Shown here piece after piece: positions 1 through 64,000 of a stretch of DNA of 64,000 nucleotides. The stretch is taken from positions 62,001-126,000 of the forward strand of contig NZ_FOPP01000012.1 of NCBI RefSeq assembly GCF_900113525.1. The letters are read 5' to 3'. The notes beneath the pieces were generated by a model. The model made no database searches. It was not told where the DNA came from and worked only from the letters and a program-made list of their open reading frames with translations. A program made the translations under genes and the position numbers. The stretch is from Pedobacter insulae (GTDB lineage: Bacteria; Bacteroidota; Bacteroidia; Sphingobacteriales; Sphingobacteriaceae). Position 1 is the first letter of the stretch. Each line of letters begins with the position of its first letter.

Positions 1-1677
1 ATTCGCTTTCCATTCTATATGGGTATTGTTGGTGAAGTTGGTATAGGTTGAAGTATTTTTGGTATTGATTGTCGCATTATACATTGGATTGTAAACACTT
101 TCCGAAAAAATAGGACCAATACCCAGCAATTTGCGAATGCTACCATCTTCATTGTATGGCCTCCAATAAGAATTTAACTTAGCGTAATCGCCAAAACTAC
201 CATATGGTGAATTAACTGCATTTACTTTGTTTAATTGAAATTGGTTCCTGAATAGCACATTTTTCAAGCGATAAGTTAAAGAAAAAGCACCTCCAAAGTT
301 CTTTCTTTCGCTTCCCTTCATTACCCCTTGGGTATTGTTGGTAAAGAACGAAAGTCCGGCTCTTAAGTTGTTATCACCAGCATCTAAGCTAATTGCATGT
401 CTATTGCTGGTACCTAATTGAATAGGTTGTGCCAACCAATCGGTATTTACACCATTTTGAACCTCTTTTAGATTCGCGTAATATAAACTGTCGTATGTTA
501 AACCAACAATAGGTTGAGGCCTGGTATAAGCGCCCAATTGCTTTTCTAAATCCAGCTTCTCGGCTGCATTCGCTAAATCATAACTACTTAAATCTGGACT
601 TTCAATACCGAAAGTTCCGTTATAGCTAATTCTTAATTCTCCAGGTTTGGCTTTGATCAATTCGATTACGATTACCCCATTTGCCGCTCTAGAACCATAA
701 AGAGCCTTTGCAGAAGCATCTTTCAAGATGGTAACAGATTCAATTCTAACCAAAGGTAAATCGGCTACTTTATCAATGGTCATTTCAAAACCATCAACAA
801 TAAAAAGAGGCTGATTAGGTTTAGTGGCATACTCACCTTTTAAGTCTGGAAAGGAAGATGAGCCCCTGATTTGCATATCGGGCAATTTGTTAGGATCAGA
901 ACCGTTCACAAAATCATCGATAATGTTTAAAGATGGTTCGATGTTCTTTAAGCTTTGAAAGATATTAAGTGATCCTGCGCTTTGCAATTCTTTAGCAGAA
1001 ATTTTTGTAACTGCACCAGTAAAGCTATCTGCTTTACGGTTAAAGGGAATACCTGTTACAATGATTTCTTTAATCTCAGTATTGCTTGCCTTCATTTCAA
1101 TTTTAAGTGAAGTCTTTCCGGCAACAGCAATACGCTGCGATTCCATACCAAGATAGGTCACTTCTAAAACCGCGTCTTCTGCCACATTTAACTCAAAGTG
1201 GCCTTTCTCGTTAGTAAGTGTTCCATTGTTGGTATTTAGCTCCTTTACGGCAGCTCTTTGCAAAGGTTCATTGCGCTCATCGGTAACATCGCCAACAATT
1301 AATCTTGTTTTTGAAGTGCTACCTTTTTCTTGCTTAGGGGCAACAACTATGGTATTACCACGCAAAACAAAAGATAAAGTTGAGTTAGCGAATAGCTGCT
1401 CAAGTACCTTATCTAACGGCTGATCTTTTACGTTTAAGGAAATTTTTGGCAATGAATTAACATACTCATTATTGTAAACGATATGTTGTTTTACTTGTTT
1501 TTGTAGGGCATCTAAAGCATCTGAAAGCTCAACATTTTTAACATTTAAGTTCACTTTCTGCATTGACTGCGCCATTACATTGATCGAAAAGGCGAAGAAC
1601 AATAGGCTTAATCCTATCTTTCTGAAAACACCTTTTGTAATTTTTTTACTGGTAACTTCTTTGTAATTATTTTTCAT
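1..1677 (-). CDS. SusC/RagA-family TonB-linked outer-membrane protein with STN domain (partial)
   Basis: The gene starts with ATG at 1677 and runs off the left edge after 559 codons, so only the N-terminal half is present. In order I see a signal peptide (to about residue 37, ending NVMAQS), an STN (secretin/TonB short N-terminal) domain at about 45-110, a CarboxypepD_reg-like beta-sandwich at about 125-200, a TonB plug with the family motif LYGSRAANGV, and the start of the beta-barrel. STN domains mark transducer-type transporters that signal substrate binding to a FecR anti-sigma factor. Such a gene lies directly upstream, followed upstream by an ECF sigma gene, so sigma, FecR and this transporter form one trans-envelope signalling locus. 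Its SusD partner, if any, lies outside the window. Confidence 0.93.
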   Translation of the reverse strand, partial: MKNNYKEVTSKKITKGVFRKIGLSLLFFAFSINVMAQSMQKVNLNVKNVELSDALDALQKQVKQHIVYNNEYVNSLPKISLNVKDQPLDKVLEQLFANSTLSFVLRGNTIVVAPKQEKGSTSKTRLIVGDVTDERNEPLQRAAVKELNTNNGTLTNEKGHFELNVAEDAVLEVTYLGMESQRIAVAGKTSLKIEMKASNTEIKEIIVTGIPFNRKADSFTGAVTKISAKELQSAGSLNIFQSLKNIEPSLNIIDDFVNGSDPNKLPDMQIRGSSSFPDLKGEYATKPNQPLFIVDGFEMTIDKVADLPLVRIESVTILKDASAKALYGSRAANGVIVIELIKAKPGELRISYNGTFGIESPDLSSYDLANAAEKLDLEKQLGAYTRPQPIVGLTYDSLYYANLKEVQNGVNTDWLAQPIQLGTSNRHAISLDAGDNNLRAGLSFFTNNTQGVMKGSERKNFGGAFSLTYRLKNVLFRNQFQLNKVNAVNSPYGSFGDYAKLNSYWRPYNEDGSIRKLLGIGPIFSESVYNPMYNATINTKNTSTYTNFTNNTHIEWKAN

Positions 1678-1750
1678 TAATTTTGGTTTGGTTGGACATA
1701 TTAAATCCGTGATGCTTGGTTGAAGCAATTGATTTATGAAAACTTACCTA

Positions 1751-1775
1751 CGGGGGATGGTCTCAACATCGCCCG
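1751..1775. other. Hairpin in the FecR-SusC spacer
   Basis: This imperfect inverted repeat has arms of nine bases (four pairs, one C-C mismatch, four pairs) around a 7-base loop. It lies between the fecR-like stop and the susC start. A T-rich run follows it on the plus strand, but no plus-strand gene ends here. On the transcribed minus strand no U tract follows, so I do not call it a terminator. It could set the relative mRNA levels of anti-sigma and transporter; that is inference. Confidence 0.35.
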
Positions 1776-1782
1776 TTCTTTT

Positions 1783-2910
1783 TTACTTTTTAGTCGACTT
1801 TTCTACGATAATGCTCCTTTCTTTAATGGTAAACTTTAAATTTGATGTGATCTGGATCGCATCTAGTGTATTTTGTATAGGTTCTGATTGATCTGCCCTA
1901 CCGGTGAAGTGCAAGTGTTTAAGCTTTTCGTCTTTAAAGACTATTTCATAGTCATACAGTCTTCCTAATTCTTCCATTAAGTTTGCCATTTCAGTATTCT
2001 GGAACACAACTAGTCCCTCTTTCCATGCTATGTAAGGAAAAACTTCAACATCCCTTTTTTCAAGGCTTTCTGTTGATTTATGAAAATCGGCCTGTTGGCC
2101 AGGCAACAAGGTCAATTGTTTACCTCCATCCACTAAACTTACATCCACTTTCCCCTCTACTAAGGTGGTTTGTACTATGTTTGAATAAGTGTTGACGTTA
2201 AAGGAAGTACCTAATACGGTAACATTTATGCCATTATAATGTACTATAAATGGTTTTTTGGGGTTTTTGGTTACCGTGAAATAAGCTTCGCCTTTTTCTA
2301 AATAAACCTCTCTTTTTGCTGTCGCATCAAAATTAACTTGAAACTTGATCCGAGAATCTGCATTAACCCAAACCTGAGTACCATCATCCAAAACCAATTT
2401 ATAGGTTAATCCTCGTGGAATAATTAAGGTATTGAATATGGGCGACTCGGTTAAATTGTCAACATGGCTATAATCTAACTGGTTATCGCCTTTAATTACC
2501 TTTGCATTCAATTTAGTGCTGTTCAATGCCGCTAAATCAACCCGCTCCCCATTTTCTAAAATCAGCATGGGTTTTTTCGATCCTGAATTTATCTTTGAAA
2601 CCTTCACTTGATTTAAATCAGTAGCTTTTTTATGAAGCAAGAGGTAAAAAGCAAATCCTATCATCATCAAAACTGCAGCATACTTCAATAAGCGGGCGCC
2701 AAAAGAAATTACCCGAACTTTATTCTCAATAGCCGGTTTCAAACGACTATCAATTAATTCCCTTGCCTCTATAGCGTTAAATACACCTTCATATTTTGCT
2801 CTTAGCTCAGGAGAAATCCCTTGATCGGTTTTATCCTCAAGAAGATCGTTCAAATTATGATCTAACGATTGATCATCTAACAAATCATGAATCCACTTTT
2901 TATCTTTCAC
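1783..2910 (-). CDS. FecR-family anti-sigma factor
   Basis: This is a 375-residue inner-membrane anti-sigma factor. A cytoplasmic N-terminal segment (about 1-70) would bind the sigma factor. One membrane helix at about 72-92 (AAVLMMIGFAFYLLL) is followed by a periplasmic FecR domain (about 165-265, motif TLIIPRGLTYKLVLDDGTQV) and a C-terminal DUF4974-like STN-contact domain (about 300-370). The start is GTG; no ATG fits the conserved N-terminus. It lies between the ECF sigma gene and the STN-SusC gene, the usual order for these cell-surface signalling cassettes. A 40-bp inverted repeat separates it from sigma, which may uncouple expression of the two. Confidence 0.92.
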   Translation of the reverse strand: MKDKKWIHDLLDDQSLDHNLNDLLEDKTDQGISPELRAKYEGVFNAIEARELIDSRLKPAIENKVRVISFGARLLKYAAVLMMIGFAFYLLLHKKATDLNQVKVSKINSGSKKPMLILENGERVDLAALNSTKLNAKVIKGDNQLDYSHVDNLTESPIFNTLIIPRGLTYKLVLDDGTQVWVNADSRIKFQVNFDATAKREVYLEKGEAYFTVTKNPKKPFIVHYNGINVTVLGTSFNVNTYSNIVQTTLVEGKVDVSLVDGGKQLTLLPGQQADFHKSTESLEKRDVEVFPYIAWKEGLVVFQNTEMANLMEELGRLYDYEIVFKDEKLKHLHFTGRADQSEPIQNTLDAIQITSNLKFTIKERSIIVEKSTKK

Positions 2911-2942
2911 GCGCTATATTTATTAGTCTACATCTTACCTTC

Positions 2943-3040
2943 AGATTGCTTTGCTTCATGCTTCGCAACTCCTCGCAATGACGATTTCCACGAACGACCC
3001 GTCACTGCGAGGAGTTGCGAAGCATGAAGCAAAGCAATCT
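2943..3040. repeat. Long REP-like inverted repeat between sigma and anti-sigma genes
   Basis: Two 40-base arms (2943-2982 and 3001-3040) are reverse complements except at one position (A2978 against C3005), around an 18-base loop. In RNA read from the minus strand, the strand of both flanking genes, that position becomes a G-U wobble, so the whole stem can pair. The arms contain the core GCGAGGAGTTGCGAAGC and end AAGCAATCT, which resembles dispersed intergenic palindromes common in Bacteroidota. No U tract follows, so it is not a classical terminator. I found no second copy in this window. Confidence 0.85.
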
Positions 3041-3092
3041 CTTAGGTCCTCTAATAATAAGTAGCAAGAAAAACAAAAGAGGGTGACTGTTC

Positions 3093-3641
3093 TTAAAAAA
3101 AAAGTGAAATTATATCGCCCATGTTTGAACGCAGATAAGCATAAGCTTTTTTAATTTGCGTTTTAACCGTATTGATAGAAATATTATTCTTAGCAGCTAT
3201 TTCTGCATAAGTTAGACCTAACACATTGCTCATTAAGAATAGCTTCTTCCGCTCAGGGGGTAACCCTTTAATGAGCTGCATCAATCTCGAAATTTTTGTG
3301 CTTTTAATCAATTCTTCTGAAAGCAAATATTCGGGGTCAAAATCAAGATCAGGCAACTCATCTTGATAAATTACATGATTTTTTTTCCTTTTAAGATAGG
3401 TAATGCTAACATTGGTTACCGCGCGAGTAGCATAGGCCTTGAAGGTGGATGTAACAACAATTGTTTCGCGTTTATTCCAGAAATACACAAAAAACTCTTG
3501 CACCAAGTCTTGTGCAAGAGCTGGATCTTTCACATATTTAACAGCCGTTAAACAGAGATCCTCATAGTTTTCATGAAAAAGTAGATCAAATTGAGCTGAG
3601 GATATATGACTATTCCGATCAATCGATTCGATTAAGTTCAC
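3093..3641 (-). CDS. ECF RNA polymerase sigma-70 factor
   Basis: This is an extracytoplasmic-function sigma factor. Region 2 includes DLVQEFFVYFWNKRE (core binding and -10 recognition) and region 4 is the helix-turn-helix TYAEIAAKNNISINTVKTQI (-35 recognition). It is probably held by the FecR-like protein encoded next and released when the STN-SusC transporter is occupied. The start is uncertain. The frame is open upstream, but only non-ATG starts exist: GTG at 3641 (182 residues, preferred), TTG at 3647, or TTG at 3719. With GTG the gene overlaps the last 23 bases of the upstream TlpA-like gene, so its translation may be coupled to the uptake operon. Confidence 0.88.
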   Translation of the reverse strand: MNLIESIDRNSHISSAQFDLLFHENYEDLCLTAVKYVKDPALAQDLVQEFFVYFWNKRETIVVTSTFKAYATRAVTNVSITYLKRKKNHVIYQDELPDLDFDPEYLLSEELIKSTKISRLMQLIKGLPPERKKLFLMSNVLGLTYAEIAAKNNISINTVKTQIKKAYAYLRSNMGDIISLFF

Positions 3642-5406
3642 GATCAATATATTTCTTAAATTTTTCTTTGTTCTCAGGAAGCGGACAACGTACCTCTGCC
3701 CAATTTCCCTTTTTATCAATAATCAAGAAGCGGGGAATAGCGACCATTTTATATTTCCTCCCAAAAGTTTTCCCAAAATCATCCAAGAGTTGAACTCCTT
3801 CAAGATGCTTCTCCTTGATCATATCAAGCCACTTTTGCTTATCTTTTTGCGCATCTAAAGAAATCCCTGCAAAAACAACATTGTCATTTCCTTTATACTG
3901 CTCCTCAATCTCTTTTAAGAAGGGCATCTGTGCCTTACATGGCCCGCACCAAGTAGCCCAAACATCAATTACCACTACCTTTCCCTTAAAATCATTCATG
4001 GATACCATTTTGTCATTTACATCTGGCAAAGTGAAATCATTTGCCGGCTTCCCAATAAAGGCAGTATCAGCAACGAATTGCTTTAATAGCAAATTATATT
4101 TTTGTTTAACAGATGGAAGTTTAACATATTGCTGGTAAGGCATAAAGGTGTCGCGAAACTCACTGTAATTTGCTATATCCAGCTCCAATTCCGCTAGTTG
4201 AGATTGTAACACAAAAGCCTTTAGGGTGTCATTACTGATTGCACTCATCATCAGTTTTACACGTTCCGCATTATCTAATTGTTTCCTTTTGGTTTCCTCC
4301 AAATTGCTTAAGTTAAACTTGGCAAATAAATTAAGGTAACTATGTCCTTCACCCAATTGAAGTATATTGGCCGACTTTACACGGTTTTCCTGTAAAAACT
4401 GTTTATAATAATCAGGAACACTCAAAAAATCCTTAGCAGGCATTAGGAATGCCCCCCTTTTCTCCATTGAAGACTTTAGCAAGATATTTAAAGCAAAGAG
4501 GTTATTATCAAGCTCAATAGCAGTTTTAAATAAGGAATTAAACTTTGCATTAGGTGTTTTAACTTGCTGAGAAAATAACGCTATTTTTGACTGTAAAGGT
4601 TGATAGGTGGCTGAAAATGCTGCTCGGTCTGGTTTTGTTGACATCGCCATTGAGGTTAAAGGACTAACCAATTGTTCCCATTGTGCAATCAATTCATTTT
4701 CGGCCGTTGATTTTGATGTACTTACCTCGATGCCGGTCTTCATGTCAAGCACCAATTTAAGCTGATCATTTGGTTTGAGGTACAAGCGCTTTTTAGACCT
4801 CAGCGTAGAAAGGTAGTAAAAACCTTCTTTTTCAATAGGCACTATAAAATTAAAATGCGCGCTGGTATCTCCTTTCGCAATAAAGCTAGTTTGGATATTT
4901 TGCAAATGCCCTTCCACAACCTTTTCGAAGGAAAGTTCGGCACCTAGTTTAGCGTCTTTTATATAACCAGAAACAGCAACTGTAGAGAATTTTGCAGGAA
5001 CCTTCAAGATCGTTAAACCCTTTTGTGCTTGTTTAAATAACAGCGGATTAAGCGTTAAGTTCAAAGCCTGATTGGCAACCAATTTCAATGGAAAAGTCGC
5101 ACCATAGTCAACCTCTAACCTCCTATGTCCCATTTTCATAACAGCCACTTGCATTTTATAACTCGTGTTTGCCAGTAGCGGCAAGGCAATAGCAAACTTT
5201 TTACTGGTAGTATCAATAACATATAGCGCTGCGCGGAATGACTTTTCGCCAGTTTTGCCAACTATCGTGATCTCATAGTTCTTTTGCTGCGTTACTGTTC
5301 CAGTAATTTTTGTCCACTGCTGCTGAGCGGAAACATTCACCATATTGATGAAGCAAAAAAACCCCAGTAATAATGTTTTTATATATGTTTTCATGTTATT
5401 AGTCAT
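3619..5406 (-). CDS. TlpA-family thioredoxin-like protein, long N-terminal extension
   Basis: This is a 595-residue exported protein with a C-terminal TlpA/AhpC-TSA-like thioredoxin domain. It has a signal peptide (ending NVSAQ, about residue 27), a long beta-rich then helical region without a recognised catalytic motif (about 30-440), and the thioredoxin domain at about 455-590 with active site WATWCGPC. Proteins of this layout are common at the ends of Bacteroidota SusC/SusD loci and are thought to act as periplasmic or envelope thiol-disulfide reductases; the substrate is unknown. It follows a paralogue by 12 bases and overlaps the sigma gene. An in-frame ATG at 5394 is an equally possible start. 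Confidence 0.88.
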   Translation of the reverse strand: MTNNMKTYIKTLLLGFFCFINMVNVSAQQQWTKITGTVTQQKNYEITIVGKTGEKSFRAALYVIDTTSKKFAIALPLLANTSYKMQVAVMKMGHRRLEVDYGATFPLKLVANQALNLTLNPLLFKQAQKGLTILKVPAKFSTVAVSGYIKDAKLGAELSFEKVVEGHLQNIQTSFIAKGDTSAHFNFIVPIEKEGFYYLSTLRSKKRLYLKPNDQLKLVLDMKTGIEVSTSKSTAENELIAQWEQLVSPLTSMAMSTKPDRAAFSATYQPLQSKIALFSQQVKTPNAKFNSLFKTAIELDNNLFALNILLKSSMEKRGAFLMPAKDFLSVPDYYKQFLQENRVKSANILQLGEGHSYLNLFAKFNLSNLEETKRKQLDNAERVKLMMSAISNDTLKAFVLQSQLAELELDIANYSEFRDTFMPYQQYVKLPSVKQKYNLLLKQFVADTAFIGKPANDFTLPDVNDKMVSMNDFKGKVVVIDVWATWCGPCKAQMPFLKEIEEQYKGNDNVVFAGISLDAQKDKQKWLDMIKEKHLEGVQLLDDFGKTFGRKYKMVAIPRFLIIDKKGNWAEVRCPLPENKEKFKKYIDRELNRID

Positions 5407-5418
5407 TCACTATAAACT

Positions 5419-6810
5419 TTATTTCCCAGCTAAAGCCGTCTCAATTAGCTTCTTAAATCCTGGGTTCGAAGGATAGGGTGCGTCAACAGTAATGATTTTA
5501 CCTTCGCGATCAAAAATTAAGAACCTTGGGATAGTGGTTATTTTATAGAACTTGAAAAGTGATTCATCAAACTGCGTCAATAATTCAACGTGCTTAAAGC
5601 CATTCCTTTTAACAAAATCTTTCCAGTTTTTCTTTTGTACATGTCCGTCAACAGAGATTCCAATAAACTCAACCTCTTTACCTTTAAACTCTTCAGCAAT
5701 TTTATCCATCACTGGCTTTTCATTCAGGCAGGGAGCACACCACATAGCCCAAACATCAATCACCACAATTTTACCTTTAAAGGAGGCTAAAGTATAGGTC
5801 CGATCATTTACATCTTTGAGCTCGAAATTATAACCTGGACTTCCTTTTGCAAACGGCCCTAAGGCGTTATAAAATTGCTCGTAGGCGATTTTCTGTTCTG
5901 CCGTAACAAAGACATTTTTATAAGGCTGTACATGCTTCACAAAAGTTTCAAACTCCTTAATACCTGGCATTTTATACAATAAGAAAGCAACTTTAACTAG
6001 GTTATTGTTAATCTTTGCTCCATTTTCAGGGGAGAATGTATTTTCTAGCACCTTTTGGGTGTTTTTTGCTTCATTATATTTCCAAAATCCAAAGATAAAA
6101 TCAAGCAATTGCATGCCGTGTTCTGAGCGAAGGATGCGCACATCATTGATGATATTTTTGTCGAGCAACTGTTTGTAAAATGCCTCAGCACCGGTCTCTA
6201 CATCGTAAATGGAATTCAACCTACCCAATCCAAAATAATTCCCTACCTTCAAGTACTTCAGATCTATCGCAACTTTGTCATTGAGCCAACCATTAAAATA
6301 AGGATTAGCGGTTTTGTTCTCCTCTAAAAATGAAGCGGCATACTTTTCAAATTCAGCATATTTACTGCGCCCTACACCGGGCTTATTTGCTACAGCATGC
6401 TTATAATCATTCATGGAATTTAACCAAGTCTGTAGGCGTTTAGTTTCTGCATTTGGCTTCGTTACAGTAAAACTGTCAAAATCAACTAAATTTTTGTCGT
6501 AGTAAAGATCTAATTGCTTTTGCTCTCCAGGCTTCATGTAAATGGTAATCTTAAATCCATTCCCCTTGCCTCCCGCTTTCTTCAAGAAATAAACACCTTC
6601 TTTTGCCTGAATGTCAAAATTGCAATTTCCATTTTCATCGGGACGTTTAAAACCCAAGCTTATCGCATTCCCATCCCTTAATTGATATAAAAATACCCCA
6701 CTGTTATTTTTACCATGAACGGTGCAATTGATCTTGGTTTTAACGCCTTTTGCATGGACAGCAACAAAGCCTAAAGTAAGGCATAGCAACAACAATATTA
6801 ATCTTCTCAT
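5419..6810 (-). CDS. TlpA-family thioredoxin-like protein
   Basis: This 463-residue exported thiol-disulfide oxidoreductase-like protein has a signal peptide ending AVHAK, an N-terminal DUF4369-like beta domain (about 25-120), a helical middle, and a C-terminal thioredoxin fold (about 320-460) with active site WAMWCAPC. The cis-proline loop shows as TTIPRFLIF. It is a paralogue of the gene 12 bases downstream but keeps a shorter middle region. It lies directly behind the metalloprotease pair, so reducing disulfides of imported proteins or keeping the secreted proteases correctly folded is a reasonable role; that is inference from context. Confidence 0.88.
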   Translation of the reverse strand: MRRLILLLLCLTLGFVAVHAKGVKTKINCTVHGKNNSGVFLYQLRDGNAISLGFKRPDENGNCNFDIQAKEGVYFLKKAGGKGNGFKITIYMKPGEQKQLDLYYDKNLVDFDSFTVTKPNAETKRLQTWLNSMNDYKHAVANKPGVGRSKYAEFEKYAASFLEENKTANPYFNGWLNDKVAIDLKYLKVGNYFGLGRLNSIYDVETGAEAFYKQLLDKNIINDVRILRSEHGMQLLDFIFGFWKYNEAKNTQKVLENTFSPENGAKINNNLVKVAFLLYKMPGIKEFETFVKHVQPYKNVFVTAEQKIAYEQFYNALGPFAKGSPGYNFELKDVNDRTYTLASFKGKIVVIDVWAMWCAPCLNEKPVMDKIAEEFKGKEVEFIGISVDGHVQKKNWKDFVKRNGFKHVELLTQFDESLFKFYKITTIPRFLIFDREGKIITVDAPYPSNPGFKKLIETALAGK

Positions 6811-6830
6811 TCTATTTAAATTAATGCCCC

Positions 6831-9350
6831 TTATTTACCAAAACGCTTACTCATTGCTTTTCTAATATATTCAGCTACATATTGTAGATGTGCTTTTGAA
6901 TCTGCATCCGCTGTAGTTGGCGTTGCCGCCAATAAATCCTTGCGTAGATCTTCCAAATGAACGGCAATCAAGGCACCAATGTCTGAACCAGTAGTTAATG
7001 GAAGCATTTCTGCCGCTTGAGTCCCTCCAAATAATATCCCAACTGCATTGTTACCGATCTCTGCTTCCTTCATACTTCTTAACAAAGCGTTCACATACGC
7101 CTTTTGCACATCACGACGAAACTGATCAATGGGTTGTTTAGTAGTTAGTTCACTCCAAACACCAGCTTTCATATCTCCCAATAATGCATTGATAGCATAA
7201 GTATTCCCTTTGCCATAGCGTTCTTCCATCATGTATAAAGTATTGAATACACGATCGCTAAATACCGCATTTATTTGTCTTTCTTGAATAATCCTCACAC
7301 TGCTGTAACGGATCGGATTGCCTATTTTATTTAGGATATTTTCATCCAATAGCCAAGTCGGTGTTTCAAATACCTGTTTATTCAAAAATGCTACCGCTTC
7401 CCTTTGTTTATCAACCGGAGCAGATGCATAACTGTCACCTTCATCTTGTGGGTACTTAATTGTTTCATAAACACTTCCGATGTTTTTAGTTACGTGGTTA
7501 ACATATCGGTTGTATTGATTGACCAATTGCACAAACATCTGACTTAAATTTTTATACAAATCCCCTTCTTCTTTTGTCCACTCTGGTAGATTTTTGGCCA
7601 CATACTTGAGGTTTTTGATACCATATTCACTTGCCTGCATGCTGTTATCACCTACATCCTCTGTTTGGCAACGGGCATCATTGTTCATCCCTTCACCACC
7701 AAACCACAACCTCGGATTAGCCTTTAAGCTATCTGTAACCCATTTTGAAACAATTTTGCGATCAGCTTCAACATCTTTCGCCCCTACATAGCTGTAGCCC
7801 CATTTAATAGCCCATTTATCGTAATCATTAATGCGCGGCATGATACCAGCAGCGCTGATATTATCTTCTGGTTGTGCTACATAGTTAAAACGAGCATAGT
7901 CCATGATAGAATTACTGTGCCCATTTTTTTCTACCCAGGCTTTATCCCTTAGTTTTTCAACAGGGGTTAAACTACTGCTACCCATGTTATGGCGAAGACC
8001 TAACGTATGGCCAACCTCATGAGAAGATACAAAACGGATCAATTCGCCCATTAACTCATCACTAAAGGTCATGGTGCGGGCTCTAGGATCACTAGGGCTA
8101 GCTTGTAACATGTACCAATCGTGCACTAGCGACATAACATTATGATACCAGCCAATATAACTTTGCAAAATTTCACCACTTCTAGGATCATGGATATTAG
8201 GTCCATAAGCGTTAGCAGTTTCCGATGGCAAATAACGTAAAATCTTATAACGAGCATCTTCTAAGCTCATAGTTGTGTCGTTTTCTGGCCATTCTTTACC
8301 AACGATCGCATTTTTAAAGCCTGCTGCTTTAAATGCTTCATTCCAGTCGTTAATTCCCTGGATCAAATAAGGACGCCATTGTTTTGGGGTCGCGGGATCA
8401 ATGTAATATACAATAGGTTCTCTTGGCTCAACTAACTCGCCTTTTTTGTACTTCGCCATATCCTCAGCTTTTGGCATAAGGTTGTAACGAACAATATAAC
8501 TCTTAAATTCAAAGTTTTGTTGGCCATCAGAAAGTGGAATATAACCATCTGCAAAATAACCAACACGTAAGTCAAATTCACGAGGTACCATCGGCGTTTT
8601 AGGCATTAACAAAATAGAAGTTGATACTTCAAGCGTAATGGCATTTCCTAATTTAGCGGCATCAATTACCGGCGATGCTGGGGTAGGTTTTGCAGGTGCC
8701 GTTGCCGAATAAGTACGTACCGATTTCATTTCGATATTGATAGGATAAACGCTTACCTTTTGTAGATAACTTCTGTCAGCAGCCATACCCCCTAAGTTCA
8801 GTCTCTTCTGTACTTCATCATTTATCTTGGTAAATGAATTTTCTTTTTGCAGAAAATCTGTTACGTCGATGAATGAACTTCTGTCACCCTCTCCCCTGGC
8901 CTTTAGCTCAAATACCATCGCAATAGCATCAATATTTGAATTTGCTACAGCTTTGTAAATTGTGCTGGTAGAATCGGCTTTGGTCCCTAAGGTCACCACG
9001 CGTAAGTTTATTTTTTTTCCAACCCCTCTGTCAAATAGCAGTGTTTTTTGTCCCATCTGTTCACCTCCGTATTTCGGGCTTCCACCTGGTACTTTAACCA
9101 ACCAGTTGGTTAATAGCATTTCTCTTTTCAAAAGAGAATCTGGAATCTCGAAATAATACTTATCACCAGTTTGGTAAACATTAAATAAACCTTTTTTAAT
9201 GATCGTATTTTTAGCAATAATCGCTTTTAACGGGTCTACCTTTTTGGCAGTATCAGCCTTTACAACCACAGGAGTAGCTGTTTTTTGCTGAGCTAGTACC
9301 GAAGTACTCCCTAATCCAAGCAATACTATATAAATATATTTTAATTTCAT
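6831..9350 (-). CDS. Zinc-dependent metalloprotease (DUF5117/DUF4953 family), catalytic motif intact
   Basis: This is an 839-residue exported metzincin-like protease. A signal peptide ends VLAQQ. A DUF5118/DUF5117-type N-terminal region is followed by the catalytic domain, with the full zinc motif HEVGHTLGLRH near residue 443 (bases 7986-8021) and a downstream SIMDYARFNYVAQPED stretch that gives the Met-turn-like SIMDY. It is expected to act at the cell surface or in the periplasm on protein substrates. The gene just upstream is a same-length paralogue without the zinc ligands, so the two may form a heterodimer or an enzyme/regulator pair. The TlpA-like genes follow closely in the same operon. 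Confidence 0.92.
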   Translation of the reverse strand: MKLKYIYIVLLGLGSTSVLAQQKTATPVVVKADTAKKVDPLKAIIAKNTIIKKGLFNVYQTGDKYYFEIPDSLLKREMLLTNWLVKVPGGSPKYGGEQMGQKTLLFDRGVGKKINLRVVTLGTKADSTSTIYKAVANSNIDAIAMVFELKARGEGDRSSFIDVTDFLQKENSFTKINDEVQKRLNLGGMAADRSYLQKVSVYPINIEMKSVRTYSATAPAKPTPASPVIDAAKLGNAITLEVSTSILLMPKTPMVPREFDLRVGYFADGYIPLSDGQQNFEFKSYIVRYNLMPKAEDMAKYKKGELVEPREPIVYYIDPATPKQWRPYLIQGINDWNEAFKAAGFKNAIVGKEWPENDTTMSLEDARYKILRYLPSETANAYGPNIHDPRSGEILQSYIGWYHNVMSLVHDWYMLQASPSDPRARTMTFSDELMGELIRFVSSHEVGHTLGLRHNMGSSSLTPVEKLRDKAWVEKNGHSNSIMDYARFNYVAQPEDNISAAGIMPRINDYDKWAIKWGYSYVGAKDVEADRKIVSKWVTDSLKANPRLWFGGEGMNNDARCQTEDVGDNSMQASEYGIKNLKYVAKNLPEWTKEEGDLYKNLSQMFVQLVNQYNRYVNHVTKNIGSVYETIKYPQDEGDSYASAPVDKQREAVAFLNKQVFETPTWLLDENILNKIGNPIRYSSVRIIQERQINAVFSDRVFNTLYMMEERYGKGNTYAINALLGDMKAGVWSELTTKQPIDQFRRDVQKAYVNALLRSMKEAEIGNNAVGILFGGTQAAEMLPLTTGSDIGALIAVHLEDLRKDLLAATPTTADADSKAHLQYVAEYIRKAMSKRFGK

Positions 9351-9368
9351 GATAATATTAATTAACTA

Positions 9369-11882
9369 TTAGTTTTTCGGATTTAAAGCGTGATCTATTT
9401 TATCCGAAATATATTTGAGGTGCGCTACCATCACTGGGTCTGAGTAAGATGGAATAGCTGCTTTACATTGTGTCATTAAAGCACTCAATTGTGAACGCAA
9501 TACCACCGGAACATCCGTGCCTGCAAGTTGAACATCTTTGGTTGGATCAGGAATTACATCACCCTCTGCTAAGCTCTTTAACATAAAGGCCACTGCCGAT
9601 TTTTGTAGATAGCGTTTATTCCCATCAACCAATTGATGTGTTTTAATTTCCCCAAATAACCCAGCAATTACATCAGTTAACATTTCATCAACTGTATAAA
9701 CCTTTTCTTTTCCAAATCTCATGGTAGCCGCGTTCATGCGGAATAAGCGATTAGTACCGAATAGATATAACAGTGCATTATCTTGCATTCTGGTTACTTC
9801 TTCTTTTTTAGCTGGTTTTCTGAATTTATTTAAAACACTCGGCTCAAAAAGCCACTGTGGTGTGTTAAATACCTCATCTCTTAAAAACGCGATAGCTTCT
9901 TTTTGAATATTTTTGGCAACTGGGGTATATACATCACCAACCTGCTCAATACTTTTTATATCTTCATTAACTCCACCAATCTGCGTGTAAGCAATACGCA
10001 TTAAAAATGAATACTGACTCACCAAGGTTAAATAAAGATCAGAGGTATTATAATAAGTATTATCACCTGTAGTAGTCCATTTAACTAAATTGGCCATTAC
10101 TACTTTTAAATTTTCAATCCCTAAAGACGCAGCTTTAACAGGATTATTACTTAGATCTTCCCACTGTGCCGCAGGATTGGTAATTTCATTTGGACTCGTT
10201 GTTGCAGCTTGAGAACCAAATATTAGGTTATTACCAACCTTTGCATTGTTGGCGATCCAAGCTAAACGGATCTTTTTATCTGCCTCAAAATCTTTTGCGC
10301 CAGTATAAGTATAGGCCCATTTGATTGCCCATTTATCATAATCGCCAATTCTAGGAATTAAACCTTTACGAGAAACCTGATCAGCAGGTTGTGCTACATA
10401 ATTATAATGGTTGTAATCCATGATAGAATTGTTGAATGCATTTGATGCTAACCAGTTTTTATCTCTTAATTTTTCTAATGGAACAGCTGTGCTGCTTCTT
10501 AGGTTCTCGGTTAATCCCAAAGTAAATCCAACCGTCCGGGTAATTTCTGCTTGAATAAGTGCACCCATTAATTCATCACTAAACTGCATGGACCTTGCTC
10601 CAGCATCAACTGCTCCAGCTTGTACCATATACCAATCGTGCAATGTTTTAACCTGGCTATGTGACCATCCGATATAAGTTTGTATAATTTCGCCAGTGCG
10701 TGGGTCGGTTACTTGGTTATTATCAACGAATGGACTAAAAGCAGGCATATAGCGGATAACGCGCAAACGTCCGTCTTCCAAATCCATCGATTTATCGTTT
10801 TCCGGCCATTCTTTACCAATGATCGCATTTTTGAAACCAGCTCCTTTAAAAGCCTCATTCCAGCTATTGATACCAGCAATCATATATTTACGATACTGTT
10901 TCGGTGTTGCTGGATCTATATAGTATACCAATGGCACTTTTGGCTCAACCAGTTCGCCTGCTTGGTAACGTTTTAAATCTTCCGGTTTAACCTCCAATCT
11001 ATTTTTAATGATGAAACGGCGTTCATCAACTTTCTGCTGCTTATCTGTGAAAATACTATAAGAATCAGATTTAAAGCCCATTCTTGGATCATAAGCCTGA
11101 AGCTGCATCGCATCCTTCGCTAATACCATTACCGAATTACTGATTTCGAAAGTTACCCCTGCATTTCCTGATACTGCAGGCGAAGCATCTGCCGGACCAC
11201 CATCTCCGTCATTTGCAGCTGGACGTGGAGCAGCGCCTAAAGCATAAGTTTTCATTGATCTAATTTCAATGTTGCCTGGAAAAGCATTCATCGATAGCAA
11301 TGCCGAACGATCTGCTGCAGCTGCGCCAGTTCCCAACTGCTTCTTCGCTGCCGGATGGAAACCCGAGATCAAGTTATCTTTTAAGTAAAAATCGGTCATG
11401 TCAACTACAGACGATTTACCATCTAAACCACGGGACTTCAGCTCAAGCACCATGATAATCGGATTAATCGTCGAGTTTCTTACTGCTTTAGACAATACGT
11501 TTATAGAATCACTCTGAGCTGCATTCGTAATCGCACGAACATATAACTTATCGCCTGATGCCTTTTCAAAAGAAACAATGATAGCGTTCATTAAATCACC
11601 TCCATAACGCGGACTTCCCGTAGGAACCTTACTTAAACGGGTGGTAAATAGAAATTCTCTTGACAATAATTCATCAGGAATTTCAAAATAATATCGGTCA
11701 TCTATTTGATGAACACTAAACAATCCGGTTTTGGTAATTGCTTTCGCAGTAATAACCTGATTATAAGGTTTCAACTTAGCTACTACCGTTGGCTTTTTAA
11801 TCGCCGTAGTATCTTGGGCATAACCTATTTCAACTGCTAATAATGCAAGTGTTAAAACAGGAATAAATTTTAATCTAATCAT
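9369..11882 (-). CDS. Metalloprotease-like pseudoenzyme (DUF5117/DUF4953 family, zinc site lost)
   Basis: This 837-residue paralogue of the next gene is collinear with it. The signal peptide ends IGYAQD. The segment matching the zinc motif reads RTVGFTLGLTEN (bases 10503-10538) where the neighbour has HEVGHTLGLRHN. All three zinc histidines and the catalytic glutamate are replaced, while the structural VG, TLGL and N are kept. The SIMDYNHYNYVAQPAD region and the LEKLRDK segment are conserved. The reading frame is intact along its whole length, so this is not a decayed gene. A non-catalytic binding or chaperone role beside the active protease is the simplest reading. It could also be a protein-binding subunit of the uptake complex. 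Confidence 0.9.
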   Translation of the reverse strand: MIRLKFIPVLTLALLAVEIGYAQDTTAIKKPTVVAKLKPYNQVITAKAITKTGLFSVHQIDDRYYFEIPDELLSREFLFTTRLSKVPTGSPRYGGDLMNAIIVSFEKASGDKLYVRAITNAAQSDSINVLSKAVRNSTINPIIMVLELKSRGLDGKSSVVDMTDFYLKDNLISGFHPAAKKQLGTGAAAADRSALLSMNAFPGNIEIRSMKTYALGAAPRPAANDGDGGPADASPAVSGNAGVTFEISNSVMVLAKDAMQLQAYDPRMGFKSDSYSIFTDKQQKVDERRFIIKNRLEVKPEDLKRYQAGELVEPKVPLVYYIDPATPKQYRKYMIAGINSWNEAFKGAGFKNAIIGKEWPENDKSMDLEDGRLRVIRYMPAFSPFVDNNQVTDPRTGEIIQTYIGWSHSQVKTLHDWYMVQAGAVDAGARSMQFSDELMGALIQAEITRTVGFTLGLTENLRSSTAVPLEKLRDKNWLASNAFNNSIMDYNHYNYVAQPADQVSRKGLIPRIGDYDKWAIKWAYTYTGAKDFEADKKIRLAWIANNAKVGNNLIFGSQAATTSPNEITNPAAQWEDLSNNPVKAASLGIENLKVVMANLVKWTTTGDNTYYNTSDLYLTLVSQYSFLMRIAYTQIGGVNEDIKSIEQVGDVYTPVAKNIQKEAIAFLRDEVFNTPQWLFEPSVLNKFRKPAKKEEVTRMQDNALLYLFGTNRLFRMNAATMRFGKEKVYTVDEMLTDVIAGLFGEIKTHQLVDGNKRYLQKSAVAFMLKSLAEGDVIPDPTKDVQLAGTDVPVVLRSQLSALMTQCKAAIPSYSDPVMVAHLKYISDKIDHALNPKN

Positions 11883-11942
11883 GATGATAATATCTATCGG
11901 TTTTATTTGTTGTGTTGTGTTGTTGATTTTTTGGTCAGTGGT

Positions 11943-13616
11943 CTATTTTCCCAATGCCTTCTTAAAAGTAATATCCGTTATTTTGTTAAATCCTGTATAC
12001 ACATCGGCTGGCGTTGAAGGTGTGCCAAGTATACTTCCCGTTGTACTTAAGTTAAAGAAATACACCTTGTTCCCCGCTCCACTTGCGGTTTCATCGGTTG
12101 CTACCACTAATACCTTACCTTCTGGAACGCCTTGCGACAAAATATTGGCAGCTGTGTAGCCCGAATTAAACGTCTTCATTGCTTTGATGATGGTTCCTGC
12201 CGGAAATGTTAGGCCTTCAATTGCCGTAGAAGTAGCTAAATTATTCACCGTACAGGTATAGATTTTATTGCCATTTACATAATAAAATACGCCCCTAGGT
12301 GGCAAAAGAGATGTATTATTAGCAAATATCGTTGCTGTGTTAATGCCCGGGCAATTAGCTTCCTTCAATTGAAAACGGCCTGTGGCAAAATTATTTAAAT
12401 AGCCTGTAGATCGGGGAAATTGAATTAAGGTCGTATTGGTTCCTGCATCATTTCTAAAGAAACAGTTCCAATAGGTATTACCTATGGTATACGGTTGCGC
12501 ATTTTCTGCATAGATCAGGTCATCCGGCATATTTTTCATATCAAAGCCGCTGCCAGTCGTAGCGTTTAAGTTGGCGGCACCACCCGCGTAAGCTGGAATA
12601 TTTAGAAAAGCACCTGTAGAGGCATTAAATAATACAAATGCGCTATTCACCTTATCAAAAAGTGTATAAAATTGATCACTTGCCGCGCCGTTAAGTACAT
12701 ATGGTGCAATGGTAAGGCCGGCATAAGGAGGTAAAAAAACTGGCGTATTGGCTAAATGGGCCACACTTTGTAACTGGCGGTAGGCAATTTGATTGTTTAC
12801 GATCACATACTCCCATCCAGCAGCAGAACCACCACCAGAACCATTTGCCTGAAAATTAGTTCCGGTTAACGAACCCGGTACAAACCAATTCTCTGCCCTA
12901 GTCGAGTCGGCGAAATCAATACTTCTCACCTGTATCCCACCATTAGGATAAAAGAAGCTTACTTTTTGAGCATTCAACGATGTGGCGTAATTGATCACAT
13001 TCACCTTAGAAGTCCCTACAGGAAGTTTATGCCCGTTTGCAGTAAAGTAAACATCATGGAAAATTTTTCCTTTGCCGCCACCATCTCGAGTGGTAATTAC
13101 CGAAACATCCGAACCGCCTGACTGCTCTTGTAACACCAGCCATCCTTCGCCGCCCCATTCTGAACCCGATACGTTTAAAATAAACGTTTTATAATACGAT
13201 ACGCCCGTCTTATTACTTGTTACCTTAACTACCAACTTATATAGATTCGGAGCCAAGGGTATTTTGGCATCAAAGTCTGCCGTATTAGCAAACGTCAATT
13301 TAGGCGGATTTGCCGCTGATTGCAAATATTGGGTAACCAACCAATGGTACGAAAGACTACCCGGGTCGCCTAGCGATGTGTCGACTTTTATTTTTATTTT
13401 CAAATTATCATTCTGACGAAGCGCTATTGAATCTGGTGTAATAAATACAGCCGGATCTGCATTGGTCATATCTGTAGAGATTTTTAAGGCATTAAGCTCC
13501 ACATAATCGTAATTTCCTTTGTCTTTAGCACAGCCCACGATCAATGCTACCGCGGTTATTAAGCCAAAGAAAATACCTGATATCTTATTCCTGTCTTTCA
13601 TTTCTTTATTTCTCAA
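11943..13616 (-). CDS. PKD-like family lipoprotein
   Basis: This 557-residue surface or periplasmic lipoprotein has a lipobox LIVGC near residue 29 and an Ig/PKD-like domain up to about residue 150. A WGGEGWLVLQEQSGG segment is followed by a Gly/Asn/Thr-rich beta-propeller-like region. The family regularly sits with DUF4843 and SusC/SusD genes and is thought to help bind substrate at the surface. It follows the DUF4843 gene by 7 bases. An internal ATG at 13601 (MKDRNK) is a possible start and keeps the signal sequence intact. Confidence 0.85.
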   Translation of the reverse strand: MRNKEMKDRNKISGIFFGLITAVALIVGCAKDKGNYDYVELNALKISTDMTNADPAVFITPDSIALRQNDNLKIKIKVDTSLGDPGSLSYHWLVTQYLQSAANPPKLTFANTADFDAKIPLAPNLYKLVVKVTSNKTGVSYYKTFILNVSGSEWGGEGWLVLQEQSGGSDVSVITTRDGGGKGKIFHDVYFTANGHKLPVGTSKVNVINYATSLNAQKVSFFYPNGGIQVRSIDFADSTRAENWFVPGSLTGTNFQANGSGGGSAAGWEYVIVNNQIAYRQLQSVAHLANTPVFLPPYAGLTIAPYVLNGAASDQFYTLFDKVNSAFVLFNASTGAFLNIPAYAGGAANLNATTGSGFDMKNMPDDLIYAENAQPYTIGNTYWNCFFRNDAGTNTTLIQFPRSTGYLNNFATGRFQLKEANCPGINTATIFANNTSLLPPRGVFYYVNGNKIYTCTVNNLATSTAIEGLTFPAGTIIKAMKTFNSGYTAANILSQGVPEGKVLVVATDETASGAGNKVYFFNLSTTGSILGTPSTPADVYTGFNKITDITFKKALGK

Positions 13617-13623
13617 ATGGTAA

Positions 13624-14415
13624 TTAATAATTTGCTGGTCCTACTTGAATTGGTAGATTGCTGTTGTCTGGATCAGTTAAAATAGGCCCCGGCAATCCAT
13701 AATTCCCAGGATAGTTATTTTTGATGTAGTTTCTTACAATAGCTAGATATTGTGTATAAATTGTGGGGAATTGACCAACAAATCTACTTCCTGGAAATTC
13801 TGTTACCGTTTCTCCAGTTGTAGGATCATATAAGGCATCTAAAATAATCTTGTATTTTGTAGGGGTCCAGGTGCCATAATTTGTATTGAAGCCTGCCCAA
13901 AAACCCGTTACGGTACCATTCAGTTCTCCCCATGAGGCCGGCTTTTGTAGGTAGGCCAAATTGATGGTCAATTGCTGTTTAGCGGTTATCGCCTCTGCCG
14001 GAAAATGCTCATCTCTCTTTAACCTAATTGTGAATTTAACTGTTTTTCCAGCATCTAAATCCGCTGTCCGATACACCTCAACCTTCACTGCACCTGCAAC
14101 CGCGTGAGCAGGTATACTGAGGTTTCCCAATATTTTGAAATGTGTACCATCCACGGCAATCCCATCACCAACTCGAGAAACTAACTCCACACCAAATGAT
14201 CTACTTACATCAGATGAATTGCCTAGCACATTAACCGGTATTTCAATGATATCTTTTGCCTTGTTTGGATATTTAGCAAAAGAGTAAGAAAGTGTCGTAT
14301 CTGCCGTACCAAAATAAAGACCATCAGATTCTTTGAATAAAGCAGGATCTTCTTCACAACCGAAAATACATCCGATGGTTAAAAAAGCGATTATATATTG
14401 AATTTTAAGTTTCAT
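13624..14415 (-). CDS. DUF4843 domain-containing lipoprotein
   Basis: This 263-residue lipoprotein has a lipobox around CIFGC (Cys 20), then the DUF4843 domain with its typical YFGTADTTLSYSFAKYP beginning. The rest is beta-rich with Ig-like spacing (EIPVNVLGNSSDVSR, FTIRLKRDEHFP). The function is unknown. The family occurs almost only in SusC/SusD uptake loci between SusD and the PKD-like lipoprotein, the place it has here. It lies 20 bases after the SusD gene and 7 bases before the next gene. Confidence 0.88.
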   Translation of the reverse strand: MKLKIQYIIAFLTIGCIFGCEEDPALFKESDGLYFGTADTTLSYSFAKYPNKAKDIIEIPVNVLGNSSDVSRSFGVELVSRVGDGIAVDGTHFKILGNLSIPAHAVAGAVKVEVYRTADLDAGKTVKFTIRLKRDEHFPAEAITAKQQLTINLAYLQKPASWGELNGTVTGFWAGFNTNYGTWTPTKYKIILDALYDPTTGETVTEFPGSRFVGQFPTIYTQYLAIVRNYIKNNYPGNYGLPGPILTDPDNSNLPIQVGPANY

Positions 14416-14435
14416 CTTTTTATGATTTGTATCAG

Positions 14436-15923
14436 TTAAGAATTATTTTCACCTTCCTTATCAGGAATAGGAAATACATAAACATTAGCCGGAACGGTAA
14501 CTGTTGTACCTGTTTCTGCTTTTAAATCTTTATTCAGTCGTTTATAATAGAAATAGGTTTGTCCTTCCTGAATAAATTCCTTCTTATATTCTTTACCAAT
14601 CTCCGCTGAAAGCGTAATGCCATCAGGAACATTGATTGCAGTTAAGGAAGTCAAGCCCCTAGCATTTCTTGCCATATTTAGATATGATAAGCCGGTGGAT
14701 AGGTCGCCCAAGGCATTTGCACATTCTGAAACGATATAATACATTTCTGTGATGCGAATAACGGGAACATTATTTTGGAGGGCATAAGGTAAGTTCGCAT
14801 CTTGGAAAAATTTAGAGGGTACGTTAAAAGATTTGGCCGAATTGTTATCAAACCATGACAATCGCCAATCAGTAGTTCCATAAATCGTTGTTTTAGTGGC
14901 TGCCGCTAGTTGCAGTGATACGCCAGTACCACCCAAATTAAATAACCCTTCATTAATGATCGTTACGTTAGTATTATAAACCGCAAAAACTAATTCTTTT
15001 GAAAATAAACGATCTCTATTATTAGCTGTCGAGACAGCAACATTACTCGTTGATAATGGAAATTTTTGGCTGCCTATAACTTCTTTCGCACTCACCATGG
15101 CATTCGCATAATCACCTTTATACAAATATATACGAGCTAAACATGCGTTAGTTGCCCAATAGTTCATTCGGTTTTGGGTAAATCCTGCAAATAAATCAGC
15201 GTGAGCTTGATTAATGGCAGTCGTATCAGTTTGTGCCAATAATGCTTTAGCATCCTTAAGGTCAACAATACAAGAATCTAATGCCGCCTTTAACGACACG
15301 AAAGGAGTAGCTTTAGCCTTGAAAGTGGTGATGTATGGAATCGCTCTATCATTTAGGCCTGTTGCTGGCGACTGACCGAATAAACGGGCTAAATCAAAAT
15401 GAAATAGCGCTCGCAAGGCGAGTGCCTCACCTTTTACCCTATTATAATGGTCGCGAGAAAAAACATCCTTTTTAGCATCTATATGATTTAAAAGGTTATT
15501 TAAATTGGCAATGTTGTGATACAAACCACCCCAAATATAACCTATCTCCTGTTTTAATCCAGTTTGCTCATAATCATACTTATAAGCATTAGAATAAAGA
15601 CCATCGCCTAAGGCAGACGTGGGTGCATTGGTATAATTATTTACCATTACCGAAAGCATCCCAATGGACAGATTGTGGGTATATAAGCCTTTCATGCTCG
15701 AAAAGGTCGATTGTGGCTTGTCCATTCCTATATATACACCCGTTAAAGCATCAATAAAACCCTGTTCATCGGCAAATAAAGTTGACTGAGGTATTTTATC
15801 TTTTAAAGGTATCTCTAAAAACTTTTTACATCCGCCTAGAGAAAATAGGAGCGCGATACCGCACAGCAAACAGGCGATCGTTGCTTTATTGATTTGTAGC
15901 GTATTTTTTTTGATTGTAGACAT
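14436..15923 (-). CDS. RagB/SusD-family nutrient-binding outer-membrane lipoprotein (second pair)
   Basis: This SusD-like surface lipoprotein caps the SusC barrel encoded just upstream. It has a lipobox near SLGGC, then the family signature KKFLEIPLKDKIPQSTLF and TPR-like helices (ALALRALFHFDLARLFG), and ends with the SusD C-terminal pattern (FIQEGQTYFYYKRL, VYVFPIPDKE). I use ATG 15923 (MSTIKK), which begins 4 bases after the SusC stop. An upstream ATG at 15950 would add nine residues and overlap SusC. The length (495) is normal for the family. Confidence 0.92.
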   Translation of the reverse strand: MSTIKKNTLQINKATIACLLCGIALLFSLGGCKKFLEIPLKDKIPQSTLFADEQGFIDALTGVYIGMDKPQSTFSSMKGLYTHNLSIGMLSVMVNNYTNAPTSALGDGLYSNAYKYDYEQTGLKQEIGYIWGGLYHNIANLNNLLNHIDAKKDVFSRDHYNRVKGEALALRALFHFDLARLFGQSPATGLNDRAIPYITTFKAKATPFVSLKAALDSCIVDLKDAKALLAQTDTTAINQAHADLFAGFTQNRMNYWATNACLARIYLYKGDYANAMVSAKEVIGSQKFPLSTSNVAVSTANNRDRLFSKELVFAVYNTNVTIINEGLFNLGGTGVSLQLAAATKTTIYGTTDWRLSWFDNNSAKSFNVPSKFFQDANLPYALQNNVPVIRITEMYYIVSECANALGDLSTGLSYLNMARNARGLTSLTAINVPDGITLSAEIGKEYKKEFIQEGQTYFYYKRLNKDLKAETGTTVTVPANVYVFPIPDKEGENNS

Positions 15924-15927
15924 ACGA

Positions 15928-18900
15928 TTAAAAATTTGTAGAAATTCCAAAATTTAAGCTTCTAGCAAAAGGATAGCTCGTTCCTCTTTCCGTTTTAATA
16001 GTTGCAAAACGAACTAGATCATTTTGCGTAATCATGAATTTAGGCGCTGATAAATGTGCTGCCTTTACCCACTTTGCTGTCGACGGGACAGTATAACCAA
16101 CTGTTAAACTGGCCAATTGCAAGAAATTATCCTTTTGAACAAAGCGAGAAGTTACATTTGTTTGTTGGAAACCCTGCGCACCGTTAGCCACTAGCGATTT
16201 AAAGGACGAATGATCGCCTGGCTGCTTCCAACGCTCTGTTAACACCCTTAGATCGGCATTTCCAGCCATCAAATTAACGTTCTCTACCCTATCAACCAAG
16301 GTTTGATTGTACATGTAACCGCCATACTGATAAGAGAAAATGACGTTGAGTATAAAATTCTTATAGGTTAAGTTAGAACTAGCACTGCCTTTAATCTTAG
16401 CAGTAGTTTCAGCAATAGGACGTTTATCTCTAGCATCCCAGGTAAATGTATAGCTACCATTTAATTTTACAAAAACTTCCTTTCCAGATGCTGGATCGAT
16501 ACCTAGTGAAGGTACTGCCCATATTCTGTTCATCGACTGTCCAACTTCGAATCTTGGAAGTGGCTTGGTTTGATATCTAGTATCCTCTAGGTTATTTGGG
16601 TCTAAATTACTGTTAAACCCGTTATTAATTGCCGTAACAGCTGGTGACAACCTGGTAATAGTGGTATTAAAATGACCAGCATTAACACTAACAGTCCAAA
16701 AAACATTTCTAGCCGAATTTCTAATAATTGGAGCTGTTATCCCAACTTCCCATCCTTCATTTTTAGTTCCTCCTAAATTGTCCTGATAATTCGCAAATCC
16801 TGTTGAAGGTGCAATATCTAATGGCAATATTAAATTATCAGTTGTTTCGCGAAAGAACTCAACATTGGCATTCAACTTTCCTTTAAAGAAGCCTAAATTT
16901 AAACCAATATTAGCTTTCAAGGTTTGCTGCCATTTCAAATCCGGATTGGCAAAAGACAATGTAGATGAACCTACCATTAAACGATAATTGTTTAAATAAT
17001 TATAGGTGTAAACCTGCGATGCCATATCTGAAGAGAAATTTTGGTTACCGGTAGTACCAATACTTGCATTAAGTTTTGCCACCTGAATGATATCATTTGG
17101 TTTAAACCATTTTTCATTGGCTATATTCCATGCTAAACCTCCAGCATAGAAAGTCGCAAACTTACTGTTTGAACCAAATTGAGAAGATCCACTCTGGTTC
17201 ACAGTAAATTCGGCAGTATAACGATTGTCGTAATTATAACTTACGCTAAAAAAGTTAGAAAGGTTCTTCGTCAAATTATTAGAGGAGCGCGGTTTTACAG
17301 ATGTATAATCGAACCCATTAGCTAACCCCAATTCCCCTAAGTAATCATTAGGAATACCATATACCTGCACTGTCGTCGAATTACTAGAAGTTTTTTGAAG
17401 CGTAGCCCCTAAATTTGCTAAAATAGTACTTTTTCCGAGCGACAAATGATAGCTTGCATTCAATCGTCCGCTTAATGCACTATTTTTTCCTTTCAGTTGT
17501 TGATAGGAACCAATATTTGGTTGTTGCACAATTACATTGGCAAGAAATTTTGTATGATCTGCCGGATAGAATGCTTCTGCACCCGGTGAATTTGAACTCC
17601 AACCTAAACTACCAGTTAATTTTAACTCGTCCGTTAAAGACCACTCTACATTGGTATTATTGGTTAAACTTAAAATAGTCGAATAATCTTTGACATTCAA
17701 GGTCGAGTTATAAGCTGGATTGGCAAATGTGCCACCGGGAGCCTGAATAATAAAATCTAAGGCTGATGAACTTGGCTCTAAAACTTTAATTAGATTTCCA
17801 TTGGCATCCTTATTCCTAAAATATGGAAATTGATTAACATATGATTCATAACTGCCCCATACTGAATTATTACCCTTAGTATAACCTACAGCCATTGAGT
17901 TACTGAATCTGATATTCTTCACCAAGTAAGAAACATTATAATTTAAGCTATAGCGATCACGGCCCGAATCTTTCATCACGCCTTCAGCTGTATTATAGTT
18001 TAACCCGAAAGAATAACGTAAAGGCCCAGCACCACCACCCAGTGAAAGACTTTGGTTTAAACCTAAACCGGTTTGAACAGGTTGAGAAAGCCAATAGGTA
18101 TCTACCCCACTTCTAACTTGTCCTAATCGATAATCATACCATTGCTTTTTAGCAAGATCATTATATTGATTATTTGGATCACTAAAAATACCTGTTAATC
18201 GCTGCGCTTCTAACAATTGCTCTGCATTCATCAGGTTGTAAGAAGTAAGATCAACCAGATCTGCATTAGCATAAACGGAATAAGTTACTCTCAACTTACC
18301 GGGAACAGGCTGTTTCGTTTCAATTACAATTACCCCATTCGCCGCCTTTGAACCATAGGCAACCGTTGCAGCCGCATCTTTCAAAACCGTGATATTCGCA
18401 ATTAAATTCACGTCCATATCAAATAACGTTTGCAAAGTTGTTTCGAAACCATCTAAAATAATCAATGGTTGATTGGGATTTGATAAATAATTAGACATGA
18501 TATCACCATTTGACACCGGATTTGCAACTGCCGATCCACCTTGTAAGGAAACCGGAAGATTATTTGCGCCCCTAATCTGAAGATTTGGCAAACTATTTGG
18601 ATCACTTCCCAGTACGTTGTTCTGTGCTATCCTCACCGAAGGATCTAATACAGCCAATGCCGAAATGACATTTCTAGGATTAACGGTTTTTAGTGCTTCG
18701 CCACTGTAAGTTTTCGCAGAGCCTGTAAAATTACCAACCGGACGTTTATATAAACCAGTATTAACAGTCACCTCTTTAAGGGTAAGGTTACTATTCTTTA
18801 AAGTAAACTTTACCTTGATTTCTCCTGGTTTTAAGATTAACTCAACTGTATTACGGCCAACATATGATGCTCTTAGTGTGGCACCGGGTGCGACGTTTTT

Positions 18901-19116
18901 TAACTCAAATGCACCATCCTTATCCGTTCTTGTAGTATTAGTCGTACCGACCTGCATCACCACTGCACCTGACAATGGTTCTCCAATTTCGTCTTTTACA
19001 ATCCCTTTTACAGCTACATTCTGTGCAAAAAGCGCTGTCGCAAAGACATTTAGAAGCATCAGTAAAATTGCTTTACGATACCTTTTCTTATTTGATATGA
19101 TTGTATTGCTGTTCAT
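15928..19116 (-). CDS. SusC/RagA-family TonB-linked outer-membrane transporter (second pair)
   Basis: This full-length SusC-like transporter of 1062 residues has a signal peptide (ending ALFAQ), a CarboxypepD_reg-like domain (VKGIVKDEIGEPLSGAVV), a TonB plug (LQIRGANNLPVS, TVLKDAAATVAYGSKAANGV) and a 22-strand type barrel that ends in Phe. There is no STN domain, so it is probably not a signal transducer itself. The start is taken as ATG 19116 (MNSNTI), directly before the signal sequence; an in-frame upstream ATG at 19155 would extend it. It follows SusD-1 and precedes SusD-2. Confidence 0.93.
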   Translation of the reverse strand: MNSNTIISNKKRYRKAILLMLLNVFATALFAQNVAVKGIVKDEIGEPLSGAVVMQVGTTNTTRTDKDGAFELKNVAPGATLRASYVGRNTVELILKPGEIKVKFTLKNSNLTLKEVTVNTGLYKRPVGNFTGSAKTYSGEALKTVNPRNVISALAVLDPSVRIAQNNVLGSDPNSLPNLQIRGANNLPVSLQGGSAVANPVSNGDIMSNYLSNPNQPLIILDGFETTLQTLFDMDVNLIANITVLKDAAATVAYGSKAANGVIVIETKQPVPGKLRVTYSVYANADLVDLTSYNLMNAEQLLEAQRLTGIFSDPNNQYNDLAKKQWYDYRLGQVRSGVDTYWLSQPVQTGLGLNQSLSLGGGAGPLRYSFGLNYNTAEGVMKDSGRDRYSLNYNVSYLVKNIRFSNSMAVGYTKGNNSVWGSYESYVNQFPYFRNKDANGNLIKVLEPSSSALDFIIQAPGGTFANPAYNSTLNVKDYSTILSLTNNTNVEWSLTDELKLTGSLGWSSNSPGAEAFYPADHTKFLANVIVQQPNIGSYQQLKGKNSALSGRLNASYHLSLGKSTILANLGATLQKTSSNSTTVQVYGIPNDYLGELGLANGFDYTSVKPRSSNNLTKNLSNFFSVSYNYDNRYTAEFTVNQSGSSQFGSNSKFATFYAGGLAWNIANEKWFKPNDIIQVAKLNASIGTTGNQNFSSDMASQVYTYNYLNNYRLMVGSSTLSFANPDLKWQQTLKANIGLNLGFFKGKLNANVEFFRETTDNLILPLDIAPSTGFANYQDNLGGTKNEGWEVGITAPIIRNSARNVFWTVSVNAGHFNTTITRLSPAVTAINNGFNSNLDPNNLEDTRYQTKPLPRFEVGQSMNRIWAVPSLGIDPASGKEVFVKLNGSYTFTWDARDKRPIAETTAKIKGSASSNLTYKNFILNVIFSYQYGGYMYNQTLVDRVENVNLMAGNADLRVLTERWKQPGDHSSFKSLVANGAQGFQQTNVTSRFVQKDNFLQLASLTVGYTVPSTAKWVKAAHLSAPKFMITQNDLVRFATIKTERGTSYPFARSLNFGISTNF

Positions 19117-19165
19117 TTTAATTACGTCGCAATTGATTATTAATTTAAATATCATCTTATCTTGC

Positions 19166-20497
19166 TTATTCAGGTCTTACAAAAGTATAGCTTGGATTAG
19201 CTGCTATTGGCAATGCAAAAGGCAATGCGGTAAAAGCGGTATTCTTACGTTTATAATAAAAAAACATTTGTCCCTCACCTATAAATTCCTTCCTATACTC
19301 ATTCGTAATCTCCGTGGTTAATGCTGCTGCATCTGGCACATTTACCGTAGTAAGTGGAGCAGATAAATTACGCGCTGCCCTAACCTGGTTAAGATAGTTT
19401 AACCCAGTAGCTACATCATTAGCGCATTCTGCTAAGATGTAATACTGCTCAGATAAGCGAAGCATAGGAAATGAATTGGCTGCTGTTGCATTAAATTTCT
19501 TAGGTAATATTGGTGTGCCTAAAGCGTTACCTGTATTTACATCAATAAAACTCTTACGATAATCTGTATTTGCCGTACCATAAATAGCAACTTGGCTCGT
19601 GGCAGCTAAACCTATCAATGAAGGAGCACCAAAAATAGACCTAAAATAAGCAAAATAGTTATTGGCGAAAATCTGAAGCTTAAACAAGCTCTCCTTTGCA
19701 AAAAACAGATCGGCATTAGAACTTACCGTCAAAGCAAAATTATTGCTGTTGATAACCGCTAATGCGTTTTCAGCCGCCTTAACTTTATCGCTTCTATACA
19801 GATATAAACGAGCTAACAAGCCTTTCACCCCCCATTTCGTCATACGTATATTTGTTAAATCGGTCGCACTCAACAAAGCCTCCGCAGCTGTTAAATCTGC
19901 AATACATTTATCGAGGGTATTTCCTACTGTGCCAGACTGAACCTGGCCCGGATTAACCGCAGTTACATAAGGAATACCGATAGCCCCTGCCTCAATAGGT
20001 GAAAACATACGTAGTAAATCAAAATGCAAGTAAGCCCTTAAAGCCAATACTTCCCCTTTAAAGGTGTTGTAATTCTGGCCGGTAAATAGCGCCTTTCTAC
20101 GTTCGATGTTGTCCAGTAGGTTATTCAGATTAGCAATCGTTGCGTACATCTTATTCCATAACTTCGCTGTATAAGTCGTCATTTCCAGCGCGGTGAAATT
20201 ATAGGTGGCCGCTTGGTAATGTAATTTAGTTGCCGTGTTAGCATTAACCACATCAAAATTCCTTCCTGCCAAAGAAAGTACGCCCATGGTCATCTCTTTT
20301 CCATACAAGGTCTCCGCTCCCATTTGAAGGTATACGCCGTTCAGCGTTTCCCGAAAGCCTTGTTCCGTAGAGAAAACTTTAGACTCGTCTACCTGCAAAG
20401 GTTGAGGAGTATTATCAACCCATTTTTTGCAGGCTGCCATGCTAAACAGGACTAAAAATCCCGTCATAACTAATATCTTATTGCTCACAATTCGCAT
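19166..20497 (-). CDS. RagB/SusD-family nutrient-binding outer-membrane lipoprotein (first pair)
   Basis: This SusD-like lipoprotein has a lipobox LFSMAAC, then KKWVDNTPQPLQVDESKVFS. Helical repeats include the conserved LALRAYLHFDLLRMF, and the C-terminal EFIGEGQMFFYYKRKN motif is present. It pairs with the SusC gene upstream. I prefer ATG 20497 (MRIVSNK), eleven bases after the SusC stop codon ends. ATG 20521 would overlap the SusC stop by 14 bases. It is slightly shorter (443 residues) than the second SusD. The two SusD proteins share the same layout, suggesting duplication of the SusC/SusD pair. Confidence 0.92.
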   Translation of the reverse strand: MRIVSNKILVMTGFLVLFSMAACKKWVDNTPQPLQVDESKVFSTEQGFRETLNGVYLQMGAETLYGKEMTMGVLSLAGRNFDVVNANTATKLHYQAATYNFTALEMTTYTAKLWNKMYATIANLNNLLDNIERRKALFTGQNYNTFKGEVLALRAYLHFDLLRMFSPIEAGAIGIPYVTAVNPGQVQSGTVGNTLDKCIADLTAAEALLSATDLTNIRMTKWGVKGLLARLYLYRSDKVKAAENALAVINSNNFALTVSSNADLFFAKESLFKLQIFANNYFAYFRSIFGAPSLIGLAATSQVAIYGTANTDYRKSFIDVNTGNALGTPILPKKFNATAANSFPMLRLSEQYYILAECANDVATGLNYLNQVRAARNLSAPLTTVNVPDAAALTTEITNEYRKEFIGEGQMFFYYKRKNTAFTALPFALPIAANPSYTFVRPE

Positions 20498-20507
20498 TGG
20501 AAAGGTT

Positions 20508-23500
20508 TTAAAAGTTTGCATTTAAAATGAATGTATAATTACGCTGGAAAGGATAATAAATTCCGCGTTGTATATCGGCGCCACCAACCTCAAAAGCATT
20601 GTTCACCATTAGTTTAATGCCCAAATCTTTGGCATTGATCTTTTCAGCAAATGTTTTCGGGAATTTATAGCCCAACATGATCGATGAACATTGGATCTTA
20701 TTGTCGCTCGCTACCAACCTGGTAGTAGCGAAAGTTGGAGAGCCAAATAAACGTTTAGCATCAAGCGCACGAGCATCCAGGTTTTCATTTACATTAGCAT
20801 TTTCAATGGCGGCCATCGTTTGGTTATACACCTTAGCGCCATGCTGATAGTTGAAGTAGGCACCAAATGAGAATTTACGGAAGCTAATATCAGTACCTAA
20901 TGAACCAACCCACTCAGGCATTAAGCTTCCTGCTACCACCTTATCATTGGCATCCCAAATCATTGTCGAAGAACCATCTTTCTTTAAGAATATCTCTTTA
21001 CCAGTATTCGGATCAAGTCCTAAAGAAGGGACTGCCCAAATAGCATAAGGCGACTCACCCACTACATAACGGGGCTGAGCAGTATTTTGCGCCGCCGTGG
21101 TATTATTGAAGTTATTTACATCATTAAAATATGATCCGGCAGCAGTGATTTCATCAGTGGCATGAAGTGCGTTAGCAATGATGTTGATCTTAAAATTATT
21201 TTTAGGAGCCTGGTAAACCGTTGCCATAGCAGCTATTTCAAGGCCCTTATTTGCTATTTCCCCATAATTATCATAGTAAGCGAAGTCCTGATATCCCGTT
21301 GAACCAACTGTACTTACCGGTAGAATCAAGTTGTTATGTAATTGTTTGTATAGGTTAAGATTCAATACCAGTCGATTATTAAAGAAAGCCGCATCAACAC
21401 CTACATCTTGTTTAAATGTCTCAGGAGCACGTAGATTTTTATTGCCATAGCTTGTTAAGTAATTGCCTAAGCCAAGCCCGATGGTACCAACACCTGTACC
21501 TGCAGGTACATATTGCTGGTTGGTATAATAATCATAGGTAGTTCTGGTTAAATAAGATAAGAAAGCCTGATTACCAGCAATACCAATACTACCTTTAATC
21601 TTTAATAGGTCAATCCACTTTACTGATTTCAGAAAAGCTTCATTGCTTACATTCCATGAAAGTCCTACCGCTCCAAATTTCGCAGCTTGGTTTAGTCCAG
21701 AATAATAGTCAACCGATCCCGAAACATCAACCTGGTAGCGATTATCGTAACTGTAACCAGCATTGGCAAAACTAGCAAGATAGCGGGTTACAATTTTACC
21801 GCTTACAGGTTTCGAAGTAGCATAGGAATTTCCGAAAGCGATATCGCCAATACGATCGGTAGCAAAACCAGCTACTACTATCCCTTCAGATTCACTCGAT
21901 GTTTGTGCAATATGCTGACCGACATTAGCAAACAGTTGGTGTTTACCAAAACTATTTTGATGCTGCAAGCGAAGTCCACCTTGAACATCCAGTATTGAAT
22001 TAGAAGTATAATTATATAAACCTCTGGTAAATATATTTTCAGGAGTAATATTGCCAAATACCGTATGGTTAGGTGGTAAAAAGTAATCTAGCTCATCAGT
22101 TTGATGAACGATGTTTACCATACCATTTAATTGAAATCCTGATCCAAGGATGTAATTCAGGTTAGTAAAATTACTATAGCGATTGTAATTCATCACATCT
22201 TTAGTAGAGATGCTTGCATTGTATGCAGGATTTAGAAAAGTTACTTCCCCGCTTGTTTCAACCGTACGCTGAGGTTTACCAGTATAAGGATCATTAAGTT
22301 CCCAATATGGATTCATTTTCGTGTAATTGATAAATGATCCGTACGACGAGTTTGACACGTCGGCACCTAAGTAAGAAAATTTATTGCTAAATGAGAAAGC
22401 ACCAAAATGCCCTCCAAAATAAGCCCCTAGATCAAGGGTTTTTCTGGAAGAGCCCTTCATTGAGCCCTCCACATCATTGTATGAAGCATTTACCCCATAA
22501 ACAACATCTTCATTGCCAGCACTTAAACCTAATGAGTGTTTTGCACCAACTCCATTTTGTAAAGGCACAGCTAACCAATCGGTATTGATATTATTTTGAT
22601 AGGCCTTATTATATCTATTTTGATAGATTGGCGCTAAAACTCCATTGAACAATCCCGAATTTTTCTCTATGTCTACTTTCTGTTTAGCAGTAAGCGCTTT
22701 AAAGGAAGCAGTATTTGCTGTAGCAACCTGCACTTGTTCAGTAAAGGAAATTGCCAATTTACTTTGAGGCCTCACTGTTTGCACAGCAATCACACCATTT
22801 CCACCGCGCATACCGTAGCTGGCTGTAGCCGCAGCATCTTTTAAAACAGTTACACTAGTTACTCTGTTAAGGTCAATATCTAAAATTGTTTGAAGCGAAA
22901 CCTGAACACCATCCAATAAAACTACTGGCGTACTATTTGAGATAATACCCGCCGCAATATAATCTCCCTGTGATGGAGCCGCGAGTACGCCTGATGTAGC
23001 ATTAGCCGTAACCGTATAAGGTAAGTTACTCGCCCCGCGTAAGCTAATTTGAGGTAAGGTATTTGGATTTCCACCATTATTGTTATTGTTTACAACAATT
23101 AACGACGGCACAAAAAACTTTAAGCCATCAACTAAATTCAAGGCATTCACTTTACGTAACTCTTCGCTGGAAACTGTTATCGCCGAACCTGAGAACATAG
23201 ATTTTGTATTTTGCGATAACCCCATACCTATCAAGTAACCTGCTTCCGCGTCTGCAGTTTTCATTAAACGAACAGTCATCACCGCGGTGTTAACTTTCTT
23301 TCCAATCCTGCCATAGCCAGATTTAGTGAGGATAACTACTGAATCCTCGTTATTTTCGAAAACTACAACACCTTTAGTGGTGTACTTAGCTTGCTTTCCT
23401 AAGGTAACCTGAACGCTGTCCAATAATTTGGAACTACCCAAATCTAATACGGTAATAGTTACCTTTTGCAACACGCGAGCGGTATCGGCCTGAGTAGAAG

Positions 23501-23582
23501 ACAGCTGCATTGCATGACCAATTTGGCGATTCAAACAAATCAAGCACAGCAAACTAAATAAAAAGCACAATTTTCGTTTCAT
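20508..23582 (-). CDS. SusC/RagA-family TonB-linked outer-membrane transporter (first pair), divergent N-terminus
   Basis: This 1024-residue SusC-like transporter is the first gene of the uptake operon. The signal peptide ends IGHAM. The plug motifs are clear (ISLRGASNLPYT, VLKDAAATASYGMRGGNGV) and the barrel ends LNANF. In place of a canonical CarboxypepD_reg domain, residues about 35-110 hold a diverged beta domain (VTITVLDLGSSKLLDSVQV, then VVILTKSGYGRIGKKVN) without the usual G-x-V-xD start. The ATG at 23582 is the first ATG in frame; a TTG lies 9 bases upstream. It is followed by its SusD. Confidence 0.92.
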   Translation of the reverse strand: MKRKLCFLFSLLCLICLNRQIGHAMQLSSTQADTARVLQKVTITVLDLGSSKLLDSVQVTLGKQAKYTTKGVVVFENNEDSVVILTKSGYGRIGKKVNTAVMTVRLMKTADAEAGYLIGMGLSQNTKSMFSGSAITVSSEELRKVNALNLVDGLKFFVPSLIVVNNNNNGGNPNTLPQISLRGASNLPYTVTANATSGVLAAPSQGDYIAAGIISNSTPVVLLDGVQVSLQTILDIDLNRVTSVTVLKDAAATASYGMRGGNGVIAVQTVRPQSKLAISFTEQVQVATANTASFKALTAKQKVDIEKNSGLFNGVLAPIYQNRYNKAYQNNINTDWLAVPLQNGVGAKHSLGLSAGNEDVVYGVNASYNDVEGSMKGSSRKTLDLGAYFGGHFGAFSFSNKFSYLGADVSNSSYGSFINYTKMNPYWELNDPYTGKPQRTVETSGEVTFLNPAYNASISTKDVMNYNRYSNFTNLNYILGSGFQLNGMVNIVHQTDELDYFLPPNHTVFGNITPENIFTRGLYNYTSNSILDVQGGLRLQHQNSFGKHQLFANVGQHIAQTSSESEGIVVAGFATDRIGDIAFGNSYATSKPVSGKIVTRYLASFANAGYSYDNRYQVDVSGSVDYYSGLNQAAKFGAVGLSWNVSNEAFLKSVKWIDLLKIKGSIGIAGNQAFLSYLTRTTYDYYTNQQYVPAGTGVGTIGLGLGNYLTSYGNKNLRAPETFKQDVGVDAAFFNNRLVLNLNLYKQLHNNLILPVSTVGSTGYQDFAYYDNYGEIANKGLEIAAMATVYQAPKNNFKINIIANALHATDEITAAGSYFNDVNNFNNTTAAQNTAQPRYVVGESPYAIWAVPSLGLDPNTGKEIFLKKDGSSTMIWDANDKVVAGSLMPEWVGSLGTDISFRKFSFGAYFNYQHGAKVYNQTMAAIENANVNENLDARALDAKRLFGSPTFATTRLVASDNKIQCSSIMLGYKFPKTFAEKINAKDLGIKLMVNNAFEVGGADIQRGIYYPFQRNYTFILNANF

Positions 23583-23897
23583 TGAAATCAATTAATTTAA
23601 ATAAATAGTTAAATTCTGATTAAATAAAACTATCTCGTTAACAAAATTATGCTAAGGAAAAATCAAAAAAAATGGATAATCAGACTATTAACAGGACTAT
23701 ACTCTTAAAGAAGGGTAAACGGAACAAAAGCGACTTTAATTGAGTTGGGAAGATATCGTTCTTAACTAGCTAGCTATCAATATACAATTTTTAGGAATAG
23801 AAAACAACAGCAATATAATAGAATGGTACTCTATGGAAAAAGCTTTTCATAGTCTCCTTTTTAAACTGTTGTTAAGCGCTGCATGTTTCTCCCATTA
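23583..23897. other. 315-base gene-free leader region upstream of the uptake operon
   Basis: No gene is supported here. The region is AT-rich. It holds a candidate -7 element for the operon (CAAAATTA at 23642-23649, TAATTTTG on the minus strand) about 60 bases before the SusC start, and a 9-pair hairpin at 23831-23852 downstream of the esterase stop without a U tract. The rest shows no repeat or motif I can name. Confidence 0.6.
23642..23649 (-). promoter_or_regulatory. Candidate -7 element for the SusC/SusD-protease operon
   Basis: The minus strand reads TAATTTTG, an exact match to the Bacteroidota -7 consensus TAnnTTTG, and lies about 60 bases upstream of the first SusC start. The nearest TTG on the same strand (23664-23666) is only 14 bases away instead of 19-21, so the -33 element is weak or absent. 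That would fit a promoter needing an activator or the ECF sigma factor. Confidence 0.4.
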
Positions 23898-24716
23898 TTA
23901 ACTTTTAAAAAAGATACTGAAATAAAGCAATTGATATTTAACAGCGTTATTCCAGTAAAGCCAATTATGGGCTCCAGGCCGTTCGATGTAATCGTGATTT
24001 AACTTTTGCGCAAGTAATTTCTGATGGAGGTTTCGGTTTACTTGAAGGAAAAAATCATCGACACCACAGTCAATGATCATTCGCTGCTCGTTATTTTCTA
24101 CTTGTTCAACAAGATTAATAACGGTATGCTTATTCCAATTGTCTACGTTAGTGGAATAATCGCCGAGCGATTTTTTTATATCCCAGTTGTTTGGGAACGG
24201 CCTGATATCTACGCCACCGCTCATACTGCCAATAGCACCAAAAAAATCTTTATGCCGAATGCCTAAATAAAATGCTCCATGTCCGCCCATGCTCAGCCCT
24301 GTTATTGCCCGGGCTTTTCTATCGGCTATCGTTCGGTAATGCTTGTCTATATAATTCGGAACTTCTATAGCCACATTAGTTTCATATCTTTTAGTACTAT
24401 CTGTTAGGCTATCGAAATACCAGCTACCATATGCCCCATCTGGGCAAACAATAATCATATCGTATTGATCGACCTCATTTAATAAATCAGGCACTTTTTT
24501 TACCCAACCACTGTAACTATCGCTATAGCCATGTAAAAGATAAACCACTGGAAAGCGTTTCGATTTGTCCTTATAGGAAGCTGGGGTTATTACGACCGCT
24601 TTTACGTATTTACTCATACTTTCACTAAAAATAGATACGGTATCTACTTTAGCGGAAAAAGCATTTAATGAAAAGTTAAAAAGAAAAATAAATATAATTA
24701 GCAACCGTTTTTCCAT
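23898..24716 (-). CDS. Esterase D/feruloyl-esterase-like alpha/beta hydrolase
   Basis: This 272-residue exported serine hydrolase of the esterase (PF00756-like) family has a signal peptide ending AFSAK and the oxyanion segment VVYLLHGYSDSYSGW. The nucleophile elbow is GLSMGGHGA (Ser near 143), the acid Asp lies in IDCGVDDFF, and the catalytic His in RPGAHNW. Related enzymes hydrolyse acyl or feruloyl esters, or are S-formylglutathione hydrolase-like; the signal peptide favours an envelope role. It lies 73 bases after the histidine kinase gene and before the SusC operon, so it may belong to either unit. Confidence 0.87.
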   Translation of the reverse strand: MEKRLLIIFIFLFNFSLNAFSAKVDTVSIFSESMSKYVKAVVITPASYKDKSKRFPVVYLLHGYSDSYSGWVKKVPDLLNEVDQYDMIIVCPDGAYGSWYFDSLTDSTKRYETNVAIEVPNYIDKHYRTIADRKARAITGLSMGGHGAFYLGIRHKDFFGAIGSMSGGVDIRPFPNNWDIKKSLGDYSTNVDNWNKHTVINLVEQVENNEQRMIIDCGVDDFFLQVNRNLHQKLLAQKLNHDYIERPGAHNWLYWNNAVKYQLLYFSIFFKS

Positions 24717-24789
24717 ACGCGCATTAATAGCATCAGTTAAGGCGATTTTATCATTACTTACATGAAGGTAATACTTTATAGCGAAGAAA

Positions 24790-26109
24790 CTATTTTGTTT
24801 TGAATTTAAATATTAGGGTAAAGGTTGTACCTTCGCCGATATCAGATTCAACAGCTATTTTAATCGCATGATAGGCAGCAATGCTTTTTACGATGGCTAA
24901 TCCTAATCCATAGCCAACTTGCGAACTAAGATTAGTTTTCGTAAACCGATTGAAAATAAAGGGTAAGTCTTCTTTTGGTATGCCTATTCCTGTATCAGAC
25001 ACTTGAACCTGAAAACATCCATCAGCTGTCGTCACGCCGGTAATCGTGATCTGGCCATCCTGACGGTTAAACTTTATGGCATTATGGATCAGGTTAAAAA
25101 ACAGCTGATAGATGAGATCTCGATTCACATGCTGAAATTCCATATCACCAGCGATATTTAATTTTATGCTAATATTTTTATCCTCAAGCCGATGTTTAAT
25201 TTCTTCAATAATCTCTTCAAATAGCTGCAACGGAATAACATGCTCTTTCCTAATATATTGTTCGTTTTCAATCCGTGAGATAAGCAACAAGGAACTAGTA
25301 ATTTTCTTCAGTCGATCTACCGTTTTCATCATCTCCACGATTGCAATGGCCGATTCGTCACTTAAACCTTCCTCGTCGAGCAGATTTTCCATTTTATTCT
25401 GAAGAATTGTAATAGGCGTCATTAACTCATGCGAAGCATTGGAAGTGAATTCCCGTTCCTTATAAAAAGCATCATTTATCTGGGTCATCAATAGCCGCAA
25501 TGAATCATCGAGGTATTTAAAGTCGCTTGTACTCGTTGGTACCGGTAGCTGTTCAGCTCTAAATGGAAAGTCGTTGTTAACCAGCTTTGTTTTGATGATA
25601 CTTGATAAGGGTTGAATAATAATCCTTATAAAGATAAGATCTATAAGCATAGTCATAGCGATTAATGTAATTAACCCATATAACGCAAAACGCTGAAGCG
25701 GTTTATGATATTGACTAATACTTGTGTTTTTTCCGATCTCTAAGAGATAGTTTTTATCCGCATACTTAAAAGTAGCACTTAAAATTCGGTAATTAAGTGT
25801 GTCACCTTCTATAAGTCGCTGAGAATCTTTAATGGTATCAATTTGCACATTCGCCGCTGAGGGGGAAAAAGCAATAAATTCTTCTTTTAACAAGGTGTAG
25901 CTTCCGTAACTACTTTCTCCTTGCAAATAATCGTCGAGGCCATTTTTATGTACAATAGCCATTACCTTCTTTTGTTGTTGCCGCAAGGTAAAGTTGGTAT
26001 GTTGATTGGCAATTTCTTTTACTAAGTAAGGCAATACTAATATGAATAATAGTACGGTTACTAATTTAGATCCTGCTATAAAGAGGGTAAGTTTCGAAGA
26101 GAGTTTCAT
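24790..26109 (-). CDS. Two-component sensor histidine kinase
   Basis: This 439-residue membrane kinase has one helix near the N-terminus (about 8-28), a periplasmic sensor loop (about 30-140) and a second helix (about 143-165, LYGLITLIAMTMLIDLIFI). The HisKA domain has the phosphoacceptor in SNASHELMTPITIL (His near 228). The HATPase domain has the N box (LFFNLIHNAIKFN), G1 (DTGIGIP) and G2 (GYGLGLAIV). It is encoded 2 bases after the OmpR-type regulator and is its likely partner. The sensor loop has no family I recognise. Confidence 0.92.
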   Translation of the reverse strand: MKLSSKLTLFIAGSKLVTVLLFILVLPYLVKEIANQHTNFTLRQQQKKVMAIVHKNGLDDYLQGESSYGSYTLLKEEFIAFSPSAANVQIDTIKDSQRLIEGDTLNYRILSATFKYADKNYLLEIGKNTSISQYHKPLQRFALYGLITLIAMTMLIDLIFIRIIIQPLSSIIKTKLVNNDFPFRAEQLPVPTSTSDFKYLDDSLRLLMTQINDAFYKEREFTSNASHELMTPITILQNKMENLLDEEGLSDESAIAIVEMMKTVDRLKKITSSLLLISRIENEQYIRKEHVIPLQLFEEIIEEIKHRLEDKNISIKLNIAGDMEFQHVNRDLIYQLFFNLIHNAIKFNRQDGQITITGVTTADGCFQVQVSDTGIGIPKEDLPFIFNRFTKTNLSSQVGYGLGLAIVKSIAAYHAIKIAVESDIGEGTTFTLIFKFKTK

Positions 26110-26111
26110 TT

Positions 26112-26786
26112 TTATTTTTTAATTCTGTACCCAACTCCTCTCACTGTTTCCAACCAATCTGTCGCAGCGAAGGCGTTTAGCTTTCTTCGTATATTTTTAA
26201 TATGCGCATCAATGTAATTAGAGTCGTAATCATCATTTACAAAGGTTCCCCAAATATGTTCGCTTAGCTGTATCCTGGTAAGAACCCTGCCTTTATGGAG
26301 CAAAAGATAGCTAAGCAGGTCAAATTCTTTGCGAGATAATTCTATTTGTTCGTCTTTAAAACTCACTATCCGTTTTTGAATATCCACACCAAATTCGCCG
26401 AGCTCAATAAGCGATTCTGTAATATTGAATTTCCTTCTTGCGATAGCCTGCATTCGGGAGTGTAGTTCAAGCAAATAAAAAGGCTTTGCTAAATAGTCAT
26501 CAGCACCTAGATCAAGTCCACTTATCCGATCTTTCAAGTTTGTTCTTGCTGTGATAATGATATAAGCAGCATCGGGATTGTTCTTCTTTGCATTTTTCAG
26601 AATTCCTAAACCATCGCCATCTGGCAAACCAAGGTCAATTAAAATAAAGTCGTACTGATTAAGTGCTAACTGTTGCACGCCATGATCAAAAGAATGGGCA
26701 AGGTCGCAATGGTAAAAATTCTTTTTCAGGAACTCCTCCATTTCATAGGCCAGGGTCTTTTCATCTTCTACAATCAAAACTTTCAT
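26112..26786 (-). CDS. OmpR/PhoB-family response regulator
   Basis: This is a 224-residue regulator. The receiver domain begins MKVLIVEDE, with phosphoacceptor Asp 51 in FILIDLGLPDGDG and switch Lys in YLAKPF. The winged-helix output domain contains LSRKEFDLLSYLLLHKGRVL and ends ETVRGVGYRIKK. The ATG at 26786 is chosen because the receiver fold starts there; the longer open frame overlaps the upstream gene. OmpR-type regulators bind direct repeats spaced one helical turn. Two such repeat pairs with 11-bp spacing lie upstream of this operon (27968-27989 and 28012-28032). Confidence 0.93.
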   Translation of the reverse strand: MKVLIVEDEKTLAYEMEEFLKKNFYHCDLAHSFDHGVQQLALNQYDFILIDLGLPDGDGLGILKNAKKNNPDAAYIIITARTNLKDRISGLDLGADDYLAKPFYLLELHSRMQAIARRKFNITESLIELGEFGVDIQKRIVSFKDEQIELSRKEFDLLSYLLLHKGRVLTRIQLSEHIWGTFVNDDYDSNYIDAHIKNIRRKLNAFAATDWLETVRGVGYRIKK

Positions 26787-26793
26787 ACCTTTA

Positions 26794-27618
26794 TTAAAAC
26801 TGATAATAAAATGCCAACCCAAAAAAGGATTGTTGTTTTTTAAGCTCCTCACCTGCCTTAACACCAAGCACAGACAGTTGATAACTTATTTCCGCAATAT
26901 AATTGGCTCTGCTAAAACTTAGTGGAAGTTTAAAATTGTATGACAGCAAATCAAATTCCTGTGATTCGGAAGTCACCGAAGTAGCTTCATTACCGCTGTT
27001 GCCTTTACCTTTGCCTGGATTTCTCTTTGCTTTTGCCACGGTGTAAGTTTCATAAAAATACCTTGTTCCTGCAATAAGCTCAATTGCAGGTTCCATATAG
27101 ATTATGTTTTTTTCATTAAACACACTCCCTAAATTAATTTCCTTTGAATTGTTTAAACTTAGAAAAATGTCATTCTGGGTCCCAAAGGCATAATCGAGAT
27201 CGAGTGAAGTTTTTAGCCAAGGCCAACTATAACTACTAGAAATGTTCAAGTTATTTTCATTTGAAGCTTGTAGCAGGGGTGAGTTAGCGGGAAAAAACGA
27301 GCGTATATAAGATACATCTATATTTAGCTTTTCATTAAAATCATGATCAAAGCCAACGCCAATATCGGTTTCTGAAATACCTGAACCGTAATTTAACAGC
27401 TTATAAGACCCAGCTGAAAGTCTCAGACCTACCGGAAACCTCAACGTCGCATTTACCAGCACATAGGGAAGTTTCTCCTTCGTTGCTTGTCCGTAATAAC
27501 TCACGTCGCTATTATACAGTGTTGCTAGTGTGATTGTGGTCTTTTTTGAGCTATCTTGTTGTGCCATGGCCAGCATAGATAATAAGCAAAACATGCTAAT
27601 CAGGAAAATGAGTTTCAT
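26794..27618 (-). CDS. Outer-membrane beta-barrel-like protein of unknown function
   Basis: This 274-residue exported protein has a signal peptide ending LAMAQQ. The rest shows alternating aromatic/hydrophobic strands (ITLATLYNSDVSYYG, LRLSAGSYKLLNYG, LNISSSYSWPWLKTSLDLDYAFG) and ends with FFGLAFYYQF, a C-terminal aromatic typical of outer-membrane barrels. A low-complexity RNPGKGKGNSGNE insert near residue 205 looks like an exposed loop. It lies 7 bases before the response regulator and 3 bases after the small basic protein, so all four genes are one operon. I do not recognise a named family. A sensing or reporter role with the kinase is inference. Confidence 0.75.
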   Translation of the reverse strand: MKLIFLISMFCLLSMLAMAQQDSSKKTTITLATLYNSDVSYYGQATKEKLPYVLVNATLRFPVGLRLSAGSYKLLNYGSGISETDIGVGFDHDFNEKLNIDVSYIRSFFPANSPLLQASNENNLNISSSYSWPWLKTSLDLDYAFGTQNDIFLSLNNSKEINLGSVFNEKNIIYMEPAIELIAGTRYFYETYTVAKAKRNPGKGKGNSGNEATSVTSESQEFDLLSYNFKLPLSFSRANYIAEISYQLSVLGVKAGEELKKQQSFFGLAFYYQF

Positions 27619-27621
27619 TTA

Positions 27622-27906
27622 TTAGGGTCGTTTTATTTTGGGCCTGATTATTTTAATTGGTTTTACCTTCACTTTGGGCTTTAATACGACACTTGGGCGC
27701 ATTTTTTTCCTAGCTCTGGGCACCTCCTTAATTTCCGGCTTTACCTCTTGGGTATTCTCCTTAACAGTTTTCTTTGGATCTTGTTTTTTATAGTCCTCCT
27801 TTTTTTGCGTTTCTTTTTTATCCTTTGTCTGTGCATTTACTAGCACAGGACCTGTAAGAAACAACAGTGTAACAAAACACAGTCTGGAAATAAAAAACCT
27901 GTCCAT
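27622..27906 (-). CDS. Small secreted Lys/Pro-rich protein
   Basis: This 94-residue protein has a signal peptide (to about residue 26, ending VLVNAQ), then a strongly charged segment (TKDKKETQKKEDYKKQDP) and a basic, proline-spaced tail built from K-P-K-V-K-V/I repeats that ends IRPKIKRP. It is intrinsically disordered by composition. I know no family. It is the first gene of the operon with the barrel-like protein and the two-component system. A basic tail like this could bind the lipid A or peptidoglycan surface, or nucleic acid; that is speculation. Confidence 0.65.
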   Translation of the reverse strand: MDRFFISRLCFVTLLFLTGPVLVNAQTKDKKETQKKEDYKKQDPKKTVKENTQEVKPEIKEVPRARKKMRPSVVLKPKVKVKPIKIIRPKIKRP

Positions 27907-27967
27907 ATATGAAGATATAAAATAAAAGGGATTAAAACTGTCCTATTCCTCACAAAATTCTAAGGTC

Positions 27968-27989
27968 AAGATGAAATTAAGATGAAATT
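27968..27989 (-). promoter_or_regulatory. Tandem 11-bp direct repeat, candidate operator facing the two-component operon
   Basis: AAGATGAAATT occurs twice in perfect tandem at 27968-27978 and 27979-27989, a spacing of exactly one helical turn. That is the usual layout of OmpR/PhoB-family binding sites. A near -7 element (CAAAATTC at 27953-27960, 7 of 8 consensus bases on the minus strand) lies about 22 bp away on the gene side, which places the repeats over the -33 position. Another pair in inverted orientation lies 28012-28032. Confidence 0.6.
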
Positions 27990-28011
27990 ACTGGCAAAAA
28001 TAAACGCGAGT

Positions 28012-28032
28012 TTTCATGTTCATTTCATCTTC
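28012..28032 (+). promoter_or_regulatory. Second 11-bp-phased repeat pair, candidate operator facing the DUF4382 gene
   Basis: TTTCATGTTC (28012-28021) and TTTCATCTTC (28023-28032) differ at one base and are offset by 11 bp. Their reverse complement, GAAGATGAAA, matches the repeats at 27968-27989. The pair therefore points the other way, toward the plus-strand genes. A near -7 element CACTTTTG (28039-28046, 7 of 8) follows about 20 bp from the pair's centre. The layout mirrors that of the minus-strand promoter. Confidence 0.57.
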
Positions 28033-28075
28033 AGCATGCACTTTTGGGTTATTATAAAAACTAAAACCTAATACT

Positions 28076-28873
28076 ATGAAAAACAAAATCGTATGCTTCG
28101 CAATTGCCGCAATTTTTGGCGGGATTACTACATTTACCGCTTGTAAAAAAGACACCGACGATATCGCTTCTGGGACAGCGAACGTGCAAATCAGGATGAC
28201 TGATGCACCTGGAGATTTTGAGGAAATCAATTTAAATGTCAAAGAAATTGTGCTGGTTTCAGGTGGTAAACCCTATGTATTTGCAGCCACTACTGCTCAA
28301 TTCAATATCCTCGATTTTAGGATCGGAACAAACAATCCGGATATTCTTGTAGCCTCTGGCGACATGCCGAGCGGTGAAATCACTGAAATCAGATTAGTAC
28401 TAAATGAAGGCAATACCATCGTAGTGGGGGGCGTTGAATCGGCATTAACAATTCCAAGTGGAAGTTCGTCAGGCATTAAGGTCAAGTTAACCGAAAATCC
28501 TGAATTAGTTGCTGGAGTTGGATATTCCTTGTTACTGGACTTTGACGCTGCAAAATCTATTGTAGCTACAGGCAATGGAAAATACTTATTAAAACCGGTA
28601 GTAAGAGGAATAACCGCGGCTACCACCGGACTCATTTCGGGCACAGTGTTACCCATATTAAGCCACCCAGAAATATTAGTTATTAAAGGAACAGATACAG
28701 TGGGAACTGTAGCAAACACCTTAACTGGCAAATTTACGGTTGGTGGATTAGCTGCCGGAACTTATGCTGTAAAATTTGCGCCAGTAGTTGGCTATAGAGA
28801 TAGTACTATTACCAACGTTACGGTAAGTAGCGGTCAAACTACCGCCTTGGGAACCATTACTTTAAAACAATAA
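28076..28873 (+). CDS. DUF4382 domain-containing lipoprotein
   Basis: This is a 265-residue lipoprotein with lipobox TFTACKK (Cys about 23). The DUF4382 domain (about 32-180) starts with the typical NVQIRMTDAPGDFEEINLNV and contains LLDFDAAKSIV near its end. A C-terminal carboxypeptidase-regulatory-like beta domain (about 185-265, TGKFTVGGLAAGTYAVKF) follows. DUF4382 lipoproteins are common in Bacteroidota and have no settled function. It is transcribed away from the two-component operon and probably shares its operator region. Confidence 0.88.
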   Translation: MKNKIVCFAIAAIFGGITTFTACKKDTDDIASGTANVQIRMTDAPGDFEEINLNVKEIVLVSGGKPYVFAATTAQFNILDFRIGTNNPDILVASGDMPSGEITEIRLVLNEGNTIVVGGVESALTIPSGSSSGIKVKLTENPELVAGVGYSLLLDFDAAKSIVATGNGKYLLKPVVRGITAATTGLISGTVLPILSHPEILVIKGTDTVGTVANTLTGKFTVGGLAAGTYAVKFAPVVGYRDSTITNVTVSSGQTTALGTITLKQ

Positions 28874-28951
28874 ACTAAAGCGAACAGCCGGGCCGTATTA
28901 TTTTTTGGCTCGGCGTTTGCATATAGTTAAACTTACTATAAATATTTCATC

Positions 28952-29488
28952 ATGAAAAAGTTATTTCTTTCCCTAGCATTGGCATTTACTGCCTTTTTAT
29001 CTTCTCCGGCCTCCGCCCAGGTAAGCCTGAATATCAATATTGGATCTCAGCCGCTCTGGGGACCAACGGGATATGATCATGTTGATTATTACTACCTTCC
29101 GGACATTGAAAGTTACTATTATGTACCAACAAGGCAATTCATTTATTTAAATAATGGAGGATGGGTATTCAGTTCCGCACTTCCTGCAAGGTATAACAGC
29201 TATAATTTGTACAATGGCTATAAAGTGGTGATTAACTCACCAAAGCCATACCTAAACTTTAAAACACAAAAAGTTAAATATGCAAAATATAAAGGTAACC
29301 GCGGACAAGCCGTTATTTCAAGGAGCACTAATCCTAAATATTTTGTTATCAAGGGCCATCCTAAACATGGTACTAAAGTTAATAAGGGTCAGGTGACTGT
29401 GAGAAAGCAACATGTTCAAGGAGGAGGATCAAAAGGAAATGGGGGTTCTAAAGGGAACGCTAAGGGAAAGGGTAACGGAAAACATTAA
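28952..29488 (+). CDS. Secreted Tyr/Trp-rich protein with Gly/Lys tail
   Basis: This 178-residue protein has a signal peptide ending PASAQ. A mature domain (about 25-85) is rich in Tyr and Trp (QPLWGPTGYDHVDYYYLPD, SYYYVPTRQFIYLNNGGW), like small Bacteroidota envelope proteins with YYYLPD-type repeats. A basic segment and a low-complexity tail of GGSKGN and GKGN units follow, ending in His. The GKGKGN composition also appears as a loop in the barrel-like protein of the facing operon. The gene lies 78 bases after the DUF4382 gene, probably in the same unit, and ends at a strong terminator. The function is unknown. Confidence 0.75.
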   Translation: MKKLFLSLALAFTAFLSSPASAQVSLNINIGSQPLWGPTGYDHVDYYYLPDIESYYYVPTRQFIYLNNGGWVFSSALPARYNSYNLYNGYKVVINSPKPYLNFKTQKVKYAKYKGNRGQAVISRSTNPKYFVIKGHPKHGTKVNKGQVTVRKQHVQGGGSKGNGGSKGNAKGKGNGKH

Positions 29489-29491
29489 TAT

Positions 29492-29523
29492 AATATAAAG
29501 GCCTCTATCGAGGCCTTTATATT
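29492..29523. terminator. Bidirectional intrinsic terminator
   Basis: A perfect 14-bp stem (AATATAAAGGCCTC with its complement) around the loop TATC lies between two convergent genes that stop at 29488 (plus) and 29525 (minus). The stem has a GC-rich core and T-rich outer arms on both strands, so it can stop transcription in both directions. Confidence 0.85.
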
Positions 29524-29524
29524 G

Positions 29525-30784
29525 CTAACTAAATTCCAAAAACGACTTCTCGATAATGTTTAAGCAATCTTTTATTTGGTCTTCTGTTATGACCAACGGC
29601 GGGGCTAAGCGAATCTTATTACCATGTGTGGGCTTCGCTAATAAGCCATTTTCTTTAAATTTCAAACAAATATCCCATGCTAAATCCGATTCCTCCGAGC
29701 TATCAATCACTATTGCATTGAGCAACCCCTTGCCTCTCACTATCTTAATCAGCTTTATTCTTTTCGCCATATCATCCAGTCCGGCACGGAAGATTTTTCC
29801 CAGCCGCTGCGCATTCTCTGCTAATTTTTCATCAATTACAACCTGCAAGGCTTCCTGAGCCACGGCGCACGCAAGCGGGTTGCCTCCATAGGTTGAACCA
29901 TGTTCGCCCGCTTTAATAGTGAGCATAATCTCATTGCTGGCCAATACGGCAGATACGGGTAATACCCCCCCAGAAATTGCCTTTCCTAAAATCAGCATAT
30001 CCGGTTGGTTGGTTTTATCGTTAGCATTTACCTCATAAGAAGCAAGCATACTTCCTGTTCGTGCAATGCCTGTTTGGATTTCATCAACAATAAGCAAGAC
30101 ATTATAAGCATTGCATAGCGTTTTAATTCGGGATAGGTAATCATTATCTGGCACCACTACTCCTGCTTCGCCCTGAATGGGTTCTACAATAAAACCTGCA
30201 ATATTTTCATCCGTTTTTAAAAGATTTTCAAAAGCTGAAACATCATTATAGGGTACATGCGTTATGCCAGTTACGAAAGGACCAAAATCTTTTGTGGCAC
30301 TCTCATCATCGGACGCGGAGATAACCGAAATGGTTCGGCCGTGAAAGTTTCCGTGGGCAAAAACAATTTTGGCTTGATTAGTAGCAATCCCTTTTACTTG
30401 ATAAGCCCATTTCCTGCACAATTTCATAGCACTTTCTACGGCCTCAACACCCGAATTCATCACCATTGCCTTATCGTAACCAAAAAGTTTACAGATAAAC
30501 TCCTCGAAGTCGCCCAGTTTATTATTATAAAAAGCCCTAGAAGTTAGTGTTAATTTTTCGGCCTGGGTCTTCAATGCATTTATAATGCGTGGATGACAGT
30601 GTCCTTGGTTAACAGCAGAATAAGCTGAAAGAAAATCGTAATACCTCTTTCCCTCTACATCCCAAACAAACACGCCCTCCCCTCTTTCTAACACTACAGG
30701 CAGCGGATGATAATTATGCGCTCCATAATGCTCTTCGTTTGCCATGAACTGTTCACTTTTACTTAACTTCGCGATAGCTTCCAT
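29525..30784 (-). CDS. rocD: Ornithine--oxo-acid transaminase
   Basis: This is a 419-residue PLP-dependent class-III aminotransferase that converts ornithine and 2-oxoglutarate to glutamate semialdehyde and glutamate in arginine/ornithine breakdown. Visible motifs are the [19 protein letters not shown] cofactor segment, the FHGRT loop, VDEIQTG with the Asp that contacts PLP nitrogen, the Schiff-base Lys in [10 protein letters not shown] (near 267) and the [11 protein letters not shown] phosphate-binding loop. Its length and opening fit RocD better than ArgD or GabT. It is divergent from an Lrp/AsnC gene, the regulator type that often controls it, and has a consensus promoter. Confidence 0.93.
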
Positions 30785-30812
30785 TTTTGAAATATTAAAT
30801 TACCCTATCAAC

Positions 30813-30842
30813 CAAAGATAGATATTTAACTTATTTAATCAA
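30813..30842 (-). promoter_or_regulatory. rocD promoter, full Bacteroidota consensus
   Basis: On the minus strand TTG (30842-30840) is followed after exactly 19 bases by TATCTTTG (30820-30813), a perfect match to TTG-N19-21-TAnnTTTG. The predicted start is about 30806, giving a leader of roughly 22 bases. One copy of the TATTTAACTT repeat lies inside the spacer, which would suit repression by the divergent Lrp-type protein. Confidence 0.75.
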
Positions 30843-30893
30843 AAAAATTAGCATATTTAACTTTTTACTGAATAAATAAATTAAATTTAACTT
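30823..30893. repeat. Three phased TATTTAACTT repeats, candidate Lrp-type binding array
   Basis: TATTTAACTT occurs at 30823-30832 and 30854-30863 and as AATTTAACTT at 30884-30893. The repeat offsets are 31 and 30 bp, close to three helical turns, so all three sit on nearly the same face of the DNA. Lrp/AsnC proteins form multimers that wrap DNA over phased sites. The first repeat lies inside the rocD promoter. The last lies 11 bases before the lrp-like start codon and overlaps a near -7 element (TAAATTTA, 30882-30889). Confidence 0.6.
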
Positions 30894-30904
30894 AAAAATG
30901 GTAA

Positions 30905-31357
30905 ATGGACATAATAGATGATTTTGATATCCAGATTTTAAAGCAACTTGAAAAAGATGGGCGTATGGCCTATTCTGCTATTGCAACAACCTTGGGCATC
31001 TCTAATACAATGGTTCATCAAAGAATTTCGAGATTAACGGAACAAGGTATTTTAACGGGGATTAAACCGGTTTTAGATGAAAAAAAAATAGGTTACGACT
31101 GGGGTGCTTTTACTGGTATCACACTTGAAAAAGACCATGACTCAGACCGGATTATTGAAGAGTTGAAAAAAATCCCAGAAGTTACGGAGTGCTATTATAT
31201 TTCGGGCACCTATACTTTATACCTAAAGATTATCGCGAAGAACCACGAACACATGAGAAAAGTGCTTTACGACAAAATTGACAACATCTCAGGGATCGCA
31301 AAAACGGATTCTATCATGGAATTAGGTTGTGCATTTAAACGAAATATTATCCTGTAA
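30905..31357 (+). CDS. Lrp/AsnC-family transcriptional regulator
   Basis: This 150-residue regulator has an N-terminal winged HTH (DFDIQILKQLEKDGRMAYSA, with recognition segment LGISNTMVHQRISRL) and a C-terminal RAM/AsnC ligand-binding domain (about 65-145, with VTECYYISGTYTLYLKI). The family senses amino acids. Divergent placement from rocD and the phased repeats between the genes suggest that it controls ornithine breakdown and its own synthesis. The start ATG at 30905 sits directly before the typical MDIIDDFD opening. Confidence 0.93.
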   Translation: MDIIDDFDIQILKQLEKDGRMAYSAIATTLGISNTMVHQRISRLTEQGILTGIKPVLDEKKIGYDWGAFTGITLEKDHDSDRIIEELKKIPEVTECYYISGTYTLYLKIIAKNHEHMRKVLYDKIDNISGIAKTDSIMELGCAFKRNIIL

Positions 31358-31413
31358 TAATCAACGATTCTTTGCTTAGATTATCGTTCAACTAATAGTT
31401 ATCTCCCTGCAAT

Positions 31414-31444
31414 TTGCATTTAAAAATAAAATGCAATAGCTTTA
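31414..31444 (+). promoter_or_regulatory. Thiamine-operon promoter overlapped by an 8-bp dyad
   Basis: TTG (31414-31416), a 20-base spacer and TAGCTTTA (31437-31444, 7 of 8 of TAnnTTTG) form a good Bacteroidota promoter that would start transcription at about 31450, where the riboswitch begins. TTGCATTT (31414-31421) and AAATGCAA (31429-31436) form a perfect dyad that exactly fills the space from the -33 element to the -7 element. It may be an operator, or simply AT-rich chance. Confidence 0.6.
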
Positions 31445-31450
31445 CAAAAA

Positions 31451-31525
31451 CTTTAGGGGTGCCTTGCGCTGAGAAATACCCTTTGAACCTGATGCAGTTA
31501 GTACTGCCGAAGGGAAAAGTAGCAG
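31451..31525 (+). ncRNA. TPP (THI-box) riboswitch
   Basis: The conserved thi-box parts are all present in order: AGGGGTGCC, GCTGAGAAATACCC, then GAACCTGATGCAGTTAGTACTGC and CGAAGGGAAAAGT. This RNA binds thiamine pyrophosphate and lowers expression of the genes downstream, here thiS to thiF. A small 5-pair hairpin around 31548-31561 follows without a clear U tract, so control may be at translation of thiS rather than by termination. Confidence 0.96.
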
Positions 31526-31591
31526 CTATCTAATGCTGTCTTTTTCGGTCCGTTCGGACTGTCTCCTATTGTTTTCATGAATTTGATCATT

Positions 31592-31795
31592 ATGGAGATA
31601 AAAATTAACCAACACCCGTACCTACTTGAACAAAGCTGTTCCCTTCAAAAACTGTTTACTTCTGTGCATCCTATAGAAACTAAAGGAATAGCTGTAGCAG
31701 TTAATGAAATCATCATCTTTAAATCCCAATGGGATTCGCATCGCCTGAAACATGGCGACGAGATAATGGTTATCAAAGCCACCCAAGGAGGTTAA
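31592..31795 (+). CDS. thiS: Sulfur carrier protein ThiS
   Basis: This 67-residue ubiquitin-fold sulfur carrier ends in the required Gly-Gly (KATQGG). ThiF adenylates its C-terminus, which is then turned into a thiocarboxylate that donates sulfur to the thiazole ring made by ThiG. The ATG at 31592 (MEIKINQ) is preferred over the one at 31577 because it gives the normal family length. It is the first gene after the riboswitch and 44 bases before thiC. Confidence 0.95.
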   Translation: MEIKINQHPYLLEQSCSLQKLFTSVHPIETKGIAVAVNEIIIFKSQWDSHRLKHGDEIMVIKATQGG

Positions 31796-31839
31796 CAATT
31801 TTTCGAAAACGATTTTTACTTAGCGCTAAAACCTTATAG

Positions 31840-33714
<1,875 letters not shown>

Positions 33715-34314
33715 GTGAAGATTGCGGTAATTACAAGTGCGAATTGCTTTAATGGTGAAGCTAAACTAATTAACCAACTGTTTGAGATGGGGATGGAATT
33801 GCTCCACCTTAGGAAGCCTGGATTGGAAAAGGTAAAGTACGCCGGTTTGTTACAACAAATAAATGCAGAGTACCATAGTCGGATTGCGTTGCATCATTAC
33901 CATGAATTGGCAGGAAACTTTGAAATCAAACGACTACATTACCCAGTTATGCTGCGAAAAGATAAGAGTGCGAATGCATTGCGCAAGCAACATACAGGTA
34001 AAGTACTAAGCACTTCTATTCATAGCCTGGAGGAGATAAACCTGGTGCAAGATTTTGACTATACATTTTTGGGGCCAGTATTCGATAGTTATTCTAAATC
34101 TGACTACCCAGGCATGGGCATAGTTAATTTGCAACTGCCTCAAAAGATAAATTTACAAATATTCGGCCTTGGTGGTATTGCTGCACATAACATCATCAAC
34201 TTAAAATTACTCGGTTTTGATGGCGCCGCGTTATTGGGCTGGTTATGGAACGACCCTACTAAAACGTTAGCTAACTTTAAACAAATCACATGTCTGTTCA
34301 AAGAAAATATGTAG
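33715..34314 (+). CDS. Thiamine-phosphate-synthase-like (ThiE/TenI) protein, divergent
   Basis: This is a 199-residue TIM-barrel protein of the ThiE/TenI fold. ELLHLRKPG, DYTFLGPVFDSYSKSDYPGMG and IFGLGGIAAHNI correspond to the substrate-loop, phosphate-loop and C-terminal strands of ThiE. A true ThiE lies two genes downstream, and this copy has a shortened region between about 70 and 100 where ThiE has [19 protein letters not shown], so the pyrophosphate-binding residues differ. It may be a TenI-like thiazole tautomerase or an accessory ThiE. It starts with GTG directly on the thiC stop and overlaps thiD by 25 bases. Confidence 0.8.
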   Translation: MKIAVITSANCFNGEAKLINQLFEMGMELLHLRKPGLEKVKYAGLLQQINAEYHSRIALHHYHELAGNFEIKRLHYPVMLRKDKSANALRKQHTGKVLSTSIHSLEEINLVQDFDYTFLGPVFDSYSKSDYPGMGIVNLQLPQKINLQIFGLGGIAAHNIINLKLLGFDGAALLGWLWNDPTKTLANFKQITCLFKENM

Positions 34315-35042
34315 CAAGTATAGCGGGTTTTGACCCTACTGCAGGTGCAGGAATACTGGCTGATTTGAAATGCTTTGAGCAGCACCAGGTGTATGGTTTC
34401 GGGATATGTACTGCTTTAACTGTACAAACTGATAATAACTTCATTTCCGTTGAATGGCAAAGTGCCAATCAAATTATTAGCCAATTAGCTCCTTTACTGG
34501 AGAAATTTGAAACTACGGCTATTAAAATCGGGCTGATAAAAGAACTAAGCATACTGGAAGAGGTGGTAGCTTTCATTAAGCTCAATAATAGTGACATAGC
34601 CTTGATCCTGGATCCAATTCTAAGCAGCAGTTCTGGTTTCGGATTTCATAACTGGAATACGACCGAATTAACCAGAATACTTACACAACTAACCCTGATT
34701 ACTCCTAATTACGAAGAAATGAAAAGCATGGGAAATAGAAAATCTGTGGAAAAGGCTGCCTCAGGATGGGCTGCCTATTGTCCGGTATTACTTAAAGGCG
34801 GGCACCATCCCTTGTTACCTGGCAGGGATTTGCTATTTGAAACGCCAGATAAGGTTCATGTGCTTGATCCAATTCCGGAAAATATCTTTCCAAAACACGG
34901 TTCGGGCTGTATACTTTCCGCAGCTATTACCGCAAATATCGCCCATGGATATAGTTTAAATGAAGCCTGCCATCGCGCAAAAAACTATATCACAAACTTT
35001 TTAAACAGTAACACCAGTCTACTGGGATACCATCATCATTAG
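34290..35042 (+). CDS. thiD: Hydroxymethylpyrimidine/phosphomethylpyrimidine kinase
   Basis: This 250-residue ribokinase-fold kinase phosphorylates HMP and HMP phosphate to HMP pyrophosphate. It opens with the typical IAGFDPTAGAGILADLKCFE. LILDPILSSSSGFGF, TLITPNYEEM, VLLKGGHHP and the anion-hole/catalytic-base stretch FPKHGSGCILSAAI follow. It overlaps the previous gene by 25 bases and ends 3 bases before thiE, indicating tight translational coupling. Confidence 0.94.
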   Translation: MSVQRKYVASIAGFDPTAGAGILADLKCFEQHQVYGFGICTALTVQTDNNFISVEWQSANQIISQLAPLLEKFETTAIKIGLIKELSILEEVVAFIKLNNSDIALILDPILSSSSGFGFHNWNTTELTRILTQLTLITPNYEEMKSMGNRKSVEKAASGWAAYCPVLLKGGHHPLLPGRDLLFETPDKVHVLDPIPENIFPKHGSGCILSAAITANIAHGYSLNEACHRAKNYITNFLNSNTSLLGYHHH

Positions 35043-35045
35043 CCA

Positions 35046-35711
35046 ATGAAACAGACCATGATAGAAAAACTTCATTATATCTCTCAAACACCAAAAACAG
35101 GGACGCACATTGATGCCATTAAAGCGGTATTGGCGGCAGGCAGTAAATGGATCCAGCTCAGAATTAAAGACATGGAGCCCCATACAGTCCTAAACTTTGC
35201 CAAACAGGCGACTCATCTGTGCGCAGCTGCGGGTGCTAAACTCATTGTAAATGATTACCCAGAAATTGCCCTTCAGGCGGGTGCCGATGGAGTTCACTTA
35301 GGGCTAAATGACATGCCTATTCGTGAGGCAAGAGCCATAGTGGGACCTCATATGATTATTGGAGGAACAGCCAATACTTTCGAGCACATTATGCAAAGAG
35401 TTGAGGAGGGTGTCGATTATATCGGTCTTGGGCCCTATCGTTTCACCAATACGAAACAGAACCTAAGTCCGATTATTGGACTTGCTGGTTATACCCGTAT
35501 TTTACAGAGCGTTCGGGAAGCTGGCCTACAAATGCCCCTTATTGCCATTGGTGGAATTGTAGCCAGCGACATTCCCGCACTTCTCCGGACTGGCCTATAT
35601 GGTATCGCCGTATCGGGTGCGCTGACCGACCAAAAAAACCCGGTTACTATATTCAGCGATATGCACACAGCTATTAACTTACATTCAAACCATAATCAAA
35701 TTCCATGTTAA
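35046..35711 (+). CDS. thiE: Thiamine phosphate synthase ThiE
   Basis: This 221-residue TIM-barrel enzyme joins HMP pyrophosphate and thiazole phosphate to thiamine phosphate. The substrate-binding [26 protein letters not shown], the phosphate loop [14 protein letters not shown] and [12 protein letters not shown] are all present. It overlaps the start of thiG by seven bases. Confidence 0.95.
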
Positions 35712-36466
35712 CTATCGCAAATCGCTCCTTTCAATCTAGGTTGTTTACCGGAACTGGAAAGTTCAGCTCCCCTAAAGAAATGGAACAGGCATTACTGGCA
35801 TCTGGGACAGAGCTGGTTACTGTTGCCTTAAAACGTGTTGATTTAACCAATGATCAAGACGATATTTTGCAGCACTTAAAACACCCGCAATTTCATCTGT
35901 TACCCAACACTTCAGGCGTACGCAATGCGAAAGAAGCTATATTTGCCGCACAAATGGCAAGGGAAGCCTTAGAAACCGATTGGATTAAATTAGAGATCCA
36001 CCCCGACCCCAAATACCTGATGCCTGACCCGATAGAGACTTTAAAAGCTACAGAAGAGCTCGCCAAATTAGGTTTTGTGGTGCTGCCATACATTCATGCC
36101 GACCCAGTGCTTTGCAAGCGACTGGAAGAGGTTGGAACAGCTGCTGTGATGCCGCTGGGATCGCCTATTGGAAGTAATAAAGGATTGAAAACAATCGATT
36201 TTCTAGAAATCATTATTGACCAGTCTCGTGTACCAGTAGTGATAGATGCAGGGATCGGTTCACCTGCAGCTGCCGCACGTGCAATAGAAATCGGCGCAGA
36301 TGCCGTACTTGTGAACACCGCTATCGCCGTTGCTGGCGATCCAATTAAAATGGCTACTGCTTTTAAACTTGCCGTAGAGGCTGGAAGAATGGCTTTTGAA
36401 GCAAAACTTGCAGCTGTTGGAAATTTTGCGGAAGCTAGTAGTCCGCTGACTACTTTTTTAACTTAA
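35705..36466 (+). CDS. thiG: Thiazole synthase ThiG
   Basis: This 253-residue TIM-barrel thiazole synthase uses DXP, dehydroglycine and ThiS thiocarboxylate. It shows [26 protein letters not shown], the conserved [30 protein letters not shown] with the Schiff-base Lys, [13 protein letters not shown] and [13 protein letters not shown]. The upstream overlap with thiE and the 5-base gap to thiH support one transcript. Confidence 0.97.
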
Positions 36467-36471
36467 ACTTT

Positions 36472-37608
36472 ATGGTATTAAAGAAGGAAAACACTTTTAC
36501 TGAACTATTTGCAACGCACGATTGGCAAACTGTAAAAAGCAGTATTTACAGTAAAACCAGTCGAGATGTTGAACGTGCTTTATCAGCTAGCAATAGAAGC
36601 TTGGAGGACTTTAAGGCCCTCATCTCACCCGCAGCAGCTCCATACTTGGAGCAGATGGCCAATTTGAGCCAACAGCTAACCCAAAAACGCTTCGGTAAAG
36701 TGATTCAGATGTATGTCCCTTTATATCTTTCTAACGAGTGCAACAATATTTGTACCTACTGCGGCTTTAGTTATGACAATAAGGTACGGCGTAAAACATT
36801 ATCATCTATAGAAATAATGGAAGAAGTAGCCGTGATTAAGAAGATGGGCTATGACCATGTGCTATTGGTAACTGGCGAAGCAAACCAGTCTGTACATATC
36901 GATTATTTTCGTAAAGTTCTAAAGCTTCTCAAACCTCATTTCTCGCAAATCTCGATGGAAGTGCAGCCTTTGGAACTAGCCGAGTATGTTGAATTAAGAA
37001 CCTTGGGACTGAACACTGTTTTAGTGTATCAGGAAACCTATCATCAGGATTACTACAAAAAGCATCATCCAAAAGGGAAGAAGGCAAATTTCCAGTACCG
37101 CTTAACAACACCCGACAGACTGGGAAGGGCTGGCATCCATAAAATGGGTTTAGGTGTGTTGATTGGACTAGAAGATTGGCGAACAGATTCATTTTTTACT
37201 GCCCTACACCTCTCCTATCTTGAAAAACACTACTGGCAAAGTAAATACAGTGTTTCCTTCCCCAGATTACGCCCCTTTAGTGGTGGCCTGGCACCTAAAG
37301 TTACGATGAGCGATCGCGAACTGGTGCAATTAATCTGCGCCTACCGGATTTTTAATGAAGAGGTCGAGCTATCTATCTCTACCCGTGAAACGCAGATTTT
37401 TAGAGATCATATCATCAAGCTCGGTATTACTTCAATGAGCGCAGGTTCCAAAACCAATCCAGGAGGCTATGCCGTAGAACCGCAGTCGCTCGAGCAGTTT
37501 GAAATCTCTGACGAGCGAACTGCGGCAGAAATCGCACAGATGATCACCAATCAAGGCTACGAAGCGGTATGGAAGGATTGGGATGTAAACTTAGCCACAA
37601 CCCATTAA
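36472..37608 (+). CDS. thiH: 2-iminoacetate synthase ThiH (radical SAM)
   Basis: This 378-residue radical-SAM enzyme splits tyrosine to dehydroglycine and p-cresol, giving the glycine-imine unit for ThiG. The cluster motif CNNICTYCGFSY lies at about 90-100. LVTGEANQS, YQETYHQDYYKKHHPKGKK and the C-terminal SAGSKTNPGGY are typical. The operon uses ThiH and has no ThiO glycine oxidase, so thiazole formation here does not need oxygen. That fits the microaerobic genes further along. Confidence 0.97.
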   Translation: MVLKKENTFTELFATHDWQTVKSSIYSKTSRDVERALSASNRSLEDFKALISPAAAPYLEQMANLSQQLTQKRFGKVIQMYVPLYLSNECNNICTYCGFSYDNKVRRKTLSSIEIMEEVAVIKKMGYDHVLLVTGEANQSVHIDYFRKVLKLLKPHFSQISMEVQPLELAEYVELRTLGLNTVLVYQETYHQDYYKKHHPKGKKANFQYRLTTPDRLGRAGIHKMGLGVLIGLEDWRTDSFFTALHLSYLEKHYWQSKYSVSFPRLRPFSGGLAPKVTMSDRELVQLICAYRIFNEEVELSISTRETQIFRDHIIKLGITSMSAGSKTNPGGYAVEPQSLEQFEISDERTAAEIAQMITNQGYEAVWKDWDVNLATTH

Positions 37609-37617
37609 ACACAAATA

Positions 37618-38637
37618 ATGAATAGTTCAGAACTTCGAAGATATGACCGTCAGCTCATACTTGCTGACCTGGGTTTAGAAGGCCAGCAAAAACTAAAGAG
37701 CTCAAATGTGTTGATTGTTGGTGCTGGCGGATTAGGCTCTCCTGCACTTCTTTATCTCGCAGCTGCTGGTGTTGGACGGATTGGGGTAATAGATTATGAT
37801 GTGGTAGAGGAAAGCAATCTTCAACGCCAGGTTTTATTTAACAATCATGATTTAGGAAAAAACAAAGCAGAGGCGGCCGTTGAAAAACTCATGTTACTAA
37901 ACCCTTATTTGGTGTTCGATACTTACCCGTTTAAACTTGAACCAGAGAATGCCTTCAAAATATTTAGCAATTATACGCTAATGCTCGATTGCTCAGACAA
38001 TTTCTCCACCCGCTATTTGGTTAATGATACCTGTGTTGAACTTAAAAAACCCTTTGTATTTGGATCGATACTCAGATTTGAAGGCCAGGTTTCGGTTTTT
38101 AACCTGCAAGGCGGACCAAATTACAGGATGCTTTATCCTGAAGCGCCCTCCGATGAATTAGCCCTCAATTGTAGCGAAGCAGGTGTAATAGGAACTTTAC
38201 CCGGAATAGTGGGCACTTATATGGCTAATGAGTCCATCAAAATACTAGCCGGTTTTGGAGAAACCTTAAGCGGCAAACTGTTAACAATTGATGTATTGCA
38301 CAACCAGACACAGATTTTCAGCTTTGCCACTAGCGACATAAAAAACACTAAACAATACGATAGCTCGATCCCCTTGATCAATCAATCCATACTAAGCGAA
38401 TGGAAGGAGAACGGGGAAGATTTTATGCTGATTGATGTTCGAGAAGCCTATGAATATGACGAACACAACATCGGCGGAACAAATATTCCAGTTCATGAAC
38501 TTCCGGAAAGAATATCCGAAATACTGGCATATAAAAAAGTTGTTTTTGCCTGTACTACCGGAACACGTAGTAAACTAGCCACAGCTATCTTAGCCGAGCA
38601 TCATAAAGAAATTTTAGTGTTTAATATAAATGTTTGA
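37618..38637 (+). CDS. thiF: ThiF/MoeB-family adenylyltransferase with C-terminal rhodanese domain
   Basis: This 339-residue E1-like enzyme adenylates the ThiS C-terminus. The nucleotide-binding loop GAGGLGSPALLYLAAAGVG starts near residue 34. The DYDVVEESNLQRQ and LDCSDNFSTRYLVND segments are canonical. The rhodanese-like domain (about 260-335) begins LIDVREAYEYDEHNIGG and has the active-site loop CTTGTRS (Cys near 315), which can carry the persulfide sulfur. MoeB proteins have the same fusion in some species, but the position at the end of the thi operon favours ThiF. One protein may serve both pathways. Confidence 0.9.
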   Translation: MNSSELRRYDRQLILADLGLEGQQKLKSSNVLIVGAGGLGSPALLYLAAAGVGRIGVIDYDVVEESNLQRQVLFNNHDLGKNKAEAAVEKLMLLNPYLVFDTYPFKLEPENAFKIFSNYTLMLDCSDNFSTRYLVNDTCVELKKPFVFGSILRFEGQVSVFNLQGGPNYRMLYPEAPSDELALNCSEAGVIGTLPGIVGTYMANESIKILAGFGETLSGKLLTIDVLHNQTQIFSFATSDIKNTKQYDSSIPLINQSILSEWKENGEDFMLIDVREAYEYDEHNIGGTNIPVHELPERISEILAYKKVVFACTTGTRSKLATAILAEHHKEILVFNINV

Positions 38638-38660
38638 TAAAATTATATCCAATTTACCCT

Positions 38661-38668
38661 TACATTTG
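38661..38668 (+). promoter_or_regulatory. Candidate -7 element for the gene at 38684
   Basis: TACATTTG matches the consensus TAnnTTTG exactly and lies 15 bases upstream of the ATG at 38684. The nearest TTG (38634-38636) is 24 bases away, a little too far. The site supports a separate transcript and the downstream start. Confidence 0.45.
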
Positions 38669-38683
38669 CAAAAAAGAACGATT

Positions 38684-39256
38684 ATGAGCGAAATAGAAAA
38701 ATACCCGGTTTTAGATTATATTGTTGACACATTAAAAAATGCTATTGCTGATACAAAAATTGAAAATCCATCGGCTAATGAATATAGAGTTAAAGACGGC
38801 AACGATGAGATTCATCTGAAACAAAATGGCCAAACCGTTACAATTACTGATAAGAGAAATATCATTTTCAGTGAAGATTTGCTGGAGACTTTACAAAATA
38901 TACATGAGGGCGTTAAAAGAAATGACGCACTGAAAGCTGAGTTGCAAGCAGCCACTATCATCATTAATGGGTTAGATATTGAGACCGAACTCATACTACA
39001 AGCCATCAAAGATTCTTTAGACCAGTTGAGTAATAGCTACGAGTTTTTACAAGTAGTAGATAGCGATATCAATAAAATTGGGGTTGGTTTTAAGTTTGGG
39101 AAGCATGCATTTAGGTTAAATATTACTAATGAATCAAATGAAGTTTTAATCGAAACAAGATTTACCCCAACTTTCGACACTACTGTAAAGCAAACTATCA
39201 CAAGTGATCTTACAAAAGTACAGAACGCGGTCAATAAGTTATTCAAAAGTAGTTAA
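38684..39256 (+). CDS. Hypothetical cytosolic protein
   Basis: This 190-residue soluble protein has no signal peptide. An N-terminal half alternates strands and helices (YRVKDGNDEIHLKQNGQTVTITD), a helical middle follows (LLETLQNIHEGVKRNDALKAEL), and a second alpha/beta half ends in a helix (LTKVQNAVNKLF). I recognise no family. The frame extends upstream to 38630, but ATG 38684 (MSEIEKY) is preferred because an exact -7 element lies before it and the extension would overlap thiF. Its stop codon overlaps that of the convergent namZ gene within TTAA. Confidence 0.7.
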   Translation: MSEIEKYPVLDYIVDTLKNAIADTKIENPSANEYRVKDGNDEIHLKQNGQTVTITDKRNIIFSEDLLETLQNIHEGVKRNDALKAELQAATIIINGLDIETELILQAIKDSLDQLSNSYEFLQVVDSDINKIGVGFKFGKHAFRLNITNESNEVLIETRFTPTFDTTVKQTITSDLTKVQNAVNKLFKSS

Positions 39257-40491
39257 TCCGCATATAAAAGATATTTCTTTCGTATTGCTTTAAACTTTTG
39301 TAAACCTGGTTCCCAGCTTTTCCTGATCTCGGCTTCCGATACTCCAGCTATGATCTGTTTTCTAAGTTGATCTGTACCGATTCGCAGATCGAATGGAGAT
39401 ACGCCGTTATTGGCTCGTTCCTTACCGAAAAAATGTTCCTTATCAGGATAGGCATTATATAATTCAATTAACCATGCTAAATTTAGCTGGCGGCTTTTTC
39501 GTAGTTTACTTATGTCATAATTGCGAAGATCGATACCATAACAAACACTGTCTTTGTGATTTGGTCTTTCACTCATTCCCTGAATACTTACGGGCTTGTA
39601 GGAAAACGAATATTTATCTTTCAATGCGGGTGCTCCCAAAATTGTAAACGGCATATAAGTTCCCCGGCCCTCGTTAATAGCAGTGCCTTCGAACATACAT
39701 AGGCTCGGAAAAAGCATCACAGCTTGCTGGGTATTCAAATTAGGTGAGGGATTTGTGGGCAGTACATAAGACATCTCATGATTGTAATTTGCAACTTTAA
39801 TAATCTTTAGTTTACATTTCTCTTTAAGATAAGCTTCGCCATTCAGGTATTGTGCGAATTCCCCTATCGTCATGCCATGGGTCATAGGCGTATAATGTAT
39901 TCCAATGGCCGATTTAAATTTATCATCAGTCATTACCGGTCCATCTACAACATATGCGTTCGGATTTGGTCTATCCAGAATAAGTAGTTCTTTATTGTTT
40001 TCTGCACATGCCTCCATTACATACTCAAGCGTATTAATATTTGTGTAGTAACGACAACCCACATCTTGAATATCAAAAACCATTAGGTCTACATCTGCCA
40101 ACTGTTCTTTCGTCGGTTTTTCATTTTTCCCATACAAAGAAATGATTGGAATGCCAGTTTTAGCATCTACTTCATTCCCTACCACAGCGCCATTACTGGC
40201 ATTGCCTCTAAAGCCATGTTCAGGACCAAACACTTTTACAATTTTAATTCCAAGGCTCAGTAAACTGTCTACACTGCTTTTATTGCCGATGATAGAGCTT
40301 TGATTTGCCACTAACCCAACCCGCTTTCCTTTTAAATAAGGTAAATATTTTGCAGTTTGATCGGCACCGGTAATAATGTCAGCAGCACTTACAATTTTAC
40401 TTTCTGCTGCCGGATTTAGGTGCTTGATAAACATTGGAGCGCAATAGGCAGCGATTAATCCGAGGGACCAAAACAATAATTTCATTTTCAT
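39253..40491 (-). CDS. namZ: Exo-beta-N-acetylmuramidase NamZ-like (DUF1343, GH171)
   Basis: This 412-residue exported protein of the DUF1343/NamZ family has a signal peptide (to about 20). It then shows KGKRVGLVANQSS, KVFGPEHGFRGNA, DLMVFDIQDVGCRYYT, the ELLILDRPNPN motif, TPMTHGMTIGEFAQYLN and FEGTAINEGRGT, all hallmarks of the family. Bacillus NamZ removes terminal MurNAc from peptidoglycan fragments, so a role in cell-wall recycling at the envelope is expected. It stands alone, convergent with the unknown gene to its left. Confidence 0.9.
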   Translation of the reverse strand: MKMKLLFWSLGLIAAYCAPMFIKHLNPAAESKIVSAADIITGADQTAKYLPYLKGKRVGLVANQSSIIGNKSSVDSLLSLGIKIVKVFGPEHGFRGNASNGAVVGNEVDAKTGIPIISLYGKNEKPTKEQLADVDLMVFDIQDVGCRYYTNINTLEYVMEACAENNKELLILDRPNPNAYVVDGPVMTDDKFKSAIGIHYTPMTHGMTIGEFAQYLNGEAYLKEKCKLKIIKVANYNHEMSYVLPTNPSPNLNTQQAVMLFPSLCMFEGTAINEGRGTYMPFTILGAPALKDKYSFSYKPVSIQGMSERPNHKDSVCYGIDLRNYDISKLRKSRQLNLAWLIELYNAYPDKEHFFGKERANNGVSPFDLRIGTDQLRKQIIAGVSEAEIRKSWEPGLQKFKAIRKKYLLYAD

Positions 40492-40592
40492 ATTCTTAAT
40501 AGCATTATTAATAAGGACACGGAAAATTAAAGATATACTTACGCTGTAGCAAATTTATTTACGTTTCATGATAAGGAATTTTTAAACCGCAG

Positions 40593-41237
40593 TTAAAGAG
40601 ATCTATTCCAAACAAAAAGATTAGTACGCCCTTCCCGTTTATTTACCAGCACAAAGTCAATTTCCAGCTCCATTTCATCATCAATCTTTCCAACTTCATA
40701 TGCGGGGATTTTAAACCCGAAGGCACTAAGGCTCACGACTTGTTTACCCCATATTCTTAACGAACGATCCTCATTGAGCTCATAATGCAACTGCATTGGA
40801 ATGTTGTAAGCTCCGTTGAACATGGAAAAACCGCCAATAACATGCGCCATTTTCATAATCGGAAGAATCATTACGTGTTCCTGTTTAAAAGCCAACTTGG
40901 TACAATTGTTTTGGATAAGAATCTCTTGTAGCATAGATTCTTGCTGATGGTTGCTACACTTCAGCTGCTGAATAGGAATGGTAAAAGTAAGTTCAGAAAT
41001 ATTCAGAAGTTCTTGGTCTCTAAACTCAAATTCTCCAGTGCTGGCAACGGAATTGGCTGCTAGCACCCATTTGTTTCCACTTGAAGAGCCTGAAAGTGTA
41101 AATTTTGAGGATAGCACTTCGAACTTCGCTTGTTGTCTACCGATTTCTATGGTAGAAAGCAGAAATAGCCCTATACCAATGGAGCTTATCGAAATTAAGC
41201 CCACCCTGTTGATTGCAAATTTTTTGAAATTTTTCAT
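40593..41237 (-). CDS. YceI-like exported protein
   Basis: This 214-residue protein has an N-terminal signal/anchor (VGLISISSIGIGLFLLS). The rest resembles the YceI lipocalin-like barrel: FTLSGSSSGNKWVLAANS corresponds to the family's opening strand, LLNISELTFTIPIQQLKC to the Phe/Pro strand, and SAFGFKIPAYEVGKIDDEMELEIDF to the C-terminal strands. YceI-type proteins bind long isoprenoid chains or related lipids in the periplasm. The family match is moderate. It lies 101 bases after the cco operon and could be co-transcribed with it. Confidence 0.62.
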   Translation of the reverse strand: MKNFKKFAINRVGLISISSIGIGLFLLSTIEIGRQQAKFEVLSSKFTLSGSSSGNKWVLAANSVASTGEFEFRDQELLNISELTFTIPIQQLKCSNHQQESMLQEILIQNNCTKLAFKQEHVMILPIMKMAHVIGGFSMFNGAYNIPMQLHYELNEDRSLRIWGKQVVSLSAFGFKIPAYEVGKIDDEMELEIDFVLVNKREGRTNLFVWNRSL

Positions 41238-41338
41238 AATTTAAAGTTAAGTTGATTACTCAAACTTAAAAAACTGAATACCTGAAAGTTATGATTTCGC
41301 ACAAGTTAAATTATGACATTCATTACTTATGTGGATTG

Positions 41339-42040
41339 TCATCTGCACTCTACTACATTAGCACTTGAGCGGATTTGATTGTTCGGGGATAGGAAAGGGA
41401 TTCCCAAGTTTACACTCCTAAGTATAAAGAGCGCCCCAATAAACAACGTAAACCAGGGGATCATCTTGTTTGGGCTAAAACGGATATAACGTTTCAGGTA
41501 AATGCCCCCCAAAGAAATCGCTAACATTAATGGCGTAGTACCGAGGCCAAAGAGGAGCATAAAACTGGCACCTCCAGTTATAGAGCCTGAATTGAGTGAA
41601 GTTACCAAAGCAAGATATACCATTCCACAGGGAATTAGCCCATTTAACATTCCGGCAAAAAAACCCCAAAAACGGAGCTTATGCACTTTGCCCATCAGGG
41701 TACTAATGGGTTCAATGAGTTTACGCTGTAAAGTATTAATTTGATTAACATATCTTCCTGTAAAATATATCAATGTAAAAACCACCATTAAACCCCCAAT
41801 TAATAAACTCAATGTTTGTTGATTGGTAAATAATTTAATACTATTACCTATCAACCCGGCTAACAGCCCGAAAACAGTATATACCACTATCCTTCCGGCC
41901 TGATACATCCCCAACTGCATGGCAGATACCAAATAATTATTTTTGGAAAGTGGCAAGCTGAGCATCAATGGGCCGCACATAATAGCACAGTGCATACTCC
42001 CTAAAAAGCCAAGCAGAAATGCTATCGAGAGATTACTCAT
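41339..42040 (-). CDS. Sulfite exporter TauE/SafE-family membrane protein of the cbb3 cluster
   Basis: This 233-residue polytopic membrane protein has about six helices. It carries the N-terminal GSMHCAIMCGPLMLSLP motif typical of the TauE/SafE members found beside cbb3 oxidase genes. A second helix pair contains FFAGMLNGLIPCGMVYLAL. The Cys residues close to the membrane suggest metal handling, perhaps copper for the oxidase; this is inference from context. It is the last gene of the cco operon and overlaps ccoH by four bases. Confidence 0.87.
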   Translation of the reverse strand: MSNLSIAFLLGFLGSMHCAIMCGPLMLSLPLSKNNYLVSAMQLGMYQAGRIVVYTVFGLLAGLIGNSIKLFTNQQTLSLLIGGLMVVFTLIYFTGRYVNQINTLQRKLIEPISTLMGKVHKLRFWGFFAGMLNGLIPCGMVYLALVTSLNSGSITGGASFMLLFGLGTTPLMLAISLGGIYLKRYIRFSPNKMIPWFTLFIGALFILRSVNLGIPFLSPNNQIRSSANVVECR

Positions 42041-42465
42041 AAAACAATGTCATTTTTAAACAGGTAGTTCTTACTTCCATTTTTCCAGCTTAGCTCCATA
42101 AACCATACACCACGATGCATTTTCTTGGTATCAATAAGAATTAGGTTGGAATCACCAATTGTGGAGCCCTTCATTAAAACATCTTCTTTTTTACTAGAGG
42201 GTCTCATCATTTTTAACTCATAGGTTGAATGATCTTTTAATTGAACAATAACCTGGAACTTACTAATTGTTATTTTCGGTTGAGCGCGATCTATCGATAC
42301 ATTCTGGATCGCATTAAACTCTTGGTTGTAATTGATACCTTTCTCGTAATAATCTTCTGCTACCAGCGGATCATTCCCATGCACAGTGAACATATAAACT
42401 ACCATTCCTATGATAAAAAGCATAAAAGCGATCATGCCTGATACTATTTTTGTTCCCCAATTCAT
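42037..42465 (-). CDS. ccoH: FixH/CcoH-family cbb3 oxidase assembly protein
   Basis: This 142-residue protein is anchored by one N-terminal helix (IVSGMIAFMLFIIGMVVYMF). It has the conserved DPLVAEDYYEKGINYNQE segment and a periplasmic Ig-like domain. FixH/CcoH is needed for late assembly of cbb3 oxidase. I prefer ATG 42465 (MNWGTK) to a start at 42510, since the helix follows it at the usual distance. It has a 4-base overlap with the safE-like gene and follows ccoG. Confidence 0.88.
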   Translation of the reverse strand: MNWGTKIVSGMIAFMLFIIGMVVYMFTVHGNDPLVAEDYYEKGINYNQEFNAIQNVSIDRAQPKITISKFQVIVQLKDHSTYELKMMRPSSKKEDVLMKGSTIGDSNLILIDTKKMHRGVWFMELSWKNGSKNYLFKNDIVL

Positions 42466-42510
42466 TTTATTTGTTTTTGTTATTGTTTTTCGTTGTGAGA
42501 TGTTAACCAA

Positions 42511-43878
42511 TTAGGGTTGCGAAAAGAAGGAAGTGGAAGTCCTGCTAACTACTTTACCCCCTGACAATATCTCGAAAACCACATTACTTTTAAAACTCTT
42601 TAGATTAGCCTGTTTTTTAATCAAAAAGAAAGTCAGGTGAGTCGACCCATCTTTTGGAAGAATTTCAGGCATTTGTATAAATTTTATCCGGTCAGTACTG
42701 TCATTTGTTCTAACACTGAACTTAATGTCTCTATTTGTTTTATTGATTAACTCTGCATTATAAAGATTGCTTACTGTTTTATCTTTATTGAGCTGATACA
42801 ATGTACCACTCGCTCTTAGCACAGTGGTTTCGACATCCTGCCTTTTGTAGATCAGACTTGAAAACGCTATTAATAGAACTAGCAGAACGGTACTGTATCC
42901 ATAGGCTTTCAAACCAATTTTGAACGGGCTTTGCGATTTAATAAAATCATTGGTGTGAAAGCCGATCAGGTTTGAAGGCCTATTGATCTTCACCATCACT
43001 TCATTACAACTATCTATACATGCTGTACAATTTACACATTCCAATTGTGTGCCATTGCGGATGTCAATTCCCGTTGGGCAAACCTGCACACATAATCCGC
43101 AATCAATACAATCGCCCTTAGCTAGGTCGACTGTATTTTTTTGGAGATGTGCCCTAGGTTCGCCGCGATTTTCGTTGTAAGCAACGATTAAGCTCTGATT
43201 ATCTAGCAATACTCCCTGTAATCTTCCATAAGGACAAATAACAGTACAAACTATTTCCCGTACGTAGGCAAAAACACCATAAAATATAAAAGTAAAGAGC
43301 CAAATGGATAGAAACCCAGTTAAATGACCAGCTATTGGCTCCGTTATAATCCTATATAAAGTAGCCGAGCTAATGATATAAGCTAAAAAAGTATTAGCTA
43401 TTGCGAACGAAATCAGCAAGAATAAAAAATGTTTACTTCCTTTCTTAATAACCTTCTCGATTGTCCAGGGCTGAGCATCTAATTTTCGCTGTTGATTGGC
43501 ATCTCCCTCAATCCAATATTCTATCCTTCTAAAAACCAGCTCCATGAAAATTGTCTGCGGACAAGCCCAGCCGCACCACAACCTACCGAGGATTACTGTA
43601 AAGCATACGATGAATATGATAAAGATGAGCATCGCCAATGCAAACAGATAAAAATCCTGTGGTGTAAAAATCAATCCAAAGAATACAAATTTCCGTTCTA
43701 GAAAATTAAGCAATACCAGCTGTTCATCATTCAATCTTAGAAATGGGAAAGAAAATAAGCACCCTAACAGCACATAACTTACCCATTTTCTATAGTTGTA
43801 TAATTTGCCAGCTGGTTTTTTCGGATATAGAAATTCCCGGCCATAGCTTTTTGGCTTAGTTTTTTGCGATGCTTTCAT
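42511..43878 (-). CDS. ccoG: cbb3 oxidase accessory protein CcoG
   Basis: This 455-residue membrane iron-sulfur protein has several helices in the first half (including WVSYVLLGCLFSFPFL). GRLWCGWACPQTIFMELVFRR is a family signature, with a CPYG motif following. Two ferredoxin-type clusters are bound at about 255-300 (CIDCGLCVQVCPTGID and CVNCTACIDSCNEVM). A C-terminal Ig-like FixG domain completes it. CcoG is a copper(II) reductase that supplies Cu(I) for the oxidase active site. It overlaps ccoP by 23 bases. Confidence 0.95.
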   Translation of the reverse strand: MKASQKTKPKSYGREFLYPKKPAGKLYNYRKWVSYVLLGCLFSFPFLRLNDEQLVLLNFLERKFVFFGLIFTPQDFYLFALAMLIFIIFIVCFTVILGRLWCGWACPQTIFMELVFRRIEYWIEGDANQQRKLDAQPWTIEKVIKKGSKHFLFLLISFAIANTFLAYIISSATLYRIITEPIAGHLTGFLSIWLFTFIFYGVFAYVREIVCTVICPYGRLQGVLLDNQSLIVAYNENRGEPRAHLQKNTVDLAKGDCIDCGLCVQVCPTGIDIRNGTQLECVNCTACIDSCNEVMVKINRPSNLIGFHTNDFIKSQSPFKIGLKAYGYSTVLLVLLIAFSSLIYKRQDVETTVLRASGTLYQLNKDKTVSNLYNAELINKTNRDIKFSVRTNDSTDRIKFIQMPEILPKDGSTHLTFFLIKKQANLKSFKSNVVFEILSGGKVVSRTSTSFFSQP

Positions 43879-44740
43879 TCGTCACGGTATCCTTCACGCT
43901 TTTATCTTCATATTTCTCACCCTGAGGCGCCTTCGGATTGGCAGGCTTGCTACCTTTCAGCGACATGATGTAATTAACCACTTCAGCAATGTTTTTTGAG
44001 CTTAAGTTTTTCTCCCAACTTGCCATTCCTTTAGCTGAAACGCCGTATTTTACAGTTTTAAATATATCAGAGATACTTCCACCATGCAGCCAAAATTCGT
44101 CTGTCAAATTCGGACCAACTGTTCCTTGTCCCTGGTCTCCGTGGCAGGCGACACAATTCGTCATAAATACAGCTTTACCGTTTGCAATCATTGAGCCATC
44201 TAATTTGATTGAGTTCTCGTCAAATTTTTCAGCTGCATTTGCTAAGAAAGCTCTTTTATCTTTAGCAGCCTTTTCTATTTCGGCAACGTATTCCTGATCT
44301 TGCATCGGTCCATTGCCAATATGGTAATAGTAAAGGTAACCTCCTGCAAAAATGATCGTAGCATAAAAAAGAATACTGAACCATTTCGGAACAGGATTAT
44401 TCAGTTCATGAATGCCGTCGTATGCATGGGGAATCAGCAGCGTTTGCTCTTCTTCTATAGGTTTAAGGCTCAGTAGCTTGCTCCAAACATTTGGTTTCGC
44501 TTTTTTCAATTTAGCCCATTCTAAGTAGTCAAGGGGCCCCGGTTGGTGCTCCTTTACCAATGGCATGGGCTTATCACCTTCCTTGATCATCACTTTAAGT
44601 GCTTTAAGCATGATGAATGTGGCTAGCAATGCTACTAAGGCAAAAACGAACAATGCTGCAATTAAAAGTTCCGTTGAAGTTAATCCAATAGTTGGAGCAT
44701 CGGCTAATGGAGTTGCGGAAATAAGGCTAATCTTCTTCAT
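43856..44740 (-). CDS. ccoP: cbb3-type cytochrome c oxidase, subunit CcoP-like
   Basis: This 294-residue subunit has two helices (about 24-47 and 130-150) and a C-terminal cytochrome c domain with one heme motif (CVACHG near 195) and a methionine ligand candidate in GVSAKGMASWEKNLS. Proteobacterial CcoP usually has two hemes; single-heme forms are usual in Bacteroidota. It delivers electrons to CcoNO. It overlaps ccoQ by 14 bases and ccoG by 23. Confidence 0.93.
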   Translation of the reverse strand: MKKISLISATPLADAPTIGLTSTELLIAALFVFALVALLATFIMLKALKVMIKEGDKPMPLVKEHQPGPLDYLEWAKLKKAKPNVWSKLLSLKPIEEEQTLLIPHAYDGIHELNNPVPKWFSILFYATIIFAGGYLYYYHIGNGPMQDQEYVAEIEKAAKDKRAFLANAAEKFDENSIKLDGSMIANGKAVFMTNCVACHGDQGQGTVGPNLTDEFWLHGGSISDIFKTVKYGVSAKGMASWEKNLSSKNIAEVVNYIMSLKGSKPANPKAPQGEKYEDKSVKDTVTNESIAKN

Positions 44741-44909
44741 ATTCTTTTAAGGGTTGGTCGTCTATTGGCAAATTGCTCATCAATGAAACATGTTGTTTAC
44801 TGAGTTTGAACAGATAAACTGCTACGATGATAAAAAACACCATAAATAAGAGCAACGAAGTTATGAGGTAAAACTCTCCTCCAGCTAAGTCTTTAATTTG
44901 TTTGAACAT
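44727..44909 (-). CDS. ccoQ: cbb3 oxidase small subunit CcoQ-like
   Basis: This 60-residue single-helix protein (YLITSLLLFMVFFIIVAVYLF) has a short acidic tail. Its size, position between ccoNO and ccoP and topology match CcoQ, which stabilises the oxidase complex. The sequence itself is too short for an independent assignment. Confidence 0.82.
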   Translation of the reverse strand: MFKQIKDLAGGEFYLITSLLLFMVFFIIVAVYLFKLSKQHVSLMSNLPIDDQPLKEYEED

Positions 44910-44911
44910 GA

Positions 44912-47050
44912 TTATTGGTTTGAGGGAATAGTAAACTGGTTTGCTTTTATATCTGTACCCAAACGTTGCAGGTATGCAATGATGGCAATGATTTCTTTAT
45001 CACTTTTAACTTGGATATTATCCTTTTTAAGATCACGGGCAATTGAGTCGGCTTGTAAGCTTAGATCAGCATTGGCGATTTTATCGAAATCTTTTTCATA
45101 GGGCACGCCTAATGTTTGCATTGCCCTAATTTTTGCCGCCGTTGTTGCTGTATCCAATTTTTGGTTAATCAACCATTCATAATTCGGCATAATACTACCT
45201 GGAGACATTGAGGTTGGATCAAGCAAATGGTTAAAATGCCAAGCATTGCTATATTTCCCTCCTAGCCGATGTAAATCTGGACCTGTGCGTTTGCTTCCCC
45301 ACAAAAACGGGTGATCGTAAACAAACTCACCAGCTTTGCTATACTCCCCGTAGCGCTCCGTTTCTGAACGAAATGGACGGACGGTTTGCGAGTGACAGTT
45401 CACGCAGCCTTCTCGGATGTAAAGATCCCTTCCTTGTAGTTCGAGTGGTGTGTAGGGCTTTACACTTGCAATTGTTGGCACGTTAGATTGAATAGTGAAA
45501 GTTGGCATCATTTCTACCATACCACCTATAAGGATAATGATTAATGCATATATCATAAACTTAATTGGTTTACGCTCTAACCTTCTATGCCATTTTTTAT
45601 CAGCAGGATCTTCTGCAGCAACCTCTGTTAGAGGCATAGCTTCTGCGGGTTCGTTAGCTACGAGTTTGGCAGCCAACATCGTCTTGGCCAAATTAACCGT
45701 CATTACAATTACCCCAATAAGATATAGTGCTCCACCAATGGCTCTTAATACATGCATTGGTATAATCTGCAAAGTAGTTGATAAAAAATTCGGGTATTTG
45801 AGTAAGCCTTCTTGTGTAAACTCTTTCCACATAAGTCCTTGGGTAAAACCTGCCCAATACATTGGCACAGCATAGAACAAAATTCCTAGTGAGCCAATCC
45901 AAAAATGAAAGGCTGCCATCTTTTTTGAGTAGAGTTCAGTTCTATATAAACGTGGGATGAGCCAGTAAAGAATACCGAAAGTTAAAAACCCATTCCATCC
46001 CAATGCGCCAACATGTACGTGGGCAACGATCCAGTCGGTAAAATGGGCAACACCATTAATCTGTTTTAAAGAAAGTAGCGGACCTTCGAAAGTTGCCATA
46101 CCATAAGCGGTTAACGCAACTACCATAAACTTTAAAGTCACATCTTCACGTACTTTGTCCCATGCCCCACGAAGCGTGAGTAGCCCATTGATCATTCCAC
46201 CCCAGCTTGGGGCAATTAGCATGATAGAAAACGCAACGCCCAATGATTGTGCCCAACCTGGTAGAGAGCTATATAATAAATGGTGAGGCCCTGCCCAGAT
46301 ATAGATGAATATTAAGGACCAAAAATGCAGGATACTTAACTTGTAAGAATACACTGGTCTGTTCGCCATTTTTGGCAAGAAATAGTACATCATCCCCAAA
46401 TAAGGCGTAGTTAAGAAAAAAGCAACCGCATTGTGCCCATACCACCACTGTACCAATGCGTCTTGAACTCCAGCGTATACGTAGTAGCTTTTAAGAAACG
46501 AAATCGGAAGCTCGAAGGAATTTACGATATGCAACACAGCAATTGTAACGAATGTAGCAATGTAAAACCAAATGGCTACATATAAATGGCGCTCCCTTCT
46601 TTTGAAGATTGTGCCGAACATATTCACACCAAAAACCACCCAAATCAACGTAATGGCGATATCAATTGGCCATTCCAGCTCTGCATATTCGTGTGATGTG
46701 GTAAAGCCTAGCGGTAGCGTAATTACTGCTGAAATGATGATTAATTGCCAACCCCAAAAGTGAATTTTGCTCAATACATCACTAAACATTCTGGCTTTTA
46801 AGAGGCGTTGCAAGGAGTAGTAAACTCCCATAAAGATGGCATTGCCTACAAAAGCAAAAATAACGGCATTTGTATGCAAGGGTCTTATCCGGCCGAAGGT
46901 CGTGTATTGATTGCCCATGTTCATTGAAGGCTTAAATAGCTGCATGGCAACCAACAGTCCAACAGTCATCCCGATAATGCCCCAAACTATCGTGGCAAGT
47001 CCAAAATTGCGGACAATCTTGTTATCGTAGGTAAATTTTTCTAGCTGCAT
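44912..47050 (-). CDS. ccoN: cbb3 oxidase fused subunits CcoN-CcoO
   Basis: This 712-residue fusion of the catalytic heme-copper subunit CcoN (about 1-475, 12 helices) with the cytochrome subunit CcoO (about 510-705) is the normal form in Bacteroidota. Heme and copper histidines lie in RPLHTNAVIFAF, the WWYGHNAVAFFLTTPYLG loop and TDWIVAHVHVGALGW. The CcoO heme motif is CVNCHS near residue 548, with SPGSIMPNYEWL giving the Met ligand. This high-affinity terminal oxidase is used at low oxygen. An FNR-like box and an exact -7 element lie upstream. Confidence 0.97.
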   Translation of the reverse strand: MQLEKFTYDNKIVRNFGLATIVWGIIGMTVGLLVAMQLFKPSMNMGNQYTTFGRIRPLHTNAVIFAFVGNAIFMGVYYSLQRLLKARMFSDVLSKIHFWGWQLIIISAVITLPLGFTTSHEYAELEWPIDIAITLIWVVFGVNMFGTIFKRRERHLYVAIWFYIATFVTIAVLHIVNSFELPISFLKSYYVYAGVQDALVQWWYGHNAVAFFLTTPYLGMMYYFLPKMANRPVYSYKLSILHFWSLIFIYIWAGPHHLLYSSLPGWAQSLGVAFSIMLIAPSWGGMINGLLTLRGAWDKVREDVTLKFMVVALTAYGMATFEGPLLSLKQINGVAHFTDWIVAHVHVGALGWNGFLTFGILYWLIPRLYRTELYSKKMAAFHFWIGSLGILFYAVPMYWAGFTQGLMWKEFTQEGLLKYPNFLSTTLQIIPMHVLRAIGGALYLIGVIVMTVNLAKTMLAAKLVANEPAEAMPLTEVAAEDPADKKWHRRLERKPIKFMIYALIIILIGGMVEMMPTFTIQSNVPTIASVKPYTPLELQGRDLYIREGCVNCHSQTVRPFRSETERYGEYSKAGEFVYDHPFLWGSKRTGPDLHRLGGKYSNAWHFNHLLDPTSMSPGSIMPNYEWLINQKLDTATTAAKIRAMQTLGVPYEKDFDKIANADLSLQADSIARDLKKDNIQVKSDKEIIAIIAYLQRLGTDIKANQFTIPSNQ

Positions 47051-47079
47051 ATATATAGAAATTGTTTGTTTTTGATGAA

Positions 47080-47087
47080 CAAAAGTA
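47080..47087 (-). promoter_or_regulatory. -7 element of the ccoNO operon
   Basis: The minus strand reads TACTTTTG, an exact TAnnTTTG match, about 30 bases before the ccoNO start. No TTG lies at the -33 distance, as expected for a promoter that needs an activator. Its centre is 55 bp from the centre of the FNR-like box at 47132-47145. Confidence 0.7.
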
Positions 47088-47131
47088 TTTATTGTGGTAT
47101 TGAGCGAACGTGATGATACTTAGTCGAAAAA

Positions 47132-47145
47132 GTGATCTTTGTCAC
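47132..47145 (-). promoter_or_regulatory. FNR/CRP-like box upstream of ccoNO
   Basis: GTGATCTTTGTCAC contains TGA-N6-TCA, with flanking G and C extending the dyad to GTGA-N6-TCAC. Its predicted distance to the transcription start is about 62 bp, the class-I activator position. The same box and spacing occur at two other promoters in this island. The regulator is probably the receiver/FNR fusion at 52433-53461. Confidence 0.72.
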
Positions 47146-47157
47146 AAAAGTGATTTC

Positions 47158-47325
47158 TTACGACTCAACCTGCTCTTCGTCTACGGGCTCCTCATCAAAC
47201 AAAACCCTCATTCCAGGGGTGACCACATCATCATGTTGCCCATTTTTGAGCGACCAGTAGAATGCACCTAAAAAAATCAATGCCATCAGCACACTGCAGC
47301 CTACCAAAAAATAAAGAATGTTCAT
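47158..47325 (-). CDS. ccoS: cbb3 oxidase assembly protein CcoS
   Basis: This 55-residue protein translates as MNILYFLVGCSVLMALIFLG and onward, with one N-terminal helix followed by AFYWSLKNGQHDD. That matches the FLAFFWAVRSGQFDD-like signature of CcoS, needed for insertion of heme and copper cofactors into cbb3 oxidase. The acidic tail ends EEQVES. Its ATG overlaps the ccoI stop (ATGA), so the two are translationally coupled. Confidence 0.92.
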   Translation of the reverse strand: MNILYFLVGCSVLMALIFLGAFYWSLKNGQHDDVVTPGMRVLFDEEPVDEEQVES

Positions 47326-49706
47326 AAAAGATTATTTTTTCGCGCAAAAAACCTGGTTGCTATCGAAGTAAAACTGATGATGGTAATGGTACTGATTGGC
47401 ATCAAAACCGCAGCAACAAGCGGATAAAGCGTACCCTGTATGGCAAAGTATAAGCCAACACAGTTATAAGCACTGGCTATGACAAAACTGATTTTAATAG
47501 TTTTCAGGCCATCTTTACTCATTTGGAAAAAATTAGGCAGCAGATCAAGCGAACTTCCTTTCAAGATAGCATCACAGCCTGGGGTAAAGTTGTTTACATC
47601 ATCTGTAACCGCAATTCCGAAATCACTCTGTTTTAGTGCTCCAGCATCATTAAGTCCATCACCTAACATCATTACTTGTTCTCCTTTTTGTTGTTGATGT
47701 TTAATCTCTTCCAGTTTTTGAAGAGGGCTCTGCTCAAATTTCAGGTCTGCCGATAACGGAAAAAAAGTTTTTAATGCTTTTTCATCTTTGTTGTTATCTC
47801 CAGATAAAACCTTTAAAGTAAAATATTTATTCAAGCTACTCAATAACACTCCCAATTTCGGCCTCCATTGTTGTTCTACTATAAATGTACCTTTGTATGC
47901 GCTATTGATCACGATGTGAACTCCGTGGTGTTGATTAGGTTGGATATCAAATGGTAAGATAGCGGGACTACCTGCATAAACCATTTGTTGGTTAACCAGT
48001 CCTCTTATCCCTTTTCCAGGAATTTCTTTGTATCTGGAGATCGGGTAAAATTGTTCAATAGCCAGGCTTTTTAAGATTTGTCTACTAAGCGGATGTGACG
48101 AATGGTTCAACAAAGAGACGATCAGCATTTTTTCCATTGGATTAAGCGTCCCCTTAAAAAGGATTTTGGCGTTTTCTGTAGTCGTTAAGGTTCCTGTTTT
48201 ATCAAATACTATGGAAGTACATTTTGCGAGTGCTTCTAACGAATCCGTATTTTTTACATAAAAGTCCTTTTTATCGAATACTGCTAAAATAGCAGATAGC
48301 GTAAATGGTGTACTTAACGCTAAAACACACGGACAAGCTACAATAATAACGGCTGTAAAAGCTAACCAGGCTTTGGACGCATCATTCATTAAGTACCAGT
48401 ACCCCATTGCTGAAAACGCAATTACAAAAACGGCCATGCTAAAATATTTCGCTACGCTATCATTAAAATTCTGTTTAAAATGATTCACGTAATGATCCTT
48501 ATTCCACAAACTGGTCAAGTAGCTTTGAGAAGCATTTTTTACGACCTCTATCTCAATTCCCTCTCCCATTTGTTTGCCTCCCGCGTAGATAATTTCCCCC
48601 AAAACCTTTTGTTGAGGTTCGGTTTCCCCTGTCACGAAACTCATATCCATCCATGCATCTCCCCTCATCAAAATAGAATCTGCAGGGACTAGCTCTCCAT
48701 TACGGATCCATAACCGGTCGCCAATAGTCAATTCACTGATCGCTTTTGGTTGTTCTTTTCCATCAACTAGCGTAGTAACTGCAATGGGGAAATAAGAGCG
48801 ATAATCGCGATCAAACGAAATATGGTGATAAGTGCGTTGTTTCACCCATTTGCCCATCAAAAGTAAAAATACCAGTCCCGTTAAGGTATCGGCAAATCCG
48901 GGTTCATTAGTAAATAACACTGAAACAATTGTCCTTAAAAACAGGACTGAAATAATCAACGCCAATGGCGTGTCTAGATTTACATGCCCATGCTTTAAAC
49001 TTGTAATTGCAGATGTGAAATAATCTTTCGCGCAATAAAAAACTACCGGCATACAAAAGGCAAGATTAAGCCAACCAAATAATGCCTGAAATTGCCGCTC
49101 TAAACCAGAAAGTCCAAAATATTCGGGGAAGCTGAATAGCATGACATTCCCCATGCAAAAGCCTGCAACTGCAATTTTTAGAATGAGGCTTTTATTAACT
49201 GAATGACTATTTTCCCTCACTACGTCCTGCAAGCTGATAGATGGCTCATAGCCAATTTGTGCTAAGATTTCTACCACTCCTTTTAAACTTACGGCTTTAT
49301 GCTTATAACTAACAGTTACCTCTTTCTTTAAAAAATCTATTCTAGACGAGTAAATCGCTGAATTTATTTTATAAAGGTGTTCCAGTAGCCAGATGCAGGA
49401 GCTACAGTGTATTGCCGGAATATAAAAAGTAACGATTGCATTAGTTTCATCTTTATAGTCGACCAGTTTTTTCTCAATAGTTGGTTCGTCTAGATATTCA
49501 AAATGGCTAGTACTATTTAGTCGTTTTCCGGGATTTTCGTTATAGGCATAATAACTACACATTTTATTTGCAGAAAGAATCTGGTAAACGCCCATACATC
49601 CTGCACAGCAAAAATGCTTTTGGTCGACTGAAAAGTCTACCCCCCTCACATCTTCACCACAATGGTAGCATGAAATCGCACTAAAAGTTGTTTGTTGTTT
49701 CATCAT
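47322..49706 (-). CDS. ccoI: cbb3-type copper-translocating P-type ATPase
   Basis: This 794-residue P1B ATPase supplies copper for cbb3 oxidase. The N-terminus has a zinc-ribbon-like CYHCGED/CCAGC element and a heavy-metal domain with HCSSCIWLLE. The transmembrane metal site is ACPCVLALS (near 460). The phosphorylated Asp lies in FDKTGTLT (near 500), with LGDGLNDAGAL further on, and HP appears in NHSSHPLSRQ. CcoI-type sequences sit next to ccoS, as here. It follows hemN by nine bases. Confidence 0.95.
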   Translation of the reverse strand: MMKQQTTFSAISCYHCGEDVRGVDFSVDQKHFCCAGCMGVYQILSANKMCSYYAYNENPGKRLNSTSHFEYLDEPTIEKKLVDYKDETNAIVTFYIPAIHCSSCIWLLEHLYKINSAIYSSRIDFLKKEVTVSYKHKAVSLKGVVEILAQIGYEPSISLQDVVRENSHSVNKSLILKIAVAGFCMGNVMLFSFPEYFGLSGLERQFQALFGWLNLAFCMPVVFYCAKDYFTSAITSLKHGHVNLDTPLALIISVLFLRTIVSVLFTNEPGFADTLTGLVFLLLMGKWVKQRTYHHISFDRDYRSYFPIAVTTLVDGKEQPKAISELTIGDRLWIRNGELVPADSILMRGDAWMDMSFVTGETEPQQKVLGEIIYAGGKQMGEGIEIEVVKNASQSYLTSLWNKDHYVNHFKQNFNDSVAKYFSMAVFVIAFSAMGYWYLMNDASKAWLAFTAVIIVACPCVLALSTPFTLSAILAVFDKKDFYVKNTDSLEALAKCTSIVFDKTGTLTTTENAKILFKGTLNPMEKMLIVSLLNHSSHPLSRQILKSLAIEQFYPISRYKEIPGKGIRGLVNQQMVYAGSPAILPFDIQPNQHHGVHIVINSAYKGTFIVEQQWRPKLGVLLSSLNKYFTLKVLSGDNNKDEKALKTFFPLSADLKFEQSPLQKLEEIKHQQQKGEQVMMLGDGLNDAGALKQSDFGIAVTDDVNNFTPGCDAILKGSSLDLLPNFFQMSKDGLKTIKISFVIASAYNCVGLYFAIQGTLYPLVAAVLMPISTITIISFTSIATRFFARKNNLL

Positions 49707-49715
49707 CTTATCAAT

Positions 49716-51056
49716 TTAAACAGCAGCACTAAATAGCGAGGTTTGGGGCTGCTTTAACCATAGTCGTTCATCAAAGGCCATACAGATGTTTCGCAAAAAA
49801 GACTTGCCGATTTTATTGATACGTATCTCTTGTGTGTCCATTTCTAGCAGTTCATCTTCCAGAAAAGGTTTGAGTCTTTGCTTAATCATTGAAGGGATTT
49901 CAGTTGTAAATCTTGTAGCTCCTTTACACATTAGGTTTAAAATGTGCTGTCTAATATCAAGGTCTTTTTCATTCAGTAAGTGACCTTTTTCTATCGCAAG
50001 TTGCCCACTGTTAATTTGCGATAGGTAAGACTCCACTGTTTTAGCATTTTGCGCAAATGCTGTTTGGCAATCACTGATGGAGGAAACACCTAAGCCAATT
50101 AATATTTTTGTATACCGGTCAGTATAACCCATGAAATTTCGGTGTAGCTGATGGTTTTCACTGGCTTGATATAAACTATCTTTCACAAGTGCAAAATGAT
50201 CCATTCCAATTTCCTTGTAACCTGCTTCAAGTAGCAATTTTCTTCCCATCTGATATAATGAGAATTTTTCGTCGTCCTGCGGAATGTCTTTTTCTGCGTA
50301 ATGACGTTGTCCAGGTTTCAGCCATGGAACATGGGCATAGCTATAAAATGCGATGCGATCCGGCCTCATGTTTATTACTTCTGTTATAGTGTGGGACAGG
50401 CCGGTTAAAGTTTGCCCCGGCAAACCATATATCAGGTCAAAATTAACCGAGCCATAACCAATTGCCCTAGCTTCGGAGGTAATCCTAAAAACTTGTTCTG
50501 GTGTTTGAAAACGATTAATCATTAACTGCACCTTTGCATCAAAATCCTGAATACCCAAACTCAATCGTTTAAACCCGAGTTGATGAAGAGTTTGTAAATG
50601 AGCAATCGTAGTGTTATTTGGATGCCCTTCAAATGAACATATTACCTCTTTGTTGTCTTCGCCCAGTATGGCTACCATTAACCTTTGCAGGTTTTCTGGA
50701 CTGAAAAAAGTAGGCGTTCCCCCACCAAGGTGCAGTTCGGCAATCTTTGGCCTTCCGCCTAATATAGTTGCATATAACTCCCATTCCTTTATTACTGCCT
50801 CAATATATGGCTTTTCGACCCCATGATTTTTAGTAATCCGAGTATTGCAACCACAATAAGTACAAAGACTTTCGCAGAAAGGGAGGTGGATATAGACACT
50901 AATTCCCTGTTCCTTGACACTGGAGTAGGTTTTTATTAGTGACGTTAACCAAGCTTCTTTACTAAAACTTTCACTATCCCAATAGGGAACTGTGGGATAA
51001 CTCGTATAGCGAGGTGCTGCAATGTTATACTTTTTAAGCAGAGTTACAGTATCCAT
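49716..51056 (-). CDS. hemN: Oxygen-independent coproporphyrinogen III oxidase
   Basis: This 446-residue radical-SAM enzyme makes protoporphyrinogen IX without oxygen. The cluster motif CESLCTYCGC is near residue 63, followed by ELHLGGGTPTFFSPE, RLSLGIQDFD and FDLIYGLPGQT. C-terminal HemN-type RFQTPEQV and IGLGVSSIS segments fit HemN rather than HemW. It is needed for heme supply under low oxygen and lies between the Ldh-fragment gene and ccoI in one operon. Confidence 0.95.
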   Translation of the reverse strand: MDTVTLLKKYNIAAPRYTSYPTVPYWDSESFSKEAWLTSLIKTYSSVKEQGISVYIHLPFCESLCTYCGCNTRITKNHGVEKPYIEAVIKEWELYATILGGRPKIAELHLGGGTPTFFSPENLQRLMVAILGEDNKEVICSFEGHPNNTTIAHLQTLHQLGFKRLSLGIQDFDAKVQLMINRFQTPEQVFRITSEARAIGYGSVNFDLIYGLPGQTLTGLSHTITEVINMRPDRIAFYSYAHVPWLKPGQRHYAEKDIPQDDEKFSLYQMGRKLLLEAGYKEIGMDHFALVKDSLYQASENHQLHRNFMGYTDRYTKILIGLGVSSISDCQTAFAQNAKTVESYLSQINSGQLAIEKGHLLNEKDLDIRQHILNLMCKGATRFTTEIPSMIKQRLKPFLEDELLEMDTQEIRINKIGKSFLRNICMAFDERLWLKQPQTSLFSAAV

Positions 51057-51057
51057 C

Positions 51058-51483
51058 TCATTTCAGCACTTTAGTGTTTACCGCGCAATCCCTTTGACAA
51101 CAGCATGCATCTCCTACGCATTTGCCTGCCGCCCAATTGTCGAGGTTGGCAATAACCTGATGCATATTTTCTAATGCCCCTCCATCCTTAAATGGAATGT
51201 TAGCAATTTTTAAACCAACAGCATTTGCAGTTAATAAGTCGACATGACCATAATCAAATGAAGATATGGCGATATATTTAATGCCCTGCGCCTTTAATCC
51301 AGTAATAATAGGTGCATTCAAAGGATCCTTGTTAAATACAATAAGTGCTTCCTTGCCTGCCGCAAAATTTAATGTATCAAGCGTTAGGCTATTGGCAATA
51401 ATTGTAATGTCATGCTTTTTATAATTAGCTAAAATCAGCCATTCTTTTTCTTTCGGGTTGATATTATAAGCGATAGCTTTCAT
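51058..51483 (-). CDS. Isolated D-lactate-dehydrogenase N-terminal-like domain with Cys cluster
   Basis: This 141-residue protein has residues 1-100 resembling the substrate-side domain of D-2-hydroxyacid dehydrogenases (EALIVFNKDPLNAPIITGL, IKYIAISSFDYGHVDLLTAN, VGLKIANIP). The NAD-binding Rossmann domain is absent. In its place is a short helical segment and a Cys-rich tail with Cys in the pattern C-x4-CCC-x2-C (GKCVGDACCCQRDC). This is not a recent truncation: the gene is coupled to hemN (1-base gap) and has its own FNR-type promoter. The role is unknown; a metal or redox-sensing module is possible. Confidence 0.75.
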   Translation of the reverse strand: MKAIAYNINPKEKEWLILANYKKHDITIIANSLTLDTLNFAAGKEALIVFNKDPLNAPIITGLKAQGIKYIAISSFDYGHVDLLTANAVGLKIANIPFKDGGALENMHQVIANLDNWAAGKCVGDACCCQRDCAVNTKVLK

Positions 51484-51502
51484 ATGAGTATTTTTCTATA
51501 TA

Positions 51503-51510
51503 CAAAACTA
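51503..51510 (-). promoter_or_regulatory. -7 element of the Ldh-fragment/hemN/ccoI/ccoS operon
   Basis: The minus strand reads TAGTTTTG, an exact TAnnTTTG match, 20 bases before the ATG at 51483. Its centre is 55 bp from the centre of the TGA-N6-TCA box at 51555-51568, the same distance as at ccoNO. Confidence 0.7.
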
Positions 51511-51554
51511 CTTTAGCTGTCTTTCCTAGCTGATGAGCATCGTTATATTAAAAA

Positions 51555-51568
51555 ATGATATTAATCAG
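51555..51568. promoter_or_regulatory. FNR-like box between divergent hemN operon and truncated hemoglobin
   Basis: ATGATATTAATCAG holds TGA-N6-TCA, with an extended TGAT/ATCA dyad. It stands in the class-I position for the minus-strand operon. For the plus-strand hemoglobin gene its centre lies about 42 bases before the ATG, so it could only act as a class-II site if the mRNA had almost no leader. Confidence 0.68.
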
Positions 51569-51602
51569 ATTTGATTTGTGGCCGTAATACGATCTTTAGG
51601 CT

Positions 51603-52010
51603 ATGAAATACAAAGACTCACTAGTAAAAACCGACATTGAAAACCTGCAGCATATCCAACAATTAGTGAATTCCTTTTATGCTACGGTACAAAAAGATCC
51701 GCTTATTGGCGATATATTTACGAACAGGATAAAAGACTGGCCAGCGCATTTAGCCAAAATGTACCGCTTTTGGCAAACCGTGTTACTGGAAGAGCATACT
51801 TATAGTGGAAGCCCTTTCCCACCTCATGCAAAAATGCCATTAACCGCTGCTCATTTTAATCGTTGGGTAGAAATCTGGGCGGAAACCATAACTTTGTTCT
51901 TTGGAGGAGAGAAAGCAAGCGAGGCAAAGAGACGTGGAGAAGCAATGGCAACAATGTTTCTTGCTAAAATTGAATTCTACAAAGACAGCAACTTAAAACC
52001 GCTTTTATGA
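51603..52010 (+). CDS. Group III truncated hemoglobin
   Basis: This 135-residue 2-on-2 globin begins DIENLQHIQQLVNSFYATVQKDPLIGDIF. It has the Trp-rich MYRFWQTVLLEEHTYSGSP and the proximal-His stretch AAHFNRWVEIWAETI. Group III globins occur in aerobic and microaerobic bacteria and may handle NO or peroxide or supply oxygen at low tension. It is divergent from the hemN operon and overlaps the next gene by four bases (ATGA). Confidence 0.93.
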   Translation: MKYKDSLVKTDIENLQHIQQLVNSFYATVQKDPLIGDIFTNRIKDWPAHLAKMYRFWQTVLLEEHTYSGSPFPPHAKMPLTAAHFNRWVEIWAETITLFFGGEKASEAKRRGEAMATMFLAKIEFYKDSNLKPLL

Positions 52011-52432
52011 GAAAGAATATTGGAATTGCCGCCCTTTTCACATGGATAGGCTTCGTAGCTGCAATATCTTTTATGGAAGCTTGGCTAAAATTCAGGGCTC
52101 CAGGTGTTACCCTTCCAATTGGTCTGGGCATTGGCCGCTTAGTATTTGCCGCATTAAATAAAATAGAGTGGATACTATTGCTCGGTATAATTTTTTCCCT
52201 TTTCCCTTTCAAAAAAATAGTAAAAAGTGTAAGAATAACATTAATCACTGCTTGCGCTATACTCATCACACAAACAATTTGGTTACTACCTCAACTGGAT
52301 GCTCGTGCTGAATTATACATCACTGGGTCCCCCGTTATGCCGAGTAATCTACACCTATATTATGTTGTAGCGGAAGGTATAAAGATGATTTCTTTGTTCT
52401 TCTTAGGTATATCTTTATTTCGAAAACATTAA
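52007..52432 (+). CDS. Four-helix membrane protein (DUF4149-like)
   Basis: This 141-residue protein has four predicted membrane helices (about 7-25, 45-65, 75-95 and 115-138). Conserved-looking polar residues sit inside them (SFMEAWLKFRAP, LNKIEWILLLG). It resembles small DUF4149-type membrane proteins; the match is weak. It is translationally coupled to the truncated hemoglobin, which suggests a shared role, for example membrane delivery of a gas ligand or protection of the respiratory chain. Its stop abuts that of the convergent regulator gene with no space. Confidence 0.65.
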   Translation: MRKNIGIAALFTWIGFVAAISFMEAWLKFRAPGVTLPIGLGIGRLVFAALNKIEWILLLGIIFSLFPFKKIVKSVRITLITACAILITQTIWLLPQLDARAELYITGSPVMPSNLHLYYVVAEGIKMISLFFLGISLFRKH

Positions 52433-53461
52433 CTATTGTTTAACGTTTCTTAATTTTTCAATAGAAAGGATTTGTATAGCATTACCATTTTTCTCGATCA
52501 GCTTTTCATCCTTAAAATCTGCTAGCATACGGCTAACTGTTTCGCTCGCTGTACCTACAAGTGCTGCAAGGTCATCTCTAGATACCCTTAGGGTACAACT
52601 ATCATTCCCTGGTTCACCAAATTTATCAGCTACCTGTACAAGCGCATCTGCCACGCGTTTACGAACAGAAAAATAAGCTAAGCGCAACATTTGTTCTTCC
52701 TTTTCCTGAACACTACCTGAAAGCATATCAATAAATGCGCTGGCAATTTCTTGATGGTTAAGCAAATATTCCATAAAATCTGCCTTTGTGATCAGGATAA
52801 TTTCCGCATCGTTTAACGTTGCTGCGTTATCAGCATATACGGTTGATTTGCATAGGCTTTCGTAACCGAAAAAATCACCATCCCTATACAAAGTAGAAGA
52901 TAGTTCCCGGCCGTCTTTTGCTCTTTTATAGGTTTTAACCTGACCTGTTTTAAGAAAATATAAATAGGACGGTTCATCATTTTCAACGTAAATAATCTGT
53001 TTGTTTGAAAATTGACGAGTTTTTCCCTTAGCTTTCAACGACTCAAACAAAGCCTCACGATTGCCTCCAACCGATTTGAAACCTGCAGGTTTGTTCTTTT
53101 TTTTCAATCGGCTTTCGATAGCGTTAAAGAGTTCCATGTCATCGAAGGGTTTAGTAAGGTAATCATCCGCCCCCATTTCCATACCCTTTCTCATATCTGC
53201 CCGTTCTGCCTTAGCGGTCATGAAAATAAATGGGATATTGGCAGTTTGCTGATTCTTTTGCAACAAGTACAGCACACCATATCCATCCAATTCGGGCATC
53301 ATGATGTCACATAGGATGATATCTGGCAGGTGTTTTATAGCCAGATCAACACCAATTTTTCCATTTTTGGCGGTAAAAGTTTCATAACCTGCCAAGTCTA
53401 ATATTTCTGCAGTTCCCTCTCTAATATCGTCGCTATCTTCAATAATAAGTGCTTTTTTCAT
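52433..53461 (-). CDS. Response-regulator receiver fused to a CRP/FNR-type DNA-binding protein
   Basis: This 342-residue regulator has a receiver domain (1-120) with Asp 52 in ILCDIMMPELDG, Thr 82 and Lys 104. A cyclic-nucleotide-binding-type beta-roll (about 135-255, FSNKQIIYVENDEPSYLYFL) follows, then the dimer helix and the CRP/FNR helix-turn-helix. The recognition helix is SETVSRML, with Glu 307, Ser 310 and Arg 311 in the E-xx-SR arrangement by which FNR reads TGA half-sites. It lacks FNR's N-terminal cluster cysteines, so oxygen input would come by phosphorylation. The FixL-like kinase lies 11 bases upstream. Confidence 0.92.
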   Translation of the reverse strand: MKKALIIEDSDDIREGTAEILDLAGYETFTAKNGKIGVDLAIKHLPDIILCDIMMPELDGYGVLYLLQKNQQTANIPFIFMTAKAERADMRKGMEMGADDYLTKPFDDMELFNAIESRLKKKNKPAGFKSVGGNREALFESLKAKGKTRQFSNKQIIYVENDEPSYLYFLKTGQVKTYKRAKDGRELSSTLYRDGDFFGYESLCKSTVYADNAATLNDAEIILITKADFMEYLLNHQEIASAFIDMLSGSVQEKEEQMLRLAYFSVRKRVADALVQVADKFGEPGNDSCTLRVSRDDLAALVGTASETVSRMLADFKDEKLIEKNGNAIQILSIEKLRNVKQ

Positions 53462-53472
53462 AAACCTTATAA

Positions 53473-54675
53473 TTAGAAATTAAAATGTATCCTAAAAGTT
53501 GTCCCCACATTCTGTGTACTCTCGCAGATACACGTACCATTCATCAAACCGACGTAACGCTTTACAATATTCAATCCAAGTCCTGTACCTGGGATGTCTC
53601 CTGTATTATGTGCCCTAAAAAACGGTTCGAAAAGATTATTCATTTCTGTAGATGGTATGCCTATTCCGTTGTCTTTAATTTCTATGATCAGCTCATGTTC
53701 GTTAACAGTACTATTGAACTGGATCATCGTGTCTTCACCGGAATATTTAATGGCATTAGAAATCAAGTTGATGATACAATTTTTCAACAAGTTTTGATCT
53801 AAAAAAACATCTCCCGTGGTGCCTTTATGCTCATATACTATGAGTTGCTTTTGCTTAGTCATCAACTGCATTTCCTCTGCAATCTCCTCCGCAAAAGCAA
53901 AAATATCGAACCAATTGGGGTTAGCTTCTACTTTGCCTGCCTCTAACTTTTCCAATGAAAGGAAATCATTCAATATTGTAGTGAGGTTATTAATCGAGTT
54001 CTTTATTTTTGAGGTGTGCTTTTCAACACTTTCTACATCATGTTTCTCAATATATTTATTAATTAGGGAAGCAGACAATTGGATAGAGCTTAATGGTGTA
54101 CGAAACTCATGGGAAGCCATTGAAACAAATCTTGTTTTCAACTGGTTAAGCTCTCGTTCCTTTTCAAATAGCGTACTCATGTGTTCTTTTGCAGTCTCCA
54201 GCTCATTAACCGACTTGATCAACTCCTTCGTCCGCTCCTTCACCTTCAATTCCAGCTCTTCTGTGTAACTTTTGATCTTTATTTCATCCTCTCTTTGCCT
54301 TGTGAGGTCATGGATAAAGCCAGTATAAATTCTACGGTCGACAAACCTGATTTCACTTACACCTAATCTGAAGGGGAAAGTGCTACCATCCTTACGCTGA
54401 CCAGTTACTTCGCGCCCGATGCCTATGATTTTCTTTTTTCCAGTATTTTCATAATTTGCTAAGTAACCATCATGCCTGTGCTTGTCTGGCTCAGGCATTA
54501 ATACGGAAACATTTTTACCTACCAATACATCCCTCGATGGGTAGCCAAATAATTCCAGCGCTGCTGGGTTAATATTTTCAATTAGCCCCCTATCATCGAT
54601 CGTTATAATTCCATCGATCGCGTTTTCTATAATTGCGACCAGCAATTTTTCTCTTTCCATTGTTGAGTACTTCAT
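53473..54675 (-). CDS. FixL-like heme-PAS oxygen-sensing histidine kinase
   Basis: This 400-residue cytosolic kinase has a PAS domain (about 8-128) of the FixL heme type: NVSVLMPEPDKHRHDGYL, then KKIIGIGREVTGQRKDGSTF and YTGFIHDLT. His 68 followed by Asp corresponds to the proximal heme ligand His 200 of Bradyrhizobium FixL, and Arg 88 lies exactly 20 residues later, like distal Arg 220. FixL Arg 206 is replaced by Asn 74. A coiled linker, HisKA (His 189 in MASHEFRTPLSS) and HATPase (NLISNAIKYSG, DNGIGIP, GTGLGLNIV) follow. It probably phosphorylates the receiver/FNR fusion encoded next. Confidence 0.9.
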   Translation of the reverse strand: MKYSTMEREKLLVAIIENAIDGIITIDDRGLIENINPAALELFGYPSRDVLVGKNVSVLMPEPDKHRHDGYLANYENTGKKKIIGIGREVTGQRKDGSTFPFRLGVSEIRFVDRRIYTGFIHDLTRQREDEIKIKSYTEELELKVKERTKELIKSVNELETAKEHMSTLFEKERELNQLKTRFVSMASHEFRTPLSSIQLSASLINKYIEKHDVESVEKHTSKIKNSINNLTTILNDFLSLEKLEAGKVEANPNWFDIFAFAEEIAEEMQLMTKQKQLIVYEHKGTTGDVFLDQNLLKNCIINLISNAIKYSGEDTMIQFNSTVNEHELIIEIKDNGIGIPSTEMNNLFEPFFRAHNTGDIPGTGLGLNIVKRYVGLMNGTCICESTQNVGTTFRIHFNF

Positions 54676-54701
54676 CCAAATATAGCTTAAAATTTTTAAC
54701 C

Positions 54702-56483
54702 TTATATAGTAAGCCCTAACAATGTTGTTTCCGCAAAAGTTAGTGGATTATGTATTTGGTCCTTAAAAGATCTTACTTCATCAGAAAACTCTCCAAATAG
54801 ATTTCTGTAATACGCTATGCCTTCTAAAAGATGGGTTTTGAACTTATTAAGCTGTAACTGCTTTTTACTATTAAAATCAACAACCAACAAATTTACTGCT
54901 TCTTGGAGGTATTTAACGTACAGATCCAGTTCCTTGATCAGCACATTCGGCCGCCTTACTTCCTCCATGAGGTTAATCCTCCCATAGATATGTGAAACCA
55001 TCTCGTCCAAAGAATAAGTTCTTGAAAAATAGGCTAAGTTTGGACCAGGGCAGATCGCTACCGCCTTGCTCTCTTTCGGTTTTAATATACCAATTTTCTG
55101 ATAAGTTGAACTACATAATCCTTCGCACAAACACACCTTTTCAGTGATTTTGTCAAACTGTCTTTCAAACTCTTCGTTAGACAGCTCTTGTGCTTTTAGT
55201 TCCTTGATTTTAAGATTCTGGTAAGCTCTTGAGGCGGTACAGATAGGCTCGGCTGTGAATTCTGTGTTGCTGCAGAGATATTTTTTGGTACAGGGGCTGC
55301 CTGGCCTTCCTTTTCTGATTCTTTCCAATCTTTCTGCATCTATCCCAGCGCTCTTAAAATTATTAAAGAGCACACCCAGCGGTGAGGAGTTACTTAGGTA
55401 AAATGAATGCTCATCGGCTTCAGCTAATTTGCTTAAAGTAGCTTCATCTACATTTGTTGCTTCAGGAACCAGTAAAAAGGGACTTCCCCAGCCAGTTGAA
55501 TCAAGTTGATAATTTTTAAGCAGAAACTCATTCTCTTGTGCCGTTCCGATACCACCCTGTACGCTCAATTTTTGTTGAGGTGAGCAGTCGCTGTTTAAAC
55601 CCTTTTCAGAAAGGCCAGTTCTGTATAAGGCTAAGAGTTCTGTATTCATCTGCGTCTTCATCTGTTTAAATTCTTCTAAAATAGGCCCTAGCAAGTAACC
55701 GTCGGTTGCAAAAGCATGACCACCGCAATTGAGCCCACTTTCTACGCGAAATTCTGAAACCCAAAGACCTTTTTTAGCTAAGAATTTTGCTTGAATAAAG
55801 GCCGAACGGAAATCACTTACTTTTAAGATGATTTTCTTTTTTAATACATTATCTTCATCAGGGAAAAAATCTTCAAACTTTTCAAGGTAACTATATAAGC
55901 GTGGGTTCATTCCAGCAGACAGCACCACCGATGAACTCAACCTGCTTTTTGCAAATCCGCGGAGGGCAGTTAAGGCATCGCTATTTTCCTCAGAACCAAA
56001 AGCTGCCTCCTTTTCAGGGCTCATTCGATCAACCTTTGCCATGATATTCACATCAATAGCTCCCAATTCCATACGCTTGCGAAGGATGTTTTGAAAAATA
56101 GTCTTACGTTCTGCGTCAGGATATTCCATCATAAGCTCATACCCTTGCTTTAATTGCGAATTGTCTGGTAATAGTTCAAAGTATCTACAGAGGTCATTTC
56201 CTTCTTTAAAGGGAAGCTGTTTCATTGCCTCAAAATCTCGTTCAACAATTCGCGCTAGTGTATCAAGGTAACACGTTATTCTTCTCGCTCTACTGTCGTG
56301 ACTCTTTTTGGCAATTGGAACATACGGCTCGCCTTGTTGTTGACTATGGTATTGGCGCATGCGCTCAATAAGCTCATCATCTACAATGGAAACTACCGAA
56401 GAAATACCATATTTAGCCACTTTAAGTGGAGTATCAATAGAAAAACCCAGGCCTAAAACCGGAATGTGAAATTTATGCATCAT
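54702..56483 (-). CDS. Cys-rich FMN-type TIM-barrel-like protein, function unknown
   Basis: This 593-residue protein has no signal peptide. The beginning (HIPVLGLGFSIDTPLKVAKY) and two internal segments (ESGLNCGGHAFATDGYLLGP and VQGGIGTAQENEFLL then WGSPFLLVPEATNVDE) resemble the flavin-binding parts of nitronate-monooxygenase/FabK-type barrels, but with long insertions. A C-terminal third carries clustered Cys (PCTKKYLCSN, PICTAS, VCLCEGLC, ICPGPN) that could hold an iron-sulfur cluster. It is the first gene before the FixL-like kinase and shares its oxygen-responsive promoter. I know no characterised homologue. The start is ATG 56483 or ATG 56480. Confidence 0.75.
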   Translation of the reverse strand: MMHKFHIPVLGLGFSIDTPLKVAKYGISSVVSIVDDELIERMRQYHSQQQGEPYVPIAKKSHDSRARRITCYLDTLARIVERDFEAMKQLPFKEGNDLCRYFELLPDNSQLKQGYELMMEYPDAERKTIFQNILRKRMELGAIDVNIMAKVDRMSPEKEAAFGSEENSDALTALRGFAKSRLSSSVVLSAGMNPRLYSYLEKFEDFFPDEDNVLKKKIILKVSDFRSAFIQAKFLAKKGLWVSEFRVESGLNCGGHAFATDGYLLGPILEEFKQMKTQMNTELLALYRTGLSEKGLNSDCSPQQKLSVQGGIGTAQENEFLLKNYQLDSTGWGSPFLLVPEATNVDEATLSKLAEADEHSFYLSNSSPLGVLFNNFKSAGIDAERLERIRKGRPGSPCTKKYLCSNTEFTAEPICTASRAYQNLKIKELKAQELSNEEFERQFDKITEKVCLCEGLCSSTYQKIGILKPKESKAVAICPGPNLAYFSRTYSLDEMVSHIYGRINLMEEVRRPNVLIKELDLYVKYLQEAVNLLVVDFNSKKQLQLNKFKTHLLEGIAYYRNLFGEFSDEVRSFKDQIHNPLTFAETTLLGLTI

Positions 56484-56487
56484 TCTA

Positions 56488-56495
56488 CAAAAATA
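56488..56495 (-). promoter_or_regulatory. -7 element of the barrel-protein/kinase/regulator operon
   Basis: The minus strand reads TATTTTTG, an exact TAnnTTTG match. Its centre is 55 bp from the TGA-N6-TCA box at 56540-56553. Transcription would begin near 56484, so the mRNA would be almost leaderless with respect to the ATGs at 56483 and 56480. Confidence 0.62.
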
Positions 56496-56539
56496 TTGCT
56501 ACTATACAAAGCACTGCAACCCTCTAGTCACCAAAAAAA

Positions 56540-56553
56540 ATGATCTTGGTCAC
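56540..56553. promoter_or_regulatory. FNR-like box 1 in the divergent regulator/transpeptidase spacer
   Basis: ATGATCTTGGTCAC shares 12 of 14 bases with the ccoNO box and contains TGA-N6-TCA. It lies in the class-I position for the minus-strand operon that ends with the kinase and regulator genes, implying autoregulation. Confidence 0.7.
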
Positions 56554-56594
56554 TTTTTAGGCTACTTGGTAATCGGCAATGATCATTTAAATAA

Positions 56595-56608
56595 GTGATA
56601 ATCATCAG
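56595..56608 (+). promoter_or_regulatory. FNR-like box 2 in the same spacer
   Basis: GTGATAATCATCAG contains TGA-N6-TCA and its centre is 55 bp from that of box 1. It lies about 50 bases before the transpeptidase ATG at 56659. I see no good -7 element at the fixed 55-bp distance on the plus side; a near match TAGGTTTA lies at 56621-56628. It may serve the plus-strand genes in a different geometry. Confidence 0.5.
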
Positions 56609-56658
56609 TGTTTTAAAAAATAGGTTTACGGAATTTTACAACGTTAAACCGATATAAT

Positions 56659-58152
56659 ATGAAACCACAACAAACTGCATTGCCTGAGAAAGAGAAAGAC
56701 CAAACCAGGACCATTTTGGTCATCGGTATGGTTATATTAATGCTCCAGATGATTTTCCATCTAACAGTTCGAGCACACTCGCAACCGGTTGTTCAAGTTT
56801 CAGATTCTTTACAAGTGGAATTACTCGGCCAACTTAATAGTCAGCAGCTGTTAAAAAGATTAAACTTTCCGAACACCGTAAAACGGTTCTATACTCTTAA
56901 TGGCAACCAACCCAATTGGCTAAAATCAGAACAGCATATAGGCCCCATGGCGTCCGCAATGTTATTGCTTGATTGTGTAAGGCAGTACGGTCTCCAGCAT
57001 GAAAATTACCATCCAGAAATACTTAGCTATACTTTAATGCATGACATATCAACTTTAAAGTACAACATTGCGGCTGCTCAGAAAATAGAATTCGAACTCA
57101 TGCTCACCGATGCTATGGTGAGTATGATTAATCATTTGCATTATGGACGGTTCAATCCTAAGCTCATTGACGCTACAATTGATCAAAGCCCATCTAGGGA
57201 TTTGAAAGCGGAAGAGTTCCTTTTGAAAGTAGCGAATGACCCAAATATTATGGATAGCATACTTACCGTACAGCCAAAATTAAAGCAGTACCAACAACTG
57301 CAGGGATACTTAAAACTAATAGTTGGGCAATACGCTTGTGATGCTTACGAAACACCCGAACCAGAAATTAGGGAGATAGTGCTTAATATGGAGAGGTTAA
57401 GATGGATAGACTCGGGGCACCATGTATATCTTCAGGTAAACATCCCATCGTATCAGTTGTCATATGTAAACCAAGATTTAACAAGTGTATATAAAATCAT
57501 CGTCGGCAAACCCTCTACGCCGACACCAACTTTGCAAAGCAACATTTACGCCATAGAAACCGCACCAGATTGGAGGATACCCCATAACATTTTTGTTAAA
57601 GAATTATTACCGAGAGCAGAAAAAGATCCGGATTATTTCGAAAATAATCACATTGCCATCTACGATGAAAAAAATAATTTCGTGGCAGTTACAAAGGCAT
57701 CGATCATAGCGATTAGAAATAATCCCAAGAAATTTTATGCCAGGCAGACCTCCGGATGTGATAATGCCCTAGGAAAAGTTGTTTTCAGGTTTAGCAATTC
57801 TCACGACATCTATCTACATGACACTCCGGAACAACAATATTTTTCACGCACAAAACGGGCGCTTAGCCATGGATGCATCCGCGTAGAAAATGCCGAATCA
57901 TTAGCGCTTCGTCTATGGGCAGACGACAAACGACATTCAAGTATAGCGACGTTAAAGAACGCATTATCTATGTACAAAAAACATAAATTTTTACTTCAAA
58001 CCCCAATACCCATATTAATTACGTACGTAACGATTACCGTTGAAGATGGACTATTAGTTCGGCATGAAGATATCTATCAACTTGATAAAGTGTTGGAATC
58101 AAAAATTTACGGGAACAGGAGCCAGTCTACCAATATTAATCTTAAAAAATAA
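56659..58152 (+). CDS. L,D-transpeptidase (YcbB/YkuD family)
   Basis: This 497-residue envelope enzyme has an N-terminal helix (ILVIGMVILMLQMIF), a YcbB-type scaffold domain (LLLDCVRQYGLQHENYHPEIL) and the YkuD catalytic domain. The catalytic domain has HDIYLHDTPEQQYF and the catalytic Cys in ALSHGCIRVENAESLALRL (near 406). Such enzymes make 3-3 peptidoglycan crosslinks or anchor proteins. It is divergent from the oxygen-regulator operon and is followed by a universal stress protein, suggesting cell-wall remodelling at low oxygen. Confidence 0.9.
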   Translation: MKPQQTALPEKEKDQTRTILVIGMVILMLQMIFHLTVRAHSQPVVQVSDSLQVELLGQLNSQQLLKRLNFPNTVKRFYTLNGNQPNWLKSEQHIGPMASAMLLLDCVRQYGLQHENYHPEILSYTLMHDISTLKYNIAAAQKIEFELMLTDAMVSMINHLHYGRFNPKLIDATIDQSPSRDLKAEEFLLKVANDPNIMDSILTVQPKLKQYQQLQGYLKLIVGQYACDAYETPEPEIREIVLNMERLRWIDSGHHVYLQVNIPSYQLSYVNQDLTSVYKIIVGKPSTPTPTLQSNIYAIETAPDWRIPHNIFVKELLPRAEKDPDYFENNHIAIYDEKNNFVAVTKASIIAIRNNPKKFYARQTSGCDNALGKVVFRFSNSHDIYLHDTPEQQYFSRTKRALSHGCIRVENAESLALRLWADDKRHSSIATLKNALSMYKKHKFLLQTPIPILITYVTITVEDGLLVRHEDIYQLDKVLESKIYGNRSQSTNINLKK

Positions 58153-58156
58153 AATT

Positions 58157-59026
58157 ATGAAAAAGATACTTGTTCCGATAGACTATTCAACGTATGCCGA
58201 TAATGCCGTGTATTACGCCATTCAGATTGCAAAGAAAATAGGTGCCGACATCCATCTCTTTCATGCGTTAGAGCATGAACTCATTCCCACTGCAGGAATA
58301 ATGATGTGGCCAGTGGAAAATTTTGAGAAGTCTAAAGAAGATTCTGATAAAAACTTATTGAAATATATCGATCTGTTAAAAGAAATGCCCGAGCTAAGTT
58401 TGCCCTATCTTCCAAATATTAGTTATAGCAGTGAAACTGGTTCTGTTAAGCAAATTATAGATAAACTAACCACCGAAGATCATTATGACCTGATCATAAT
58501 GGGTCTTGCAGGAGCGGGAAAAGTTAATCGGTTTTTTCTGGGTAGTAACAGTAGGGATGTTATTGGGAAAACCAAGGTTCCATTATTATTGGTACCTAAA
58601 GTCAGCGCTTATCAACCATTGAAAAAAATCGCTTTCGCCACCGACTTAGGTCAGAGTGATATCAATTCTATCCATGCAATTGCTAAATTATTCTGTTTAT
58701 TTAATCCAGAAATACTACTTGCGCATGTAGATACTCAGCTTTCAGATATTCATAATCCTAACTCAAAAGCGAACCTCTTTCTGAACAGCGTAACAAATAC
58801 CTTAAATTATTCAAAAATATACTACCGACATCTCAATGCAACCAGCGTTGAAGACGGACTAAAATGGCTATCTGAAAATGGGCAAATCAATATTCTTGCC
58901 ATGATTCACCGTCATTCGAGCATCTTTTCAAGGATTATAGATGGTAGCCATACACATAAATTGGCCGCAGCTCTTCACTGTCCATTATTAGTAATGCCGG
59001 AAGATAAAACCCCAATTGGCTGGTAA
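58157..59026 (+). CDS. Universal stress protein, tandem domains
   Basis: This 289-residue protein has two UspA-like domains. The first opens KKILVPIDYSTYADNAVYYA and ends with the nucleotide-loop-like IIMGLAGAGKVNRFFLGSNS, close to the ATP-binding G-x2-G-x9-G(S/T) pattern. The second opens KKIAFATDLGQSD and lacks a clear loop. The ATG at 58157 (MKKILVP) is preferred, since an upstream in-frame start would overlap the transpeptidase gene. Usp proteins are often in low-oxygen regulons, in line with the boxes upstream of this unit. Confidence 0.9.
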   Translation: MKKILVPIDYSTYADNAVYYAIQIAKKIGADIHLFHALEHELIPTAGIMMWPVENFEKSKEDSDKNLLKYIDLLKEMPELSLPYLPNISYSSETGSVKQIIDKLTTEDHYDLIIMGLAGAGKVNRFFLGSNSRDVIGKTKVPLLLVPKVSAYQPLKKIAFATDLGQSDINSIHAIAKLFCLFNPEILLAHVDTQLSDIHNPNSKANLFLNSVTNTLNYSKIYYRHLNATSVEDGLKWLSENGQINILAMIHRHSSIFSRIIDGSHTHKLAAALHCPLLVMPEDKTPIGW

Positions 59027-59029
59027 CCT

Positions 59030-59797
59030 ATGCGAAATCTAAAATCAGTCTATTCATGGGAGCTACGAAAAGCAAGGGCCTTGGTCAAAAAGATCTACGG
59101 GGGCAAACGCAAGCTTGAAGAACTACCCCCTGCCCTTCAACGATACTTTGAACAATCAGGGTTTGCGGCGCATCCAAAACTTCACAGTGTAGAGGTTCAT
59201 TGGAAGGATACATTTTTAAAATTTTCAAAAAACACTAACTGGAAACCGATTAACTGCGAGCAATATAATTTTCTGCCAGATCCGATAAGAATTGTTTATA
59301 TGAAAGCCAAGCTTTTGGGGATTATAGGGATTGAGGCCATGGATAGCTTTAGACATGGCAGTGGAAACATGTGCATCAAGGCATTGAATATCATCAACAT
59401 AGGAAATTATACTGGCATAGAAATAGACAGATCGGAGCTGGTTACCATTCTTGCGGAGACTATGATCATTCCTGATTATGCCCTATATTCTTATATTCAT
59501 TGGGAGGAAATAGACCTGTACACGGTAAGGGGGACGATCGATTATCATGGGCTAAAGGCCTCTGGTATTTTTTATTTCAATTCCAATTTCGAAATGGTTA
59601 AGTTTGAAACCAACGATCGTTCGTTAAAAACCAAAAAGGGGATTTTCGTTTCTACAAAATGGACTGCAACAGCGGCGGACTACCATAAAAAAGGCGGACT
59701 AAAATTTCCGACTTCCTTCACTGCCTCTTGGAATCTGAAAGATGCCAACTTCTTGTACTTCAAGGGTAAAATTAGCTCGCTCAAACTAAATCAATAA
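59030..59797 (+). CDS. DUF6544/DUF6920-like protein
   Basis: This 255-residue protein has no signal peptide. The family pattern is visible in SFRHGSGNMCIKALNIINI, then ELVTILAETMIIPDYAL, YIHWEEIDLYTVRGTIDYHG and FNSNFEMVKFETNDR, followed by WTATAADYHKKGGLKFPTSF. Its function is unknown. It starts 3 bases after the universal stress gene and is the last gene of that unit. The family assignment is from memory of the motif order and is of medium strength. Confidence 0.65.
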   Translation: MRNLKSVYSWELRKARALVKKIYGGKRKLEELPPALQRYFEQSGFAAHPKLHSVEVHWKDTFLKFSKNTNWKPINCEQYNFLPDPIRIVYMKAKLLGIIGIEAMDSFRHGSGNMCIKALNIINIGNYTGIEIDRSELVTILAETMIIPDYALYSYIHWEEIDLYTVRGTIDYHGLKASGIFYFNSNFEMVKFETNDRSLKTKKGIFVSTKWTATAADYHKKGGLKFPTSFTASWNLKDANFLYFKGKISSLKLNQ

Positions 59798-59970
59798 AAA
59801 CATTGAAATAAAAACCCTAGTTTAGCTAATTAACAAATGCGCTATTTCCTCAAAAAATATGCTGAAAGAACGGTACACAAATTATAGATATACTGCTTTT
59901 GGGAATAGACGTGGTTAGGTGATTACATAACGAACTAAGTTCCTTGTGCAAAAATTTTTAACTTTAAATA

Positions 59971-61050
59971 ATGAAAAAATTACTGACAATACTATTTTTA
60001 ACTTTTACGACACTATGTTTTGGACAAAAGACTATTAAATTTTCCGACTCAATCCGTAAAATATATCATATTCCTGAAATTAGTTATGCAGTAATTGATA
60101 GTAAAACAATATTTGAAATTGCAGCTTTGGGAAAACACTCTATTGAACTTTCTGACACAGCAACAATTAATGACAGGTTTCATATCGGCTCTAATACCAA
60201 AGCAATGACTGCATTTATCATAGCTAAATATGTAGAAAAAGAAAAATTAAAATGGACAACAAAATTCTTTGACTTATTTCCGGAATGGAGAGTACATAGC
60301 AAACCAGAATATCTGAATATTAATTTGCAAGAGTTGCTCACACACAAAGCAGGAATACAACCGTTTCAAGGAGATAACGACCCGAAAATACCCGAATTTA
60401 AAGGAACAAATCAAGAAAAAAGAAGCCAATTTGGACAATTTGTATTGACATTAGATTCCAAAAAAATTGACAATAAAGATTCCTTTTTTTATTCTAATGC
60501 AGGCTATACTTTGGCAACTTTAATGGTAGAGAAGGTTACAAAAAAGAGTTGGGAGCAATTAGTTGACCAGATATTTAACAAAGATTTAAAGTTAAGTGTA
60601 AAACTATCCTGGCCCGAAAATCAAAAGCAAAAAGATACTTGGGGTCATTCTTTCGAAAATGGCAAACTAACGCCAATTCCTTCAACCGTTGATTATCACC
60701 TAGATTATACCGAACCTTCAGGTGATATAAATATTAAGCTTAACGACTACATTAAATTTATACAGTTAAATATAGAGGGATTAATAGGTAGAGATAATTA
60801 TTTAAAAGCCGACACCTACAAATTCATTCATAAGGGGATCGAAAACTATGCGATGGGTTGGTATAACATTTATGAAAATAATAAGGAGCTTTCAACTCAT
60901 TCCGGAACAGCAGGAACCTATTATACGCTCGTTCACATAGATAGAATAAATAATAAAGCTTACATAATTTTCACAAACTCTTTTAGTGCCGACACCCAAC
61001 AGGGCGTTAGAATATTGATGAGAAAACTAAAAGAAAATTACGGGAGTTAA
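59971..61050 (+). CDS. Serine hydrolase of the beta-lactamase (class C/PBP4*) family
   Basis: This 359-residue exported hydrolase has a signal peptide ending LCFGQ. The active-site SxxK motif is GSNTKAMTAF (near 73). The YxN motif is FFYSNAGYT (near 173), and the KTG-equivalent box is THSGTAGTYY (near 310). Together these are diagnostic of DD-peptidase, esterase or class-C-like enzymes; the exact substrate is unclear. Codons are more AT-rich than in neighbouring genes, suggesting different origin. It stands alone with a possible weak terminator after it. Confidence 0.9.
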   Translation: MKKLLTILFLTFTTLCFGQKTIKFSDSIRKIYHIPEISYAVIDSKTIFEIAALGKHSIELSDTATINDRFHIGSNTKAMTAFIIAKYVEKEKLKWTTKFFDLFPEWRVHSKPEYLNINLQELLTHKAGIQPFQGDNDPKIPEFKGTNQEKRSQFGQFVLTLDSKKIDNKDSFFYSNAGYTLATLMVEKVTKKSWEQLVDQIFNKDLKLSVKLSWPENQKQKDTWGHSFENGKLTPIPSTVDYHLDYTEPSGDINIKLNDYIKFIQLNIEGLIGRDNYLKADTYKFIHKGIENYAMGWYNIYENNKELSTHSGTAGTYYTLVHIDRINNKAYIIFTNSFSADTQQGVRILMRKLKENYGS

Positions 61051-61063
61051 CTGTTAGTAGAAT

Positions 61064-61086
61064 CGATGCGAAATATCGGTTTTTTA
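61064..61086 (+). terminator. Possible weak intrinsic terminator
   Basis: CGAT and ATCG arms (61064-61067, 61075-61078) enclose a 7-base loop and are followed by a T-rich run, fourteen bases after the hydrolase stop. The stem is only four pairs, so the call is weak. Confidence 0.3.
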
Positions 61087-61091
61087 TTCCT

Positions 61092-61796
61092 TCAACCCAA
61101 TAGGTTATTAACATTTTTTTTATAGGTTTGCCCAATGGGTATTTTATGTAAATCAATTAGTATCCTATTTCCTTCAATTTGTTTAATCTTATTTTTAGCA
61201 ATAATAAAGGATTTATGGATTCTTATAAAATCTGATTTTGGGAGCAGTTTTTCGAAATCAGAAATTTTTTGATAGCTGACAATCATATCATTTTTTAAGT
61301 ACACTTTGATAAAATGTCCGGAAGCTTCTACAAACAGTAAATCATCGAAATGAATTTGATGATGCTTTTTGTCACCTTTTAGAAAAAAGCTTCCAACATC
61401 CGGTTTCGTTTCGGTTATCAATTTAGCTATACTTTTCTTACTTTGAGTTGTATCAATTGTTTTATTAATTGCTTTTATAAAACGTTCAAAACTAAATGGC
61501 TTCAGCAAATAGTCTGAAATATTAAGTTCATAACCTTCTAAAGCGAATTCTTTATATGCTGTTGTAACAATTATTTTTGGTGGATTGGGAAGTGTTTTTA
61601 AAAAATCAAAACCAGATAGTTTGGGCATATTAATATCCAGAAATAACAAATCGACAGTGTTCTCATTTAAAAACTGTATCGCTTCAAAGGCATTGTAGCA
61701 ATTTCCTTTCTTTTTCAGATGTTGTAAATTTTCGCAATAGTTTTCAATGACGCGATGTGCTATCGGTTCATCATCAACAATTAGATAGTAAGTCAT
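61092..61796 (-). CDS. LytTR-family response regulator
   Basis: This 234-residue regulator has a receiver domain with Asp 54 in LLFLDINMPKLSGFDFL and Lys in DYLLKPFSFERF. A LytTR DNA-binding domain (about 130-234) holds LLFVEASGHFIKVYLKN, LPKSDFIRIHKSFIIAKNKI and IPIGQTYKKNV. Its ATG overlaps the stop of the upstream kinase gene (ATGA), so the two are coupled and partner each other. LytTR regulators usually bind direct repeats; I did not find a clear target in the window. Confidence 0.93.
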   Translation of the reverse strand: MTYYLIVDDEPIAHRVIENYCENLQHLKKKGNCYNAFEAIQFLNENTVDLLFLDINMPKLSGFDFLKTLPNPPKIIVTTAYKEFALEGYELNISDYLLKPFSFERFIKAINKTIDTTQSKKSIAKLITETKPDVGSFFLKGDKKHHQIHFDDLLFVEASGHFIKVYLKNDMIVSYQKISDFEKLLPKSDFIRIHKSFIIAKNKIKQIEGNRILIDLHKIPIGQTYKKNVNNLLG

Positions 61797-62917
61797 ACCG
61801 CTTCTATTTTGACCGTTAATTTATATAAATCATCTTTAATCTCAATTTGAATTTTGTGCTTATTGGGGTATAATAACTCTAATCGTTGTTTTAAATTATC
61901 TACGCCTATTCCAATTGTTTTACTGGTTTCTGGCTCTTCAAAGTTGTTTTCGATGTCAAAATCAATGATACCTTTGTCAACATTGATATTAATATGTATA
62001 AAAGCATTTTCTGTTAAGCGTTCTACTCCGTGTTTAAAGGCATTTTCTAAAGGAATAATGAATAGCAATGGAGCAATTTGATAGCCTGCGTCTTGAGAAT
62101 GATTAAAAACAATATCTACCTTTTTTTGATATCGTATTTTATGTAATTCAATATAGTTTTTTAAATATGCTATTTCATCCTTTAACGACACCAAATCTTC
62201 TTTCCCCATATAAATAGTATAACGCATCATGTCAGATAATTTTAGAACAACATTTGGGGCATCATCCGATTTTTCGATTACTAAGCCATACAAATTATTT
62301 AAAGTATTGAAAAAAAAGTGTGGATTAATCTGGCTTTTCAGTAATGATAATTCTGCTTTTGATTTTTCTGACTTAATGATCTTAAACCATTTCCATTGCT
62401 GGTAAGACCACATTAAAAGCATTACAAAAAAGGGTGCAACCAAAATGATTTTAATTTCTTTTTCTTGTTGGAAGTATCTGTTTATATCATCAATATAAAT
62501 TCTTATGTAATAGAAATAGCCAAAAGCTAAAATGTAAAACCCGATTATAATCAAGGCGTGTTTCTTAAAATATGAAGGCGCTATAATGGAAAAAAAAGAT
62601 ATCCCAATGAATATTAACCCTGCAAAAGTTATAGGATTATCAATTATTTTGGAATTGATGTCATTGATAATAATGGCTAAAAAAATAAAAAATAGCGCAA
62701 CCAGCTTTAAGCTAATGGCTTTATTTTGTTTTAAGAACGAAAAGTATTGAATAGGCAGTGAGATCAGCAGCCAGCTAAAAATGAAACTCAATGTGTTTGC
62801 CAATACTGATGAATTATCAATATGAATAAAATCAAAGCGCAATAAAATAATGACCAATATCCTATGGATTAATAATCCATATACAAAGGCTTTATATTTT
62901 TTAAGAAATTTAATCAC
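61793..62917 (-). CDS. LytS-type sensor histidine kinase (His_kinase family)
   Basis: This 374-residue membrane kinase has about five hydrophobic helices in the first 175 residues (such as SVLANTLSFIFSWLLISL and FAGLIFIGISFFSII) without an evident extracytoplasmic domain. The His_kinase phosphoacceptor motif is SQINPHFFFNTLNNLYGLV (near 198), and an HATPase domain has IIPLENAFKHGVERL and GIGVDNLKQRLELLY. It pairs with the LytTR regulator. Like the neighbouring hydrolase, it uses AT-rich codons. Confidence 0.93.
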   Translation of the reverse strand: MIKFLKKYKAFVYGLLIHRILVIILLRFDFIHIDNSSVLANTLSFIFSWLLISLPIQYFSFLKQNKAISLKLVALFFIFLAIIINDINSKIIDNPITFAGLIFIGISFFSIIAPSYFKKHALIIIGFYILAFGYFYYIRIYIDDINRYFQQEKEIKIILVAPFFVMLLMWSYQQWKWFKIIKSEKSKAELSLLKSQINPHFFFNTLNNLYGLVIEKSDDAPNVVLKLSDMMRYTIYMGKEDLVSLKDEIAYLKNYIELHKIRYQKKVDIVFNHSQDAGYQIAPLLFIIPLENAFKHGVERLTENAFIHININVDKGIIDFDIENNFEEPETSKTIGIGVDNLKQRLELLYPNKHKIQIEIKDDLYKLTVKIEAV

Positions 62918-63122
62918 AGTTCAAAATTAACTATAATGAGGCTTTTTAAATTACAATATGCACGAACTTACCCAAAAATAGCGCAAACATTATCATTTCC
63001 TGCTTCAACTTAATTTATGTACATCCATCAATTGTGTGTGATGATTACAAACACATTTATGACAAATACTTTTCAGCGTTTTCGTTTACCTATATGTTTG
63101 TTGAAAATTATAAATAAATAAT
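62918..63122. other. Divergent spacer between LytS-type kinase and S41 peptidase genes
   Basis: This 205-base AT-rich spacer holds the putative promoter of the peptidase (TATGTTTG, 63093-63100). I see no repeat or dyad of note and no exact -7 element for the kinase. Confidence 0.45.
63093..63100 (+). promoter_or_regulatory. -7 element for the S41 peptidase gene
   Basis: TATGTTTG is an exact match to TAnnTTTG, 22 bases before the ATG at 63123. The -33 position carries TTT instead of TTG. Confidence 0.5.
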
Positions 63123-64000
63123 ATGATGAAAAGCTATTTTAAAATGATCCTCTTAATGCTATTTGTAACCATAAAAAATGCAGCAGCACAAGAAAAAAGA
63201 GTATTACAAATCAAGGAAAAAAATGCAGTTATAACTTCAATAAAAATGCATTTAGCGGAAAGCTATATTGATCTGGGTTTATCAAAAGAAATGATAACTG
63301 AACTGGATAAGTACTTAAAATCTGGTAAGTATAATAAAACTACAAACCCTTCGGAATTTTCAAAAACAGTAACTGCAGACCTACAATGCATTAGTAAAGA
63401 CCTGCACTTAAATGTTCGATTTGAACCTGAGCGTATCGCTCAGGAAAAGCGTGCTGTTTCGGAAGAAATGAAATTAGAAACCGAGAAAAAAATGGCGATG
63501 CAAATGGCCGAAATTAATTACGGGTTTGCAGAAGCAAAAATACTGGACGGAAATATAGGCTACTTAAATTTACGCATGTTTGCAGACGTAAAATATGCTG
63601 AACAAACGGCCACAGCTACGATGAACTTCTTAAGCAATACCAAAGCAATTATTATCGATCTGCGTACAAATGGCGGGGGCGTTCCAAATATGATGCAATT
63701 GTTAGTGAGCTATTTTTTTGACGAAAAACCCGTTTTATTAAGTGATTTCTACGAACGAAAAACAGACACAAAAACGCAACTGTATTCGGTTGAAAATGTG
63801 GCTGGAAAACGAAGCCCGAACAAACCGTTATACATTTTAACGAGTAAACAAACATTTTCTGCCGCAGAAGCCTTTGCCTATACATTGAGGCATTTAGACA
63901 AGGCGACTGTTGTTGGTGAGGTTACGAAAGGAGGTGCGAACCGAACTAAACGAATTAGCCTAAACGAAGAATTTACAATTTCGGTTCCGTATATCCAGGC
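63123..64000 (+). CDS. S41-family peptidase (partial)
   Basis: This gene is cut by the right edge after 292 codons. It has a signal peptide (ending NAAAQEK) and an IRBP-like N-terminal helical domain (MHLAESYIDLGLSKEMITEL). The tail-specific-protease core follows, with IGYLNLRMF, IIIDLRTNGGGVPNMMQLL and the nucleophile region LTSKQTFSAAEAFAYTLRHL (Ser of the SAAE motif), then VVGEVTKGGANRT. Family members cleave peptides or act as secreted endopeptidases. The PDZ domain of CtpA types is absent. It is divergent from the LytS/LytTR pair. Confidence 0.9.
   Translation, partial: MMKSYFKMILLMLFVTIKNAAAQEKRVLQIKEKNAVITSIKMHLAESYIDLGLSKEMITELDKYLKSGKYNKTTNPSEFSKTVTADLQCISKDLHLNVRFEPERIAQEKRAVSEEMKLETEKKMAMQMAEINYGFAEAKILDGNIGYLNLRMFADVKYAEQTATATMNFLSNTKAIIIDLRTNGGGVPNMMQLLVSYFFDEKPVLLSDFYERKTDTKTQLYSVENVAGKRSPNKPLYILTSKQTFSAAEAFAYTLRHLDKATVVGEVTKGGANRTKRISLNEEFTISVPYIQ

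Follow-up and report, generated by a model that had tools for sequence, protein, structure and literature searches.

In the 64,000-nucleotide stretch of DNA analyzed here (the window), from the soil bacterium Pedobacter insulae, genes for a histidine kinase and for a response regulator with a CRP/FNR-type output module (REC-CRP) stand beside hemN and a complete cco cluster (Table 1). This arrangement raises the question of whether the pair could switch on its neighbors at low oxygen and, if so, whether it represents the rhizobial FixL-FixJ-FixK pathway folded into two proteins, as a preliminary description of the locus had proposed.

Both genes are on the minus strand, separated by 11 bp, and the gene for a 593-aa Cys-rich protein, for which we found no Pfam or NCBIfam match, lies 26 bp upstream of the kinase gene. 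In many Pedobacter genomes this 593-aa gene heads the predicted kinase/REC-CRP operon, and elsewhere it is found nearby in related genomes. The product of the 141-aa LDH-like gene resembles the N-terminal part of 2-hydroxyacid/D-lactate dehydrogenases and has a Cys-rich tail; the gene is kept between REC-CRP and hemN in most loci. A weak match to bacterial globins (PF01152, 24.7 bits versus 21.0) occurs at window positions 51603 to 52010 on the plus strand, transcribed away from the hemN operon. The neighbors had been described as all being low-oxygen genes, which is too broad, as they also include an L,D-transpeptidase gene, a DUF6920 gene, and the 593-aa gene without a family match.

Table 1. 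Genes and predicted promoter elements of the kinase/REC-CRP locus (window positions)
Feature	Position	Strand	Remarks
593-aa/kinase/REC-CRP operon, upstream dyad TGACCAAGATCA	56541..56552	-	predicted centre -63.5
593-aa/kinase/REC-CRP operon, promoter-proximal site TGACTAGAGGGT	56519..56530	-	one half-site only; predicted centre -41.5
593-aa/kinase/REC-CRP operon, -7 element TATTTTTG	56488..56495	-	
593-aa Cys-rich protein	54702..56483	-	first gene of predicted operon with kinase and REC-CRP
FixL-type heme-PAS (predicted) histidine kinase, 400 aa	53473..54675	-	PAS about 12-125 (His68, Arg88), HisKA (His189), HATPase
REC-CRP/FNR fusion response regulator, 342 aa	52433..53461	-	Asp52; recognition helix E307-S310-R311
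LDH-like/hemN/ccoI promoter, upstream dyad TGATTAATATCA	51556..51567	-	
LDH-like/hemN/ccoI promoter, second site TAACGATGCTCA	51534..51545	-	22 bp downstream of first
LDH-like/hemN/ccoI promoter, -7 element TAGTTTTG	51503..51510	-	
141-aa LDH-like protein	51058..51483	-	first gene of predicted target operon
hemN, oxygen-independent coproporphyrinogen III oxidase	49716..51056	-	predicted target; TIGR00538, 397 bits versus cut-off 325
CcoI-like heavy-metal P-type ATPase	47322..49706	-	predicted target
ccoS, 55 aa	47158..47325	-	TIGR00847, FixS
ccoNO promoter, upstream dyad TGACAAAGATCA	47133..47144	-	
ccoNO promoter, second site TAAGTATCATCA	47111..47122	-	22 bp downstream of first
ccoNO promoter, -7 element TACTTTTG	47080..47087	-	
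Fused ccoN-ccoO, cbb3 oxidase subunits I/II	44912..47050	-	predicted target; NF011053, 1316 bits
ccoP, subunit III	43856..44740	-	
ccoG/fixG	42511..43878	-	TIGR02745
fixH/ccoH	42037..42510	-	

The kinase and its PAS sensor

Domain searches resolved the kinase into PAS, HisKA, and HATPase domains. Its hydrophobicity stayed too low for a membrane segment throughout (the highest Kyte-Doolittle mean over 19 residues was 1.05), and the kinase is predicted to be soluble. The best solved relative of its PAS domain is the FixL heme domain 1d06 (E = 1.7e-30), with other FixL entries next, including 1dp6, and dimeric FixL (8js5) matches the protein by sequence as well as by fold in a search with the kinase model. 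In an alignment with FixL of Bradyrhizobium and Sinorhizobium, His68 falls on the heme-ligand His and Arg88 on the pocket Arg, and the IIGIGR and HDGY stretches are matched as well; the domain carries the heme-ligand His, the pocket Arg, and the Ile residues characteristic of FixL. As a control, the 21 other PAS matches of the same genome were inspected at these heme-PAS columns, and none has both the His and the Arg. These results bear out the preliminary description insofar as it assigned a FixL heme-PAS signature to the kinase. The 20-residue spacing between His and Arg, which had been offered as a mark of FixL, is indeed present but proved a weaker test than claimed: several partner kinases have PAS domains that are not FixL-type and lack the remainder of the pocket but retain both residues, so that the spacing taken alone is weak evidence.

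The likeness to FixL is confined to the PAS domain. The FixL model NF041777 matches kinase residues 7 to 141 with a score of 173.7 versus a full-length cut-off of 850, its best stretch being the PAS domain only, and the protein falls outside the full-length FixL family once the kinase half is included. That half is closest to HK853 (101 bits, versus 46 bits for the FixL-kinase chimera 4gcz) and is best described as HK853-like on these matches. The AlphaFold model of the full kinase was of moderate quality (pLDDT 79, pTM 0.47) and was left out of our reading of the domain arrangement.

The REC-CRP protein and its relatives

The fusion of a receiver (Asp52) to a CRP/FNR DNA-binding domain with E307, S310, and R311 was confirmed in both its residues and its domains, namely, Response_reg (residues 5 to 116), cNMP_binding (149 to 235), and HTH_Crp_2 (268 to 339). 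The AlphaFold model has a mean pLDDT of 88.5 and a loose linker at residues 123 to 132, and residues about 146 to 340 match the fold of CRP structures, including Mycobacterium tuberculosis CRP (3d0s; TM-score by target, 0.85) and GlxR (3r6s), which themselves lack a receiver. Across 109 REC-CRP relatives, Asp9, Asp52, Thr82, and Lys104 of the receiver and Glu307 and Arg311 of the recognition helix are invariant, and position 310 is Ser in 91. Cys51 (window positions 53309 to 53311, minus strand), just before the phosphoacceptor Asp52, is likewise invariant in the 109 relatives.

FixJ joins a receiver to a LuxR/GerE-type DNA-binding domain, in place of which REC-CRP has cNMP_binding and HTH_Crp domains, and the receiver, which had been called FixJ-like, is better assigned to a PleD/PhoB-like family, its best family models being PleD, RpaB, CseB, and PhoB, with PleD leading among solved structures. 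REC-CRP shares with the FixK/FNR branch the cNMP-binding fold and the Crp helix-turn-helix with an E..SR recognition helix, but members of that branch are proteins of about 230 aa without a receiver, whereas REC-CRP carries one at its N terminus (residues 5 to 116).

The CRP module itself offers few clues to a ligand. The residues through which Escherichia coli CRP contacts cAMP are missing from REC-CRP: E72, R82, and S83 are replaced by Tyr, Tyr, and Ala, which sets the protein apart from the cAMP-dependent CRPs. The FNR 4Fe-4S cysteine set is absent as well, the only cysteines of REC-CRP being C51, C204, and C289, of which C51, in the receiver, is the sole invariant one. With the cAMP contacts replaced and no FNR cysteine set, the module is left without an evident ligand of its own, which makes the receiver the likely input of the protein.

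The nearest relatives of the window point to a Pedobacter genome. Among 297 genomes sampled from the phylum Bacteroidota, 44 encode full-length REC-CRP, and the best 80 genome loci and the plasmid matches all belong to this phylum. In 106 of the 109 loci, REC-CRP is immediately preceded by a kinase gene of the same orientation, so that kinase and receiver form a conserved adjacent pair with intact phosphorylation residues, as expected of a two-component system, and the FixL-type signature (defined as His-Asp/Asn at 68-69, Ile-Gly at 84-85, and Arg88) is kept in 91 of the 106 adjacent kinases, all 91 having His68, Arg88, and the IIG stretch. The gene order kinase, REC-CRP, LDH-like 141-aa gene, hemN, ccoI is common to much of the Sphingobacteriaceae, often with cco next.

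The remaining 15 of the 106 partner kinases, all from the phylum sample outside the Sphingobacteriaceae, carry a non-FixL PAS domain, and oxygen sensing is therefore not a fixed property of the REC-CRP family. In these 15 loci, identity to the proteins of the window is 16 to 35% for the PAS domain, 43 to 51% for the kinase half, and 58 to 72% for the receiver, and this pattern is most simply explained by an exchange of the sensor module, with the kinase/REC-CRP backbone conserved. In the REC-CRP tree, which was midpoint-rooted for drawing only and from which the order of the sensors in time is not readable, the FixL-type pairs fall into a single group of 24, with one outlier. At loci L092, L095, L098, L101, and similar ones from other Bacteroidota families, the partner-kinase PAS domain is of a different class with an MGxGRDL motif.

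Promoter dyads and their predicted binding protein

The genes around the pair share a promoter arrangement. Among related loci, the 593-aa gene has a TGA-N6-TCA dyad upstream in 35 of 40 (shuffle mean, 3.0), the LDH-like gene in 60 of 78 (6.2), and ccoNO in 27 of 34 (2.4); these counts are not independent events, as the loci are of common ancestry. N6 is the only spacing raised and TGA the top trinucleotide upstream of these three genes, and dyad counts upstream of the operon-internal hemN and ccoI are near background. The center of the dyad lies exactly 51 bp above a TAnnTTTG element in 95 of the 107 promoters having one at 50 to 52 bp, and a second, weaker dyad (T[GA]A-N6-TCA) follows 22 bp downstream of the first. 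No two of these 95 promoters are identical, the sequence between the fixed positions varying freely. The position -41.5 is that of the class II activators CRP and FNR. In Flavobacterium psychrophilum, TAnnTTTG (the Bacteroidota -7 element) spans -12 to -5 (PMC9723704), and the two site centers are therefore predicted at -63.5 and -41.5, with the start-site spacing borrowed from that species.

Composite promoters of this kind are concentrated at the locus. The window contains three, before the kinase operon, the LDH-like/hemN/ccoI operon, and ccoNO, versus 0.09 expected under a first-order Markov model, and the whole 4.39-Mb genome contains seven, three of them within 9.5 kb at this locus. A scan of 1.3 Mb of related loci gave 121, of which 108 stand before these genes, versus 0 for the reversed pattern, and over 61 Sphingobacteriaceae genomes there are 167 versus 43 for the reversed control. 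Of the other four matches in the P. insulae genome, one, inside a SusC-like gene, looks like chance. Another, at genome position C14:232068 (L257 about 1500), is flanked by a 162-aa gene and a divergently oriented universal stress protein gene; it may be real and mark a possible fourth target.

Two other patterns were tried and set aside: a looser dyad was uninformative over the whole genome (445 hits per strand versus 386 for the reversed control), and hits to the classical FNR box TTGAT-N4-ATCAA were scattered, none convincing before these genes, so that TGA-N6-TCA was preferred. This core is common to the Pedobacter dyads and the anaerobox, TTGAT-N4-ATCAA (PMC7888657), and, as in an anaerobox-type regulon, it stands upstream of cco and hemN.

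The dyad points to the CRP/FNR family as the binder, and the E-x-x-S-R helix and the TGA-N6-TCA core fit REC-CRP by the established CRP/FNR code. A simple presence/absence test, in which the dyad would occur only with REC-CRP, failed: dyads precede cco in 10 of 19 REC-CRP-negative loci, compared with 23 of 29. As genomes without REC-CRP carry similar dyads, the presence of a dyad is by itself insufficient to name REC-CRP as the binder; it is from the position of its gene, its helix, and the tandem arrangement that we infer that REC-CRP is the protein bound.

It is improbable, though the least so of the alternatives, that another CRP/FNR protein of the cell binds the dyads and that the pair is a target rather than the main regulator, or competes at the same sites. 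REC-CRP-negative genomes usually have a plain FNR-type gene (GTATES-x-IR helix) near ccoNO, dyads occur there too, and the P. insulae genome encodes about ten further cNMP-domain proteins, among which some short CRP/FNR-like ones carry E-x-x-S-R helices. However, these short proteins end soon after that helix, and the helices of the two full-length paralogs (YETVFK and RVVVSR) each lack one of the TGA-reading residues of CRP and FNR, the Arg or the Glu. The promoters also differ in layout, the dyad being at offset 29 in REC-CRP-negative flavobacteria and the strong dyad at 51 in Sphingobacteriaceae promoters; where REC-CRP-negative loci have an in-register -7 element, the dyad is mostly single, at the -41.5 position. 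Moreover, in most loci one target promoter comes immediately after the REC-CRP gene, and we retain REC-CRP as the predicted binder.

A predicted two-protein switch and its relation to known circuits

Building on the domains, the conserved residues, the conserved pair, the shared promoter arrangement, and the absence of cAMP contacts seen in the sequences, we propose, with a probability of about 0.7, a two-protein low-oxygen switch running from the kinase through REC-CRP to cco, hemN, and the pair's own operon. The soluble kinase would bind heme in its FixL-type PAS domain, and heme without oxygen would lead it to autophosphorylate at His189 and to pass the phosphate to Asp52 of REC-CRP. Phosphorylation of the receiver would then activate the CRP/FNR module fused to it, in which neither the usual cAMP residues nor those for an Fe-S cluster are present, and two REC-CRP dimers at the tandem TGA-N6-TCA sites (-63.5 and -41.5) would recruit RNA polymerase, acting by activation rather than repression. 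The predicted targets are the 593-aa/kinase/REC-CRP operon, giving positive feedback, the LDH-like/hemN/ccoI/ccoS operon, and the ccoNO operon, and the outcome would be more high-affinity cbb3 oxidase and more oxygen-independent heme synthesis at low oxygen. The promoter arrangement before these genes and before the pair's own operon is what a shortcut from a FixL-type kinase to an FNR-like activator predicts and supports such a route.

Heme PAS domains bind several gases, and neither the choice of ligand nor the sign of the response is readable from sequence. We nevertheless consider it unlikely that the PAS domain binds heme but senses NO, CO, or redox, or that the kinase is active in air and phosphorylated REC-CRP represses the low-oxygen genes, as the heme-ligand His, the pocket Arg, and the IIGI stretch of the oxygen sensor FixL all have their match in this pocket, and tandem sites upstream of a -7 element are typical of activation. 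That the PAS domain lacks heme, its FixL likeness reflecting descent only, and that the kinase senses something else is very improbable, since His68, Arg88, and the IIG stretch are kept in the 91 FixL-type relatives and the His-Arg pair is in none of the other 21 PAS domains of the genome, even though the different PAS class on the same backbone in other families indicates that the sensor can change.

The proposed oxygen switch resembles several known circuits without coinciding with any of them. In rhizobia, the regulator addressed by FixL is FixJ (for hFixL it is FxkR), and this regulator has to transcribe fixK (PMC4999443, PMC7888657). The Pedobacter pair is like FixL-FixJ-FixK in its heme-PAS kinase signature, its CRP/FNR-family final activator, and its target genes, cco (fixNOQP type) and accessory genes, but unlike it in having neither FixJ nor a fixK transcription step, a PleD/PhoB-like receiver fused to the CRP/FNR module, and an HK853-like kinase half. 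The hFixL-FxkR-FixK circuit of Rhizobium leguminosarum and R. etli is similar in that a FixL variant reaches cco via a non-FixJ regulator (PMC7888657, PMC4999443); FxkR, however, still transcribes fixK, whereas in Pedobacter the phosphorylated protein itself would be FNR-like. With FNR/FnrN and the plain cco-linked FNR-type proteins of REC-CRP-negative Bacteroidota, REC-CRP shares the CRP/FNR fold, TGA-N6-TCA sites, and linkage to cco, but those proteins have no receiver, and REC-CRP has no FNR-type cysteine cluster. No nifH was found above the cut-off in the genome, and the circuit would therefore serve respiration, not nitrogen fixation.

The idea of FixL-FixJ-FixK folded into two proteins thus holds in that a FixL-type PAS kinase is paired with a receiver-FNR fusion. 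Descent from FixLJK is unsupported: the PAS domain is the only FixL-like part, the kinase half resembles HK853 and the receiver PleD/PhoB, and the same backbone occurs elsewhere in Bacteroidota with a different PAS domain; the locus is better read as a Bacteroidota kinase/REC-CRP system that carries a FixL-type sensor. In agreement with the preliminary description, which knew of no described Bacteroidota system of this form, we found none in the open-licence literature that we searched. The parts of the system are of known kinds, and it is their pairing and the promoter arrangement that appear to be new. The odds seem about even that the REC-CRP family, with its exchangeable kinase sensors, is its own class of microaerobic two-component regulator, in which the signal passes directly from an oxygen-sensing kinase to an FNR-like activator with paired dimers at -63.5 and -41.5, replacing plain FNR beside cco in these lineages.

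The open-licence literature that we searched says little about how aerobic Bacteroidota induce their high-affinity oxidase. In F. psychrophilum, the transcriptome shows induction of the cbb3 oxidase and of heme synthesis by oxygen limitation, for which the parts of that study drawn on here name no regulator (PMC9723704). The Pedobacter locus supplies a sensor, an activator, exact predicted binding sites, and a small predicted regulon. If the proposed switch is true, it would exemplify in nature a three-step oxygen cascade cut to two proteins and a response regulator with an FNR-type activator as its output domain. The pair, which many Bacteroidota relatives also carry, and the paired sites before the low-oxygen respiration genes beside it together suggest a shortened, two-protein version of the rhizobial oxygen circuit.
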